Of a stretch of 64,000 nucleotides of DNA, positions 1-64,000 are shown in pieces; positions within the stretch are counted from its first letter, which is position 1; each line of letters starts with the position of its first letter. The notes under the pieces are model-generated. The model was given only the letters and a program-made list of their open reading frames with translations. It made no database searches and was not told where the DNA came from. The DNA comes from an uncultured Gammaproteobacteria bacterium (GTDB lineage: Bacteria; Pseudomonadota; Gammaproteobacteria; Pseudomonadales; Pseudohongiellaceae). Where the stretch lies: positions 1 through 64,000 of the forward strand of contig CAJWGN010000003.1 in the NCBI GenBank assembly GCA_913031035.1. Direction: 5' to 3'. The translations under genes were made by a program, and so were the position numbers.

Positions 1-399
1 GCGGAAATCCCCGCAGCCAATGGCCAAGGTAATGCCCGCAGCATTGTCAGAGCGCAAACCGCCATGGCGAATGGCGGAGTCGCCTTTGGTAAAACGCTGA
101 TGTCAGAAGCCGGCACAAGACGAATCTTCGAACAACAATCTAAAGGGCGGGACTTAGTATTAGGAGTCCCCATTGTTTTTGGCATGGGTTATGGACTAAA
201 TAGTGACAAGGTACCCATTAGCCCAAACAAAAACACTTGTTACTGGGGTGGCTGGGGCGGCTCATCTGTGGTGATTGATCAAGACGAAGGGCTGTGTTTT
301 TCTTACGTGATGAATCGAATGGAGTCAGGTCTGTTAGGTGACCCTCGAGGAGCAGGGCTGGCCGCGGCCATGTATGCTTCGCAGATTAGAGGGCAGTAA
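1..399 (+). CDS. C-terminal part of a beta-lactamase-family serine hydrolase (5' truncated by window edge)
   Basis: Open reading frame runs from base 1 in frame 1; C-terminal GMGYGL...YWGGWGGSSVVIDQDEGLCFSYVMNRM resembles class C/EstB-type hydrolases. Confidence 0.75.
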   Translation, partial: AEIPAANGQGNARSIVRAQTAMANGGVAFGKTLMSEAGTRRIFEQQSKGRDLVLGVPIVFGMGYGLNSDKVPISPNKNTCYWGGWGGSSVVIDQDEGLCFSYVMNRMESGLLGDPRGAGLAAAMYASQIRGQ

Positions 400-612
400 A
401 TAAGGAAACAGGTAAGGGTGTTCTGTTAACTTAATAAAATAACTATTCTGATGCCAAGCTTAATTTATTAGCTTATCAGTGCTCCAAAGCGTTTCATCTG
501 ACCCCTCTCTTTATTTTTCTAAGGGGGGCTGCAGCCGTATTTTCACTTCGACCCTGCTTACTTTCTCATTCTGTCTTTTTACTCATGCCTGACCTTTTTG
601 TTCTTACTTGTC

Positions 613-2184
613 TTAGTTAGGGATATCGGCATCTTGAGCTTCCCGAATGATCTCGGCGCCATCTTGATCTAACAGAAACCCTAGAGAGACAAGCTCCCTG
701 ACGCTGTTCATGACAGCGTTAACATAGGCGCTGTGTGTTGGATAAAGCTCCTTTAGTTTTTCAGGGCTAAAAGGTATTTCATGGCCGGCAATACGGCAGA
801 AGGATTCTCCGGTGGAGTTGCCGTTCCATGTGCTAGTGGCTACATCCACATAGGGTGAACGGAGGCCGCCGATGACATTGCCGTGTTCATCTAGCACGGG
901 CTGGCCATCGACTACTTGAATCAGATCAGCCCGGGGTGGGGCGATATCATTGCGCGCCCATTGATCCAACCAAACCAGGGCGGTATTGAATGCCAGTCTG
1001 TTTGGAAAGCGACTACGTGGGCCTTCATTGCAAGCTAAGGGGGGCACTGCACGGCCGGCTTTTAAAAGATCTGCAGGCTTTGCTCCCCAGTAAAGCTCAT
1101 CCGGTGATGCATGGCCGGAGCCAGCTACCTCATAGCGTCGGAATTGATTGCTTGGGGAATCACTGTCCGCCTGCCTGCTGGCAATACCAAACAAGTAGTC
1201 AGACTGACTCATAATATGAATGACCGGTACGCCCGCATTTTCAATGGGTCGGCGCGGATCATCCCTAGCTATTCTTGGGGCGCATTGATTAATTGACGAG
1301 GGGCCGCTGGACACGGCAACCAGATAGCCGTCAAACAGTGACGTGCCTCGTGCCTTGATTACTTCTGGATGAATGGCATTGATATAGGTGTAAAGAAAAC
1401 TACCGGTCTGTGAATAACCCCAAGCGTAGAGCTTATCTGCGATGCTCTCCGAGGAGTTATAGCGAAACGGATTTGCGCTGTCGGCGCTGCGTAGCCAAGA
1501 GCCTACTTGGGTATGAATATCCCATATTAATCCGTTTTCGTTGGCTTGTGTGGTGTCTCTGCTAACTTCACAGTTCAGCGGGTCGCTAGCAGCCAGAGGG
1601 TTCGCCCAAGATAAAGGCGCGTATCGTTGGGCATCGAATTGCTTTAATGTCTCCACCGCAATTGGTTTGGCCGTTATGCCTACCCAGGCATCGCCGTTTC
1701 GCAGTATCTGTTTATGAGAAATTGCCCACGCTATATTGAGATCAAATAGGTTGGACGGGTTAAGCATCTCGACGATGACGTTACCACTGAAGCGGGCTGC
1801 GTTTACTGGGCGGCGAATCAGCAGGCGAGTTGTATAGGGAACATCCGGGGTGCGAATTTCTAATTTACCGCGCTCTGGCCAATCATAAACGTTGGCGTTA
1901 CCGCTGATAAAAAATTCTTCTTCGACGTATCCAAATTCCGCCATATTCTGTGGCTGCAAAGTATGTCCAGCAGCCCCAAAGGGATGAGATTCAGGTGTAA
2001 CCGGCACGGGTCCGGTAACCTGCGTGGAGGCAGATGTATAGTTTGCAGAGTTTTGTGGCTGGGAGTAAAGTGTTGCACAGTGCAGCGTTAGCGAGAGGAG
2101 TCCTGCCAGGCTTAATAACCTCCCAGCAGCTTTTGTGCCTCCTAACTTGGATAGTGTGCTTGCAGATGAATGCAATAATCCCAT
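613..2184 (-). CDS. Secreted alpha/beta hydrolase-domain protein (Abhydrolase_10-like)
   Basis: 523 aa ORF; N-terminal hydrophobic signal; GNVIVEMLNPSNLFDLNIAWAISHKQILRNGDAWVGITAKP and AWGYSQTGSFLYTYIN motifs. Confidence 0.7.
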   Translation of the reverse strand: MGLLHSSASTLSKLGGTKAAGRLLSLAGLLSLTLHCATLYSQPQNSANYTSASTQVTGPVPVTPESHPFGAAGHTLQPQNMAEFGYVEEEFFISGNANVYDWPERGKLEIRTPDVPYTTRLLIRRPVNAARFSGNVIVEMLNPSNLFDLNIAWAISHKQILRNGDAWVGITAKPIAVETLKQFDAQRYAPLSWANPLAASDPLNCEVSRDTTQANENGLIWDIHTQVGSWLRSADSANPFRYNSSESIADKLYAWGYSQTGSFLYTYINAIHPEVIKARGTSLFDGYLVAVSSGPSSINQCAPRIARDDPRRPIENAGVPVIHIMSQSDYLFGIASRQADSDSPSNQFRRYEVAGSGHASPDELYWGAKPADLLKAGRAVPPLACNEGPRSRFPNRLAFNTALVWLDQWARNDIAPPRADLIQVVDGQPVLDEHGNVIGGLRSPYVDVATSTWNGNSTGESFCRIAGHEIPFSPEKLKELYPTHSAYVNAVMNSVRELVSLGFLLDQDGAEIIREAQDADIPN

Positions 2185-2797
2185 AAATTTCTACCTGATT
2201 AATTTTTGTTATTGGGTCTGCAGGTTCGGCAGCTAGGCTAAGCTTAAGTAGCTTCCAAGAGAAAAACAAACGTTATTTGGCCGGTAGGGGCCTGATAAGT
2301 TAGCTGCTTCGATTCAGAAATCCTGTATCACAAACCACTATATGGCCATCCCCCTTTCCTCAGTAAAAGATACGCTGTTCGGCATTTCGCAAGCTCTGCA
2401 TTAAAGCCAGCTTGCGCTGTAAGATAAAACTTAAATAAATTGGAATTACTGTCCAAAAATATGCGCGTCCGTTTTATAGCTGTATGCGTTGGGTGCAAGC
2501 TCAGGGCAATGGTAGGTAACAAATTGCTAATAGCTGGTGCTGATAGTGAAGGGTGCCAGAGAGTGTTTTTTTAGCCCTTATAGTTTTACTCGAAGGAATT
2601 AGGAGTTTTATATTCCGCCTGAATTCAGAGCTAGCAGCGGATCAAAAGGTAGCCCGTTGGTGGCGTTGGGCTTTGCCGGGTTATAACAGTTTAGGTTTGC
2701 AGCTTCGGGGCTTAGACAGTGCCGGGAGACAGCCAACTTTGGAGCTGTTCAGCTGGATTCTTCAGATTTATAAATGTACCGAACTGTTAGCGCAAGC

Positions 2798-4336
2798 TTA
2801 ACGCCGCAGCACTTGTCCCGATCTAGCCCCGGTAGGTTCGCCTTTATCAAGGACGAGCACACCGTTAACCCATACTTTTTCTACGCCGCTGGAAAGCACC
2901 TGCCCGTCTCTTATGCTCGCATGGTCTTGCATAGTCTCAGGATCGAAAAGAACTAGGTCGGCTTTGAACCCAGGTTGAATAATGCCTCTATCGGTAAAGC
3001 CCATATGCAGGGCCGCCCTTGATGTCATCGCTTCGACTGCCTTCTCGACACTTAACACGCTGCTGCCGCGAACATAGTTCGCGAATATTCTGGGGAAAGT
3101 GCCGTAGCCTCGCGGATGCCCCTGAAACCCTCCATCGCTTGAGATATTGATATGCGGCCATTGAGCGAACGTTTCAATATCTCTTTCACTCATGGATCTT
3201 CCCATGATCGATTCGGCTGACCTGTCATCGTTTGCCGCTGACCAGATCTGGGCCTCTTTCATTAAGTTTGACAGAGTCTGCACTTCAGTTGTACCTCGCA
3301 GAAGCGCAATCTCAGCAACCGATTTGTTCACATAGCTAGGGTCAGGTTCGAAGTGAGTAAAAATAATCCCATTGGCAGGAGTTAGTTCGTCTAGGACGTA
3401 TTTTATCTCCTCCAAATCGTCCGCATCTCGATTAGGCAGTAGCACCCAGATGGTGGACTGCCAGTATTCGTAAGGATAGAGATCGGCAGTGATGTCTATT
3501 CCTTCCGCCCGAGCCCCATTAAGTAACCCAAGCATACGCTCAGATTGACCCCATAGGCCCTTCGCTGCGAGCTTAATATGTGACACTTGCACCGGCATGC
3601 CGGTTTCCCTGCCAATGTTTATAATCTCATCGACTGCGTCCCAGACGAAACGATCTTCAGAGCGCATATGAGAGATGTATCTGCCGCCGATCTTAGCTGT
3701 GTCTTTCGCGAGGGTGAGCACTTCCTCGCGGGTAGAGTACAGACCGGGCTCATACTCCAATCCGGTAGAGAGTCCTAGCGCTCCTGAGTCCATCTCAGAT
3801 TTAAGCAGCGCTTGCATGGCGGCGATCTCTGCGCTGCTTGCCTGTTGATTGGCATTCTGGCCCATCACCTCCTCGCGCAGTGTATTGTGCCCGACATAGG
3901 AGGCGAAATTAACGGCGCTGGGATTCGCATCAAAATCGTCAAACAAGTTTTGCAGGGGCAGAGAGTGGCCCCCATCCTGGCCGAATACCGAAGTTGTTAT
4001 GCCTTGGGTTAATAGCGGCAGAGCATCTCGATTATCAGCGAGTCCAACATCGTGATGACTATGTGTATCGATAAAGCCGGGTGCAATAACTAGGCCGCCG
4101 GCATCGATAATCTGTTCACCCTCTAAAGCTTCCAACGCACCGATGGCGACAATGTATTGGTCTTTAATTCTCACTGCGCCGGTGCTCCTTAGCCCTCCTG
4201 TGCCATCCACAATAATGGCGTTTTTGATAAGAATGCTTGAAGAATTTAAGGAGGGCGCTGTGGTAAATTGCGAACAGCCGCTTATGAGTAAAGCGCAAAG
4301 TAAGCATAGCCAATTGCAGGGTGGTTTGTTGTGCAT
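2798..4336 (-). CDS. Lipoprotein N-acyl-D-amino-acid deacylase / D-aminoacylase-family amidohydrolase
   Basis: 512 aa ORF; lipobox LISGC at N-terminus; IDTHSHHD metal motif; GLSTGLEYEPG; C-terminal GFKADLVLFDPETM. Confidence 0.85.
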   Translation of the reverse strand: MHNKPPCNWLCLLCALLISGCSQFTTAPSLNSSSILIKNAIIVDGTGGLRSTGAVRIKDQYIVAIGALEALEGEQIIDAGGLVIAPGFIDTHSHHDVGLADNRDALPLLTQGITTSVFGQDGGHSLPLQNLFDDFDANPSAVNFASYVGHNTLREEVMGQNANQQASSAEIAAMQALLKSEMDSGALGLSTGLEYEPGLYSTREEVLTLAKDTAKIGGRYISHMRSEDRFVWDAVDEIINIGRETGMPVQVSHIKLAAKGLWGQSERMLGLLNGARAEGIDITADLYPYEYWQSTIWVLLPNRDADDLEEIKYVLDELTPANGIIFTHFEPDPSYVNKSVAEIALLRGTTEVQTLSNLMKEAQIWSAANDDRSAESIMGRSMSERDIETFAQWPHINISSDGGFQGHPRGYGTFPRIFANYVRGSSVLSVEKAVEAMTSRAALHMGFTDRGIIQPGFKADLVLFDPETMQDHASIRDGQVLSSGVEKVWVNGVLVLDKGEPTGARSGQVLRR

Positions 4337-4478
4337 TAGGTTATTTCCCGGTTCGGTTGAATCTCAAATTTATAATGTTAACTGGCAGTCATCCCACAGT
4401 TTGAGCGAGGATGGGCTCTTTGATTAGGAGCGGTGTGCCCAAGACTGTCTGATTTCGCGAGTCGATCTCTATTCCTTT

Positions 4479-4950
4479 TTAAGCCATTCTCATACGCTGC
4501 GCAATCTTTGGCCCTAGTGCTGTCACCAAGCTTGTCCAATTTGCATAGATTCTTGTTCAAGCTGAGCAGAACTTCGATAGATTTTTTGCCTATTTCGGTT
4601 TCATAGATATCGAGGAGCCCTTGAATTTCTGCAAGCGTGAAATACTTGTCATAAAGTGGAAAGAATAGGTTTTCAATAGACCCGCTGGCCGTCTCCGCAG
4701 CCATCACCACCTGAACTTCTTTGGTGACGATTACAAGCGCTCTGGGGTGGATATCGGGGCAGGTTTGCTGAAGTACCGTTGTCATCTGTTATGTCATGGC
4801 TTGTCCGAATTGCTCGCCAACTTGCAACGCGCCGGTGACTCTCATTAGCTCTTCAATTGCTGCCTGTTTGTCTGGGTCGATGGCTGAGTCTTGCGCTGTA
4901 GCGGGGAGAGTCAGTAGGGCTAGGATTAGCAAAATAAACGGTTTGGTCAT
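4479..4950 (-). pseudogene. Decayed DUF2059-family secreted protein gene
   Basis: ATG at 4950 gives signal peptide MTKPFILLILALLTLPATAQ...GEQFGQAMT, then in-frame TAA (4791-4789), then QMTTVLQQ...LFFPLYDKYFTLAEIQGLLDIYETEIGKKSIEVLLS; homology-like continuation then changes frame to EQESMQIGQAW and again to VTALGPKIAQRMRMA-stop. Confidence 0.75.
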
Positions 4951-4970
4951 TGGGAAGCCTCTTTTGACGG

Positions 4971-5009
4971 GTTCTATTGGCCTGTTCTATTGACCCGTTC
5001 TACCGATCT
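4971..5009. repeat. 3 x 13-bp degenerate tandem repeat (GTTCTATTGGCCT / GTTCTATTGACCC / GTTCTACCGATCT)
   Basis: Read directly; exact 13-bp period, with a partial fourth unit GTTTTCAGTC. Confidence 0.8.
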
Positions 5010-5611
5010 GTTTTCAGTCTATATCTACTGACACAGAATCACCATGAGAATAGGGGTGGGTCAACTTGACTAAAAGCGCCGATAGATTATCTCCGGTAAA
5101 TGAATTAGCGCTCTGGGTGGGCCTTTTCTGCAGTAACTGCGTCAGCTAACTGCTATAAATGGCGATAGCTCATGGCTCTACTAGAGTGCTCTGATTGGTA
5201 ATGTAGAGCTTGGGCCTCAATAACTGCTCCAATGATTCCTGAGGTGAACTCGACTATGAACCGAGTTTTGCGTCGTTAATGGATAGCAGTCAGAGTAAGT
5301 ACTCTACCGCCTTGCCTGACCCAGCCAAGAAGTTTCAACATCCGAATCTCCTCTGACTTGGGCAGCGGTTACTAACCGGTTACCATGTATGTCATCTCGG
5401 AGCCGCGACCTGTTTACCTCGTCAATTGAGGTTTCATAACTAAAAGAATAATGACAAGAATCATTCATCAGCTCATGCAAGGAATAGACGGCCGAGTTCG
5501 GGAAAGGTCAGTCACGTCGTTAATTTTCGCTATGACGCGCGCTACAGTGCAAACGTTTAACTAACACTATCAAAAGTCGCAAACTGCCTCGGCGGTTTCA
5601 AGGAACAAGGA

Positions 5612-7111
5612 ATGCAAGAACCAACCGCTCCATTTTGTTTTAGCAACAGTTACGCTGAAGAACTGCTAGATTTCTACGTCGAGTGTCAGCCGATGGCTGT
5701 TCAGGAGCCAGAACTGCTGCAATTCAACGCCTCACTCGCCACCGAACTTGGATTAGGTCTAGAGGCGCTGGTCTCACAGGACTTGGCTCAGGTTTTCTCG
5801 GGACAGACATTGCTGGATGGCTCTCGCCCGCTCGCACAAGCCTATGCTGGGCATCAGTTTGGCGGATTCTCCCCTCAGTTGGGTGACGGACGCGGCTTGC
5901 TGTTGGGTGAGGTGGCAGGGTCCAATGGAGATCGCAGGGACATTGCTTTAAAAGGTTCCGGGCCGACGGCGTTTTCTCGCGGCGGCGACGGTAAGGCGGC
6001 GGTTGGAGCGGTACTGCGTGAATACCTGATCGGGGAGGCAATGCACTGTCTTGGTATTCCGACCACGCGTGCCTTGGCGGCGGTTGCCACAGGCGAATTA
6101 GTGTATCGCGAGCGACCTTTGCCCGGGGCGATCCTTACTCGCGTCGCTGCCAGCCATATTCGCGTTGGAACATTTCAGTTTTTTGCAGCACGGCAGCGAT
6201 GGGATCAGGTTCGTCAGTTGGCCAACTATGCTATCGAGCGGCACGATCCGCAGATCAGTGCCGACAACGATAATGATCCCGACCGTTATCTAGCGCTCCT
6301 GCAAGAGGTCTCCGAACGTCAAGCCGCTTTGATCGCGAATTGGATGCTGGTTGGGTTCATTCACGGTGTTATGAACACCGACAACATGGCTATCTCTGGT
6401 GAGACGATTGACTATGGTCCTTGCGCTTACATGGAATCTTTTAGCCCGGATGCAGTATTCAGTTCGATTGATCAACAAGGGCGCTACGCCTATAAAAATC
6501 AGCCGCAGATAGCTCAGTGGAATTTGACTCGATTGGCCGAGACATTGCTTCCGTTGATTGATGAAGACGATCCTGAGGGCGCCGTCCCGAAAGTGGAAGC
6601 GATCCTGAACGATTTTATACCTCACTATGAAAAGCTATGGTTAGCTGGTGCGCAAAACAAACTAGGATTAGAAAACCCCAGTTCGGATATCGACGGCGAC
6701 AAGTTGCTGGTGAAGGATTGGCTGAATTTGCTGAAGGTGCACTCGGTTGACTACACGCTGGCGTGGCGAAGGCTTGCGGACGCCGCTGATGGTAATTTGC
6801 AAAAACTTGAAGCGTTGTTTCCTGCCGGAGATATACTCGCTGACTGGCTAGCTCGCTGGCATCAAAGGACTGCCCAGCAGTCTGCATCGGACACGGCTGA
6901 GAGAATGCGTTCGGTTAACCCAATCTACATCCCGCGTAACCATTTGGTAGAAGAAGCTTTAGATGCAGCATCTGAGGGTGACTTGGCGCCATTCGAGGAA
7001 TTGCTTGCGGTGCTTAAAACTCCCTTTGAAGAGAGGCCAACGCTTTCGCGCTACGCGACACCGGCGCCTAAAGAGTTTATGGACCAGTATGAGACATTCT
7101 GCGGCACTTAG
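5612..7111 (+). CDS. selO: Protein adenylyltransferase SelO (YdiU/UPF0061 family)
   Basis: QAYAGHQFGGFSPQLGDGRGLLLGEV, DIALKGSGPTAFSRGGDGKAAVGAVLREYLIGEAMHCLGIPTTRALA; C-terminal FCGT. Confidence 0.95.
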   Translation: MQEPTAPFCFSNSYAEELLDFYVECQPMAVQEPELLQFNASLATELGLGLEALVSQDLAQVFSGQTLLDGSRPLAQAYAGHQFGGFSPQLGDGRGLLLGEVAGSNGDRRDIALKGSGPTAFSRGGDGKAAVGAVLREYLIGEAMHCLGIPTTRALAAVATGELVYRERPLPGAILTRVAASHIRVGTFQFFAARQRWDQVRQLANYAIERHDPQISADNDNDPDRYLALLQEVSERQAALIANWMLVGFIHGVMNTDNMAISGETIDYGPCAYMESFSPDAVFSSIDQQGRYAYKNQPQIAQWNLTRLAETLLPLIDEDDPEGAVPKVEAILNDFIPHYEKLWLAGAQNKLGLENPSSDIDGDKLLVKDWLNLLKVHSVDYTLAWRRLADAADGNLQKLEALFPAGDILADWLARWHQRTAQQSASDTAERMRSVNPIYIPRNHLVEEALDAASEGDLAPFEELLAVLKTPFEERPTLSRYATPAPKEFMDQYETFCGT

Positions 7112-7356
7112 TTTTAAGGGGTAGTACGGAGTTTTAAGCAGTCTCGAACGGCCTCAATTTTCGGGATTGGGGTATGCGGAAAAAGACAACCATTAGGGCT
7201 TTCGTGTTTGCTAGTTGCTGATATGATTAAAGGTAGTAGCCGCTGTATTGCGTGAGAGTAGTTGGACGAGAGTCAGTAGGTGGTCGGTGGTCGAGCAATT
7301 GCTCCGACATCTTGGAGCCTTACAGCATAGTCATTTTCTGCCAGGATGTTGGACCG

Positions 7357-7809
7357 TTAAGCCGCTTGCGCAGTTGCTAGTTTTTGGATCTTACTGATCA
7401 TCGAGCGCAGGCCGTTACCGCGCGTTGGTGAAATATGGCGGAACAAATCTAGCCGTTCAAATAGCTTGTCAATATCCGTTGCCAGCAAATCTGCTGGTGT
7501 GCGGTTGTTCAGCGCCACTAGAATAATCGCTGCTAGTCCGCGCACAATGATGGCGTCGGAATCGATCAACAGAAGAAGTTTACCGCTGTCTTTGTCGTAA
7601 TGGTGGATTAGCCACACCTGGCTCTGGCAGCCGTGAACATAGTTTACTTCTGTGCGCTGGGATTCTGGAAACGGCGGCAACTGCTTGCCCAGATCAATTA
7701 TAAAGGCGTAGCGGTCTTCCCAGTCGTCGAGAAACTCAAAGGCGTCGAAGACATCTTCCAATGTGGTGCTGGTACCCAGCGAGTTGTTGTTAAAATCACT
7801 GGCGTTCAT
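7357..7809 (-). CDS. sufE: Cysteine desulfuration protein SufE
   Basis: MNASDF...DWEDRYAFIIDLGKQLPPFP...VNYVHGCQSQVWL; start overlaps the sufT stop (TAATG); the longer ORF to 7863 is upstream extension. Confidence 0.93.
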   Translation of the reverse strand: MNASDFNNNSLGTSTTLEDVFDAFEFLDDWEDRYAFIIDLGKQLPPFPESQRTEVNYVHGCQSQVWLIHHYDKDSGKLLLLIDSDAIIVRGLAAIILVALNNRTPADLLATDIDKLFERLDLFRHISPTRGNGLRSMISKIQKLATAQAA

Positions 7810-8351
7810 TAAATCATTCCTAGTTCCAGTTTGGCTTCGTCGGAGAGCATGTCTTTGCTCCACAGTGGATCAAAGGTTATTTCTACGGTAACTTTGTCTA
7901 CATTGGGTACGTGTTCTAGCTTAGTTTTTACGTCCATGGCAATCACCGGGCCCATGCCGCAGCCGGCGGCTGTAAGGGTCATGGTAATTTCAACGTGGTT
8001 GCCCACTTCGGGATCTTTCTCTATCTTACAGCTGTAAATCAGGCCCATTTCTACCACGCTGACGGGGATTTCTGGGTCGTAGCAGTTGCCCATGGCTTCC
8101 CACAGCTGATCTTCGTTGACTGAGCCGTCGTCTGTAGCTTCAAAGCTACTGACCTGTGGCTCTTTTCCTAAAGCATCGGCGTCGTAGCCTTCAATGCGCG
8201 CCATATTGCCGTTTACCGCTACGGTATAGGTGCCACCTAGCGACTGGGTGATGCTAATGAAGGAATTCGCCGGAATCATGATTTCCGTACCTGATGGCAC
8301 AAGGAGTGCTTCTACCTCGCGTGTGGTTACTACAACTTCCCGTTCTTCCAT
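7809..8351 (-). CDS. sufT: Fe-S cluster assembly protein SufT (DUF59/MIP18-like)
   Basis: DQLWEAMGNCYDPEIPVSVVEMGLIYSCKI...TLTAAGCGMGPVIAMDVK; in suf operon. Confidence 0.92.
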   Translation of the reverse strand: MEEREVVVTTREVEALLVPSGTEIMIPANSFISITQSLGGTYTVAVNGNMARIEGYDADALGKEPQVSSFEATDDGSVNEDQLWEAMGNCYDPEIPVSVVEMGLIYSCKIEKDPEVGNHVEITMTLTAAGCGMGPVIAMDVKTKLEHVPNVDKVTVEITFDPLWSKDMLSDEAKLELGMI

Positions 8352-8362
8352 CTTCTACTCCG

Positions 8363-8722
8363 TCACGTCACTGTGAAGCTTTCGCCGCAGCCGCATTCTG
8401 CTGTGGCGTTGGGGTTACGAAATTCAAAAGTGGAGTTTACCCCTGCAGTGACAAAATCTATTTCAATACCGTTCACTAGTGGTAAGTGTATGGTTTTTAC
8501 AAACACGTCTACGCCGTCGAGATGAAAAATCTGATCTTCCTTGCTGGATTCTTCCACCCATTGGGTTTCGTACTTGAAGCCGGAGCATCCGCTTTCTCGA
8601 ATCGCTAAGCGAATGCCTAAGGCCTCCGGGTTTTTTTTCAACTGCTTGCGAACGTGCTCGATCGCGCTGGGAGTCATCGTAACTGCAACCGCAGCGGTCG
8701 GATTGAATATTTGAGCTGTCAT
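8363..8722 (-). CDS. sufA: A-type Fe-S scaffold/carrier protein SufA/ErpA family
   Basis: MTAQIFNPTAAVAVTMTPSAIEHVRKQL...IRESGCSGFKYETQW...ECGCGESFTV; start at 8722 preferred over ORF-track start 8812. Confidence 0.88.
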   Translation of the reverse strand: MTAQIFNPTAAVAVTMTPSAIEHVRKQLKKNPEALGIRLAIRESGCSGFKYETQWVEESSKEDQIFHLDGVDVFVKTIHLPLVNGIEIDFVTAGVNSTFEFRNPNATAECGCGESFTVT

Positions 8723-8735
8723 GATTCCACCTCCA

Positions 8736-9986
8736 TTAGGCAAACAGACGTTGTATTTTTTGCAGAGCTGCAAACAGCTGCTCAACTTCTTCCTGCGTAT
8801 TGTAAAACGCAAATGAAGCCCGCGCCGTGCCGGGAAGTCCGTAAAGCTCCATCAAAGGCATGGCACAGAGATGGCCAGTGCGCACGGCTATACCCTGCTG
8901 ATCTAGTAGAGTACCAATATCACTGGGGTGAAGCCCGTCAATTTTGAACGACATTAGCGGCACTTTATTAGCCGCAGTGCCAATTACCGTCATGCCAGGT
9001 ACGCTGGGCACTAGTTCGTTGGCGCGCTGCAGCAGTCCGTTCTCGGCGACTTCCATCGCGCTTCGGTCTAGGTTTGCCAGATAATCAATAGCTGCGCCTA
9101 ATCCGACGGCCTCGCCAATAGCCGGTGTGCCAGCTTCGAATTTGTAGGGCAGTGTGTTGTACGTGGTGCCTGCAAAACTAACCTTTTCTATCATTTCGCC
9201 GCCGCCTTGCCAGGGGGGCATGGCTTCCAGCAATTCAACTTTGCCGTACAGCACGCCAATGCCAGTGGGACCGAACAGCTTGTGGGCTGAAAACACGTAG
9301 AAATCGCAATCCAGCGCCGTAACGTCGGGCTGAAAATGTGGTACCGCTTGAGCGCCGTCGATCAGCGTGATCACCCCATGAGCTTTGGCTTTAGCTACCA
9401 TCTCGGCAACTGGGTTTATGGTGCCCAAAACATTGGAGACGTGTGTGATGGCGAGTATGCGGGTGCGCTCACTGAGTAGCGAGTCGTAAGACTCCATATC
9501 CAACTCGCCATTTGGGGTGAGTTCAATGGGGACTACCTTGGCGCCTGTGCGCTCGGCCAGCATCTGCCACGGTACAATATTGGCGTGGTGTTCCATCTGA
9601 CTTAGTAAGATTTCATCACCTGGCTTGAGCTGCGCTGCGAGGCCATGGGCGACTAAATTGATCGCTTCAGTGGTGCCCCGAGTCCATATGATCTGTTGTG
9701 CACTGGCTGCGTTCAGAAACTGCTGGACCTTGATGCGGGCGCCTTCAAAAGCGTCGGTGGCGCGGTCACCTAGGGTGTGAGCGCCGCGATGTACATTGGA
9801 GTGCATTTCTCGGTAGTAGCTGTCCATAGCCTGCAAAACCGCTTCTGGGCGTTGCGACGAGGCGCCGTTGTCCAAGTATACCAATGGTTTGCCATTCACC
9901 TGCTGGGAGAGTATCGGAAAATCTCCACGTACCGCCTGAACGTCAAACAACGGCTGGGTGGTCTGTGCTACGGATGCAGTATTCAT
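8736..9986 (-). CDS. sufS: SufS-type cysteine desulfurase
   Basis: VYLDNGASSQRPEAVL, ITHVSNVLGTINPV, FSAHKLFGPTGIGVLYGK, VRTGHLCAMPLM. Confidence 0.96.
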   Translation of the reverse strand: MNTASVAQTTQPLFDVQAVRGDFPILSQQVNGKPLVYLDNGASSQRPEAVLQAMDSYYREMHSNVHRGAHTLGDRATDAFEGARIKVQQFLNAASAQQIIWTRGTTEAINLVAHGLAAQLKPGDEILLSQMEHHANIVPWQMLAERTGAKVVPIELTPNGELDMESYDSLLSERTRILAITHVSNVLGTINPVAEMVAKAKAHGVITLIDGAQAVPHFQPDVTALDCDFYVFSAHKLFGPTGIGVLYGKVELLEAMPPWQGGGEMIEKVSFAGTTYNTLPYKFEAGTPAIGEAVGLGAAIDYLANLDRSAMEVAENGLLQRANELVPSVPGMTVIGTAANKVPLMSFKIDGLHPSDIGTLLDQQGIAVRTGHLCAMPLMELYGLPGTARASFAFYNTQEEVEQLFAALQKIQRLFA

Positions 9987-9991
9987 ACCCG

Positions 9992-11290
9992 TTATACCTC
10001 CTGAAATGCCTGATCGAAAAACTGGTTTAGGCCGATGTTGGCTGATTCACGCACCTGCTCTACCGGAATCTGGTCGACCAGCTCATTGATAAATGCCATG
10101 GTCAATAGCACCTTGGCATCACGACGGCTAAGGCCTCGGGATACCAAATAGAATATTGACTCGTCATCAAGCCGGCCGATGGTTGCGCCGTGAGCACACT
10201 TTACATCGTCGGCGTATATTTCTAGCTCCGGTTTAGTATCGATTTCCGCGCCGTTAGTGAGCAATAGATTTTTATTGCTCATGTTGGCGTTGGATTTCTG
10301 CGCATCCTGGTGAATGTGAATACGGCCGTTAAAAATAGCATGGGACTTGTCTGCCGCAATATTGCGGTAGGTTTCCTCGCTGTTGCAGTTGGCAGCAACA
10401 TGCTCGATGGTGGTGTGGTTGTCGTAATGCTGAGTGCCTTGGGTTACTACAACTCCATTGAGTTTGCACTCGGCGCCTTCGCCTTCAAGGCGAACATGGA
10501 GATCGTGCCGGCGTAAGGTGCCGCCAAAGCCGACGCTGTGGCTCTCGAAGCGTGAACTGCGCTGCTGACGCACGCCGGTTGTGCCCATGTGCTGAACAGC
10601 TTGGCCTTCGGTGTTCAGGCGAATACTGGTCACATTAGCGCCATCGTCGAGGTTGAATTCGGTAGTCGTGTTGACCATTACCGAGCAGTCACCGCTGGAT
10701 ACGTAATCTTCCACCACGGTGAGTTGGCTGTTGCGACCTACGGCCACCAAAATGCGAGGGTAGGCGGAACCACTATGACTGGCTGTAGTATGGTGAATTA
10801 CAAACAGCGGTTGGTCTAAAACGGTATTGGGTTTGAGTTGAATCAGCAGGCCGTCTTCAAAGCGTGCGCCGTTGAGCTGTGACAGATTTACTGAGCCGGA
10901 TTTAGCCGGCTGATCACTGATAGATTTGCCTATTAGATCGGCGGCAAGTGCAGCGTCATCTACGTCGAGCTCGCTGAAGCGCTGAATGCTCAGACCTTCT
11001 ATAGATGGATAGTTGCTGACCTCGGGGCGCACAACACCGTTGACTAGAACTACGGTGTAGCCCGAAATATCCGCAGCTTCGACACTGGCGTCAGAAGGCA
11101 AAGAGCTAGCCATTTCGTCGGTCAGTTTTAGGTGCTTGGCAGAGTATTTCCAGTTTTCAGTTCTGCGCGTGGGCAGTAATAAGTCCGCCAAAGAGCTGGC
11201 CCTATCAAAGCGTAGCGCCAGAAGCGTTGTCGGCAGCGCCTGTCCTGCCGGTTGCAGAAAGGCGCTGGAAAGCATGGGTGCAGTTTTCAT
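9992..11290 (-). CDS. sufD: Fe-S cluster assembly protein SufD
   Basis: CAHGATIGRLDDESIFYLVSRGLSRRDAKVLLTMAF and position in suf operon. Confidence 0.95.
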   Translation of the reverse strand: MKTAPMLSSAFLQPAGQALPTTLLALRFDRASSLADLLLPTRRTENWKYSAKHLKLTDEMASSLPSDASVEAADISGYTVVLVNGVVRPEVSNYPSIEGLSIQRFSELDVDDAALAADLIGKSISDQPAKSGSVNLSQLNGARFEDGLLIQLKPNTVLDQPLFVIHHTTASHSGSAYPRILVAVGRNSQLTVVEDYVSSGDCSVMVNTTTEFNLDDGANVTSIRLNTEGQAVQHMGTTGVRQQRSSRFESHSVGFGGTLRRHDLHVRLEGEGAECKLNGVVVTQGTQHYDNHTTIEHVAANCNSEETYRNIAADKSHAIFNGRIHIHQDAQKSNANMSNKNLLLTNGAEIDTKPELEIYADDVKCAHGATIGRLDDESIFYLVSRGLSRRDAKVLLTMAFINELVDQIPVEQVRESANIGLNQFFDQAFQEV

Positions 11291-11305
11291 TACGCGACCT
11301 CTTGA

Positions 11306-12070
11306 TTATTGGTTGGCAACAGCTTCGTCTTTGATTCCGAGCCAGCCGTAGCCTTTTGCCTCTAACTCTAGGGCCAGCTCGGCGCTGCCAGATTTGATTA
11401 TTTTCCCATCGGCCAGAACATGCACGTAATCTGGAACAATATGGTCTAGTAAGCGCTGGTAGTGGGTAATCATGATGATGCAGCGATCGGGTGCACGCAG
11501 GGCGTTGACGCCGTCAGAAACAACTTTCAGGGCGTCGATATCCAGGCCAGAATCGGTTTCATCTAAAATGGCTAGTTTCGGCTGTAGCAATAGCGCTTGC
11601 ATGATTTCATTACGTTTCTTTTCTCCACCGGAGAAACCTTCGTTAACGCCGCGCTTCAGAAAGGCTGGGTCAAGGTCTACCTGTTTGGAAACTTCTTTGG
11701 CCAGCTTCATGAATTCTGCTGCGTTCATGTCCTCTTTGCTATGGTGCTTGCGCATGGCATTAACTGCGGTGCGCAGAAATTGCAGATTACTGACACCGGG
11801 AATTTCAACTGGGTACTGAAACGCCAAAAATACGCCTTCCCGAGCACGCTCTTCGGTAGCTAGGTCCAACAAGTTGTCGCCGTTAAGGAAAACTTCGCCT
11901 GCAGTGACATCAAATGCCTCGTTACCTGCCAGCACCTGTGACAGGGTGCTTTTGCCAGAGCCGTTGGGGCCCATGATGGCATGGACTTCGCCGGCTTTGA
12001 TTTCCAAGTTGATGCCGTTGAGGATCTGTTTACCCTCGACGCAGGCGTGTAGGTTTTTGATGCTTAGCAT
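11306..12070 (-). CDS. sufC: Fe-S cluster assembly ATPase SufC
   Basis: MLSIKNLHACVEGKQILNGINLEIKAGEVHAIMGPNGSGKSTLSQVLAG; FSGGEKKRNEI; LAILDETDSGLDIDAL; start at 12070. Confidence 0.96.
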   Translation of the reverse strand: MLSIKNLHACVEGKQILNGINLEIKAGEVHAIMGPNGSGKSTLSQVLAGNEAFDVTAGEVFLNGDNLLDLATEERAREGVFLAFQYPVEIPGVSNLQFLRTAVNAMRKHHSKEDMNAAEFMKLAKEVSKQVDLDPAFLKRGVNEGFSGGEKKRNEIMQALLLQPKLAILDETDSGLDIDALKVVSDGVNALRAPDRCIIMITHYQRLLDHIVPDYVHVLADGKIIKSGSAELALELEAKGYGWLGIKDEAVANQ

Positions 12071-12124
12071 TTGCAGTTCTCTCTTGTAGCTTTGAATTCG
12101 GGTCAATAAAATCTGGTTTAAAAG

Positions 12125-12182
12125 ATATAGCTCACTAAAATCTAGCTCACTAAGATCGGGTCTAATAAATCGGGTCTAATAA
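12125..12182. repeat. Core of a degenerate 14-15 bp tandem repeat array in the sufB-sufC intergenic region
   Basis: ATATAGCTCACTAAA / ATCTAGCTCACTAAG / ATCGGGTCTAATAA / ATCGGGTCTAATAA; the last two are exact copies, with further weaker units on both sides. Confidence 0.8.
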
Positions 12183-12265
12183 AGAAGTAGCTTAATTAAA
12201 ACCAGCCCAATCAAACAACGTGTCCATTAAATATAGACTCCAAGTCAGATTTGGCTGGCTAAACA

Positions 12266-13714
12266 TTAACCTACAGAGCCTTCTAGGCTGACTTCCAGTA
12301 GCTTGCCGGCTTCTACCGCAAACTCCATAGGAAGCTCTTTGAACACTTCTTTACAGAAGCCGTTAACGATCATAGATACAGCTTGCTCAGGTTCTATGCC
12401 GCGCTGGCGGCATAGAAACATCTGTTCCTCGCTGACTTTTGAAGTGGTTGCTTCGTGTTCTACGATTGCTGACTTGTTCTTGCTTTCTATATACGGAAAC
12501 GTGTGGGCGCCACAGCGGTCGCCGATCAGCAATGAGTCGCATTGAGTGAAGTTTCGAGCCCCTTCGGCTCCCGGATTGAACTTCACGAGGCCACGGTAAG
12601 CGTTGGAGCTGCGCCCTGCGGAAATGCCCTTTGAAATCACTGTGCTGCGTGTGTTTTTACCGAGATGGATCATTTTTGTGCCGGTATCGGCTTGCTGGTA
12701 GTTATGGGTAAGGGCGACCGAATAGAACTCACCCACGCTGTTGTCACCGCGAAGGATGCAGCTGGGGTACTTCCAAGTGATAGCGGAGCCGGTTTCGACC
12801 TGAGTCCAAGATACTTTGGAGTTTTTGCCGTTGCAGGCGGCGCGCTTGGTAACAAAGTTATAGATGCCGCCTTTGCCTGTTTCATCACCCGGGTACCAGT
12901 TTTGCACGGTGGAGTATTTAATTTGAGCATCGTCCAGAAGCACCAGCTCCACGACCGCGGCGTGGAGTTGGTTTTCATCCCGCATGGGTGCGGTGCAGCC
13001 TTCGAGATAGCTAACATAGCTTCCTTCGTCGGCGATGATTAGGGTGCGCTCAAACTGGCCTGTGTTGGCGGCGTTGATGCGGAAGTAGGTAGATAACTCT
13101 AATGGGCAGCGCACACCTTTAGGGATATAGACAAAGGAACCGTCTGAGAACACCGCTGAGTTCAGCGCAGCAAAGTAGTTGTCAGCCACGGGAACAACAC
13201 TGCCTAGGTACTTCTTCACCAGCTCAGGGTATTTTTGTAGGGCTTCTGAAATAGGGCAAAAGATAACGCCGGCTTTTTCTAGAGGCTCTTTAAACGTGGT
13301 GGCAACAGAGACAGAATCGAATACCGCATCTACAGCAACACCGGCCAGTTTGGCTCGTTCGTGCAGTGGGATGCCTAGTTTTTCATAAGTGCGCAGCAGC
13401 TCTGGGTCGACTTCGTCCAGGCTCTGAGGCATATCTTCCGGGCGTTTGGGCGCGGAATAATAGGAAATATCGTTGTATTTAACCTTTGGGTAATCAACGT
13501 GTGCCCATTCTGGCTCCTCCATTTCCAACCAGCGGCGATAGGCTTTGAGTCGCCACTCAAGCATGAACTCGGGTTCTTGTTTGAGGTTTGAAAGGCGGCG
13601 AATTACGTCTTCACTGAGGCCTGGCTCAAAAGTGTCTGATTCGATCTCAGTCACGAAGCCATGTTCGTACTCCCGCTTGATGAGTTCTCTCACCTCTTGA
13701 TCTGTGGTCGCCAT
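12266..13714 (-). CDS. sufB: Fe-S cluster assembly protein SufB
   Basis: [78 protein letters not shown]. Confidence 0.97.
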
Positions 13715-13819
13715 AAATAGTCGCTCCGTTTTTTCTAATCGTGGGCTGTGATGCCCTTACATTTGAATTTGCCGTCAACTGTGGGGGTTGTCGAGCTGAT
13801 TCTTTGATTGCGAGACCAA

Positions 13820-13852
13820 ATTATACAATACCCGACTAATTTAGTCAGGTAT
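13820..13852 (-). promoter_or_regulatory. sufB promoter (CTGACT-N17-TATAAT) with overlapping IscR type-1-like operator at 13828-13852
   Basis: Minus strand ATACCTGACTAAATTAGTCGGGTAT fits the recalled IscR type-1 consensus ATASYYGACTRWWWYAGTCRRSTAT at every position; TATAAT at 13825-13820. Confidence 0.75.
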
Positions 13853-13916
13853 TAAATAGAGCAAAACCGCACTATATCGCAAACCGCCTAGAAAGTGGAC
13901 CGATGCTCAGTATGGA

Positions 13917-13968
13917 TGCGGGCTATAAAGCAGGTAGAGTTGGTGCTCGACCCGCTTTATAGCCCGCA
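13917..13968. repeat. 15-bp perfect inverted repeat, 22-nt spacer
   Basis: TGCGGGCTATAAAGC (13917-13931) and GCTTTATAGCCCGCA (13954-13968). Confidence 0.8.
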
Positions 13969-14648
13969 GCTGAGTGAGCCGTTTCTTGTCTCGATGCTTG
14001 GTTTTTCGGTGTCGTGGAAAGTTAAAGCTAGCGCCATGCTAATCGGCTATGTCATGCAAACGGCAGGTTATTTATTCTCGCAGCCATGAAACGACCAACT
14101 GCCTACTTATAGACCACATGTTATAGACGCATGTGGAAATAATCGCTTGGGTTTAGTGGGGCTACTGTCTTTAAAAAGCATCAAGAATTAAGAGAATTGG
14201 TTTTGGTAGGTCGAGCATAGCTTGGCGAGGCTGGAGATTAGGGTAGTGGCTACCTATTCTTAGGGCTTAAATCTGGCAGTTTCAGGTTAGGAGGTGTGGA
14301 ATACAAAGTTCAAGTCATTGGGCAAAAACGATCAAAAAACTGCATTAGAGTTTGTCAAAAAAAAGGGTTTTTAAGCTCGGTGCTAATAGCAGGATTTTGG
14401 CCGGCAATTCTTGGTATTCAAGACTTAGCTGTGATTTTGTCTAGCGAAGGGGTACCTAGTGGCTTTATTTGTCAGAGTTTTGGGGTGTATTAATCAGGTT
14501 TGTGGAAATCCTCAGCTGTTATGGCTGAGGAAATTTACTGAGCGTTAAAAGCAGAGCCTAGATAAAAGCGGAAGTCGGTGTCAGAGTAAATACTCCAGCA
14601 CTAGCTCAGAGCACTAACTCCAACACCGACCCGTTTTGGTCCTAGGGG

Positions 14649-16319
14649 CTAAACGCTGAGCTTTTTATATTTGATCCGAGTCGGTTCGGCACCGTCTCCA
14701 AGCCTTTTGCGGCGTTCTGTTTCATAGTCCGTATAGTTACCTTCATGCCAGACCACTTCGCTGTCCCCTTCAAAAGCTAGGATGTGAGTGCAAATGCGGT
14801 CTAAAAACCAGCGATCGTGAGATACCACAATGGCGCAGCCGGGGAATGCCAAGATACCTTCTTCCAGAGCGCGCAGTGTTTCCACGTCGAGGTCGTTAGT
14901 AGGCTCATCGAGTAATAGCACGTTACCGCCGCGCTTAAGCAGCTTGGCCATATGGAGCCTGTTCCGCTCGCCGCCGGATAAATCTTTGACGAATTTCTGC
15001 TGGTCGCCACCCCGAAAGTTAAAGCGGCTAGCATAGGCTCTTGAAGACACTTCATACCTGCCAACTTGAATCTGTTCTTGCTCGTCCGAGATTTCCTGCC
15101 ACACGGTGTTATCACCGTTCAGTTCATCGCGGCTTTGGTCTACATAGGCAAGCTCAACAGTTTCCCCTAGATCAATAGTGCCGCTGTCGGGCTGCTCGGA
15201 GCCTACTAACATACGCAAAAAAGTGGTTTTACCGGCGCCGTTGCCGCCGATGATGCCAACAATACTGCCTTTGGGAACCGAAAAAGTTAGATCTTCGATT
15301 AAGCTTTTATCGCCGAAGGCTTTGCTTAACTTGTTTACTTCAAGAACCTTGTCACCTAGGCGCTGTCCCGGCGGGATATACAGTTCCTGAGTTTCATTGC
15401 GCTTCTGAAAATCTTGTGAGTTGAGCTCTTCGAAGCGTGCGATTCTTGCCTTGCTCTTGGACTGGCGGCCTTTGGGATTGGAACGCACCCACTCTAATTC
15501 GGATTTGATTGTGCGCTCGTGAGCGGCTTCTTTTTTGGCCTCCGTCTGCAGTCGACTTTCTTTCGTCTCTAACCATGTCGTGTAATTGCCCTCGTAAGGG
15601 ATACCGTGGCCGCGGTCGAGTTCCAGAATCCAGCCTGCAGCATTGTCGAGGAAGTAACGGTCGTGGGTAATTGCCACAACTGTGCCTGTGTAATCTTGTA
15701 GGAACCGCTCGAGCCACGCCACACTGGCCGCGTCCAAATGGTTGGTTGGTTCGTCGAGCAAAAGCATATCTGGCTTGGATAGCAATAAACGACATAGCGC
15801 GACCCGGCGTTTTTCTCCGCCGGATAAAAGGGAAACGTCTGCCTCCCATGGTGGCAGGCGCAAAGCATCCGCTGCTCGCTCAAGGGTTCGTTCAATTTGC
15901 CAGCCATCGACGGCATCAATCTCATTTTGCAGGTTGCCTTGCTGCTCCAGCAGGGACGTCATCTCATCGTCGCTCATGGGTTCGGCGAATTTGTCACTGA
16001 TGGCGTTGAACTGCTCGACCAGGTTGATAATCTCCTTGACGCCCTGTTGGACGTTGCCGCGAACGTCGGTAGTTTCATCGAGTTCCGGTTCCTGGGGTAA
16101 ATAGCCCACTTTAAGATCCGGCTGGGGTCTGGCTTCGCCGTTAAACTCAGTATCTAGTCCAGCCATGATTCTCAGCAAAGTCGATTTACCAGAGCCGTTG
16201 AGCCCAAGTACTCCAATTTTTGCGCCTGGGAAAAAAGACAGAGATATATCTTTGAGAATCTCACGCTTGGGAGGAACGACTTTGCCAACCTGATGCATGG
16301 TGTAAACAAACTGGGCCAT
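14649..16319 (-). CDS. ettA: Energy-dependent translational throttle protein EttA (ABC-F)
   Basis: MAQFVYTMHQVGKVVPPKREILKDISLSFFPGAKIGVLGLNGSGKST; two ABC domains with LLSGGEKRRVALC and LSGGERNRLHMAKLL. Confidence 0.95.
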   Translation of the reverse strand: MAQFVYTMHQVGKVVPPKREILKDISLSFFPGAKIGVLGLNGSGKSTLLRIMAGLDTEFNGEARPQPDLKVGYLPQEPELDETTDVRGNVQQGVKEIINLVEQFNAISDKFAEPMSDDEMTSLLEQQGNLQNEIDAVDGWQIERTLERAADALRLPPWEADVSLLSGGEKRRVALCRLLLSKPDMLLLDEPTNHLDAASVAWLERFLQDYTGTVVAITHDRYFLDNAAGWILELDRGHGIPYEGNYTTWLETKESRLQTEAKKEAAHERTIKSELEWVRSNPKGRQSKSKARIARFEELNSQDFQKRNETQELYIPPGQRLGDKVLEVNKLSKAFGDKSLIEDLTFSVPKGSIVGIIGGNGAGKTTFLRMLVGSEQPDSGTIDLGETVELAYVDQSRDELNGDNTVWQEISDEQEQIQVGRYEVSSRAYASRFNFRGGDQQKFVKDLSGGERNRLHMAKLLKRGGNVLLLDEPTNDLDVETLRALEEGILAFPGCAIVVSHDRWFLDRICTHILAFEGDSEVVWHEGNYTDYETERRKRLGDGAEPTRIKYKKLSV

Positions 16320-16480
16320 TTCATAAAACCTTGCTAAAAAAATAGATCGTCATTATGGCATAGCTGTTGTCAATTTGGGTGCCAAAACCCTTGTTAGTGA
16401 CTAGATTTCGGGTGCTCATCGCACGGTCATCATGTAGAATGTCGCCTTCTCAAAACGCCTCAACTACCATGGAGACTTCG

Positions 16481-17737
16481 ATGTTTAATTCCGATATGAG
16501 TATTTCTGAGTTTGATCCGGAAATCAGCGCTGCTATCGAAGCTGAGCGTACTCGGCAAGAGCAGCACATTGAATTAATAGCCTCAGAAAACCACGCCAGT
16601 CCGCTCATTTTTGAGGCGCAAGGTTCGGTTTTGACCAATAAGTATGCTGAGGGCTATCCGGGCAAGCGCTATTACGGTGGCTGTGAGCATGCGGACGTGG
16701 TGGAGACTCTCGCCATTGACCGTGTTAAAAAACTATACGGTGCCGATTACGCGAATGTTCAGCCCCATTCTGGTTCGCAGGCGAATGCCGCGGCTTACAT
16801 GGCATTGATCAAGCCTGGCGACACAATCCTTGGTATGAGTTTGGCGGACGGTGGTCATTTAACTCATGGTGCTAGTGTGAGTTTTTCTGGCCGTATCTAT
16901 AATGCGGTGCAATACGGCATCACTGAAACCGGTGAGATTGACTACGATCAAGTTAACGCGCTTGCCCAAGAACACAAACCCAAATTAATCGTAGCAGGTT
17001 TCTCAGCTTACTCACGAATCATAGACTGGCAGCGTTTTAGAGATATTGCCGACAGTGTGGGGGCTTACTTTTTAGTGGACATGGCCCATGTTTCTGGTTT
17101 GATAGCCGCTGGAGTTTACCCAAGTCCGGTTAACATAGCCGACGTTACGACCTCTACGACTCACAAGACTTTACGCGGGCCTCGCGGTGGTATCATTTTA
17201 GCGAAGTCCAACCCTGAGCTTGAGAAGAAGCTCAATTTTGCAGTTTTCCCTGAAAGCCAGGGCGGTCCCCTTATGCATGTTATTGCCGCCAAGGCGATCT
17301 GCTTCAAAGAGGCTATGAGTCCTGACTTTAAGATCTACCAACAGCAGGTGGTCAAAAACGCACAGCTCATGGCGAAAATATTTATCGAGCGTGGCTACGA
17401 TATTATCTCTGGTGGCACTGATGATCATCTTTTTTTGTTGAGTTTGATTCGTCAGGGGATAACCGGTAAAGCGGCTGATGCAGCTCTTGGACGCGCTAAT
17501 ATAACGGTGAATAAAAACGCGGTTCCAAATGACCCTAACCCTCCTTTTGTCACTAGCGGATTGCGCATTGGTACGCCAGCAATTACTACTCGCGGATTTA
17601 AGGAAGCCGAAATTAGCGATCTCACTAGCTGGATTTGTGATGTTCTCGATAACATAGAAGACGAGACGGTTATCAACGACGTAAAAGAAAAAGTGCTTAA
17701 ACTTTGCGCTAATTTTCCTGTCTACATGTCTTCTTAA
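16481..17737 (+). CDS. glyA: Serine hydroxymethyltransferase
   Basis: [40 protein letters not shown]...[15 protein letters not shown]; start at 16481 after GGAGA chosen over ORF-track start. Confidence 0.96.
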
Positions 17738-17819
17738 CAGGAGATGTAAGTGCTCAGCTAGGGCTGGTTTTAGTGATAGGGCTAAACGGCAACAATCTAT
17801 ACTGAATGAAAGGTTATTT

Positions 17820-18281
17820 ATGCATTGTCCATTTTGTAGCGCAGTAGATACTAAAGTTATTGATTCGAGACTGGTTACAGAGGGCAATCACGTTCGAAGG
17901 CGTCGCGAGTGCGTTACTTGTCAAGAGCGTTTTACAACCTACGAGTCTGCCGAATTAGTAATGCCTCGAATTATTAAGGCAGGCGGGATTCGTGAACCAT
18001 TTAATGAAGACAAATTACTTGCCGGTTTCAGTAAGGCGCTCGAGAAGCGCCCAGTCAGCATCGAAAACCTTGAAGAAGCAGTGACTCGAATTAAGGCGCA
18101 TCTGCGATCTACTGGCGAGCGAGAAATACAGTCTCGTGATGTGGGAGAGCAGGTGATGAAAGAACTTCGTCAATTAGATGAAGTTGCTTTTGTTCGTTTT
18201 GCCTCAGTTTATCGCTCGTTTAAAGATCTTAACGAATTCCGTGAAGAAATTGACCGCTTGTCTCGCGACAATTCTGATTAG
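17820..18281 (+). CDS. nrdR: Transcriptional repressor NrdR
   Basis: [19 protein letters not shown]...[16 protein letters not shown]. Confidence 0.97.
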
Positions 18282-18381
18282 AGTCAGATATTGTAAAATG
18301 CTCACATAGTTGGTCGGGGGCTCTGTATTTTTTTGGGGCCTGATGACTATATTCCTCTGAACTTGGCCAATCAGATTTATC

Positions 18382-19587
18382 ATGCAGATAATACCTAACG
18401 TCAAGCTAGACATTGAATTTCTTGACTGGCCAGTTCATATGGCACAGGCAATTAATCTCGCTCAAACCGTTATCAATACCGCCCCGAATCCCAGAGTGGG
18501 CTGCGTTATCCTGTGCCAAAGCGGCAAGCTTGCGCTAGGGTGGCATAAAATGCCCGGCCAGGCCCATGCCGAGATTATGGCTCTTGCCAATGCTCAAGCC
18601 AGTGGTTTGGATGTAAAAGGCGCGACTGTATTTGTAAGCCTCGAGCCTTGTGCTCACCAGGGCCGCACTGGACCCTGCGCCGAGGCCTTAGTTAATGCAG
18701 GTGTTGGTAAAGTTGTTATTGCATCTTTAGACCCGAATCCTGCTGTGGCGGGCAAAGGTGTGGCTATTATTGAATCGGCGGGTATTAAGGTTTCACACCT
18801 GTCCGATTTCGATGGGCCTGCTAGGTCGATAAATCCAGGCTTCTTCAAACGCATGGAAACCGGTTTGCCCTTTGTAAGAGTCAAACTCGCGATGAGCTTG
18901 GATGGTCGTACCGCGTTAGCCAGCGGCGAGAGCAAATGGATCACCAGCGCGCAGTCGCGCCAAGATGTTCAGAGATTACGGGCATCGGTCAGCGCTATAG
19001 TCACTGGCGTTGCATCGATACTCAAAGACGATCCGTTGATGAACGTTCGTATTGATGAGCTGGGTTTGACCGAAGCCGAGAAAGTCTCCAATCAAATGTC
19101 CCTTGGCACGCAACCTCTCCGGGTTGTCCTGGACAGTAAATTGCGCACACCCACTAACGCAAAAATTTACGGTGTAGGTTCGGTGAAAGTCTTTACTGTG
19201 GCTTCTGAACAGGAAATAGGCGCGTACAGCAAATCCATTCCGACTACTTGCAACGTAGAGATCATTGGCACCGCAGCGACTCTTGTTCAGGGTCAAAAAA
19301 GAGTCAATTTGCAATCTGTGCTAGAATCGCTCGCCCAAATTGAGTGCAACGAAATATTAGTAGAGGCGGGATCTATTTTGTGCGGCGCCTTTGTTGACGC
19401 TAATTTAGTCGATGAGTTGGTGGTTTACATAGCCCCTAAACTGTTAGGTGCAACGTCAAAGCCACTGCTTGACCTTAAAGAGCTGAGCCAATTGGCTCAG
19501 GCCCCAGAGTTCAAAGTTGGCGAGTTAAGCCAAATTGGGGAAGATATTAAGATTACTTTTCATCCCCAGCGGCTCACTTCAAAGTGA
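18382..19587 (+). CDS. ribD: Bifunctional riboflavin deaminase/reductase RibD
   Basis: PNPRVGCVI, GQAHAEIMAL, FVSLEPCAHQGRTGPCAEALV, C-terminal reductase KLAMSLDGRTALASGESKWIT. Confidence 0.95.
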   Translation: MQIIPNVKLDIEFLDWPVHMAQAINLAQTVINTAPNPRVGCVILCQSGKLALGWHKMPGQAHAEIMALANAQASGLDVKGATVFVSLEPCAHQGRTGPCAEALVNAGVGKVVIASLDPNPAVAGKGVAIIESAGIKVSHLSDFDGPARSINPGFFKRMETGLPFVRVKLAMSLDGRTALASGESKWITSAQSRQDVQRLRASVSAIVTGVASILKDDPLMNVRIDELGLTEAEKVSNQMSLGTQPLRVVLDSKLRTPTNAKIYGVGSVKVFTVASEQEIGAYSKSIPTTCNVEIIGTAATLVQGQKRVNLQSVLESLAQIECNEILVEAGSILCGAFVDANLVDELVVYIAPKLLGATSKPLLDLKELSQLAQAPEFKVGELSQIGEDIKITFHPQRLTSK

Positions 19588-19682
19588 CGCTGAATAGAAA
19601 GAGAGTAGGTTAAAGTTAATACGGGGCCTTCTAATGATGGAAGTGCTGTCTAAAAGTTAGTAGATAGAGATGAGTTAAAAGA

Positions 19683-20339
19683 ATGTTTACTGGAATCATA
19701 GAAGCCATCGGAAGTGTTAAAAGCCTGCAGGAAATCAAATCCGAATGGAGGCTAGTGCTCAAGACTGAAAAACTGGACATGTCTGATGTAAAACTTGGAG
19801 ACTCAATCGCGGTTAGCGGCTGCTGTTTGACAGTTGTAGAAATGTCCGATTCAAGCTTTGGAGCTGACGTATCAAATGAGACTTTACGCTGCACATCGCT
19901 AGGCTCGTTAAAACCCGGGTCACGGGTCAATTTGGAAAAAGCCATGATGGCTACTGATCGTTTTGGTGGACATATCGTGAGTGGGCATGTCGATGGTGTT
20001 GGAAAATTAGCCACCAGCAGCCAAGAAGGTCAAAGTATCAAACTGACTTTTACAGTGCCGGAAGACTTAAGAAAATACATCGCTGCAAAAGGTTCGATAT
20101 GTATTGATGGTACCAGCCTGACGGTCAATGAAGTATCTGCGAATAGTTTTTCGATTAATGTTATCCCTCATACTCAAGAAGAAACGATTATCGGTGAATA
20201 CGGTGTCGGTCGAGTAGTCAATTTGGAAGTTGATTTGGTGGCTCGCTATTTAGAACGGCTGATGACTGGAGCTCAAGAGTCTACTGGGGGTGGGATTACC
20301 AAAGACTATTTGATGGAGCACGGGTTTGGTAAGTCTTAG
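19683..20339 (+). CDS. ribE: Riboflavin synthase (alpha chain)
   Basis: MFTGIIEAIGSV; SIAVSGCCLTVV; HIVSGHVDGVG; GSICIDGTSLTVNEV. Confidence 0.96.
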   Translation: MFTGIIEAIGSVKSLQEIKSEWRLVLKTEKLDMSDVKLGDSIAVSGCCLTVVEMSDSSFGADVSNETLRCTSLGSLKPGSRVNLEKAMMATDRFGGHIVSGHVDGVGKLATSSQEGQSIKLTFTVPEDLRKYIAAKGSICIDGTSLTVNEVSANSFSINVIPHTQEETIIGEYGVGRVVNLEVDLVARYLERLMTGAQESTGGGITKDYLMEHGFGKS

Positions 20340-20426
20340 AGATTTAAGCCATTTACTTGCACTACTTATCATTCGCAAAACAGCATTTTCGCCATTTTAT
20401 AAACGACGATTAAAAGAGTTAGATTT

Positions 20427-21560
20427 TTGCCCATGGAATTGAATTCAATAGAAGAAATAATAGACGACCTCCGCCAAGGCAAAATGGTTGTGTTGATGGA
20501 TGATGAGGATCGCGAGAACGAAGGTGATCTTGTCATCGCGGCAGAGCGAGTGCGGACAGAAGATGTTAATTTCATGGCAACAAACGCAAGAGGTTTGATC
20601 TGCCTGACCTTAACTCCTGAGCGGTGCAAGTATTTGAAGTTGCCATTAATGGTGGATGACAACAATACGCCCTATGAAACCAATTTTACTGTTTCGATCG
20701 AAGCGGCCAGTGGCGTTACCACAGGAATCTCCGCGGCAGATAGAGCAAGAACAATTCAAGTGGCTGTGAGTCGAGATAGTCAGCCTGAGGATATTGTTCA
20801 GCCTGGACACGTGTTTCCAATTATGGCTCAGCCCGGTGGAGTGCTTCGCCGAGCAGGGCACACCGAAGCTGGATGTGATCTCGCAAGAATGGCAGGATAT
20901 TCAGCGTCATCTGCAATCGTAGAGATAATGAATGAAGATGGCTCTATGGCTAGAAGGCCTGACCTCGAGGTGTTTGCCAAAAAGCATGGGCTGAAAATCG
21001 GAACTATTGCAGACCTGATTCACTACCGTATTGCCAACGAGCATACGGTGGAGAGGACGGAATCAAATGTTTTACAAACAGAGCATGGCGAGTTTAACGT
21101 ACACACCTACAAAGATTCTCTCAGTGGCAGTACGCATTTGGCCTTTGTAAAAGGCGAAATTGAAGCCGGAGAGCCTTGTTTGGTGAGAGTGCATATTCCT
21201 AATACCGTTCGAGATACTTGTGAAGTCTTTAATTCTGGTCGAACCAGTTGGTCTTTTGCTTCGGCATTAAAACGAATCAATGAAGAGGGCAAAGGAGTTG
21301 CTGTGCTGCTGTCTGAAGAAGACTATGGCCAAAACATGGCTCATAATCTGGCAACAGCCGTTGGTTCCCCTGGTGAGGCCCAGCCGACCAGCAGAACCGG
21401 TAGTGATCTAACCATAGGGACGGGTTCTCAAATACTTCGGGACGTAGGAGTGGGGAAGATGAGATTACTTAGTTTTCCCGCGCGCTTTAATGCTATTTCC
21501 GGCTTTGATTTAGAAGTTGTCGATTTTGTGGCATTTGATCGTGAAGGCTTGGATGAATAA
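20427..21560 (+). CDS. ribB: 3,4-dihydroxy-2-butanone-4-phosphate synthase with degenerate GTP cyclohydrolase II-like C-terminal domain (RibBX type)
   Basis: MDDEDRENEGDLVIAAE, GHVFPIMAQPGGVLRRAGHTEAGCDLARMAG; C-terminal half lacks the GCHII CxC zinc motif. Confidence 0.92.
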   Translation: MPMELNSIEEIIDDLRQGKMVVLMDDEDRENEGDLVIAAERVRTEDVNFMATNARGLICLTLTPERCKYLKLPLMVDDNNTPYETNFTVSIEAASGVTTGISAADRARTIQVAVSRDSQPEDIVQPGHVFPIMAQPGGVLRRAGHTEAGCDLARMAGYSASSAIVEIMNEDGSMARRPDLEVFAKKHGLKIGTIADLIHYRIANEHTVERTESNVLQTEHGEFNVHTYKDSLSGSTHLAFVKGEIEAGEPCLVRVHIPNTVRDTCEVFNSGRTSWSFASALKRINEEGKGVAVLLSEEDYGQNMAHNLATAVGSPGEAQPTSRTGSDLTIGTGSQILRDVGVGKMRLLSFPARFNAISGFDLEVVDFVAFDREGLDE

Positions 21561-21611
21561 TTATAAAAATTTTGGATTTTTAATCTCGCCATGCGAGCAA
21601 TGCAATAGGGA

Positions 21612-22094
21612 TTGGATATGAACATTAGAACTATTGAAGGTAACTATAACAACGCTTCAGCAAAATATGCCATCACGGTAACTCGCTGGAATAGCTTCAT
21701 TGTTGATCGCCTTTTAGACGGAGCGTTAGAAGCGTTAAAGATGCATGGTGTTAGCGAGAAAGACATCACCATCATTAAGGTGCCTGGTGCATTTGAATTG
21801 CCACTGGCGGTCAAAAAGCTGTTGGCATCAGAATCATTCGATGCAGTGATTGCATTGGGGGCAGTGATTCGTGGCGGTACCCCGCATTTTGATTATGTGG
21901 CAGGCGAGTGCGTTAAAGGCTTGAGTCACGTTAGCCTTGATAGCTCAGTGCCGGTCACCTTCGGTGTCTTAACGGTTGATTCAATTGAGCAAGCAATTGA
22001 GCGAGCGGGCACTAAAGCGGGAAACAAAGGTGAAGAAGCAGCGCTCACGGCGATGGAAATGGTCAGTCTTTCACGCCAGTTGGAAGTTAAGTGA
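21612..22094 (+). CDS. ribH: 6,7-dimethyl-8-ribityllumazine synthase
   Basis: [15 protein letters not shown]...[24 protein letters not shown]...[37 protein letters not shown]. Confidence 0.96.
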
Positions 22095-22570
22095 GCGCTG
22101 AAAAAAAGCCTTCTTCGGTCGCGTCAACTCGCTCAAACCAAAAGCGAATTCCTTTAGTCCAGCGCCGTAAAGCCCGTCGGGTTATTTTGCAGGCGGTTTA
22201 TCAGTGGTTAATGACGCAAGACAATCCCAAGGACATCGCTAAACAATACCGCGAAGAAACGGAAGGGAAAGTTGACTGGGATTATTTTGGTGAAATATTC
22301 GTCGAAATCCCAGCACAGGTCGAACAGCTCAATGAGCACCTGGCACCAGTAATAGATAGGGAGTTAAAGTCATTAGACCCTATCGAGAAGGCTTTGCTGT
22401 ATCTCGGCACATACGAGTTGGCTTTCCGAATAGATGTACCTTATCGAGTGGTGATCAATGAGTGTGTCGAGCTTGCTAAAGTGTTTGGCGCCACCGATGG
22501 TCATAAATACATAAACGGCGTATTGGATAAGTTGGCGAAAACTTTAAGGGCAGTAGAGCGCAGTGCCTAA
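22091..22570 (+). CDS. nusB: Transcription antitermination factor NusB
   Basis: [17 protein letters not shown]...[51 protein letters not shown]. Confidence 0.95.
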
Positions 22571-22736
22571 TGTGTAGTCTGAACTATTGGGTTAGGGAAA
22601 TCTGGCCCTTTGTATTGGAAAGGTTGTTGTTTCTTTATTTTTAATATTATCTGCAGCGCCATCTGCTTTTCTATTTCTTAACTTTGGCCTAATTAACGTT
22701 TAACGATCAGTAAGCTATCACTTCACTGTTGCTACT

Positions 22737-23774
22737 ATGAGTCTTTCCGAATTCGACACTATATCGCAGTACTTCAATAGCGCTAAGCTAGGCTTTAGCC
22801 GAAGCGGCGTTAGCGTAGGAATTGGTGATGATGGCGCGGTAATCGAGTCTCCGCAAGGAGCGCCTATTAGCATGTCTATGGACTTGCTTGTAGAAGGCGT
22901 TCACTTCCCTGTCAAAGCAGAGGGTCGGCACGTTGCAAGTAGGGCGCTGGCAGTTAATCTCAGTGACTTAAGCGCGATGACAGCAAGACCTCTGTGCTTT
23001 ACCCTGGGCTTGTCTTTGCCAAGTTTAGACAATGATTGGCTTGAAGGATTTAGTGAAGGTCTGTCCTCAATGGCCAAGCGCTTTGACTGTCCTTTGGTGG
23101 GAGGAGACTTAACCCGCTCACCGGCTGGAACGCCGATAGTGATTGCGATACAAGTTCATGGATACCATCTCGACAATGCTCCGGTTTTAAGAAGCACCGC
23201 TCAAAGTGGCGATGGCGTATTTGTAACCGGGACATTAGGTGACGGTGCAATTGGGCTGTGCAGTTTGGGTTTGCAATCCCATTTAGGAAGTTCGATTGCT
23301 TTAGACCTTGCCGCTCTTAGTGAGGAGCATCGAGCCTACCTCAGCGGTGCTTACTATGCGCCAGAGCCCCGAATAGACTTCGCGCTAGCTGCGGCCAGTT
23401 TGATGACAGCCTGTATCGACATCTCTGATGGTTTGGTGGGCGATCTAGGCCATATACTTGCCGGCAGTGGGGTTGGTGCAACAGTGAATAGCACTCTAAT
23501 CCCATATTCACTTGCCGCGCTGGCTCATGTTAGTTTGGAGGGCCGCTTACAGGCTGCGCTGTATGGCGGCGATGACTACGAGCTTTGCTTTACAGCCCCT
23601 GCACATGTGACGGAGCAACTTTACCGGATTGCTGCCAGTCACAATTTAGGCCTGCAGAAGATTGGCGAGATTACTCCGGGGAGCAAGCTGCGCCTGCTAA
23701 ATGGGAGTGGCATTGAAATTCTAAGCCACAATCAAGCTTATCAGCACTTTGCTCCGAGGGCTTCAGGGCAGTAG
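22737..23774 (+). CDS. thiL: Thiamine-monophosphate kinase
   Basis: SVGIGDDGAVIESPQGAPISMSMDLLVEGVHF; VGGDLTRSP; CIDISDGLVGDLGHIL; GGDDYELCFT. Confidence 0.95.
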   Translation: MSLSEFDTISQYFNSAKLGFSRSGVSVGIGDDGAVIESPQGAPISMSMDLLVEGVHFPVKAEGRHVASRALAVNLSDLSAMTARPLCFTLGLSLPSLDNDWLEGFSEGLSSMAKRFDCPLVGGDLTRSPAGTPIVIAIQVHGYHLDNAPVLRSTAQSGDGVFVTGTLGDGAIGLCSLGLQSHLGSSIALDLAALSEEHRAYLSGAYYAPEPRIDFALAAASLMTACIDISDGLVGDLGHILAGSGVGATVNSTLIPYSLAALAHVSLEGRLQAALYGGDDYELCFTAPAHVTEQLYRIAASHNLGLQKIGEITPGSKLRLLNGSGIEILSHNQAYQHFAPRASGQ

Positions 23775-23819
23775 TATTGCATTTGATTAATATAGAACAG
23801 CTAGCTAACCCCCAATGAC

Positions 23820-24305
23820 ATGTTTGCTATGAACAGTGCCCCAAAATCAGTTTGGCGCAATCCTATACATTTCCTTGCCTTTGGCTTGGGCAGCGGGGCA
23901 TCGCCTTATGCGCCAGGAACCTCTGGCACTGCAATGGCAGTAGCGATTTACTGTTTGCTGCCTGAAATGTCAGTGTTGGGCTACGCGGTATTCCTTGTAA
24001 TAACCAGTTTGGTAGGCATTTATCTTTGTGACAAGACCTCCAAAGATCTTGGTGTTCACGATCATGGAGGCATAGTCTGGGACGAATTTGTAGGCTATTG
24101 GATTACTATGTTTCTAGCCCCTAGCGGCTGGATTTGGATAATATTGGGCTTCATATTTTTTCGTATTTTCGATATATGGAAGCCATGGCCCATAAAATGG
24201 GTGGACAAAGAAGTTCATGGGGGCGTTGGAATCATGCTAGATGACATTTTAGCAGGTATAATAGCGGCTCTGTGTATCCAAGCTCTGGCATTTTGGTTGC
24301 TGTGA
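23820..24305 (+). CDS. pgpA: Phosphatidylglycerophosphatase A
   Basis: FGLGSGASPYAPGTSGTAMAV; DHGGIVWDEFVGYWI; FRIFDIWKPWPIKWVDKEVHGGVGIMLDDILAG. Confidence 0.95.
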   Translation: MFAMNSAPKSVWRNPIHFLAFGLGSGASPYAPGTSGTAMAVAIYCLLPEMSVLGYAVFLVITSLVGIYLCDKTSKDLGVHDHGGIVWDEFVGYWITMFLAPSGWIWIILGFIFFRIFDIWKPWPIKWVDKEVHGGVGIMLDDILAGIIAALCIQALAFWLL

Positions 24306-24362
24306 GGTCTATAGATATAAAAGTAGTTGGCAATTCACATTGCCCGTAAAGAGGAAAATCTG

Positions 24363-24947
24363 TTGCCAGTAACCTTTGCCGCATCGGCTCAACTGCCCAC
24401 CCAGTGGGGGCTATTCACTATCCACGGATTCGAAGAAACAGCCACTAGAAAAGAACATGTGGCTCTGGTGTTAGGCGATATAGATTCAGTAGACTCTGTG
24501 TTGTGCCGGGTTCACTCTGAATGCCTGACGGGCGACTGTATGTTTAGTTTGCGCTGCGACTGTGGGCCTCAATTGCAGCACGCTATGCAGGCGGTGGCGC
24601 AAGCGGGAAGTGGCATAATCCTCTATCTACGCCAAGAAGGCCGAGGTATTGGCTTGCTAAATAAAATTAAAGCTTACGCGTTGCAGGACTCAGGCGCAGA
24701 TACGGTAGAGGCCAACGAACAGTTGGGTTTTGATGCCGATGGTCGTGAGTATGCTATCTGCAAACCCATGTTTGAGCACTTCAAGGTCGGCAAGGTTAAG
24801 TTAATGACGAACAATCCTCGCAAAGTCGAAGCACTCGAGAGCATGGGTGTGCAGGTGACCGAGATTGTTCCTATCCATATGGGTTCAAACCCTCACAATG
24901 AAAGCTACCTGGCTGTTAAGGTCGATAAGCTTGGTCATATGATGTAG
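24363..24947 (+). CDS. ribA: GTP cyclohydrolase II
   Basis: [46 protein letters not shown]; likely TTG start at 24363 after GAGG (ORF track starts 24327). Confidence 0.94.
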
Positions 24948-25028
24948 TTGAATTGAGATTGGTGTAGCTGAAATTCGCGTCATCATATTCATCATGGCTT
25001 CTATTTAGTTTGCAGAGAGTTAACCTTT

Positions 25029-25715
25029 TTGAGCGCCATAGACTTACCACCACAAAAACGCATTACTATTGATTTCATTCGTCACGGAGAGCCTGAGGGT
25101 GGGGACATCTTGCGGGGAAGAGTAAACCCGGTGCTGACAGCCCAAGGCTGGTCTCAAATGCGCAACGCAGCCGCATTGGATGGTAGCCACAAAGCATCAG
25201 CTCTTACTCCTCCTTGGACTCACATAATCTCTTCACCACTTTTACGCTGTCGCGAGTTCGCTGACCGCACTGCTGGCTCAGTTAAACTATCAGCTAGCAT
25301 AGAGGATCAGTGGCAGGAAATTGACTATGGCGATTGGGATGGAATGTTGATCAGTGATTGGCGTAAGGTCGCTGCTGAGCAATTCAAAGCGTTTCAGACA
25401 GACCTCGCCGCATTGGCGCCACCAAATGGTGAAGACTACCTTTCTTTTAAAGAAAGGATCCAATCAGCATTTGAAGGATTGGCTGAATTGCCTGATAAAA
25501 GTCATGTTCTGGTTGTGACTCATGGTGGGGTACTGCGGGTCGTGCTGCCAACCGTTCTAGGTATGCCGTTAAATAAAAGCTTTCCGCTTTTTATACCCTT
25601 CGCTTGCTATAGCAGGGTTAGTGTTGATGTTGTTGAGGGGAAAACGTATTCGGCGCTCATGTTTCACAATGGTGCCGAATACGCTGCGGGCAACTATAAG
25701 CTGGTTAAAGACTAG
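25029..25715 (+). CDS. Histidine phosphatase family protein, candidate alpha-ribazole-5'-phosphate phosphatase
   Basis: TIDFIRHGEPEGGDILRGRVNPVLTAQG; LVVTHGGVLRVVL; location next to cobalamin genes. Confidence 0.75.
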   Translation: MSAIDLPPQKRITIDFIRHGEPEGGDILRGRVNPVLTAQGWSQMRNAAALDGSHKASALTPPWTHIISSPLLRCREFADRTAGSVKLSASIEDQWQEIDYGDWDGMLISDWRKVAAEQFKAFQTDLAALAPPNGEDYLSFKERIQSAFEGLAELPDKSHVLVVTHGGVLRVVLPTVLGMPLNKSFPLFIPFACYSRVSVDVVEGKTYSALMFHNGAEYAAGNYKLVKD

Positions 25716-25731
25716 CGAGTAGACTTTATAG

Positions 25732-25759
25732 CAACTGACTTAACCCAACTGACTTAACC
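25732..25759. repeat. 2 x 14-bp exact tandem repeat (CAACTGACTTAACC) plus partial third copy
   Basis: Read directly, intergenic between the phosphatase and cobO copy 1. Confidence 0.8.
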
Positions 25760-25766
25760 CAACTGA

Positions 25767-26375
25767 TTAGTAGTCGATTCCTTTCTGAACTTTGACTCCA
25801 TCATAAAACGCATGCTTAGATTCACCTAATTCGGTAACCGTGTCGGCAATTTCAATAAGTTCTTTTGAGGCACTGCGACCGGTAACGATAACGTGCTGCA
25901 TCGGAGGGCGGTTTTCTAATGCGCTAATCACCATCTCCTTGTCGAGATAGCCATAGGTGAGCATGTAAGTGAGCTCATCCAGCAAAACTACGTCAACATC
26001 CTTATTGTTCAATAGCTCAGCTGCTTTTTCCCATGTAGCCACCGCGGCAGCAATGTCTGCCTCACGGTCTTGGGTCTCCCAGGTGAAGCCAGTGTTCATG
26101 ACATGAAATTCAACCTGTGGGTGATCTTGAAACAAAAGATGCTCGCCGGTTTCCCACACGCCCTTAATGAATTGAATGACTCCGCAGCGTAAGCCGTGAC
26201 CAACGCTGCGGGCCAGCATGCCAAATGCAGAAGAACTTTTACCCTTACCGTTCCCGGTGAGGACTATCATAAGACCCTTATCAATAGTTGCTTGTGCAAT
26301 TTTGCCATCGATATGGGCTTTTTTACGTTCCATTGCTTTCTTATGACGTTCGTTTCTATCATTCTGCTTTGACAC
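25767..26375 (-). CDS. cobO: Cob(I)alamin / cob(I)yrinic acid a,c-diamide adenosyltransferase (CobO/BtuR), copy 1
   Basis: GLMIVLTGNGKGKSSSAFGMLARSVGHGLRCGVIQFIKG; VVLLDELTYMLTYGYLD; VIVTGRSA. Confidence 0.95.
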   Translation of the reverse strand: MSKQNDRNERHKKAMERKKAHIDGKIAQATIDKGLMIVLTGNGKGKSSSAFGMLARSVGHGLRCGVIQFIKGVWETGEHLLFQDHPQVEFHVMNTGFTWETQDREADIAAAVATWEKAAELLNNKDVDVVLLDELTYMLTYGYLDKEMVISALENRPPMQHVIVTGRSASKELIEIADTVTELGESKHAFYDGVKVQKGIDY

Positions 26376-26414
26376 GTTTATCTCCGTTCATTATTAACTG
26401 AAAAGGATGCAGGC

Positions 26415-28280
26415 TTAGAAATTTAATCGAAGACCTACATAAGAGCTTCTGTCTGCTGAATTATAATCAAATATTTCTTGGTATTCTTCATCCAGAAAAT
26501 TCTCAATTCTAGCGTAGACTTCTATTGTTTCATTAATCTTGAAATTTGCATTTATATCCAACACGCCAAAGTTTTCCAAGGACACCACTCCACCTCTAAT
26601 CTCATCAATGGAGTCTTCTGAGGTGCGGTAGAACGCGTTAAAAGATAAGCGCTCATCTGTGCTCTTGTAGGAGACGCCAATATTGGTCAAGGCTTCAGGT
26701 CGACGTCTGCGTTGTAGGCCGTTGGGGCGTTCGGTGTCATTGTAAGTGTAATTGGCGTTTAGATTCCAATTACTATTAAGTGCAAAGTTGCCAGACAGTT
26801 CAACACCTTTAGACGTGCTAGTGCCGATATCTTGCAGGTAGCCGCTGAAACCCGCGATGTCAAAAACTATGGCATCTTCGATCTTTTGATCAAAGTAAAC
26901 AGCTTCCAATTTAAGGCGTGTCCCGGCATAGTATTCAACACCAATCTCAAAGCCTTGGCTATTTTCTTCTTTAAGCGTTACCAGCGAGGCCGGAGGAGAC
27001 GAAAATGCGCCTGCGTTATACGCAACTTCGGCGGGTGCTGGTGCTCGAAAACCCGTTCCGAAACTCGATTTGAATTTAATCGTATCGGTGGAGTTAAGCT
27101 CCATCAAATAAGCGCCGGTTACTCGGTAGCTTGTGTGTTCACCGAACTCGTCGTTGTCATCTTGACGCACACCGGCAGTGAAAAACAGTGTTTCCGAAAA
27201 CTTGCTAAGGGCCTCAACGTAAAAGCCCTTATTATCGCGAGTCGCATTATTGTTGCTTTCTTCTTCTAGATCTACACCAAACACAAGGTCGAGTTGTTCA
27301 AGGCTCTTAAGTTGGCCGACGTATTCCCAGCGCTCTAATTCGCCAAGTGCGGTAAAAGACGAAACACCAAGGGCAAGATTGTCTCGATCACTTTCTGTAT
27401 TGGAATATGCCAAGGAATGACTCATAGATTCGGTAGAGTAAACTGCGCCGAGTCGGGTGGCTTGTAATTCAGAGATCGAATTACAGTCGTGAACTGTGCC
27501 GCCGGAGAAACAGCCGTCAAATTGTGCGTTGGCATCTACGTCACGATGCACTAAGTCGATTCTCAAATTCTCTGAGACGTTGAGACCGAATCGGGCGTGA
27601 ATAGTGTCGTTATCGTAGCCGTCGTCATCCATTAAAACATTGTCTGAATCTCGGGTATTAAAGCCGTCAACCTCTAAAGTGCTAGCAGCTATAAAAAAGT
27701 CGACTGTGTCGTTGCCGCCGCTTATATCGCCTGAAACTTGAGTTGTTCCAAAGCTACCCGATTGCATGTCTATGTTGCCGTCAAGCCCTTTACTGCCGCG
27801 GCTTGAGGTGATGTTGATAACTCCACCTGCGTCGGCGCCGAAGCTCAATCCCTGTGGTCCGCGGAGTATTTCAACTCGGTCTATACCTGAGCTCACGACA
27901 TGTTGAAGCTGAGGGCCAACTTGAGTGCCGCTGGGGTCAGCAAGCTTCAAGCCATCAAAGCGTAAAAGGGTTCTAAATCCTTCTTCACCACGAATACGTA
28001 AAGAGGTCGCAGCGCCTATGCCGCCATTGCGAGAGACGCTGACCGCAGGAAGTTGACGAATAATGTCAGTAAGAGATTGATTGCCGCGTGCGGTGATTTC
28101 TTCTTTTGTTAAGATTGATACAGAAGTGCCAACTTGCTTGACAGGTACCGGTATGCGGTTAGCGACGACGATGATTTCTTCTAATGGGTCGGTCGATTGT
28201 GCAAGTGCGTTGTGGCTCAACAGCAATGCCGCTGCCACTGTAGAAAGGGTAAAAGGTAAGCTTTTCATTTTAGTTCCCAA
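26415..28280 (-). CDS. btuB: TonB-dependent cobalamin outer-membrane receptor BtuB
   Basis: Signal peptide; EEIIVVANRIPVPVKQVGTSVSILTKEEITARGNQSLTDIIRQLPAVSVSRNGG; RVEILRGPQGLSFGADAGGVINI; preceded by cobalamin riboswitch. Confidence 0.93.
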   Translation of the reverse strand: MGTKMKSLPFTLSTVAAALLLSHNALAQSTDPLEEIIVVANRIPVPVKQVGTSVSILTKEEITARGNQSLTDIIRQLPAVSVSRNGGIGAATSLRIRGEEGFRTLLRFDGLKLADPSGTQVGPQLQHVVSSGIDRVEILRGPQGLSFGADAGGVINITSSRGSKGLDGNIDMQSGSFGTTQVSGDISGGNDTVDFFIAASTLEVDGFNTRDSDNVLMDDDGYDNDTIHARFGLNVSENLRIDLVHRDVDANAQFDGCFSGGTVHDCNSISELQATRLGAVYSTESMSHSLAYSNTESDRDNLALGVSSFTALGELERWEYVGQLKSLEQLDLVFGVDLEEESNNNATRDNKGFYVEALSKFSETLFFTAGVRQDDNDEFGEHTSYRVTGAYLMELNSTDTIKFKSSFGTGFRAPAPAEVAYNAGAFSSPPASLVTLKEENSQGFEIGVEYYAGTRLKLEAVYFDQKIEDAIVFDIAGFSGYLQDIGTSTSKGVELSGNFALNSNWNLNANYTYNDTERPNGLQRRRRPEALTNIGVSYKSTDERLSFNAFYRTSEDSIDEIRGGVVSLENFGVLDINANFKINETIEVYARIENFLDEEYQEIFDYNSADRSSYVGLRLNF

Positions 28281-28379
28281 TGAATCTGCGGGCCTAATCG
28301 CTAATGCGAAGGCTAATAAGTTTCAGGTTCAGTAGGGAGGGAATAGGCAGGAGAATCCTGATAACAAGATTCCTCCACT

Positions 28380-28540
28380 GATGTAGCCCTCCGCTGCATC
28401 TGGTAGTGACTTTATGTAGGCTGGTATCGGACTTGCTTTTGAAACCCGTATCGAGGTTTCAGCGGCTTACCGTTGCGGGGGCAGTGTTGGATTTACACCA
28501 ACTTCCCAATTAAGTCAGCCGACCTAGCGCTGGCACCTAA
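28380..28540 (-). ncRNA. Cobalamin riboswitch upstream of btuB
   Basis: Minus strand GGTGCC...GGGAAGTTGGTGTAAATCCAACACTGCCCCCGCAACGGTAAG...AAGTCCGATACCAGCC (B12 box-like). Confidence 0.95.
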
Positions 28541-28642
28541 TAAAGAATGTTCGTATCAGAGCACCAAGATGGTCTGGTTCGGACAGCGAGGAGTCTATAG
28601 ACAAGCATTTGGTGAGTCAATTGACATCTATAGACTGGATCT

Positions 28643-28672
28643 TTGACAGTTCGAAGGACTAGTCTCTATAAT
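28643..28672 (+). promoter_or_regulatory. Consensus sigma70 promoter TTGACA-N18-TATAAT
   Basis: TTGACA 28643-28648, TATAAT 28667-28672, just upstream of the riboswitch. Confidence 0.75.
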
Positions 28673-28683
28673 CACCACAGTTT

Positions 28684-28900
28684 TAGGTGCCTGTATGATG
28701 GTTGAAATCAGTACAGGGTAAACGGGAACGCAGGTGATATTGAGCTTTACGGCTCACAAATCCTGGGCTGCCCCCGCAACGGTAACTTCTCATGGCATTT
28801 GTCATTGGAATAAGCCCGACACCGGCCTGAGCTATGTGATTCTCATATCTTGCAGCAATGCGTCTGAGTATCGCTCGGTAATAAGCGGAGGGCTTATCTG
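28684..28900 (+). ncRNA. Cobalamin riboswitch upstream of cobO copy 2 and the cob/btu operon
   Basis: TTTTAGGTGCC...GGGAACGCAGGTGATATTGAGC...CAAATCCTGGGCTGCCCCCGCAACGGTAAC...AAGCCCGACACCGGCC. Confidence 0.95.
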
Positions 28901-28909
28901 AATCGATCA

Positions 28910-28934
28910 AGGAATAGTCTTTTCCTGATTTTTT
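28910..28934 (+). terminator. Candidate intrinsic terminator in the riboswitch expression platform
   Basis: AGGAA-TAGTCTT-TTCCT followed by GATTTTTT. Confidence 0.4.
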
Positions 28935-29031
28935 CTCATCCCTTCTTTCAAATCATTGGCCAGAGCTCTCAGCTTATGGGTTTTGCCGATAGTTTCCCCT
29001 GCTTTTCTAGTACTGCGATGGACTGAAAAAA

Positions 29032-29622
29032 ATGGCTAGCCACAAAGAAAAAATGCAAAAACAGAAAGAAAAGGTGGACGCAAACATCGCCAAAGCGGAA
29101 ATCGACCGCGGCACTGTTTTATTGCTCACAGGCAATGGCAAAGGTAAAAGTAGTTCTGCCTTTGGTATGGTGCTGCGCTGTTTAGGACACGGCTATAGGG
29201 TTGGTATTGCACAGTTTATTAAGGGCACTTATTTCACTGGCGAGAAAGAATTTTTAGCACCCATGACCGATATGATTGAATTTCATCAAATGGGTACTGG
29301 TTTTACCTGGGAGACACAGGATAAATCTCAAGATATTGAAGCGGCCAAAAAACTCTGGGTCATCGTTGAAAAGATGCTTAAAGATGAATCGCTCTATTTG
29401 GTTGTTCTCGACGAGCTTACCTATATGATCGCTTATAACTACCTCGATGAAGACGTGATTATCGATGCGATTAGAAATCGCCCGGAGTCACAAAGCGTGG
29501 TTATTACCGGACGTGGTGGTGGTGCAGCCCTCAAAGATTTCGCAGATACTGTATCCGAAATAAAAGCAATAAAACATGCCTACCAAGCTGGCATTAAGAT
29601 GCGCAATGGGATTGACCTTTGA
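29032..29622 (+). CDS. cobO: Cob(I)alamin adenosyltransferase CobO/BtuR, copy 2
   Basis: GTVLLLTGNGKGKSSSAFGMVLRCLGHGYRVGIAQFIKG; LVVLDELTYMIAYNYLDE. Confidence 0.95.
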   Translation: MASHKEKMQKQKEKVDANIAKAEIDRGTVLLLTGNGKGKSSSAFGMVLRCLGHGYRVGIAQFIKGTYFTGEKEFLAPMTDMIEFHQMGTGFTWETQDKSQDIEAAKKLWVIVEKMLKDESLYLVVLDELTYMIAYNYLDEDVIIDAIRNRPESQSVVITGRGGGAALKDFADTVSEIKAIKHAYQAGIKMRNGIDL

Positions 29623-29650
29623 TGGTTTATTTCTGTAGAACGAAACCGTA

Positions 29651-31174
29651 ATGCCTAGCGTAACTTTAATGGTACAAGGTACGACCTCGGATGCAGGGAA
29701 ATCTGTATTGGTAGCTGGTCTTTGCCGATTGCTCGCACGCAGGCAAGTTAAGGTCGCGCCGTTTAAGCCTCAAAACATGGCGCTTAATAGCGCGGTTACG
29801 ATCGAAGGTGGCGAAATAGGTAGAGCGCAAGCGGTGCAGGCCCAAGCCTGTTTCCTGGAGCCGCGCAATGATATGAATCCGATTTTGATTAAGCCCGAAG
29901 CGGATAGCTTCGCCCAGATTATTGTGCTTGGGCAGGTTCTAGAAACCATGGATGCCCAGTCATACCATGCTTATAAGAAGACCGCGCTAAGCTTTGTTCT
30001 GGAATCTCACGTCAGATTGGAAAAAGAATTTGAATTCATTGTCGTTGAAGGCGCTGGCAGTCCGGCTGAGATAAACCTACGGGCAAATGACATAGCCAAT
30101 ATGGGTTTCGCAGAGGCTGTTGATTGCCCTGTGGTTTTAATAGCGGATATTGACCGTGGCGGTGTTTTCGCGACAGTAGTGGGAACTCTCGAACTACTAT
30201 CCGAATCTGAGCGCGGCCGCGTCTGCGGTATTGTCATTAACCGGTTTCGCGGTGATATTAAATTACTTGAATCAGGTCTACGCTGGCTGGAGGATAAAGT
30301 GGGCAAGCCAGTTATAGGGGTTTTGCCGTACTTGAAAGAATTTTACCTAGATGCAGAAGATGCAATTAACGCAAAGCAGCTATTAGACCTAGAGGTTTCT
30401 CATCTAAAAGTCGCGGTTATCGTTTTTCCGAGAATCAGCAACCACACAGATTTTGATCCGCTTCGTTTGCACCCTCAGGTTGACCTTACTTATCTGTCAC
30501 CTGCGGATAGAATCCCTGAGTGTGACTTGCTTATTTTACCTGGTTCGAAAAGTGTTAGATCGGATTTGGCCCTATTGGTTAAAAACGGAGGTGCAGACAA
30601 TATTGCTCGTCATTTGCGCTACGGCGGAAAGCTGTTAGGTATCTGTGGTGGTTTTCAAATGTTGGGCGAGGGTATTGATGATAGCAACGGCGTCGAAAGC
30701 GTGTCCGGCATTTCTGAAGGTCTAGGATTTTTGGAAATGAAGACTATCCTCAAGCCCAGCAAGCAATTGCGGCAGCGTGAGGGCACATTGAGTTTTAGCA
30801 AAGCCCGTGCGGTCGGTTATGAAATCCACTGCGGTGAATCTAGTGGCCCAGCTTTAAATCAGCCATTTATTCGATTTGTAGACGGTTCATCTGACGGGGC
30901 TCTAAGCGGTGATGGTCAGATCATTGGGACCTATTTGCACGGTCTTTTTGATGACCCTGCCTCAGCAAAGGCGTTGCTTTCATGGGCGGGTCTCGACAGC
31001 TTGCACCGGGTCGACGTGGCAGAAATACGGGAACAACAGTTGGAACGTCTCGCTGATGCTTTAGAGGAGCACGTCGAGGTGGAAAAGCTTTTTCCAGCGG
31101 TATTTAATCGAACCGAGCTAGAAGAAAAATTCACCCAAAGCGGCAGAACAAGGCAGGTCCCTTGGAGAGAATAA
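29651..31174 (+). CDS. cobQ: Cobyric acid synthase (CobQ/CbiP)
   Basis: [65 protein letters not shown]. Confidence 0.96.
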
Positions 31175-32208
31175 ACCATCGATCGGTTATCTTTTTTTTG
31201 CTGTGCGTGCTGCCACTGATAGTGTTGGTGTACTTGTCTGTAGGGCCTAGTTGGATTCCTCCATGGCGTATATTCTCGCTGCTAGGCGATACTGTGAATG
31301 TTGATTCGACGGTGATTCGTGAAGCCACGATTGTTAGCGCCATTCGTTTGCCTAGAGTGTTAATGGCTGCCTTTGTTGGGGCCTGCCTTGCATGCTGTGG
31401 AGCGGCGATGCAGGGACTTTTTAGGAATCCGCTTGCCGATCCCTCGCTAATTGGTGTGTCTAGTGGTGCCTCAGCCGGAGCCAGTTTTATGATTGTTTTT
31501 GGCGCAGCCTGGCTAGATAGTAGCCAAGTACTCGGCCTGTCTATGGTAAGTGTCGGTGCTGTAGCCGGCGCGGTGGTGGCTGTATTTCTAGTCTACAAGT
31601 TGGCTACCGATAGCTACGGTACATCGGTAATAACAATGCTCTTATCTGGTGTCGCGATCAGCGCCGTGGCAAGTGCGCTGAATAGCATGTTTAGCTATTT
31701 TGCCGATAGCGAAATGCTACGAAGAATAAACGTTTGGGAGATGGGAAACTTAGATGGCGCCAGCTGGGAGCGGGTGGCTCTCATTGCTGTTGTTGCCGGT
31801 GTCTTACTGTGGCGTTTGCCTAGGCACGCTTTGGCGTTAAATGCATTTCTACTCGGCGAGTCCGAAGCGCGGTACCTTGGGATCAATGTTGATTGGGTTA
31901 AAAAGGAACTAGTTTTACTAACCGCCCTTGCTGTCGGGATTAGCGTTGTGATTTCTGGAAACATTGCTTTTGTAGGGCTCGTGGTTCCTCACATCTTGCG
32001 TGGCTTTATCGGCCCAGATCATCGCTACTTATTGCCAAGCTGTGCCTTGGCAGGCGCGATGCTGCTGATAGTGGCCGATATGATTGCGAGAACAATTATT
32101 GCCCCGGCAGAGCTTCCCGCTGGAATTTTGACTTCACTGGTGGGTGCCCCAGTTTTCTTTTATTTGCTGGTAAAAAGTAAATCGCTTAATAACCCTGAGC
32201 GGCTTTAA
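31162..32208 (+). CDS. btuC: FecCD-family ABC permease, B12 transporter BtuC
   Basis: [66 protein letters not shown]. Confidence 0.92.
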
Positions 32209-32228
32209 GGCACGGTAAAAATATTCCA

Positions 32229-33002
32229 ATGACACTTAAAATTCATAACGTAACAGCTAAAATTAGCTCCGCCATATCGCTTGTTGATATTGAGGTTGAG
32301 GTTGAGGCAGGCAGTGTCACTGTCGTTATTGGCCCCAACGGAGCTGGCAAGACTAGCTTGTTGAGAGCTATTTGCAGTGACCTACCTTTTAGCGAAGGGG
32401 TGATTACGTTAAACGACAAAGTTATTTCTCAGTGGGATGCCCAGTCCAAGGCCACGCTACTGGCTATATTGCCCCAACGATCTTCTCTCGAATTTCCTTT
32501 CACTGTTGAGGAAGTCGTAACCATGGGGAGAATTCCTCATAGCACTTCCAATAGTCAGAATCGTGACATCGTCAACAAGGCTTTGGCGCTGGTGGATTGT
32601 AATCATCTTATTGCTCGCTCATTTATTAATCTGTCCGGTGGCGAGAAACAGCGAGTGCAACTTGCTCGGGTGGCTGCTCAGGTTTGGGATGCAGTCGATG
32701 CCGGTGATCGCTGCCTCATCTTAGATGAACCAACCGCTTCATTGGATCTCGCTCATCAGGAAATGGTTGTTCGGATGTTCGAGTTTTTCGCAGCACAGGG
32801 TGTCGCTATATTAGTTGTATTGCATGACTTAAATTTAGCAGCTAAATGCGCCAGTCAAATTTTAGTACTCAAGGATGGTCGCAGTGCAGCATTAGGTAAA
32901 CCTGAAACGGTTTTGACTGAGGAAATGCTGAAAGATGTTTTTAGTATTTCAGCTAAAGTGATAAGCAATCCAGTGAACGGTAAACCAATGGTGGTGACAT
33001 GA
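32229..33002 (+). CDS. btuD: ABC transporter ATP-binding protein, B12 transporter BtuD
   Basis: VVIGPNGAGKTSLLRAI; NLSGGEKQRVQLARV; CLILDEPTASLDLAHQ. Confidence 0.9.
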   Translation: MTLKIHNVTAKISSAISLVDIEVEVEAGSVTVVIGPNGAGKTSLLRAICSDLPFSEGVITLNDKVISQWDAQSKATLLAILPQRSSLEFPFTVEEVVTMGRIPHSTSNSQNRDIVNKALALVDCNHLIARSFINLSGGEKQRVQLARVAAQVWDAVDAGDRCLILDEPTASLDLAHQEMVVRMFEFFAAQGVAILVVLHDLNLAAKCASQILVLKDGRSAALGKPETVLTEEMLKDVFSISAKVISNPVNGKPMVVT

Positions 33003-33580
33003 ATAAGCCGCCAAAATCTTTAACCAACCTACATTTTATTTTAGGTGGTGCTCGTTCCGGTAAAAGCCGTTTAGCGTTGGCAAGCGCTCAACAGATTGCA
33101 AGCAGCAGCGGTGCATCGCTTGTTTTCATTGCCACAGCGACTGCAAATGATGAAGAGATGCGCAAACGTATCGAAAAACATCAGGCTGAAAGGGTTTCCA
33201 CTAACGGTGAAAACCCCTGGGCTCTTGTAGAGGAGCCATTACATCTAGCCAGATCACTGCTTCAAAACGATGGCAAGGGAAAAGTAATAGTAGTGGACTG
33301 TTTGACGCTTTGGATAAGCAACTGCCTTCATCACAATGTATGGGATAAACACCAAGACGAGCTGTTGAATTGCCTAGAGCAGTTGAAATGTGAGGTGATT
33401 TTTGTCAGCAATGAAACTGGCCTAGGTATCGTACCGATGGGCGAACTGACAAGGCAATATGTTGATGCCAGTGGGTTTTTTCACCAGCGTATGGCTCAGC
33501 ATTGCGCCCATGTCATTTTTACCGTCGCGGGCTTGCCCCATATTCTAAAAGATGAACGACAGTTAAAAGACAGTGTGTAA
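32999..33580 (+). CDS. cobU: Adenosylcobinamide kinase/guanylyltransferase
   Basis: FILGGARSGKSRLAL; VDCLTLWISN; FVSNETGLGIVPMGELTRQYVDASGFFHQRMA. Confidence 0.95.
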   Translation: MNKPPKSLTNLHFILGGARSGKSRLALASAQQIASSSGASLVFIATATANDEEMRKRIEKHQAERVSTNGENPWALVEEPLHLARSLLQNDGKGKVIVVDCLTLWISNCLHHNVWDKHQDELLNCLEQLKCEVIFVSNETGLGIVPMGELTRQYVDASGFFHQRMAQHCAHVIFTVAGLPHILKDERQLKDSV

Positions 33581-33620
33581 GCCAGTCAGACTGCAATTGT
33601 ACTTTTAGATTAGGAAACAC

Positions 33621-34658
33621 ATGACTAAGCGTTGGTACCACAAAAAAACCAAGACAATCGACAGCGAAGCAATTACTGGCGCATTGGTTAGGCAGGCAGC
33701 CCTTACCAAGCCAGCAGGATCACTTGGTCGCTTAGAGGAGATCGGCGTCAATTTTTCTGGTTGGCAAAGCACCGAAAAACCGTCTTTGGATAGAGTTCAA
33801 ATTGCTGTGTTCGCAGCAGACCACGGCATTGCCGAGGCAGGCGTTTCTGCTTTTCCGCAGCAGGTGACGGTGGAGATGGTGAAAAATTTCGCTCATGGCG
33901 GCGCTGCAATTTCAGTTCTGGCGAAGCAGTGGGGTGCACGTTTTTCTATTATAAATATGGGTACAGTTTTTCCTTGTGAGGAGTTGCCCGGGCTTATTTC
34001 TAGCCCCGTTGCAGCGGGCACTCATAATTTCGCCAAGCAAGCTGCGATGTCATCCGCCCAGCTTGAGCAAGCCTTGCTCCGCGGTTCCGAGGCTGTATTG
34101 GATGACAGCCAGATATTTATTGGTGGAGAGATGGGCATAGCTAACACCACGTCGGCGGCCGCTCTGGGCTGTGCGTATCTTGGTCTGGTCGCCGTCCAGC
34201 TTACCGGTCGTGGCACAGGTATTGATGATGCAGTGTTGCACCATAAAATAAAATTAATAGATTCAGCTCTGGATCTGCATAAAGAGGTTGCAACCACTGC
34301 CTTTGAAAAGCTTCGCTGTTTTGGTGGTTTTGAGATAGCGGCGCTAGCAGGTGCCTACATTGCCTGTGCCCAAAAAGGTGTGCCGGTGCTGGTTGATGGT
34401 TTTATTAGTACCGCAGCGGCAGTGGCAGCAGTGTCTCTGAATTCCGGCGTTCGCGATTGGATGCTATTTAGCCATTATTCGCAAGAGTCTGGTCACAGGC
34501 ATCTGCTAGGTTTTTTGGATGCCAGCCCTTTGCTAGATTTTCAAATGCGGTTAGGCGAAGGCAGTGGTGCGGCACTTTGCGTGCCGCTACTTCAGTCGGC
34601 GTGTTTACTACAGTCCGAAATGGCTACCTTTGGGGAAGCCGCAGTGAGGGTAAACTAG
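33621..34658 (+). CDS. cobT: Nicotinate-nucleotide--dimethylbenzimidazole phosphoribosyltransferase
   Basis: LTKPAGSLGRLEEIG; FAADHGIAEAGVSAFPQQVTVEMVKNFAHGGAAISVLA; FIGGEMGIANTTSAAAL; GEGSGAAL. Confidence 0.96.
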   Translation: MTKRWYHKKTKTIDSEAITGALVRQAALTKPAGSLGRLEEIGVNFSGWQSTEKPSLDRVQIAVFAADHGIAEAGVSAFPQQVTVEMVKNFAHGGAAISVLAKQWGARFSIINMGTVFPCEELPGLISSPVAAGTHNFAKQAAMSSAQLEQALLRGSEAVLDDSQIFIGGEMGIANTTSAAALGCAYLGLVAVQLTGRGTGIDDAVLHHKIKLIDSALDLHKEVATTAFEKLRCFGGFEIAALAGAYIACAQKGVPVLVDGFISTAAAVAAVSLNSGVRDWMLFSHYSQESGHRHLLGFLDASPLLDFQMRLGEGSGAALCVPLLQSACLLQSEMATFGEAAVRVN

Positions 34659-34661
34659 CGT

Positions 34662-35462
34662 ATGAATGACAGTGATGAACAAGTAGGGTCTGCCAAGAGC
34701 GAAAAGCTCAATGCATGGGGCCGAGCCTATGAGTCACTGCGCACGGCTTTAGGCTTCTTAACTCAAATTCCCGTTGGTAGTGATGTGCGCTTCGATGATG
34801 ATTCTATTCGCTATTCAATTCTTTTTTATCCTGTTATTGGTTTGCTGTTAGGCATTGTCATTTACTTCGCTGCCAGCTTAATGCCGTTCACCTTGATTTT
34901 AAACTCGGCACTGATCATATGCTTGTTAGTCGTGCTAACTGGCGGGCTTCATCTCGACGGCCTAGCCGATTGCACAGATGCTTGGTTTGGGGGGATGGGC
35001 GATAAAGTAAGAACTCTCGAGATCATGAAAGATTCCCATAGTGGGGCCATGGCTGCCGTGTCAGTGTCGATGTTTCTCATTGTTAAAACAGCAGCGGTTT
35101 ATGAAGTGCTCGAAGCTGAGCAATTTGCACTGTTGATTTTGGCGCCAGTACTTTCCCGCCTTTCCGTGCTTGGCTTGTTTATATCTACTCCCTACATTGG
35201 CCTCGGGCCAATCGGCAAAGCAATCTCCACATCTAACCCCACCCATCTTTATGTGACATTGATTGCAACTGTTGTGCTGTGTTTCTTCGTGATTCCAGAG
35301 GGAGGGTTAATTCTGCTGTTGGTACTCGTTTTTGGACTTGCCTTGCTGCTTCGAAAACTTATGCTAGCCCGCTTGCAAGGGTTTACTGGAGACTGTGCCG
35401 GTGCTCAAATTGAATTGCTCGAAGCTTTTGTATTAATTGGTGGCAGTCTTGTGGTGTCTTAA
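34662..35462 (+). CDS. cobS: Adenosylcobinamide-GDP ribazoletransferase
   Basis: GFLTQIPVG; TGGLHLDGLADCTDAWFGGMGDKVRTLEIMKDSHSGAMA; GDCAGAQIEL. Confidence 0.94.
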   Translation: MNDSDEQVGSAKSEKLNAWGRAYESLRTALGFLTQIPVGSDVRFDDDSIRYSILFYPVIGLLLGIVIYFAASLMPFTLILNSALIICLLVVLTGGLHLDGLADCTDAWFGGMGDKVRTLEIMKDSHSGAMAAVSVSMFLIVKTAAVYEVLEAEQFALLILAPVLSRLSVLGLFISTPYIGLGPIGKAISTSNPTHLYVTLIATVVLCFFVIPEGGLILLLVLVFGLALLLRKLMLARLQGFTGDCAGAQIELLEAFVLIGGSLVVS

Positions 35463-35484
35463 TTTGGAATCAGCGGGGGTGGCG

Positions 35485-36417
35485 ATGGCTTTTGCTCTTG
35501 CCATCGATTATTTGTTTGGTGAGCCTAAGCGGCTCCATCCCCTCGTTGGGTTTGGCGCTATAGCAAGCTGGATAGAATCCGTCCTTAATGGAAAATCGGC
35601 AGTGAAAAGTTCCAGCGTTTCCAGATTAAATGGCGCTCTTGGCTGGATATTATTGTGTATTCCGTTGCCGATAATTTTAGCCAGCGTTCTTATTAAACTC
35701 TCGTCATCATGGGCTTTCTTGCTATCCGTATTCAGTCTGTATCTTTGTATCGCGCCTAACAGTCTTGCTAAACATGCCTATGCAATCGAGGGTAGCCTTG
35801 CGAAAAATGATATTGAAAAGTCGCGAGTAGCACTGGGCGCAATTGTGAGCCGTGATTGTGGGGAATTAGATTCCAAGCAAATTGCGGCGGGATCAGTCGA
35901 ATCTGTATTAGAGAATGGCAGCGATGCAGTGATAGCACCGCTTTTTTGGTATTTTCTATTCGGTGCTCCGGGCGTTGTATTCTACCGATTAGCGAACACT
36001 CTCGATGCTATGTGGGGCTATAGAACTAAGCGTTTCAATAACTTTGGCTTCGCTGCGGCCAAACTGGACGACCTTTTAAATTGGGTGCCTGCTCGTTGTT
36101 GTGCCTTTCTCTATGGTGCAGGGGGCAATTTCTTAAAAGCCATAGGGTGTTGGCAAAGCCAAGCTAAGCATTGGTCAAGCCCAAATGCAGGCCCAGTAAT
36201 GGCAAGTGGAGCGGGTGCCCTAAACTTAGTCATCGGAGGCCGCGCTTCTTATCATGGGCAAGAAGAGTCACGCCCAGTTTTAGGAGTTGGAGAAATACCC
36301 GATACAGGGGATATTCGGCGTAGTGTGAATTTGGTTAACAGGGCAACGGCCTATTTTGTTTCAGTAATTTTACTTTGGGAGCTAGGCCTTTGTTATCTCG
36401 CCACGGTGGCAATCTAG
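35485..36417 (+). CDS. cbiB: Adenosylcobinamide-phosphate synthase CbiB/CobD
   Basis: MAFALAIDYLFGEPKRLHPLVGFG; ALGAIVSRDCGELDSKQIAAGSVESVLENGSDAVIAPLFWY; start 35485 inferred (ORF track TTG start 35437 overlaps cobS). Confidence 0.92.
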   Translation: MAFALAIDYLFGEPKRLHPLVGFGAIASWIESVLNGKSAVKSSSVSRLNGALGWILLCIPLPIILASVLIKLSSSWAFLLSVFSLYLCIAPNSLAKHAYAIEGSLAKNDIEKSRVALGAIVSRDCGELDSKQIAAGSVESVLENGSDAVIAPLFWYFLFGAPGVVFYRLANTLDAMWGYRTKRFNNFGFAAAKLDDLLNWVPARCCAFLYGAGGNFLKAIGCWQSQAKHWSSPNAGPVMASGAGALNLVIGGRASYHGQEESRPVLGVGEIPDTGDIRRSVNLVNRATAYFVSVILLWELGLCYLATVAI

Positions 36418-37448
36418 TCGCGGCTTCTGCGGAATTTGGTATTCCAAAGGAGCGATGGATAGATTTATCTACGGGAATAAGCCCTTGGGTTTGGCCTGTG
36501 TCTGATATCCCTGATGCAGTCTGGCAACGTTTGCCTTGTGAAGATAATGATCTAGAAATTGCTGCGGGGCTTGCCTATGGCTGTGAGCCCAGTGCAGTGC
36601 TTGCTGTGCCGGGTTCGCAATATGCGATTCACAAGATACCCGATATCGTTTCTAGCTTAGTGTCGATATCCGCTTCGACAAACAAAGAGCGCGCAGTGGC
36701 TATACCCACAGTGGGTTACCGGGAGCACAAACTGTCATGGGAATCAGCTGGGTTTGATATTTTGACTTACTCTAGCGAAACTCAGTTACTTGAAATGGTG
36801 AATAAAGAACTGATTCAGTGCGCTGTAGTAATCAACCCAAATAACCCAACAACTCAAACGATGGCTCCGAAAACCCTGTTATTGATCGCTTCTATACTGG
36901 CTGCTCGTCAGGGCTTTCTGATTGTAGATGAAGCCTTTGTCGATGTGAATCCAGAACTCAGTGTTAGCCACTGTTGCCCAGCGCCAGGATTGATAGTGCT
37001 GCGGTCGGTTGGGAAGTTTTTTGGATTGGCTGGTATTCGACTAGGCTTTATTTTGGGTGATCAAGGTTTTCTCGCGAGGATTAAGAGATCCTTGCCTCTG
37101 TGGACAGTCACTACAGTATCGCGGTGGCTGGGAGAACAGGCGCTGTCCGATACTGATTGGCAGTTGAGGCAACGGAGTAGGCTCAGAACACAAAGCGAGG
37201 AGTGGATGGAATTGATAGCGATCCGATATCCCGATTTATCCCTGCAGCTAAACCCTTTGTTCGTCACAGCCGCCTGCGAGCCTAAAGAATCCTTGAGGAT
37301 TTACCAATCACTGGCCAAATTAGGCATATTGGTTCGCTTGTTTACTTTGGAGGAAGGTTTCAGTGGGCTTAGGTTTGGCCTGCCGAGTGAAACTGAATGT
37401 CAGGAATTTGAAAAGAGGTTTAGCGAATCCCCAACCGCATTCGCTTAA
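36375..37448 (+). CDS. Threonine-phosphate decarboxylase / CobC-type PLP enzyme
   Basis: HGGNLVAASAEFGIPKERWIDLSTGISP; INPNNPTTQTM; VDEAFVDVNPE; SVGKFFGLAGIRLGFILG. Confidence 0.92.
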   Translation: MGARPLLSRHGGNLVAASAEFGIPKERWIDLSTGISPWVWPVSDIPDAVWQRLPCEDNDLEIAAGLAYGCEPSAVLAVPGSQYAIHKIPDIVSSLVSISASTNKERAVAIPTVGYREHKLSWESAGFDILTYSSETQLLEMVNKELIQCAVVINPNNPTTQTMAPKTLLLIASILAARQGFLIVDEAFVDVNPELSVSHCCPAPGLIVLRSVGKFFGLAGIRLGFILGDQGFLARIKRSLPLWTVTTVSRWLGEQALSDTDWQLRQRSRLRTQSEEWMELIAIRYPDLSLQLNPLFVTAACEPKESLRIYQSLAKLGILVRLFTLEEGFSGLRFGLPSETECQEFEKRFSESPTAFA

Positions 37449-37457
37449 AGAAGAATT

Positions 37458-38387
37458 ATGATGAGACTAAAAAATATTACTGTGAGAAGGCCTAGAATCT
37501 TTACTGAGCTGAGCAGTTTAAGTTTGTTCTTCGGGCTGTTCCTGCCTGCTTTCGGTGTCGCTCAAATCAGTGTGATTGATGACTTTGGTAATACTGTTAC
37601 TTTACAAGAACCTGCTAAGCGAATAGTCAGCTTGGCACCTCATATTACCGAAACGCTTTATGCGGCAGGCGCCGGCGACAATATAATTGCGACGGTACGT
37701 TACAGTGACTATCCTCCAGCGGCGTTAGATATTCCGATCATTGGATCTTACAAAGAGGTGTCTTATGAGTCGTTGCTCAGCATGAATCCAGATTTAGTGA
37801 TTGTATGGGCTAGTGGCAACGGAGATGAGATCACCGCGAGAATCAAAAGTTTGGGCCTTACTGTTTTTCTGGATGAGCCGCGAGAATTAGAAGACATTGC
37901 GTCTTCACTGCGCCGGTTTGGCAAGCTTACCGGTAACGAAGAGATAGCCGACGCGGAGGCGGATAGTTTCATGAAGAAGCTTGTCGTTCTAAGGCAGGAT
38001 TATAATGAGGATGAAATCCTTGATGTATTCTACCAAGTTTGGAATGACCCGTTGACCACACTGAACGGAGATCATCTTATCTCCAACATTATTCGCCTTT
38101 GCGGCGGACGCAATATCTTTGCAGATGTCATTCCTTTGGCTCCTGTTGTTAACGCTGAATCTGTCCTAACTGCCGACCCTCAAGTTATAGTGGTCAGTGG
38201 TATGGGTAGCGACCGCCCTGAGTGGCTGGATGAATGGAAAGCTTGGCCGGGCTTAGCAGCAAATGATAATGACCAGCTTCACTATATCCCGCCAGACCTA
38301 CTCCAGCGAAATTCACCGAGGGTGATACAAGGCGCCCAACTATTGTGTGAGATACTTTCAAAAGCGAGAACTGTTTACTCTCAGTAA
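37458..38387 (+). CDS. btuF: Cobalamin ABC transporter substrate-binding protein BtuF
   Basis: Signal peptide; RIVSLAPHITETLYAAGAGDNIIATVRYSDYPPAALDIPIIGSYKEVSYESLLSMNPDLVIVW. Confidence 0.9.
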   Translation: MMRLKNITVRRPRIFTELSSLSLFFGLFLPAFGVAQISVIDDFGNTVTLQEPAKRIVSLAPHITETLYAAGAGDNIIATVRYSDYPPAALDIPIIGSYKEVSYESLLSMNPDLVIVWASGNGDEITARIKSLGLTVFLDEPRELEDIASSLRRFGKLTGNEEIADAEADSFMKKLVVLRQDYNEDEILDVFYQVWNDPLTTLNGDHLISNIIRLCGGRNIFADVIPLAPVVNAESVLTADPQVIVVSGMGSDRPEWLDEWKAWPGLAANDNDQLHYIPPDLLQRNSPRVIQGAQLLCEILSKARTVYSQ

Positions 38388-38545
38388 TCTACTAACTGTG
38401 TTTTAAATGCCGTTTATTTTTTGTATTCATGAATTTCTTATGTATCCCATGGAGAGCCGATTCAACGAATCGACTGTTCATTAATTTTACATAAGCTGAT
38501 AACTTATAGAAAAAGCGCTACCAACAAGCGTCATAACAATAACTA

Positions 38546-39010
38546 TTGGGACTATTGCCAGCTATGTTCATCTGGCTAGAAAATACCTCGCTCGCTCTCT
38601 GGGTTAGCGAATCCTACTATGCCTATCCAGCACTGCTTAGCCTTCATATAGTTGGCTTGGCAATGGTTGTGGGCCTGACTTCTATGCAGAACTTAAAGCT
38701 GCTGGGTCTGTTTTTTGGACTGACATTAGCGGGGCAGTCTGCCCTGATAAAGTTGGCGCTGGCAGGGTTTTGCTTAAACTTATTTTCTGGACTGTTGCTA
38801 TTCTCGTCTCAAGCGAGCTACCTGATCACCAGTTTGCCTTTCCTGCTTAAGATAAGCTTTATCGCCACTGCTATGGTGGTGTCAGTATTGATTCAAGTGC
38901 GAATTAAAAGCTCGCTGTCAGCAAGTTCATCTTTGAAAGCTCTAGCGCTGGCTTCGTTGATGCTGTGGTCATCTGCAATTATTGCCGGGCGATTAATCGC
39001 CTATGTGTAG
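38546..39010 (+). CDS. Small integral membrane protein (DUF6644-like), paralogue 1
   Basis: WLENTSLALWVSESYYAYPALLSLHIVGLAMVVGL; several predicted TM helices; resembles next ORF. Confidence 0.65.
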   Translation: MGLLPAMFIWLENTSLALWVSESYYAYPALLSLHIVGLAMVVGLTSMQNLKLLGLFFGLTLAGQSALIKLALAGFCLNLFSGLLLFSSQASYLITSLPFLLKISFIATAMVVSVLIQVRIKSSLSASSSLKALALASLMLWSSAIIAGRLIAYV

Positions 39011-39022
39011 GGGGCAATAAGC

Positions 39023-39505
39023 ATGTTGGAATCATTCGCTATAGCCATTGTCGACAGCTCGTTGACTCAGTGGATACAAATAAACTATTGGTTGTGGCCG
39101 GTACTGGAGATTGCTCACTTTATGGGCTTATCTTTGTTAATCGGCGGTCTACTGATTGTGGATTTGAGTTTGGCGGGATTGCTACAGCTGCAGCTATCGG
39201 CAACTCATAAGCTGCTTCCAGTTGTGTTGATTGGTTTTGGTATCAACCTAGTGACGGGAATTTTATTCTTTTACGGCGACCCTGTGCGCTACTCGGTAAA
39301 CATTGGGTTTCAGATTAAGATGTGCCTAATTGGCTTAGCTGGAATTAACGCACTTTTCTATCACTGGAAGCTAAGCCCTTTGATGGCAGATTGGAACTCT
39401 GAGTCTCGGCCCCCGCTCGCAAAACTGATAGCAATTACTTCGCTCACAGCCTGGATGGGGGTTTTGTTGTTCGGAAGACTTATTCCCTACGTCGGCACTG
39501 GCTAG
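39023..39505 (+). CDS. Small integral membrane protein (DUF6644-like), paralogue 2
   Basis: VDSSLTQWIQINYWLWPVLEIAHFMGLSLLIGGLLIVDLSLAGL; 12 bp after previous ORF. Confidence 0.65.
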   Translation: MLESFAIAIVDSSLTQWIQINYWLWPVLEIAHFMGLSLLIGGLLIVDLSLAGLLQLQLSATHKLLPVVLIGFGINLVTGILFFYGDPVRYSVNIGFQIKMCLIGLAGINALFYHWKLSPLMADWNSESRPPLAKLIAITSLTAWMGVLLFGRLIPYVGTG

Positions 39506-39529
39506 CTAAGGTCCCTTAGTTTGTCGAAT

Positions 39530-40285
39530 TTAGTCATCATACTTGGAGGGAAAGAATCGCACCGATGCTCTTGACGCTTCCGCGTCACAGTCGTAAACAT
39601 CTAGCTTGTAACCCTTGGCTGCCGGTAGCCAACGTGTGGTGTAGGACGCAGGCTCAAGCAGAAACATCGGGTCTTCCAAGGTCAGGGTCATGTTCAGCTG
39701 TTCACCATCTATGGAATACTTTTCAGTCAGAATTTTTTGTGCTGAGGAAGGAATGCCGTTGTAATCATCAAAGCCCGCAATGTCAAAAACAAAATGGGTT
39801 GTGGTGACTATCAAAGTATCGTCTTCGTATACGCCAACTGAAAATCCCTGCAAGCTAAAATCTATAGCAGACGGTTCGCGCCCGTCCAACCAAACTGTAC
39901 GTAGTTGATCGTCTTTCTCATACCGCAGTAAGACTCGATCAGGCCACTGAGTGATTTGCATATGATAAGGGTCATATTGAATCGCAGGCGACGAAGCAGG
40001 TTGGCAATCATACTTTGGCGCGACTGTTTCTTCCCAGACTTCTTGATAGGCCTTGGCACGGGCATTTAGCTTGGGAAAGTTGGTTTCGTTCCATGGCATA
40101 TCAACGCCGTTTACCGGGCGCACACTAAAACCGCCGTCCCAAACTCCTTCAAGGTCAGGAATTGTGTCAAATCTTTGGGCCTGCACCTGATTTGTAGCCA
40201 GAGATAGCGCTAGGGCTGCCGTAAGCGTTAAGCTCGTCATTGAATTTGAATATAGGTTGGATCTCAAAGAAGTAAATAAGGTCAT
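39530..40285 (-). CDS. Secreted protein of unknown function
   Basis: Signal peptide TAALALSLATNQVQAQ; VWDGGFSVRPVNGVDMPWN...YDPYHMQITQWPDRVLLRYEKDDQLRTVWLDGR. Confidence 0.7.
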   Translation of the reverse strand: MTLFTSLRSNLYSNSMTSLTLTAALALSLATNQVQAQRFDTIPDLEGVWDGGFSVRPVNGVDMPWNETNFPKLNARAKAYQEVWEETVAPKYDCQPASSPAIQYDPYHMQITQWPDRVLLRYEKDDQLRTVWLDGREPSAIDFSLQGFSVGVYEDDTLIVTTTHFVFDIAGFDDYNGIPSSAQKILTEKYSIDGEQLNMTLTLEDPMFLLEPASYTTRWLPAAKGYKLDVYDCDAEASRASVRFFPSKYDD

Positions 40286-40302
40286 CGTTTTCTCCTCGCA
40301 GC

Positions 40303-40725
40303 TTAGCGGTTTGAATCGCGTTCTTGAACGCCGCGGCCGGCAACAATAGGGCTGCCATCTTCACGAGTCATTCGCACACAGCATATCCCATAGGAGCCTT
40401 TTGCTCGCGAGCGTTGGCCATTCATTTTGACTACCGTGCCGATGGTTAGCGACTCAGGGGTCCAGCCTACTCGGCGCAAACTAACCGGCGCTCCTAGCTC
40501 GACTTGCCACTCAACTGTTTGACCATCATCACCGGGCCCATCAAGATATAGAAAGGCGTGAGGATTTCTGAACACAAAACGGCTAACAGGGCCTTCAATC
40601 TCAACTCTTGTGTCCGGATCATAAAATGGAGCGCTAGCATGGTGGGCTATAACAGGTGCGACTAGGAGGGCTGCACTAACAGCGGAGGCGGCTGCAATGG
40701 CCACTAAAAAACGAGGGGTCTTCAT
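40303..40725 (-). CDS. DUF6152-like secreted protein
   Basis: MKTPRFLVAIAAASAVSAALLVAPVIAHHASAPFYDPDTRVEIEGPVSRFVFRNPHAFLYL; AAGGAAT RBS before ATG at 40725. Confidence 0.7.
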   Translation of the reverse strand: MKTPRFLVAIAAASAVSAALLVAPVIAHHASAPFYDPDTRVEIEGPVSRFVFRNPHAFLYLDGPGDDGQTVEWQVELGAPVSLRRVGWTPESLTIGTVVKMNGQRSRAKGSYGICCVRMTREDGSPIVAGRGVQERDSNR

Positions 40726-41305
40726 AGCTAATTCCTTTTCAAGGCTTCTTGTTGTTAGGTTCAGTCTACAGGATTTTATCGAACTTGGAAAAAGAGCTAT
40801 CGGGCGGGGCGCTGGGCTGTCCGCTAGGTTTGTTTTGTGGGGTATTTTACTTAGACGCAACAGGTCTATTTTATAGGTGGGTTAAGAAAGTCAGGCTCAA
40901 ATGGCAGCAATACCCAAAAAGACAGACTATTACATGAGCCGCTCGGTCTTAAAGAGCAGACTTTTGGGTCAGCTTTCTTAGAGGAATGCCAAGACGAGGA
41001 ATAAGTAGGCCAATAGCTATGTTGAGAAAATCATTAAAACTCGCTGCCATGCCCCCAAAGCAGCTGGGCGTGTATTGACGATACATTGCATTACGTGGAA
41101 TAGTGTCGTTCAAATTCCACCGAGTTGGATGATCAATACTAAATTTTCTATTCAGCAATCGCTAATCGAAGAATTCGGGCGCACCGAATAAGGGTGTGTA
41201 AGAATCTAGCAGCTAAGCTCGAAAAACTTTTTCATTGTTGCAAATAGGTTGGTTCTACAAGCCGCTTGACCAGACATGGCATCAAAGAACTTAAAGAGAA
41301 AAGAT

Positions 41306-41935
41306 ATGAATCTTGAAAAATTAAAGCATGCCGAAAGAACCTTTTTTGAACGTTTTCCAGGCGGCTTTGCACATCCTGAAATGCAAGCAATAGCCAAGAA
41401 GCACAAAGTGGATAAGATGGTCGAGTTCACGCAGGCTAGCTTCGCTAAAAAGAATTTTCGAGACACAATAGATATCCTTGATAATTGGATAAAGCTGGTT
41501 AGCCGCTCGTCAATGATCTCGATCTTTGAAAAGCCTAAGTTTAAAGAATTTGTGAATTCCTTGACCCCCAAAGAAAAGAACCTGTTGGTTGCGGGATTGA
41601 AGAATCAGCTGCACGGTTCGGAAGAGAAAGGCTTTGAGACAATACTTGATCTGATGAAAATGGCTAGGCTGGCAAAGTGGTCACTGATCAGTATTTGCCC
41701 GGTATACTTTAGGCCGCAAGATGCGGTATTTGTTAAGCCTACAACTGCAAAAGGTGTGATTGCCTACTTTGAGCTTGAGGATCTAGTCTATAGACCGCAG
41801 CCGAGCTGGGATTTTTATGAGGCCTATCACTGCGCCATTACTACAATGAAAACAAAGGTAGATCCCGCGCTCGCCCCGAACAGTGCAGCGTTCTCCGGAT
41901 TTTTAATGATGAGCCTTCCGCAAGTCACCAAGTAG
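41306..41935 (+). CDS. Conserved-looking hypothetical protein
   Basis: 209 aa ORF from ATG 41306 preceded by purine-rich AGAGAAAAGAT; no recognised family. Confidence 0.6.
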   Translation: MNLEKLKHAERTFFERFPGGFAHPEMQAIAKKHKVDKMVEFTQASFAKKNFRDTIDILDNWIKLVSRSSMISIFEKPKFKEFVNSLTPKEKNLLVAGLKNQLHGSEEKGFETILDLMKMARLAKWSLISICPVYFRPQDAVFVKPTTAKGVIAYFELEDLVYRPQPSWDFYEAYHCAITTMKTKVDPALAPNSAAFSGFLMMSLPQVTK

Positions 41936-42363
41936 TTTTTAGCTTTCTAGAGTCATTTTTTTGCTCTGGGCTTTTGCAAATTTTTGGAAAGCTTGCTGAT
42001 GGCTATTGGTTTTTCTTGCTCAATTTAGCGCAGTCGGTGATTCATTCTGATCTCTACTAAATTTTATCTGGTGTGGGTTTATTCGACCCCGGCTGTTTTA
42101 TCTTCTTTGGCCCAGCTAAGTAATTAATAAAAGATAAGTGCCCCCTAACTGGTTTTCACCCCGCTTCTGACACCGGTCCCAGACAGTGAGAACCTTTGTT
42201 TTGTCAAATCGGACTGTCTTAAAACTTTAATTTCCCTGCCATATCTATGTAATAAAAATCAGTCAGCCTATTACTCGGGCCAAACAAGCTGAATACAGAA
42301 TCCATAAGCTTTTAACAGACTTAGGGTTTTGGCCCATCACTAACTAACTCAAAATTAATAGGG

Positions 42364-44694
42364 ATGCTCATGCGCGATTTACCCACAATGTTGTTCTGTT
42401 TAAGTGTCAATGGTGTTCTGTTTTCTGCCGCTGCCGTTGCCCAAGTAAAAGAGGGTGCTATCGAGCAGATCACTGTAACTGCTCAAAAAAGAGAGCAATC
42501 AGTATTAGATGTACCGGTGACTATGGATGTGATTTCAGGAGATTTCCTTGATCGCACAAATACAACAGAGCTTGATGATTTGTCTAGATTTCTGCCCAAT
42601 GTGGTGATTCAAGAGCAAGGTGTAAGCCTGCCTTCGTTTAGTATCAGAGGGATCACGGACGACTCGGCAAGCATTACCTCGACACCCCGTATCTCTGTGT
42701 TCCAGGATGGAATTGATATCAGCAAGAAAACGGTTTCTAGCGTTTCTCTATATGATATCGAACGCATCGAGGTATTGAAGGGGCCGCAGCCAACCTTATT
42801 TGGCGCGGCAGCAGCAAACGGCGCGGTCAGTGTAATCTCGGCTCGACCAAGCAATGAATTTGAAGCCCAGGGCAGGCTTGCTGCAAACTCTCTGAATGGT
42901 ATCGACTTTAGAGGCATGATTAACACGCCCATAAATGATGTCTTGGCGTTTCGTTTAGCAACTGTGTACCGGGATCAAGAGGGTCAGATAGACAACCTTG
43001 CCTGTGGACCTGATTCATACAATCCTTCAGGGTTTATTGCCGATGCTAAAGGTGTGTCTCGCGCCTGCAGTGGCGGAGATTTGAATGGAGTGTCGGTAGC
43101 TGCTTTTCGCGCGACCCTGCAGGCTGAATTGGATAATACGACCTTATTGTTTCGCGCTTCAATGGAAACCAACGACCAGCCCGGCATCTCATTTAAAAGT
43201 GGTTCAATTGCGCCATTGAACGGGACAACTAACCCCTTTTCTGACGCTGAATTGGGTCTCGGGTCGTTAATTGGTATAGACAGAGATTTGTCGTCGTTTG
43301 ATGTTGCGGTTACCCATAGCTTCAATGACAAGCTCGAACTCACCGTTGATGGCTATGTGAAAGACGTTGAATTGTCTGAGTACTTTGATGCCGATGGAAC
43401 AGGCTTGAGAATTCAAGATGCTTTTTTTGAAAATAATGCTGATCTTTCAGGTTTTGGTGCGCGCTTAGTTTATAGGTCAGGTGATCGATTTGAGGGTTTC
43501 CTCGGGTTCTCATCAACCCAAGACGAGTCTGTTTTGCCTTTTGTTCAGTTGGTAGACCCTGTCCTGAGAGATACGTTCGATGCCCGATTGGCTGAATTGG
43601 AAATTGAATTCCCCAACGTTTCGCTGATAAACGATGTCAGCACTACCGCCTCAATTGAGCAGACAGAGGCGGTTCGGGAGATGCTGGTTGATTCGCTTTT
43701 TAATGCAGATGGGAGTCCAATTAGTGACCCGTCAACCTCTGCTACTGAAATAAGGGGGCCCTTTACATTTGAAGGCGATTTAGAAATTAACTCATTGGTG
43801 GCGGAAGGCTCCTATGGGTTCACTGATCAGCTTACACTCACCGCTGGTGTTCGCTATATTGATGAAACTCGATTTTCGAAAGACACCTTTTTTAACACCT
43901 TTTCCGCACAAGGAGCGCGAGACTTTTCCGCTACGCTGCCTCGTGTTTCTTTGAATTATAACTACAGTGACGATATATCACTCTATTTTAACTATGCGCA
44001 AGGCCGTCGCTCCCCGGTGGTCGATGTTAATCCTTTTGGTGCTACCTCAATAATAGATCCGGAGACCGTGGACAGTTACGATCTTGGCCTTAAGTACTAC
44101 GGCGAGAGCTTGTCTATTACCGCAGCGATATTTGCCTACACCTATAAAGATTTCCAGGAAAGCTTCACAGATGCTCAAACATTCGAAAGCGTCACGGTAA
44201 CCGTTGGTGATTCTGACATGTATGGTTTTGAAGCGAGCGTGGATTATGCGCTCGATGATTCCGTAAGAGTTGGCGCCAATCTTGGTCTGCTTGATGCGCA
44301 GTTTGATGATAATACAGAGGCAGGGGCTAGATTCGATTACGGTGGAAATACCTTTCGGTTGGCCCCTGAGGTGAGTTCCTCACTATTTCTTAATAAGTCT
44401 TTCAATCTGGGAGGCTATGAAATGGAGTTCGAACTAATCAGCTCTTTTCAGTCTGAAGTCTTCTTTGATAGCAGTAATCGTCCAGAGCTTGCTCAGGATG
44501 CATACTGGATAAGCGATGTATCAATAAAGCTCAATAACGATAAAAGTAAATGGAGGTTTGAGTTATTTGCAGACAATATTTTTGACGAGGAATATTTAAT
44601 TGATGCTGGCAACACCGGCGGGGGATTTGGCATCCCGACATTCGTGGCAGGGATGCCGTTTGTCGGTGGCGTGCGGGTTTATGCTGATTACTGA
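42364..44694 (+). CDS. TonB-dependent receptor
   Basis: Signal peptide; EQITVTAQKREQSVLDVPVTMDVISGDFL; RIEVLKGPQPTLFGAAAANGAVSVI; C-terminal beta-barrel ending VRVYADY. Confidence 0.93.
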   Translation: MLMRDLPTMLFCLSVNGVLFSAAAVAQVKEGAIEQITVTAQKREQSVLDVPVTMDVISGDFLDRTNTTELDDLSRFLPNVVIQEQGVSLPSFSIRGITDDSASITSTPRISVFQDGIDISKKTVSSVSLYDIERIEVLKGPQPTLFGAAAANGAVSVISARPSNEFEAQGRLAANSLNGIDFRGMINTPINDVLAFRLATVYRDQEGQIDNLACGPDSYNPSGFIADAKGVSRACSGGDLNGVSVAAFRATLQAELDNTTLLFRASMETNDQPGISFKSGSIAPLNGTTNPFSDAELGLGSLIGIDRDLSSFDVAVTHSFNDKLELTVDGYVKDVELSEYFDADGTGLRIQDAFFENNADLSGFGARLVYRSGDRFEGFLGFSSTQDESVLPFVQLVDPVLRDTFDARLAELEIEFPNVSLINDVSTTASIEQTEAVREMLVDSLFNADGSPISDPSTSATEIRGPFTFEGDLEINSLVAEGSYGFTDQLTLTAGVRYIDETRFSKDTFFNTFSAQGARDFSATLPRVSLNYNYSDDISLYFNYAQGRRSPVVDVNPFGATSIIDPETVDSYDLGLKYYGESLSITAAIFAYTYKDFQESFTDAQTFESVTVTVGDSDMYGFEASVDYALDDSVRVGANLGLLDAQFDDNTEAGARFDYGGNTFRLAPEVSSSLFLNKSFNLGGYEMEFELISSFQSEVFFDSSNRPELAQDAYWISDVSIKLNNDKSKWRFELFADNIFDEEYLIDAGNTGGGFGIPTFVAGMPFVGGVRVYADY

Positions 44695-44704
44695 TAAAGA
44701 TTAA

Positions 44705-44760
44705 AAGCAGAAAACAGGGCGTCAGACGTGGGTTTGGCGCTGTCTTCTCTGCTTGTTTTG
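44705..44760. terminator. Imperfect hairpin terminator between convergent TonB receptor and dxs
   Basis: AAGCAGA...TCTGCTT outer stem with inner ACAG/CTGT, followed by GTTTTG. Confidence 0.5.
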
Positions 44761-44819
44761 ATTGCCTTGGGAAATCATCCTATCTAGCCATTCGGCCTAG
44801 TTACCTCAGGGATTTTCCT

Positions 44820-46736
44820 CTAAATCGCTTCAGACTGAATCTTACAAGCCTGCAATTTAGTCTGAATTGCCTTGGTTATCGATTTAGAATCTAGTCCGGC
44901 ATTCTCTAGCATTTGTGGCACTTTGCCATGGTCGAGAAATTTGTCTGGCAGTCCTAAGTTCAGCACCGAGATTTGATGATTCTCTTGCAACAGAAATTCA
45001 TTAACAGCAGAACCAGCTCCACCAAGAATAGTATTTTCCTCTACGGTTACGATAAGTTGATGGGTAGCCGCCAACTCTCCTATCAAGTCTGCGTCAAGAG
45101 GTTTAACAAAGCGCATATCAATAACAGTGGCATTCAATTGTTCAGCTGCAGTGAGAGCTGGCTGAACCATGCTGCCGAAGGCTAGGATCGCAATCGTCTT
45201 GCCCTCGCGTCGACTGATTCCTTTGCCAATCGCCACGGTTTCTAGTGACTGGGGTATTTGCGCGCCGGGTCCTTTACCCCTAGGGTAACGAACTGCGGTA
45301 GGGCCTTTGTATTCAAACCCAGTAGAGAGGAGCTTGAACGTTTCAGCCTCATCACTTGGCGCCATAACAATCATATTAGGAATGCAGCGTAAGTAGCTCA
45401 GATCAAAACTGCCGGCATGTGTTGGACCGTCTTCCCCAACCAGGCCTGCCCGGTCAATGGCAAACATGACATCAAGGTTTTGCAGGGCCACATCGTGAAT
45501 CAATTGATCATAGGCCCTTTGCAGGAAAGTAGAGTAAATGGCGACCACGGGCTTGAGTCCATCGCAAGCCATTCCCGCTGCAAATGTCACCGCGTGTTGC
45601 TCGGCGATAGCCACGTCATGGAATCTGTTCGGGAAACGTTCTGCAAAATCTTTCATTCCAGAACCTTCGCCCATTGCTGGCGTTATACCGACGGTTAGTT
45701 CATTGTGCTCGGCTTGCAAACAAAGCCAGTCACCAAAAACTTTGGAATAATTGGGAGAGGGTGGGCTGTTTTTATCAGCTACCGGCTTGGCTTCTTTCTC
45801 TTTTACAGTTTCGATTTTGCTGAGCGCGTGCATGCCAAAAGGGTCTAGCTCTGAGGCGGTGTAGCCTTTGCCTTTTTGAGTGACCACATGAAGTAGTTGA
45901 GGTCCGCGCAGAGTTTTAATATTGCTTAAAATCTCGACTAGCCCAGCAGTGTCATGGCCATCTACTAGACCAATATAGTTAAAACCTATTTCTTCAAAAA
46001 GGGTGCCAGGTGACACCATGCCTTTCATGTATTCTTCGGCGCGGTGGACAGCCTTTAATGCAGGAGGAATCTTTGAGAGAACTCTTTTACTGCCTTTGCG
46101 GATAAAATTGTAGGGCTTGCTAGCCCACATGCGCGCAAAATAGCTGGACATGCCGCCAACGTTATTAGAAATCGACATATTGTTATCGTTGAGAATGACC
46201 AGAACATTGTCATCAAGATAGCCAGCATGATTGAGGGCTTCAAAAGCCATGCCTGCTGTCATCGCGCCATCGCCGATAACGGCTATGCAGTAATTGTCGT
46301 CGCCCTGAAGCCTGGCTGCGACCATCATTCCAAGGGCTGCGCTTATAGAGGTGCTGGAGTGACCAACACCAAAGGTATCATAGGGGCTTTCGCTTCGGCT
46401 TGGGAAGGCGGCCAAACCACCGGCTTGGCGCATAGTGAGCATTTTATCTCTGCGTCCGGTTAGTATTTTGTGCGGGTAGGCTTGGTGCCCTACATCCCAA
46501 ACTAGGCGGTCATCAGGAGTATTGAAGACATAGTGCAGGGCTATAGTGAGCTCGACCACGCCCAGTCCAGCACCAAAATGGCCGCCGGTTTGGCCTACGG
46601 AATAGAGTAAAAATAGACGTAATTCTTCCGCCAGCTCGGCAAGCTGGCCGATCTCTAGCTCCCTCAGATCGTGGGGTGAATTAATTTGATCTAACATCGG
46701 TGTGTCAGGTCTGGTAACTGGTATTTCGTCTAACAT
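44820..46736 (-). CDS. dxs: 1-deoxy-D-xylulose-5-phosphate synthase
   Basis: [80 protein letters not shown]. Confidence 0.97.
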
Positions 46737-46845
46737 GAATGTATTTCAACTCTCAGAGCAATTTTTAAGGTTTCAGCGGTTAAGCTAATCATAAATCCGC
46801 GAATAGGCTAAGTCGGAAGCTTTGGAGGCTAATTAACGACCTCGA

Positions 46846-47748
46846 TTAGTTTTTTCTGGTTATGATATAGCTGGCAAGTTCGCGCAGCGGCTGGGCGGCG
46901 TCGTCAAAGCCATCTAACTCGGCGATTGCGGCTTCACAGAGTTCAGCAGCCCGCTGCTTGGCCTGCTGCAGTCCCAGTAATGATACATACGTTGGCTTAT
47001 GTAGTTCCCGATCTGATCCTTGGGGCTTTCCCAGTGTTTCGGTATCGCTGGTTTCGTCTAGGATGTCGTCATGGACCTGAAATGCCAAGCCAATGCGCTG
47101 AGCATATCTGGTTAGAGCGGTAACATGCTCATCTTTCACCTTTGGGTTGCTGAGCGCGCCTAGAATTGCGCAACATTGGATTAACTCACCGGTTTTCAGT
47201 TGGTGCATAATTTCCAATTGCTCCAGAGTCAAGTCTTGACCTGCCGCTGAAAAATCGACTGCTTGGCCGCCAGCCATGCCCATCGCTCCTGTCGCTTTGC
47301 CGAACAATCTGATCATTCGCAAATTTACGGCAGGGCTCACGGAGAGCGTTTTTCTGGTAAGTACCTCAAACGCCAAGCTTTGCAGGGAGTCTCCGACTAA
47401 AATCGCGGTGGCTTCATCGTATTGCTTGTGGACCGTGGGTTTCCCTCGACGTAAGTCGTCGTCATCCATCGCCGGTAAGTCATCATGAACCAAAGAATAA
47501 CTGTGAAGTAACTCAACGGCTAATGCCGCTGAATCTGCTGATTCAATTCTTCCACCGACCGCGATGGCGCTGGCATAGACAAGAATGGCGCGTATTCGCT
47601 TGCCGCCATTAAGGCAGGCATAGTTCATAGCCTCTCCCAAGCGTCTGCTTGGGTATTCTCGCTGTAGTTCAGCCGCTAACAAATCGTTGCTGCGCGCTGC
47701 GTACAGGGCAATGAATTCATGAAATGTCGAGCTGTTTGGAGACGGCAT
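46846..47748 (-). CDS. ispA: Polyprenyl synthetase (farnesyl diphosphate synthase IspA)
   Basis: GGKRIRAILVYA; LVHDDLPAMDDDDLRRGKPTVHKQYDEATAILVGD; FQVHDDILDETSDTETLGKPQGSD. Confidence 0.95.
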   Translation of the reverse strand: MPSPNSSTFHEFIALYAARSNDLLAAELQREYPSRRLGEAMNYACLNGGKRIRAILVYASAIAVGGRIESADSAALAVELLHSYSLVHDDLPAMDDDDLRRGKPTVHKQYDEATAILVGDSLQSLAFEVLTRKTLSVSPAVNLRMIRLFGKATGAMGMAGGQAVDFSAAGQDLTLEQLEIMHQLKTGELIQCCAILGALSNPKVKDEHVTALTRYAQRIGLAFQVHDDILDETSDTETLGKPQGSDRELHKPTYVSLLGLQQAKQRAAELCEAAIAELDGFDDAAQPLRELASYIITRKN

Positions 47749-47753
47749 GAAAA

Positions 47754-47996
47754 CTACTCGTCGTCTTCTAAGACGTCGAGATCTTCAGTATCACCATGTT
47801 CATTGATTAGTATTTGCACTTTTTGCTCCGCCACTTGCAATGCTGTTTGACAGTCTCGGGTCAGTTTTATGCCTTTTTCGAATGCTTTTAACGAATCTTC
47901 AAGGCTCAGCTCACCTTCTTCCATCGAAGAAACTAAGGTCTCTAGATCCGCTAGCGTTTTCTCGAAATCAAAGCTTTCAGGTTTGCTCTTTGCCAT
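47754..47996 (-). CDS. xseB: Exodeoxyribonuclease VII small subunit
   Basis: [53 protein letters not shown]. Confidence 0.93.
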
Positions 47997-48320
47997 TTGC
48001 GGTACCGGTAATTGAAGCGTTGTTGGAAACAAACTCGATTATACGTCAACTTTAACTGAATGCATCTTTGCTGACTATTATCCCCAGTTGTTGGGAGTGT
48101 GCTTTCGCGAGCCTTGCTGGGATAAAAATAAGCCTATTTCCGTCAATGCTAAAAAACCAAGCTAGACTTGATTAGAACAGGAGAATTCACGGCCGCGGCA
48201 TCTGCGTCGCAGGGTGATAACTTTTAGTTGTCAATAAGCTCAGGTGGGTGGGAGATCGCTCTAGTCTCCATTTATCCATCATCCATCATAGGAATTTGTA
48301 AGAGTTAAGGAAGCTTTGCA

Positions 48321-49082
48321 ATGGATTTAGCTACATTAATAGGACTAATAGGCGTCTGGGCCCTAATTATCGTCACCATTATGATGGGTGGCTCTGCCTA
48401 TATGTTTATCAATGTGTCTTCGATATTGATTGTTGTCGCTGGGTCGATGCTAGTGGTGATGATGAAATTCGGCATGGGCCAGTTTTTTGGCGCATTGAAA
48501 TCTGCTAGCAAGGTTTTTTTCGATAAACTAGAAAAGCCTGAGGACTTGATCGCTGAGATCGTGGAACTAGCTGATGCGGCAAGAAAAGGCGGGTTACTAT
48601 CCTTGGAAGGTAAGCAGGTTGGCAATGACTTCCTGCAAAATGGTATTCAGTTACTCGTTGATGGCCACGATCCTGAAGTTGTAAAAAACTTGCTTACAAA
48701 AGACATGAAGCAGGCTGTAGGGCGCCACGAGTGGGGCCAAAAAGTATGGCAGTCAGTGGGTGATGTAGGGCCAGCTATGGGCATGATTGGAACGCTCATC
48801 GGCCTGGTAGGCATGCTGGCGAGCATGGATGATCCTCAATCTATTGGGCCCTCAATGGCGGTTGCGTTGCTCACGACCCTATACGGAGCCATGATGGCCA
48901 ATATGTTGGCGCTGCCGATTTGCGACAAGCTAAATTTGCGTAGCTCCGAAGAGGAAACTATAAAGTCATTGATCATCGATGCGCTGCTGGGAATTCAAGC
49001 AGGGCAGAACCCGCGCGTGATTGACACGATGTTACGAACCTATTTGCCGGTCTCGCAGCGCGCTGTGGAAGCGACAGCCTAG
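48321..49082 (+). CDS. pomA: Flagellar motor stator MotA/PomA
   Basis: MDLATLIGLIGVWALIIVTIMMGGSAYMFINVSSILIVVAGSM; GPAMGMIGTLIGLVGMLASMDDPQSIGPSMAVALLTTLYGAMMANM. Confidence 0.92.
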   Translation: MDLATLIGLIGVWALIIVTIMMGGSAYMFINVSSILIVVAGSMLVVMMKFGMGQFFGALKSASKVFFDKLEKPEDLIAEIVELADAARKGGLLSLEGKQVGNDFLQNGIQLLVDGHDPEVVKNLLTKDMKQAVGRHEWGQKVWQSVGDVGPAMGMIGTLIGLVGMLASMDDPQSIGPSMAVALLTTLYGAMMANMLALPICDKLNLRSSEEETIKSLIIDALLGIQAGQNPRVIDTMLRTYLPVSQRAVEATA

Positions 49083-49156
49083 AATTAACCAGAAATTTAT
49101 AGAACCGTACGAATAGCCAACAGCCCTAGCGGGCAATGCCCAGAAGAGTCTAGTTC

Positions 49157-50140
49157 ATGGAAGCCGAAGAAACTGAATGTCCAGATTGTCCTGCCGGCAT
49201 CCCCGCATGGGTGATGACGTTCGCGGATTTGATGTCTCTTCTTATGTGTTTTTTCGTGTTGCTGCTTTCATTTTCAGAAATGGATGCGCTTAAATTTAAG
49301 CGTCTAGCCGGTTCGATGGCACAAGCATTCGGTGTGCAAAACCAGCTTGATGTGGATGATATTCCGAAGGGAACAAGTATTATCGCGCAAGAATTCAGTC
49401 CCGCAATCCCGGATCCCACTCCCATCAATGAAATCTACCAGTCGACCCGAGAGATTACCGAAAGCACTCTCGATTTTCATGAAGCCAACATCTTTGATGT
49501 TGAGCAAGGTATTGATGGGCAATCCGAGGGGGTTGCGCTTCCTATTGTTGAAAAGCTCGAGGAGTTAGTCCAAGAGACTCAGTCCGATGCAGCCGAGCTA
49601 TCCGAGGCGCTGGAGATACAGATCGTTCGAGGAGAGCTGGAGGTAGAATCGGAAGGCCGAAGAATTGTCGTGCGGATAAAAGAGCGGGGATCGTTCGCCC
49701 CCGGCACAGCAGATTTGGCTTCAGACTACTACGCGGTTATCGCAGTAATTCGCGAAGTTATAGCGAAGCGAGAAGGAGCGGTGGCCGTAGAGGGACATAC
49801 AGACGATATCAATATTCGCAGCAATAGATTTAGGTCTAATTGGGATTTGTCTGCGATGCGAGCAGTGTCAGTTGCCCAAGAGCTTTTTATAGACAATGTG
49901 CTCGATTCTCGGCGCTTTGCGGTAACAGGTTTTGCCGATGCCCAGCCTTTGGTGCCTAACGATTCGGCTCAAAATAGAGACCGTAATCGGCGCGTGGAAA
50001 TAGTGATTCGACAAGCTATTGATCCTACTTTACAAGAACAAATAGAAGCTTTGAAGAACGTCGATCCAGAGCTCTATCAGAGTTTTGGCTTGGAAGCGCA
50101 GTCAGGTATCTATAATTTACCGCCGTCCAGCATTTTTTAG
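49157..50140 (+). CDS. pomB: Flagellar motor stator MotB/PomB with OmpA-like domain
   Basis: PAWVMTFADLMSLLMCFFVLLLSFSEMD; OmpA-like EGHTDDINIRSNRFRSNWDLSAMRAVSVAQ...NRDRNRRVEIVI. Confidence 0.92.
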   Translation: MEAEETECPDCPAGIPAWVMTFADLMSLLMCFFVLLLSFSEMDALKFKRLAGSMAQAFGVQNQLDVDDIPKGTSIIAQEFSPAIPDPTPINEIYQSTREITESTLDFHEANIFDVEQGIDGQSEGVALPIVEKLEELVQETQSDAAELSEALEIQIVRGELEVESEGRRIVVRIKERGSFAPGTADLASDYYAVIAVIREVIAKREGAVAVEGHTDDINIRSNRFRSNWDLSAMRAVSVAQELFIDNVLDSRRFAVTGFADAQPLVPNDSAQNRDRNRRVEIVIRQAIDPTLQEQIEALKNVDPELYQSFGLEAQSGIYNLPPSSIF

Positions 50141-50172
50141 TCTAGGCTATAAGGGGCGAGTACTAAAATACA

Positions 50173-50805
50173 GTGCAGCAGAAAATAATGGGTTGGGCTA
50201 TGGATACAAATAAAAATACTATCGAAGGCAGGGGCTACTTCAGAATAACTGACTGGATGGGCTTTGAGTATAGAGCTCTGGATGAAGAGGAGTACCACCG
50301 TCTAAGAAAAGTTAGTCAATATGCAGAGGTGCCCGCCTTAGACGAGCTTGCTGAAATCGATCGGCAGCTTCAGTTAGCCCTCACCAGACTTGAGATAAAA
50401 TCACCGTATGCGGCAGATTTAGGGAAGCTGCTTAATAAGAAAATCCAACTGATCATGCAGAAAACTAGTATCGCTAAAGATTTGGTTGATTTGGATGACT
50501 TTGAACAAACTCAGGTCGACATTAGTGCAACTGGCATGGCTTTTCCGTCTGTCAGGGCAGTCAGCGCAGGGAAGCCGGTGCAGGTTGATTTGGTTTTACA
50601 ATCGGGCCGTCAGCATTTAAAACTGTTAGCTAAAGTAGTGAGTTGCGAATTAGATAATGAATCATTGGCTGATGGTGATCCGCTGCACACTCATTTAATA
50701 AGAGTGATTTTCTCTGACATGAGTGAAAACATTAGCGAATTTTTAATACAATATCTGGTTAAGCGTCAGGGTGCGTTATTAAAGCTAGGCCGCGTTAATA
50801 GATAG
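50173..50805 (+). CDS. PilZ domain protein (putative c-di-GMP effector)
   Basis: RGYFR (RxxxR) at residues 20-24 and DISATG (DxSxxG) at 116-121; immediately downstream of pomAB; GTG start in ORF track. Confidence 0.75.
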   Translation: MQQKIMGWAMDTNKNTIEGRGYFRITDWMGFEYRALDEEEYHRLRKVSQYAEVPALDELAEIDRQLQLALTRLEIKSPYAADLGKLLNKKIQLIMQKTSIAKDLVDLDDFEQTQVDISATGMAFPSVRAVSAGKPVQVDLVLQSGRQHLKLLAKVVSCELDNESLADGDPLHTHLIRVIFSDMSENISEFLIQYLVKRQGALLKLGRVNR

Positions 50806-50876
50806 AGCCAGGCTGCTTTAATAAAAAAGTTATTGTGGTTTATTCATCCGCAAAGACCCGCTTCGAATTGATCTCA

Positions 50877-51185
50877 TCATACCGTTGTAAATTTCGCACG
50901 CACAAGAATCTGGCGTTGAAGCTCTTCCTCTACACAGTGCTCTAAATCATCCTGAGTTAGGTCTCGGTCAAGCAGACGTGCTGTCAGATTTTGGATAAAA
51001 TCTTCGCTGATATAGTCTGGGTGGGCGCCAAGTTCTGCGAATTTCTGAAGAGAGCAGTCAATAGTCGATACTAGCTGCAAATACACTTTCTGCATATCTG
51101 GCGGTAAGCTTATTAGATCTTTCAATAAAGCGATTTCTTTGATGGTTTGCGACATAACGAGGTCCGCGACCTTAAGCTCCCGCAA
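50877..51185 (-). CDS. Small hypothetical protein
   Basis: 102 aa ORF, no overlapping alternative. Confidence 0.45.
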   Translation of the reverse strand: MRELKVADLVMSQTIKEIALLKDLISLPPDMQKVYLQLVSTIDCSLQKFAELGAHPDYISEDFIQNLTARLLDRDLTQDDLEHCVEEELQRQILVRAKFTTV

Positions 51186-51241
51186 AGTGTAACGCCGGCT
51201 TTAACTCAGACCATGGCGGTTTTATCACTGCCTCTAATAGT

Positions 51242-51442
51242 TTAAGAGCAGCGCTTTTTTAATTCGTTTTGAAAAAATATTTTTAGATCTCGCAGCTTGC
51301 GAGCATCCACCGGGCTATTGTGGAGAGCCTTGAGATTGTTATTAATGTTGTTGATAAGGTTGTGGATACGGTCGACTTCCATACTAGAGGCCTCCAGCTG
51401 CTCTAGTTCGTCTCTTTGCCACCCGTTTGCTGATTTGCGCAA
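51242..51442 (-). CDS. Small hypothetical protein
   Basis: 66 aa ORF, coiled-coil-like composition (DRIHNLINNINNNLKAL...LKIFFQNELKK). Confidence 0.35.
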   Translation of the reverse strand: MRKSANGWQRDELEQLEASSMEVDRIHNLINNINNNLKALHNSPVDARKLRDLKIFFQNELKKRCS

Positions 51443-51609
51443 CGTCTAAGTCCTTTTGATTCTAGGTTCATCTACATTAAGCCTAGTTCAGAAATGGCAG
51501 TGCTTCCACTTTCCTTCTCGCAGTACAGTAGGAGGTAATTGACGGGATACCTTTGGCCAACTACTCTTAGGTTGTTTTCGCCTCCATTTTTTATGCACGC
51601 CGGCTAACT

Positions 51610-52401
51610 ATGACTGAAGAATCTATCGCAAACCCGTTCGATAAACCCTATTTACCCAAGGATTGGCGCATAGCTGCAGGTGTGCTGCTAACTATCCTTT
51701 GGTTCGCATTTTTAGCTATATACATCGCAAAGAATGTAGGTTGGTATAACTTTCTCGACCTGCCCATAGCTGAAATGGGTGCTTTTCTAGAAGGAGCCTT
51801 CGCGTTTTTAGCATTTCTTTGGCTGGTGATCGGTTTGTTTGTGCAGCAATCGGTGCTGGCTCAAAATAACGAAGAGCTTAGACGCAATAACCTGCATTCA
51901 GAGAAGCAAACCCAGGCTATCGCGGCCACCGAGTTAAATGCCCGCCAAGAAACTTTTTTCAAAATATCTGAAGCCACTCGCAGACAGCTTGGTGCGGTTT
52001 GCGGGTTGCTTTTGATTTCCAGCCAGGGTCCGATGGCTAATAACACAATTACCTCCGAGCAACTTTCAGAGCTTTGGAAGCAGTTTGCAAGTGGCGATAG
52101 TGAAGTGTTTTCTCGAAGATTTTTAACCATGGCAACAATCGAAGGCGTCGACTACTTGGATTTGTTTTACGGTACAGACATCCGGCGAAACCACGCAGAA
52201 AATTTTATCGTCGGGTTTGATCGACTAATCAATTTAGCTCGCGACTGCGACACTGACAATATTATACTGGATTCAATGTTGTATTCAGCCCATGGGTTAT
52301 TAGACGGGCGAATACGGGAACTACATCCCGATATAAAATTTAAAGCGCTTACGGGTACTAATTCACAAGTCTATCTGGAGGAAATTTCTCAGAAGGGCTA
52401 G
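51610..52401 (+). CDS. Membrane protein of unknown function (two N-terminal TM helices plus cytosolic domain)
   Basis: 263 aa; WRIAAGVLLTILWFAFLAIYIA and FLEGAFAFLAFLWLVIGLFVQ TM segments followed by a soluble region. Confidence 0.65.
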   Translation: MTEESIANPFDKPYLPKDWRIAAGVLLTILWFAFLAIYIAKNVGWYNFLDLPIAEMGAFLEGAFAFLAFLWLVIGLFVQQSVLAQNNEELRRNNLHSEKQTQAIAATELNARQETFFKISEATRRQLGAVCGLLLISSQGPMANNTITSEQLSELWKQFASGDSEVFSRRFLTMATIEGVDYLDLFYGTDIRRNHAENFIVGFDRLINLARDCDTDNIILDSMLYSAHGLLDGRIRELHPDIKFKALTGTNSQVYLEEISQKG

Positions 52402-52480
52402 TTGTAACGCTGTCGCAGCCGATAAGCTTTAACAACAAATAATGAGAGCGGTTTATCTAAATCGCAAAAAGGGGAAGGGT

Positions 52481-52864
52481 ATGGAATTAGTCTTTATTGT
52501 GACGTGCTTGATTTTGATTGAATACATGGTGTTCGGTTTTTTAGTAGGAAGGGCGCGTGCTAAGTACAACGTGCCGGCGCCTGCAACAAGTGGCGATCCA
52601 ATTTTTGAGCGTTATTGGCGCGTTCACCAAAATACATTGGAGCAGCTGGTAATATTTTTACCAAGCATGCTAATGTTTGCTTATTTAGCTAACCCCTCCT
52701 ATGCAGCGATTGCGGGGGTTTTATTTTTCGTTGGTCGATTACTCTACTTGCGCGGCTATGTGTCAGACCCAAGTTCTCGCGGTCCAGGGTTTTTAATCGG
52801 ATTTGTTGCGACAGTATTCGTATTAATTGGAAGTCTCGTGCACGCGGTTATGAATCTGCTGTAA
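52481..52864 (+). CDS. MAPEG family membrane protein
   Basis: ERYWRVHQNTLEQLVIFLPSMLMFAYL...VGRLLYLRGYVSDPSSRGPGFLIGF. Confidence 0.85.
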   Translation: MELVFIVTCLILIEYMVFGFLVGRARAKYNVPAPATSGDPIFERYWRVHQNTLEQLVIFLPSMLMFAYLANPSYAAIAGVLFFVGRLLYLRGYVSDPSSRGPGFLIGFVATVFVLIGSLVHAVMNLL

Positions 52865-52947
52865 TTCTTTCTTTAAGAGCTAGTGAGTACGAGAACAATG
52901 AATCACGCTCACTGTTTTACAAAATTTCAAAGAATGAGAAAGGCAGT

Positions 52948-54465
52948 TTAAGAATCTTTTAGCTGTCGGCGGACTTCCTCAGTTAGCGTGCGGAAGTCAG
53001 TTTTACCGCTACCCATTCTTGGGAAGTTTGATACCACGATATAAGATTTGGGCAGGGCGATATTAGGAAGCTCTTTACTGAGCTTTTTCTGAATTTCGCT
53101 TTGTTCAATTTTTGCACTGGTGATAGCGACAATCCTCGAGCCTCGCTTTGCGTCAGGAATTTCTACCGCACAGCATTCAACGCTTTCTGGTGTTATTTCA
53201 TTGAGGGCTTCTTCTACCATCACCAGAGATATCATTTCGCCTCCAATTTTGACAAAGCGTTTGAGGCGGCCCTTGTGCCAGAGATATCCATCCGCATCGA
53301 GATAGCCCAAATCGCCGGTATCGTACCAGCCAGACTTCAAGCGCAATGATGACTCTTCGACATCATTAAGGTAGCCCTCCATGACGCCGTCACCTTTGAC
53401 TAGTATTTTTCCTACCTCTCCAGCGGGACATTCAGCGCCTGTTTCGAAGCTCTCTATTTTCACTACAGTATTAGGGATGGGAATGCCGATGCTGCCGGGT
53501 CTGTTCGCTTGCCTAGGGTTCACTGAAATAACGGGAGAGGTTTCCGTGGTGCCATAGCCTTCAAATATCTCAAGCTGATGTTTGTCTCGATAAAGCGTGC
53601 GCAAAGATTCAGGGCATTTGTCTGCGCCGGAAACAGTCAACACTACGCTTTTGAAATCTCCAGCGCTGGACTGTCGCGCATACCCTTCCAGAAACAAAGG
53701 CGTGCCAATAAGCAATTCTGGCTCGGTTTCTTTGATTATGCTTGCAACAGTCTTAAATTCTAAGGGGTTCGCATAAGTAATTGATGTCATTCCCAGGCAC
53801 ATAGGAGTCCAAAGACTTATGGTAAGACCAAATACATGAAAATAGGGCAATACTGCCAGCAGTCGGTCCATGCTGTGGACGTCCATCATGTCGCAAAAAG
53901 CATCGATGTTGGAAAGCAAATTGCCCTGAGTCAGCTGAACGACTTTGGGGTCTTTTTCACTGCCGCTGGTAAATAAAATGACCGCTGGTTTTGACAGATC
54001 ATGAGATCCGGTTAGGCGTTTAAGTAACGCAACAGGTGCTTTGCTTTTAATGAGCCCGAGTACTTTCTCGAGCTTGCCTAGGTTGGCCATTATGTCTTCT
54101 ATGAAAACCATGCCAGGTAATTCAGGGCAGCCAGTTTTCTCTAGTAGAGGCCGGGTGGTGATGACGGTTTTAAAGTCGCACTGTTGCTGGGCATATACAT
54201 AATTTTTTTCGGCGCCGGTAGAGTAATTAATCATCACCGGGGTGAGACCACCCATTACCGACCCTATGACAGCAAGGGCGGCCCCTGCGGAGGTCGGCAG
54301 CATAATTCCTATGCGGTCTGTTTCTAATTTTCTGAACCGACGTGAAAGAATAAGTGAACCAAGCAGAGCTTGATTAAAGGTGATGTCTTTATCTGTGGTG
54401 CGGTCAACAAAGGCGACTTTGGAAGGGTTTTTAAGGGCAGAATTAATAAATCGATGTTGTAGCAT
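52948..54465 (-). CDS. AMP-binding fatty acid--CoA/ACP ligase-like protein
   Basis: ILFTSGSEKDPKVVQLTQGNLLSN; EGYGTTETSPVISVN; WYDTGDLGYLDADGYLWHKGRLKRFVKIGGEMI; MGSGKTDFRTL. Confidence 0.9.
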   Translation of the reverse strand: MLQHRFINSALKNPSKVAFVDRTTDKDITFNQALLGSLILSRRFRKLETDRIGIMLPTSAGAALAVIGSVMGGLTPVMINYSTGAEKNYVYAQQQCDFKTVITTRPLLEKTGCPELPGMVFIEDIMANLGKLEKVLGLIKSKAPVALLKRLTGSHDLSKPAVILFTSGSEKDPKVVQLTQGNLLSNIDAFCDMMDVHSMDRLLAVLPYFHVFGLTISLWTPMCLGMTSITYANPLEFKTVASIIKETEPELLIGTPLFLEGYARQSSAGDFKSVVLTVSGADKCPESLRTLYRDKHQLEIFEGYGTTETSPVISVNPRQANRPGSIGIPIPNTVVKIESFETGAECPAGEVGKILVKGDGVMEGYLNDVEESSLRLKSGWYDTGDLGYLDADGYLWHKGRLKRFVKIGGEMISLVMVEEALNEITPESVECCAVEIPDAKRGSRIVAITSAKIEQSEIQKKLSKELPNIALPKSYIVVSNFPRMGSGKTDFRTLTEEVRRQLKDS

Positions 54466-54823
54466 GAGTCAATATTATATTAACTTCGTCCAGCTTGGAA
54501 CCGCAAAGGCTCAATGATATGAGTGGCGCTGAGTATAATTTTAGAACCTACTGGCAGTACAGGCCTGTGGTTGCCTGCTTTAATTAGGTGTTGGGATTAA
54601 TTGCGAGGGCTTTTTTCGCTGAGATTTATCGCTGCCCCTTAATCGCTGCTATTCCGAGGACAGCAGAGGCTAGTGTCTTAAAAAGACTCCAGCGCAGCTA
54701 TCTATAACGTCGCTTAACACGGGGGTAATTCTCTCTGTATCTAGTCAAATGTGCCCATAGCGGTCGAGCTTGCACATCGATAGGCTCAGCCCTAAACTGC
54801 GCGGTCTGTAAACTTGTGAGTCA

Positions 54824-55396
54824 TTGCATTCAGTGATTAAACATTTCAACACTCTTTGGTTAGCCCTGGTCGCAGTGTTTCTGCTTTTACTAGCGTTTAA
54901 TCCAGCATTGGTAAGCCGAGAATCTATCTCGGCATTGCTAGGTCAGCTGGGCACATCGGCTCTTATTGTCTACATATTGCTTTCGTTGACCCGGGCGTTG
55001 GTCATGATTCCGTCTACCCCTTTTATACTCGCCGGTGCAATTTCCTTCCCGCAGATGCCAGTGACCATCTTTGTGATTTCCTATATAGGTGTTGTGGTCG
55101 GGACGCTCTTGATATACAGTTTTCCGGCTTTTGGAAGCTATGACCAGTATCTGGAAGCGAAATATCCCAAGCAGATTGGTGTTATCAAAGGGAAAATGCA
55201 GGGTCGTTACTCTTTTTGGATTGTAATCGGCTGGTCTTTTTTTCCTTTAGTGCCAACAGATCTGATTTGTTATGTAGCAGGTATAGCTAAGATGTCTTAT
55301 AAAAAATTAGTAGCTGCGGTTGTTATCGGAGAATTGCCGGTTGTGACATTCTACGTTTTTGCAGGTGTTGAGTTAGGTGAGTGGTTGAGAGTATGA
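54824..55396 (+). CDS. TVP38/TMEM64 (VTT domain) membrane protein
   Basis: IPSTPFILAGAISFP...SYIGVVVGTLLIYSFPAFGSYDQYLEAKYPKQIGVIKGKMQGRYSFWIVIGWSFFPLVPTDLICYVAGI. Confidence 0.8.
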   Translation: MHSVIKHFNTLWLALVAVFLLLLAFNPALVSRESISALLGQLGTSALIVYILLSLTRALVMIPSTPFILAGAISFPQMPVTIFVISYIGVVVGTLLIYSFPAFGSYDQYLEAKYPKQIGVIKGKMQGRYSFWIVIGWSFFPLVPTDLICYVAGIAKMSYKKLVAAVVIGELPVVTFYVFAGVELGEWLRV

Positions 55397-55953
55397 CAGC
55401 ACAACAAAAATTTAGAGACTCGATAGAACTCATAAAAAGCTTTAAAACCTCTGGGACAATTACCCCAAGTTCGCCGCGTCTTATACGGCGGCTACTTGGC
55501 TCAATAGAGTTTGAGTCTGCCAATTGTATAGTTGAGCTTGGACCGGGCAATGGCTGTGTGACTAAGGCGTTACTCGCGAAAATGAGCCCTGGCAGCACTC
55601 TGATCAGTTTTGAGCTCAACACGGATTTCGTAAACGAGCTCGTGTTGATTGGTGATTCACGCTTACATGTGGTTAATGCTTGCGCGTCTTCCATAAGAGA
55701 AGTGCTTGACGAGTTAGGTATTGAGCAGGTTGATCATATTGTGTCTAGTTTGCCACTTGCGCTAATTGATGATGACGTGGTCAAGACGATATTGCACAGC
55801 GCAAAAAGCAATCTTCGCGAAGGCGGGCGATTTTTACAATACCAGTACAGTTTGAAAAATTATGGTGATGTAAAACCCATGTTCAGCGACGTTACTCTGC
55901 GCTTTACTCTTCGCAACATGCCCCCCGCATTTGTCTATGATTGCGTGAAATAA
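55393..55953 (+). CDS. SAM-dependent methyltransferase, phospholipid N-methyltransferase / rRNA adenine dimethylase-like fold
   Basis: TSGTITPSSPRLIRRLLGSIEFESANCIVELGPGNGCVTKALLAKM; IVSSLPLALI; ATGA overlap with the preceding gene. Confidence 0.8.
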   Translation: MTAQQKFRDSIELIKSFKTSGTITPSSPRLIRRLLGSIEFESANCIVELGPGNGCVTKALLAKMSPGSTLISFELNTDFVNELVLIGDSRLHVVNACASSIREVLDELGIEQVDHIVSSLPLALIDDDVVKTILHSAKSNLREGGRFLQYQYSLKNYGDVKPMFSDVTLRFTLRNMPPAFVYDCVK

Positions 55954-55972
55954 AGCCCTATCCTCTAAGCCC

Positions 55973-56539
55973 TTATTCTATAAAAAAAATGCCAGAAACT
56001 TCCACGCAGGCATCCAACGGTAGTGAATTAGCGCCTAACGCTAACCGAGTATGTTTTCCTGCGTCTCCAAACACGTCGACCATAAGGTTTGATACGCCAT
56101 TAACGACTGTGGACTGACCCGTAAAGTCATTGTCGCAAGCAACAAAACCTTGTAAGCGAACACACTGTCTCACTCTATCTAAATCACCTTCGCAGGCGCC
56201 TTTTAAAGCCGCCAGCATATTGATTCCACACTGCTTGGCTGCCGCTTGAGCATCTTCGACACTTACCTCACTTGGCACTTTTCCAGGGTGCATTAACTCG
56301 CCGTTCAAAAATGGGAGTTGTCCGGCAATATAGACCATATTGCCAGCAAGTTGATAGGCGACATAGTTTGCCACTGGGGCGGGGACAGGGGGGAGCTTAA
56401 TGCCAAGTTCAGCTAAACGGTTTTCGACGCGATTTGATTGTTGTGCATAAGCCAAGGGTATTGCACTTGCAAAGGTCAGCAGTGCGCTAGCTTGGAGAAT
56501 TTTTCGTCGGGATTTTTCGACTTTCATTACGATCCTCAA
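55973..56539 (-). CDS. RidA/YjgF-family protein with Tat-like signal peptide
   Basis: SRRKILQASALLTFASAIPLAYAQQ then RidA-like core GNMVYIAGQLPFLNGEL...RVRQCVRLQGFVAC...ANSLPLDACVEVSGIF. Confidence 0.85.
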   Translation of the reverse strand: MRIVMKVEKSRRKILQASALLTFASAIPLAYAQQSNRVENRLAELGIKLPPVPAPVANYVAYQLAGNMVYIAGQLPFLNGELMHPGKVPSEVSVEDAQAAAKQCGINMLAALKGACEGDLDRVRQCVRLQGFVACDNDFTGQSTVVNGVSNLMVDVFGDAGKHTRLALGANSLPLDACVEVSGIFFIE

Positions 56540-56729
56540 TGTACGGTTGGTTTTAAATTTAACTTTAAATAAATCCGATTCTACCGGTTTTACTAAGGAG
56601 CTATCAATGACTTTTCAGTTGTTTCCATTTCTGATGATCCTTGAAGGCTTGTTGGGCTGGGCGTACACTTATAGACACTTTTTTGGACCGCGGTAGTAGG
56701 CTAACACCAGCCTATTTAAGGAGAATGCT

Positions 56730-57389
56730 ATGGAATTACGAATAAACAATGAAGCGCCAAATTTTACGGCTGAGACCACACAGGGGAAAATAGATTTCCA
56801 TGAGTGGCTTGGTGATCAATGGGGTCTATTATTCTCTCATCCAAAAGACTTCACTCCAGTATGTACGACAGAGCTTGGTTATATGGCAGGTCTGGAAAAA
56901 GAGTTTGCTAGCCGTAATTGTAAAGTCATTGGTCTGAGCGTTGATGCTGTGGAAAATCATGCGCTCTGGGCAAAAGATATCGAGGAAACTCAAGGCCATG
57001 CGGTAAAATTTCCTATGATTGGTGACAGCGAGCTAGTCGTGGCTAAACTCTATAATATGCTTCCTGCCGATGAGCCTGGCACTAGCTCAGAAAGAACGGC
57101 GGCGAATAATGCCACGGTACGTTCAGTTTTTATCATTGGCCCTGACAAGGCCATCAAATTAATGATGACTTACCCAATGACCACGGGCAGAAATTTCGAT
57201 GAAATTCTGCGAGTTTTAGATTCGATGCAGTTAACGGCCAAACACAAAGTGGCTACCCCAGTTAACTGGAAAAATGGAGAAGACGTGATTATTGTTCCCT
57301 CGGTGTCTAATGAAGAGGCAAAAGACATGTTTCCAGATGGCTGGGATACGATCAAACCTTATCTGAGGAAGGTTGCGCAGCCAGATTAA
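56730..57389 (+). CDS. Peroxiredoxin, 1-Cys/Prx6-type
   Basis: WGLLFSHPKDFTPVCTTELGYMAGLEKEFASRNCKVIGLSVDAVENHALWAKDI; C-terminal FPDGWDTIKPYLR. Confidence 0.94.
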   Translation: MELRINNEAPNFTAETTQGKIDFHEWLGDQWGLLFSHPKDFTPVCTTELGYMAGLEKEFASRNCKVIGLSVDAVENHALWAKDIEETQGHAVKFPMIGDSELVVAKLYNMLPADEPGTSSERTAANNATVRSVFIIGPDKAIKLMMTYPMTTGRNFDEILRVLDSMQLTAKHKVATPVNWKNGEDVIIVPSVSNEEAKDMFPDGWDTIKPYLRKVAQPD

Positions 57390-57402
57390 TGTTGAGCTCA
57401 AT

Positions 57403-57440
57403 GGGCGCGGTGTCGGAGTTATCACTCCGACACCGCGCCC
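57403..57440. terminator. 17-bp perfect hairpin between convergent peroxiredoxin and PQQ-dehydrogenase genes
   Basis: GGGCGCGGTGTCGGAGT-TATC-ACTCCGACACCGCGCCC. Confidence 0.75.
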
Positions 57441-57464
57441 TCTTCCATCGACAGAAATTAAGGT

Positions 57465-59510
57465 TTAAGGGAGTTTAAATGCAACTAGTTCAGGTGTGTG
57501 TAGCCTATCCCCTATGGCAACAACGATATATTGTTCACCCTCGAACATATAGCTAATTGGTGCCCCGGTTGTTCCAGCCTCCAATTCGACCTCCCATTCA
57601 ATATCACCGTTTGACTTGTTGTAAGCCCTGAACATTGGGCCGCCGCTGTTAGTAGCAATTTCGATAGGCATTCCCACAGGGACTCGCCCTCCCGGCCTCA
57701 GATTAGTTTGGCCTTCACCTATGAACAGCAAGGTTTTAGTTAGCAGTGGAGATGGTCGGCCAGGTACCCCAAGTTTATCCAAATTCAAGTGAGCGATGGC
57801 AGGATTATCGACAGGGCCAACACCATTGGCAACCATCCAGCTATGCTCACCTGTATTCATGTTGATTGCGGTGATGCGCCCATAGGGTGGCTTAAAAAGA
57901 GGTAGGCCCTGGGGGCCGCCTATCCATCGACGTGCGCCTTTGACAAAGGCCAAGTCTGTAACCTCTGGGTCGCCAGGGAGTACGTCTGCTACAAAAGCTG
58001 AAGTAATCGAAGGAATGTAGAGATAGCCGGTTTCCGGGTCAAAGGCAGCTCCTTGGACGTCTGCTCCCCCCTGCGAACCTGGTAACTGAATAGTGCCTTG
58101 GGTCCCATTGTCAGTGCGTATAGATGGGGGGGTAAATAGTGGCCCGGTAACATAGTTGCTAAAAATCTCTAAAGCCTCAGCTCGGAGCTCCGGGGTAAAA
58201 TCGATGAGGTTCTCTTTAAGGGCTCCCTGTAAATCGAATGGGGCGGGCTTGCTGGGAAATGGCTGGGTAGGGGAAGTCACCTCGCCGGGAACAGTCGATT
58301 GAGGCACCTGCGTTTCAACCATATCCCAAACCGGCTCGCCGGTTTCACGGTTGAGCACATAGGCAAAAGCCTGCTTGGTAATCTGGGTCAGCGCCTTAAT
58401 GTCTTCACCATCGACTTTAATGTCCATCAGTATAGGTGCAGCAGGAGGATCATAGTCCCACAGGCCATGATGGACGGTTTGGAAATGCCAGACCCGCTCT
58501 CCAGTTACAGCGTTGACAGCGACAATACTTTGACTGAATAAGTTGTCGCCAATTCGATGTCCCCCGTACATGTCATTGGTGGAGGAAGATATTGGCATAT
58601 AAACAAGACCTAGCTCTTCGTCGGCGCTAAACAGCGCCCAGACCGGCGCGTGGCCGGTATAGGACCAAGACCTGTCTTGCCAAGTGTCGGTGCCAAACTG
58701 TCCTGCTTGGGGAATGGTATTGTAGGTCCAGCGCAATTCTCCGGTGCGCACGTCAAAGGCGTGCACGTCACCGCGAAAGGCTTCTTTACTATCAAAGCTA
58801 TCGGACATCGCTTGGCCGATGATCACCACGTCACGAATAACCATGGGTACACCGCCCCAGCGAAAGCGTTCAAACTCCTCTGGCATTAGCTGGAGATCAA
58901 CTCTGCCTTGGTTGCCAAATCTAAGATCGGCATCTCCGGTTTTTGCATCTAATGCGTAAAGATAGGTGCCTCGCTGGCTAAAAATTCTAGAGTTGTCTCC
59001 GTCGCTCCAAAAGGCAGCGCCGCGGGTTGGAGCCCCTGGTAAGCCCTCCAGTCCTTCGGGAGGTTGCTGTACCCACAAGGTTTCTCCAGAGCCGGGATTG
59101 AAAGCTTCCACTAAGCCGACGCCGTTAGGAATATAGCCAATACCGTCATTTATAATTGCGGCGGCAACGTAGTTACTGGAGAACCTTTGATTTGGATTCA
59201 GGTCAGTATAAAAGGAATCTAGAGCAGGCCGTTGCCAAGCGATTTGCAGTTGGTCAATATTTGATGCGTTGATTTGATCAAGGGGCGTATATTTTGTACT
59301 GCCAATGTCGCCGCCGTAGGCTTGCCACTCACCTGCGATAGCGCCGGTTTGAGCTAAAAGGTTGCTTGGATTAGCTAGCAGAAGCATTAGCAGCAGTAAT
59401 GACGAAAGTTTTGCCAGCGCCCGGGTTCCATTAAGAGTTGAGAGCTGGGCCGAGCGTGGGGTTAAGTCTCGGATTAAGTGCCGGGCCACGTGAGGTAGAG
59501 CTAATTCCAT
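57465..59510 (-). CDS. PQQ-dependent dehydrogenase (membrane glucose dehydrogenase-like, without N-terminal TM bundle)
   Basis: GEWQAYGGDIGSTKYTPLDQINASNIDQLQIAW; TVHHGLWDYDPPAAPILMDI; STNDMYGGHR; 681 aa. Confidence 0.9.
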   Translation of the reverse strand: MELALPHVARHLIRDLTPRSAQLSTLNGTRALAKLSSLLLLMLLLANPSNLLAQTGAIAGEWQAYGGDIGSTKYTPLDQINASNIDQLQIAWQRPALDSFYTDLNPNQRFSSNYVAAAIINDGIGYIPNGVGLVEAFNPGSGETLWVQQPPEGLEGLPGAPTRGAAFWSDGDNSRIFSQRGTYLYALDAKTGDADLRFGNQGRVDLQLMPEEFERFRWGGVPMVIRDVVIIGQAMSDSFDSKEAFRGDVHAFDVRTGELRWTYNTIPQAGQFGTDTWQDRSWSYTGHAPVWALFSADEELGLVYMPISSSTNDMYGGHRIGDNLFSQSIVAVNAVTGERVWHFQTVHHGLWDYDPPAAPILMDIKVDGEDIKALTQITKQAFAYVLNRETGEPVWDMVETQVPQSTVPGEVTSPTQPFPSKPAPFDLQGALKENLIDFTPELRAEALEIFSNYVTGPLFTPPSIRTDNGTQGTIQLPGSQGGADVQGAAFDPETGYLYIPSITSAFVADVLPGDPEVTDLAFVKGARRWIGGPQGLPLFKPPYGRITAINMNTGEHSWMVANGVGPVDNPAIAHLNLDKLGVPGRPSPLLTKTLLFIGEGQTNLRPGGRVPVGMPIEIATNSGGPMFRAYNKSNGDIEWEVELEAGTTGAPISYMFEGEQYIVVAIGDRLHTPELVAFKLP

Positions 59511-59921
59511 GAAATCACCCTTAGTAGACTTATTATTTTAACTCGATTCTAACTAAACCTGAATTAAGAACAACCTCCTTGCGGGCTTGTTAGTAAATCC
59601 CGTACAAGCGGGCGTGTTTAATGGCCGCAAATAACAGAGCGATAACCAAGCGCGGGCACGACAGGGGGGCTAACAACGAAGAAATAAAAACAGCGAACCA
59701 ACAACTGCGCTTGCTCATTGAATGATTAGGCATTGGTGTGTTGTCTGGCGTTAGCCGATGGAGGGCTAATGAAGTCCAAGCTCGGTCTTTGAGGTTTGAA
59801 CTAATCTCCACCAAATTCAATCCAAGGTCTAGGGGATTTCAGCCGGGATGAGAATCAGGTCGTTGTTTCCGATGCTGAGTCTGAAAGTGTTTGTTGCTTA
59901 GGATACTGAACTTTCGAAAAT

Positions 59922-60389
59922 TTAATTTAGCCGAGTTCTCAAATGCTTTATCACGGCGCCGATGATAGGCAGGTTTTCATACACCACGGCGCCTAAATCA
60001 AAGTAATCCCGCTGATAATAGATTTTTCCGTTGCGGGTTTTAAGGTAGGTTGAACCTTCTACGCGGATTGTTTTTCCACCGGCCAATTTTTTATGGGTGA
60101 AAATCTGTGTCCAACTGATAAACACATCTGTGTCGCCGGCCAGCGTTTTGTGTGATTTGAACCTAAAATTATTTATATTCGAAAACGTACCGTCAATATG
60201 ACTCATTAGAGCGGTTTTGCCTTGAATACCCTGCATTGGATCCTCAAAGTAAATGTCTTCCGCGTACAACGCTGCGACTTTACTGGAGTCCCCCTCACCG
60301 AGCGATTGATAAGCACTTGCCAAGCTCTGCGACAGTTGATTGGCATTGGCTAATTCGGTTGCAGGCGTTGTTGTTAGGCTGGGATGCAT
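59922..60389 (-). CDS. Nuclear transport factor 2 / SnoaL-like protein
   Basis: ASAYQSLGEGDSSKVAALYAEDIYFEDPMQGIQGKTALMSHIDGTFSNI; ATG at 60389 favoured (ORF track uses TTG at 60413). Confidence 0.85.
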   Translation of the reverse strand: MHPSLTTTPATELANANQLSQSLASAYQSLGEGDSSKVAALYAEDIYFEDPMQGIQGKTALMSHIDGTFSNINNFRFKSHKTLAGDTDVFISWTQIFTHKKLAGGKTIRVEGSTYLKTRNGKIYYQRDYFDLGAVVYENLPIIGAVIKHLRTRLN

Positions 60390-60425
60390 AGATGAAAAGC
60401 CGTACTCATTCAAGGGTGTCTTAAA

Positions 60426-60453
60426 TTAACGGCTTCTGCTAATGTTTGGATCA
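60426..60453 (-). promoter_or_regulatory. ECF-type promoter TGATCC-N16-CGTTAA driving the SnoaL-like gene
   Basis: Minus strand TGATCCAAACATTAGCAGAAGCCGTTAA. Confidence 0.7.
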
Positions 60454-60478
60454 CTTATAAATAAAGCACATATTCTTG

Positions 60479-60506
60479 TGATCCGAGCCAGCAGTTATCA
60501 CGTTAG
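60479..60506 (+). promoter_or_regulatory. ECF-type promoter TGATCC-N16-CGTTAG driving the sigma/anti-sigma operon
   Basis: TGATCCGAGCCAGCAGTTATCACGTTAG; same spacing as the divergent site. Confidence 0.7.
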
Positions 60507-60513
60507 TTAGGTC

Positions 60514-61179
60514 ATGTATGCTCTTACCCCAAGTGTTGATAATTTTACCATTGGCTCTATTGCCGTTAAAAATAGAACAAATACGCCCGTGAATCAGATT
60601 AAACCGTTAGCAAAGAACGATCCGAACAGCGACGAGTCCCTTCTTATTGCGGTAGGGAACACGCAGGATACGAATGCTTTCAACCAACTTTTCGTCAGAT
60701 TCTCCAAAAAAATATTCGCGATGGGTATGAAACTGACCCGCAATGAGCAGGTCGCACATGACTTAGTACAAGAAGCGATGTTGACAGTATGGCAAAAAGC
60801 ACCGTTGTATGACTTAGATCGGGGTACGGCTCAGAGTTGGATATTTACGTTAACGCGTAATCGCTGTTTTGACATGCTGCGTAAACAAAAGCGTCAGCCC
60901 AACACCATCAGCGCTGATGATATTTGGCCGACCGAAGGCGACGGCGACGCAGTCTTTGTTAATGAAGAGAGAGGCTCTCTCGAAGTTGAGATAGCGCAAA
61001 TCGAACGATTTTATTCAGACCTGCCAGAAGCTCAACAGGCAGTGGTCAGGCAAATATTTGTATTAGATAGAACTCACGAAGAAGCTGCTAAGGCTCTTCA
61101 GATACCCCTCGGTACGCTCAAGTCTAGGCTTCGGCTCGGAGTGGGCAAATTAAGACAATTGATCGGACCTACACCATGA
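60514..61179 (+). CDS. ECF RNA polymerase sigma factor (RpoE/ChrR-partner type)
   Basis: DLVQEAMLTVWQKAPLYDLDRGTAQSWIFTLTRNRCFDMLRKQKR; region 4 LDRTHEEAAKALQIPLGTLKSRLRLGVGKLR. Confidence 0.93.
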   Translation: MYALTPSVDNFTIGSIAVKNRTNTPVNQIKPLAKNDPNSDESLLIAVGNTQDTNAFNQLFVRFSKKIFAMGMKLTRNEQVAHDLVQEAMLTVWQKAPLYDLDRGTAQSWIFTLTRNRCFDMLRKQKRQPNTISADDIWPTEGDGDAVFVNEERGSLEVEIAQIERFYSDLPEAQQAVVRQIFVLDRTHEEAAKALQIPLGTLKSRLRLGVGKLRQLIGPTP

Positions 61180-61880
61180 CTAACACTGCTAATTTTCACC
61201 CGTCTATTGAGCTGTTGAATGATTTCACTCAAGGCAAACTTGCCACCGGCATGAGCGTTGCGCTCTCAGCTCACCTTGAGCTTTGCGAAGCATGCCAAGA
61301 AAAATCGAGTGAGCTGGAGTCTGAGGCAGCAAAGTCTTGGGCGAAGGTCGCTGACGACCAGGTAACGCCGGACTTCTCTGACATGATCTCGACAATTGTT
61401 GGGCAAGCGCAAAACTCCGAGCAGGAGTCTGCCGGCAAACAGGAACGTCCCCCTGTCAATGAGATACACATGTTGCACCACAGCGTCACTCTTCCTCGGG
61501 TGCTAGCCAAAGCTGCGTCTCAAGGTCTGGTGTGGAAAAGACTGGCCGGGGGCATTAAGCAGGCATCGGTTATTTTAGACAACAAGACTCAATGCGAATT
61601 CATTTATATGACCCCAGGCAGCAAAGTGCCGGTGCACAGGCATCAGGGTAGTGAAGTCACATTGGTTTTAGATGGTAGCTTCAGCGATGAGTTGGGGCAC
61701 TACAAAGCATCGGACTTTATGGTTCGCACCAAGGACAATTTGCATAAACCTGCCAGTGAAGAGGGTTGTTTGTGCTTTGCGGTGTTGGATAACCCGCTGA
61801 CTTTTACTAAAGGCTTCGCCAAGCTTATGAACCCTTTCATCGGATACAAATTTCGCAAAGCCCTGGCTGCGCGCGCCTAG
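61176..61880 (+). CDS. chrR: ChrR-family anti-sigma factor with cupin domain
   Basis: HLELCEAC zinc motif (HxxxCxxC), cupin PGSKVPVHRHQGSEVTLVLDG; 4-nt overlap with sigma gene. Confidence 0.92.
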   Translation: MTNTANFHPSIELLNDFTQGKLATGMSVALSAHLELCEACQEKSSELESEAAKSWAKVADDQVTPDFSDMISTIVGQAQNSEQESAGKQERPPVNEIHMLHHSVTLPRVLAKAASQGLVWKRLAGGIKQASVILDNKTQCEFIYMTPGSKVPVHRHQGSEVTLVLDGSFSDELGHYKASDFMVRTKDNLHKPASEEGCLCFAVLDNPLTFTKGFAKLMNPFIGYKFRKALAARA

Positions 61881-61912
61881 GTTAGCTGCCGGGTAGATTG
61901 CAATTCTAAAAG

Positions 61913-61939
61913 CGGACTCATATTTGGGTCCGTTTTTTT
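61913..61939 (+). terminator. Rho-independent terminator after chrR
   Basis: CGGACTC-ATATTT-GGGTCCG-TTTTTTT. Confidence 0.85.
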
Positions 61940-62080
61940 GCTCGGGTGTTTTCTTGGCCTTGTTTGGTTTGCGACTCTCTTGTCCAGCCTGTTTTCTGAT
62001 CTCTGTGTACTCCTTAGCTCCCTTAGTTCTATTATTTCACATACCTTTTTCAGATCAGCTGGTTGTGGATCTGGCCAGTC

Positions 62081-62773
62081 CTATTTCGTTTTTTTAACCG
62101 CATCAATATTCATAGCGATGGAAATTCTTTTTCCCTGGCCGGTGTACTGGCGTACTCCGTGCCTTAGCCATGCCGGAAAAATCAGTAAGTTACCTCGCTC
62201 TAAATTTAATTCAACCTCATATTGCTGGGGCTGACCATTTGAGCCGATCAGCCTTGCTGCTGGGTTGTGCATGGCTGCCATCGGGAAACGTGGGTCTTCA
62301 ATAAAAAAAGCGCCACCAACATCTTCTGTGCGGTCTGGTTTCTCCCCTAAATCTAGATAGAGTACGCCCGCCCAAAGGTTTCCTGGATGGGCATGAGCTT
62401 GATTAAGCCCGCCATTTGACGTCACATTAGCCCACATTCGCACCGACCAATCATAGCTATCCACGGTCGATTCTTGAAAATGGCTCAGCCGTTTACATAT
62501 TCTAATCGCTGTATCTGCGAGCTTAACCGCCGCTGAGCCTCCCCAGGTCAACATGTTGGTGTCAGAGTGCCAGCCACCAATATTGGATCGATTCAGGCCG
62601 CTTGAGATCGCCATGTTCTGGATTACGGCTGCGTCCAGGTCTTCCAATAAGTGCTCTGCGTCTTTTAAGCGCGTGTAAGCCAGTGGTGTCTCAAAGAAAC
62701 CTAAGTGTTGCGCTTCAACTTTTAGCGGCGCTGTTGTTTCATGATTTCGCATAGTGTGGGTAATAATACTCAA
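62081..62773 (-). CDS. 2OG-Fe(II) oxygenase (TIGR02466-like)
   Basis: WANVTSNGGLNQAHAHPGNLWAGVLYLDLG; LLIFPAWLRHGVRQYTGQGKRISIAMNI. Confidence 0.88.
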   Translation of the reverse strand: MSIITHTMRNHETTAPLKVEAQHLGFFETPLAYTRLKDAEHLLEDLDAAVIQNMAISSGLNRSNIGGWHSDTNMLTWGGSAAVKLADTAIRICKRLSHFQESTVDSYDWSVRMWANVTSNGGLNQAHAHPGNLWAGVLYLDLGEKPDRTEDVGGAFFIEDPRFPMAAMHNPAARLIGSNGQPQQYEVELNLERGNLLIFPAWLRHGVRQYTGQGKRISIAMNIDAVKKTK

Positions 62774-62995
62774 GAAAAATTACAACTGATTGACTGTGGG
62801 AACTTTATTCTCTCTCCATATCGATCGCATTAAAGATGCTCACGGGTGTAAGTGTCACAAAAATGCAAAGTAAACGTAGCACAAATGAAATATGCCCAGC
62901 CTATTATTATCGCAGCTTAATACAAAGCAGCAAGCAGTCCGAAAAACCCTAACGCTGAATAATTGAAATCACGAAAAGACTTAATAGGAGTCAAC

Positions 62996-64000
62996 ATGAA
63001 TTTTAAGCGCTCAAAACTTAGCTCAATCGCAACAGCCGTAGCAATAGTAATCACTGCTATGTCAGTACAGGCTGCTGACCAGCCTATTTTATCAACGGCT
63101 GGCGCTAGCGCAGACGCGGTGTTTACTGGTGGCGCTACGATTAACGGCGGCGCGAGCTTTCTGTCAGCGGTTCCTGCCACTGAGGCGGCCGATTTAGTTG
63201 CAACCATCAAGCCTGCTGCTACCGATGTTGGCAAAATGGGTGATTTGGTCGTTGTAGCCGAAGTCCCTGGATTGGGTTTATTCAACCTTCTGTCCGGGGG
63301 TATTTGGGTTCCCCTTGCTGATGCAGCTAACGTTCAGCCATTCGCAAGCAAAATGCTATCAGTATCCGAAAAAGTAACAGTAATTAATGGCTTAGTCGGT
63401 ATTGACACAAACCTTGCTGGCCTGACTATCAAAGCATTTGTTGGTTATTACACCGGCGGTGACCTTGCAACACTTACCTATTCTAGCACTCCAGCGGCAT
63501 TGGCAATTTCACCGGCAGTCACCCCAGGTTGTCCGGCCAATACAACCGACAGTGGCTTGAGCTTTAAGAATAAGCCCACTTGCGTCCTGTCAGGCAGAAT
63601 TACTAGCGATACGCATTTAACGGCCAACAACACTTACCTTATTAAAGGTCAGGTGATTATAGGTGAGAACACAGTCGCCGGGGAGAAGACTCAGCTAACA
63701 ATTGATGCTGGAACTTTCATTTTTAATACCGGCGGCGTTCACTTGCTAGTGATTGATCGTAACGGTCAAATTCAGGCAAATGGCAGCGCTGCCAAGCCAG
63801 TCATTTTCTCCTATGAGGGAGATGAAGATGCGACCGTTGACACTCGTGGTCAGTGGGGCGGATTGGTTATTAACGGCAGTGCGACTATTAACGAAGCAGG
63901 CGGTGTTGCCGATGGCGAGGGCGCAAGTGGCCTGTACGGCGGTACTAACGATACAGACAGCAGCGGATCGATAACCTATGTACAGGTTAAATACGCTGGC
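62996..64000 (+). CDS. Secreted beta-helix-like surface protein (3' truncated by window edge)
   Basis: ORF from ATG 62996 (after GGAG) to window end: MNFKRSKLSSIATAVAIVITAMSVQAADQPIL...GQWGGLVINGSATIN...GSITYVQVKYAG; missing from the ORF track because it has no stop in the window. Confidence 0.75.
   Translation, partial: MNFKRSKLSSIATAVAIVITAMSVQAADQPILSTAGASADAVFTGGATINGGASFLSAVPATEAADLVATIKPAATDVGKMGDLVVVAEVPGLGLFNLLSGGIWVPLADAANVQPFASKMLSVSEKVTVINGLVGIDTNLAGLTIKAFVGYYTGGDLATLTYSSTPAALAISPAVTPGCPANTTDSGLSFKNKPTCVLSGRITSDTHLTANNTYLIKGQVIIGENTVAGEKTQLTIDAGTFIFNTGGVHLLVIDRNGQIQANGSAAKPVIFSYEGDEDATVDTRGQWGGLVINGSATINEAGGVADGEGASGLYGGTNDTDSSGSITYVQVKYAG

Follow-up and report, generated by a model that had tools for sequence, protein, structure and literature searches.

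A conserved pair of probable divergent ECF11 (RpoE-ChrR) type promoters between a SnoaL-like gene and a sigma-chrR operon, in a gammaproteobacterium that likely lacks furan-fatty-acid genes

Between a SnoaL-like gene and an ECF sigma factor-chrR operon in this uncultured gammaproteobacterium lie two copies of one motif on opposite strands, and the locus raises the question of what they are: two promoters, the arms of an operator, or sequences without a role. The genes on either side are informative. Within the window (the whole stretch of DNA analysed, 64,000 nucleotides; Table 1), the rightward operon begins with a sigma factor whose best PDB match is R. sphaeroides SigE (2q1z, E 4.6e-30, 108 bits; the next match has 42 bits). 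The product of the second gene passes the NCBIfam model TIGR02451 with 169.8 bits (cut-off 124.5), and alignment to 2z2s shows that all eight candidate metal ligands are kept (H8, H33, C37, C40 and H154, H156, E160, H190; motifs HxxxCxxC and HxHxxxE...H). The locus thus combines, as features of ECF11 membership, a sigma factor of the R. sphaeroides RpoE kind, an adjacent ChrR-type zinc cupin with its ligands and, at the sequence level, a self-directed promoter of TGATCC-N16-CGTA type in its CGTT variant. On the leftward side, the start of the SnoaL-like gene is likely ATG 60389, preferred over the longer version from TTG 60413 because the ATG of its relatives agrees.

The initial annotation reported TGATCC-N16-CGTTA on both strands. 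The sequences and the exact N16 spacing stand, but the outer ends it gave (60426 and 60506) each overshoot by one base. The sites run from 60453 to 60427 on the minus strand and from 60479 to 60505 on the plus strand, and the window has no other exact match. The inverted repeat that it derived from the -35 elements is borne out as a perfect 7-bp repeat, with arms GGATCAC at 60448-60454 and GTGATCC at 60478-60484. TGATCC-N15..17-CGTWA matches the window twice, where shuffles give a mean of 0.12 and never reach 2. In first-order Markov simulations, single exact matches came to 0.013 per 64 kb, and none of 150 runs produced a divergent pair. With a weight matrix built from 51 related sites, both window sites among them, each of the two scores 20.3, near the maximum, and no other position in the window exceeds 11.8. 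Their -10 element is CGTT, against CGTA in published examples; CGTT is found in 17 of 32 sigma-side loci.

Table 1. Positions of promoter elements and genes in the window
Feature	Position	Strand	Basis or remark
-35 element TGATCC, SnoaL-side promoter (G-extended: GTGATCC)	60448..60453	-	sequence; kept in 22/22 related loci with SnoaL side
-10 element CGTTA, SnoaL-side promoter	60427..60431	-	16 nt from -35
-35 element TGATCC, sigma-chrR promoter	60479..60484	+	present in 32/32 related loci
-10 element CGTTA, sigma-chrR promoter	60501..60505	+	16 nt from -35; CGTT to sigma ATG 9 nt
Inverted repeat GGATCAC-N23-GTGATCC, formed by both -35 boxes	60448..60484	.	25 bp between boxes
ECF sigma factor gene (ECF11/RpoE-like, 221 aa)	60514..61179	+	Pfam Sigma70_r2/r4; PDB relative; ATG spacing; codon signature
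chrR, zinc-binding cupin anti-sigma factor (234 aa)	61176..61880	+	TIGR02451; overlaps sigma gene by 4 nt
SnoaL/NTF2-like gene (155 aa)	59922..60389	-	PF12680, 1e-14; ATG 60389
PQQ-dependent dehydrogenase gene	57465-59510		next gene after SnoaL in this genome

Are these sites conserved? Relatives of the sigma gene were drawn from public genomes, mostly of uncultured Pseudohongiella, OM182 and other gammaproteobacteria, and the counts below cover the 32 loci, that of the window among them, for which upstream sequence is available; owing to shared ancestry they are not independent events. TGATCY-N16-CGTW stands ahead of the sigma ATG in all 32. The mirror site tracks the SnoaL-like gene: all 22 loci with a SnoaL side have it (the gene itself is seen in 21, the L031 contig ending before it), and none of the ten without SnoaL does, the sigma-side arm alone being kept there. 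Of the 22 mirror sites, 19 have N16 spacing and three have N17. A count over 789 kb of strand sequence from these loci finds the N16 pattern 51 times, as 32 sigma-side and 19 SnoaL-side sites, and never off the promoter sites; the reversed control occurs once. The majority of further genomes from the genus show the same arrangement. That the sites are chance matches, or promoters for the housekeeping or another sigma factor, would fit the lack of over-representation genome-wide, but is scarcely credible given that sequence, spacing and position are kept across 32 loci with no exact match off-site, and that the sites agree with characterised ECF11 promoters.

A perfect inverted repeat between divergent genes could also be read as the operator of a dimeric transcription factor, GGATCAC-N23-GTGATCC, beside which the -10-like boxes would be incidental. 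Yet in relatives the two -35 boxes lie anywhere from 12 to 86 bp apart, whereas the distance from -35 to CGTW stays constant at 16 nt, or 17 nt for three of the mirror sites; the ten loci without SnoaL have a single arm, and besides the sigma/ChrR pair no regulator gene is seen at the locus. We dropped the dimer operator, which we regard as very improbable, because of the variable spacing between its arms. As read from this spacing, the inverted repeat is a by-product of back-to-back -35 boxes and has no operator role. The N16 spacing is fixed, as are the 9-10 nt that separate -10 and ATG, and only the distance between the promoters drifts; such constancy within each site beside a variable gap is the picture expected of two separate promoters.

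We therefore consider it highly probable that the locus carries two independent divergent promoters read by the adjacent sigma factor under the restraint of ChrR; in this reading, recognition by the sigma factor, the points at which transcription begins and the signal that induces it are what we infer. The pair is almost certainly of ECF11 (RpoE-ChrR) type, as judged by sequence and conservation with one promoter reading each way as in R. sphaeroides, and the earlier assignment to the TGATCC promoters of ChrR-partnered sigma factors agrees with published RpoE-ChrR promoters and with the conserved position and spacing. The autoregulation and SnoaL co-activation proposed at the same time are likewise well supported as predictions, by the conserved sites, by the tracking of SnoaL by the mirror site and by the match to the published motif. 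ChrR would restrain the activity of the sigma factor encoded next to the promoters; upon its release, sigma-RNA polymerase would initiate in both directions within 80 bp. Rightward, sigma-chrR would be transcribed, giving positive feedback together with new inhibitor, and leftward the SnoaL-like gene would be transcribed. The 16-nt spacer on the SnoaL side (60432-60447) has the form AAAC-N2-TA-N-CAGA in many relatives. Between-group likeness of the spacers is 0.50 on the SnoaL side against 0.28 on the sigma side, and it is possible that an additional factor binds there.

The paired-promoter arrangement is already known, and this locus is a confirmed, well-conserved instance of it; the main new points are the loss, likely in this draft genome, of furan-fatty-acid genes beside an intact ChrR, the retention of SnoaL without them, and the short fixed distance to the sigma ATG. 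In R. sphaeroides, rpoEchrR and the neighbouring RSP_1091-1087 (ufaD-ufaO) operon both have RpoE promoters (PMC3818230). The two systems share paired promoters of RpoE type and homologous sigma and ChrR proteins, but the neighbouring operon of R. sphaeroides contains ufaD and ufaO, whereas here the SnoaL-like gene alone remains. Azospirillum shows the same divergence, with TGATCC-N16-CGTA on both strands. A published alphaproteobacterial arrangement is now placed in a marine gammaproteobacterial clade, where it is strictly conserved. Among gammaproteobacteria, RpoE2-ChrR of Shewanella oneidensis (SO_1986/SO_1985) has TGATCC-N16-CGTA promoters with mapped transcription starts; promoter type and overlapping sigma and chrR genes are as here, and its autoregulation is as predicted here, but its core operon lies at another genome location and its -10 is CGTA rather than CGTT. 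SO_1987 (Lon) was dropped as a divergent precedent, Lon being co-directional with sigma in Pseudoalteromonas and Vibrio. For Pseudomonas syringae PSPTO_1043/1042, ChIP-seq gave the consensus TGATCC-N16-CGTA, with qRT-PCR, and the system is autoregulated and induced by singlet oxygen and tBOOH. The consensus is shared with our locus, for which autoregulation is likewise predicted; in contrast, a divergent SnoaL-type gene is not reported there and the regulon is largely specific to P. syringae.

What, then, can be said of the leftward gene? In about 15 relatives the genes behind SnoaL are, in order, those for an SDR, an FAD oxidoreductase, DUF1365, a cyclopropane-fatty-acid-synthase-like protein and a chalcone-isomerase-like protein, a gene order also annotated in Pseudoalteromonas and Salinivibrio. 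Together they form the core RpoE-ChrR regulon, in which the FAD oxidoreductase is the counterpart of UfaD, DUF1365 of UfaO and the synthase of UfaM, all three belonging to the furan-fatty-acid pathway. SnoaL in the window is the orthologue of the first gene of this divergent operon. Loci of the same genus, such as L008, L011 and L018, share with ours both promoters, their orientation and orthologous sigma, ChrR and SnoaL, but have kept the whole operon, which is lost here. Neither DUF1365 (UfaO) nor a relative of UfaD was found in this genome, a 92% complete draft in 307 contigs, and the absence of the furan-fatty-acid genes from it is likely. The sole close synthase (UfaM-like) is broken, its pieces lying in different frames on another contig, and these fragments are a remnant of the lost pathway. 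The broken gene (G000:C39:4558-5460; L146) lies beside unrelated genes. The core regulon as given by ufaD, ufaO, ufaM and photolyase is not what we find here, which concerns regulon content and does not define the sigma group. Nor is this genome alone, as 5 other near-complete genomes of the genus have ChrR without DUF1365: full ChrR and DUF1365 occur together in 20 of 35 near-complete genomes of the genus, neither in 9, ChrR alone in 6 and DUF1365 alone in none.

With the operon behind SnoaL gone, the sigma-side promoter might be the only functional one and the SnoaL-side site a relic of the lost operon. This is improbable, however: the SnoaL-side site is perfect, with a spacer better conserved than that of the sigma side, SnoaL is intact in this genome (41-51% identity to same-genus orthologues), and four other genomes without DUF1365 (L013, L014, L017, L021) retain both SnoaL and the mirror site. 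SnoaL retained without furan-fatty-acid genes is a lead to the role of this core-regulon protein. Just beyond SnoaL, along with the PQQ-dependent dehydrogenase gene, lies a gene for a 1-Cys-type peroxiredoxin (56730-57389). The matrix scan of the window gave no motif match ahead of either gene.

The gene content also bears on the signal. In R. sphaeroides, ufaD and ufaO are required for ChrR breakdown under singlet oxygen, while the organic peroxide signal is independent of them (PMC3818230). The initial annotation linked the locus to singlet oxygen, an assumption that is weakened here, since UfaD and UfaO are likely absent and this reading is left without its usual signal path. Our tentative suggestion, to which we give somewhat less than an even chance, is that the sigma-ChrR switch works without the furan-fatty-acid pathway and responds to a trigger that does not involve UfaD or UfaO (organic peroxide, for example), SnoaL being itself an effector that stayed under the mirror promoter after the loss of its partners. 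Natural loss of furan-fatty-acid genes with intact ChrR would offer a test of whether such lipids are essential to the signal.

The distance from CGTW to the sigma ATG is 9 or 10 nt in all 32 loci. At ECF promoters, transcription generally starts 6-9 nt after a CGTW-type -10, which here predicts a start 0-4 nt ahead of the ATG. The sigma mRNA, its 5' end probably only a few bases from that codon, would thus be leaderless or near-leaderless. Changes in sigma codons 2-18 fall mostly at third and least at second positions, if unevenly in some groups, and the N-terminus therefore appears to be translated. As a general ECF11 trait such a start was rejected, the distance being longer in Vibrio and Pseudoalteromonas; in Azospirillum (L110) it is also short, at 8 nt.

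Does the sigma factor have further targets? The motif had been proposed as a means to define the whole regulon, but a genome-wide scan for TGATCY-N16-CGTW shows no enrichment, with 21 matches, most inside genes, against 21 for the reversed control; we therefore dropped the motif alone in favour of conservation. Near the three photolyase-family genes of this genome, no exact match occurs in the stretches read, and they were set aside as targets; the only site nearby, at one of the three, is weak and carries mismatches. A second divergent TGATCC-N16-CGTW pair lies between a SOUL heme-binding gene, with an NAD-dependent epimerase-like gene downstream, and a fasciclin-domain gene (G000:C4:62644-62763; L081:14645-14764). 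The site on the fasciclin side is retained ahead of 8 of 9 orthologues within the genus, that of this genome among them, and the pair looks real. Fasciclin genes belong to the RpoE-ChrR regulons of A. brasilense (PMC10949492) and R. sphaeroides (RSP_1409; PMC7074977). Finally, a near-perfect orphan site (G000:C7:20725-20750; L062:1501-1526) has a matrix score of 20.3; the several hundred bases behind it contain no clear gene apart from an ORF of 49 aa, and its product may be a small RNA or a small protein.
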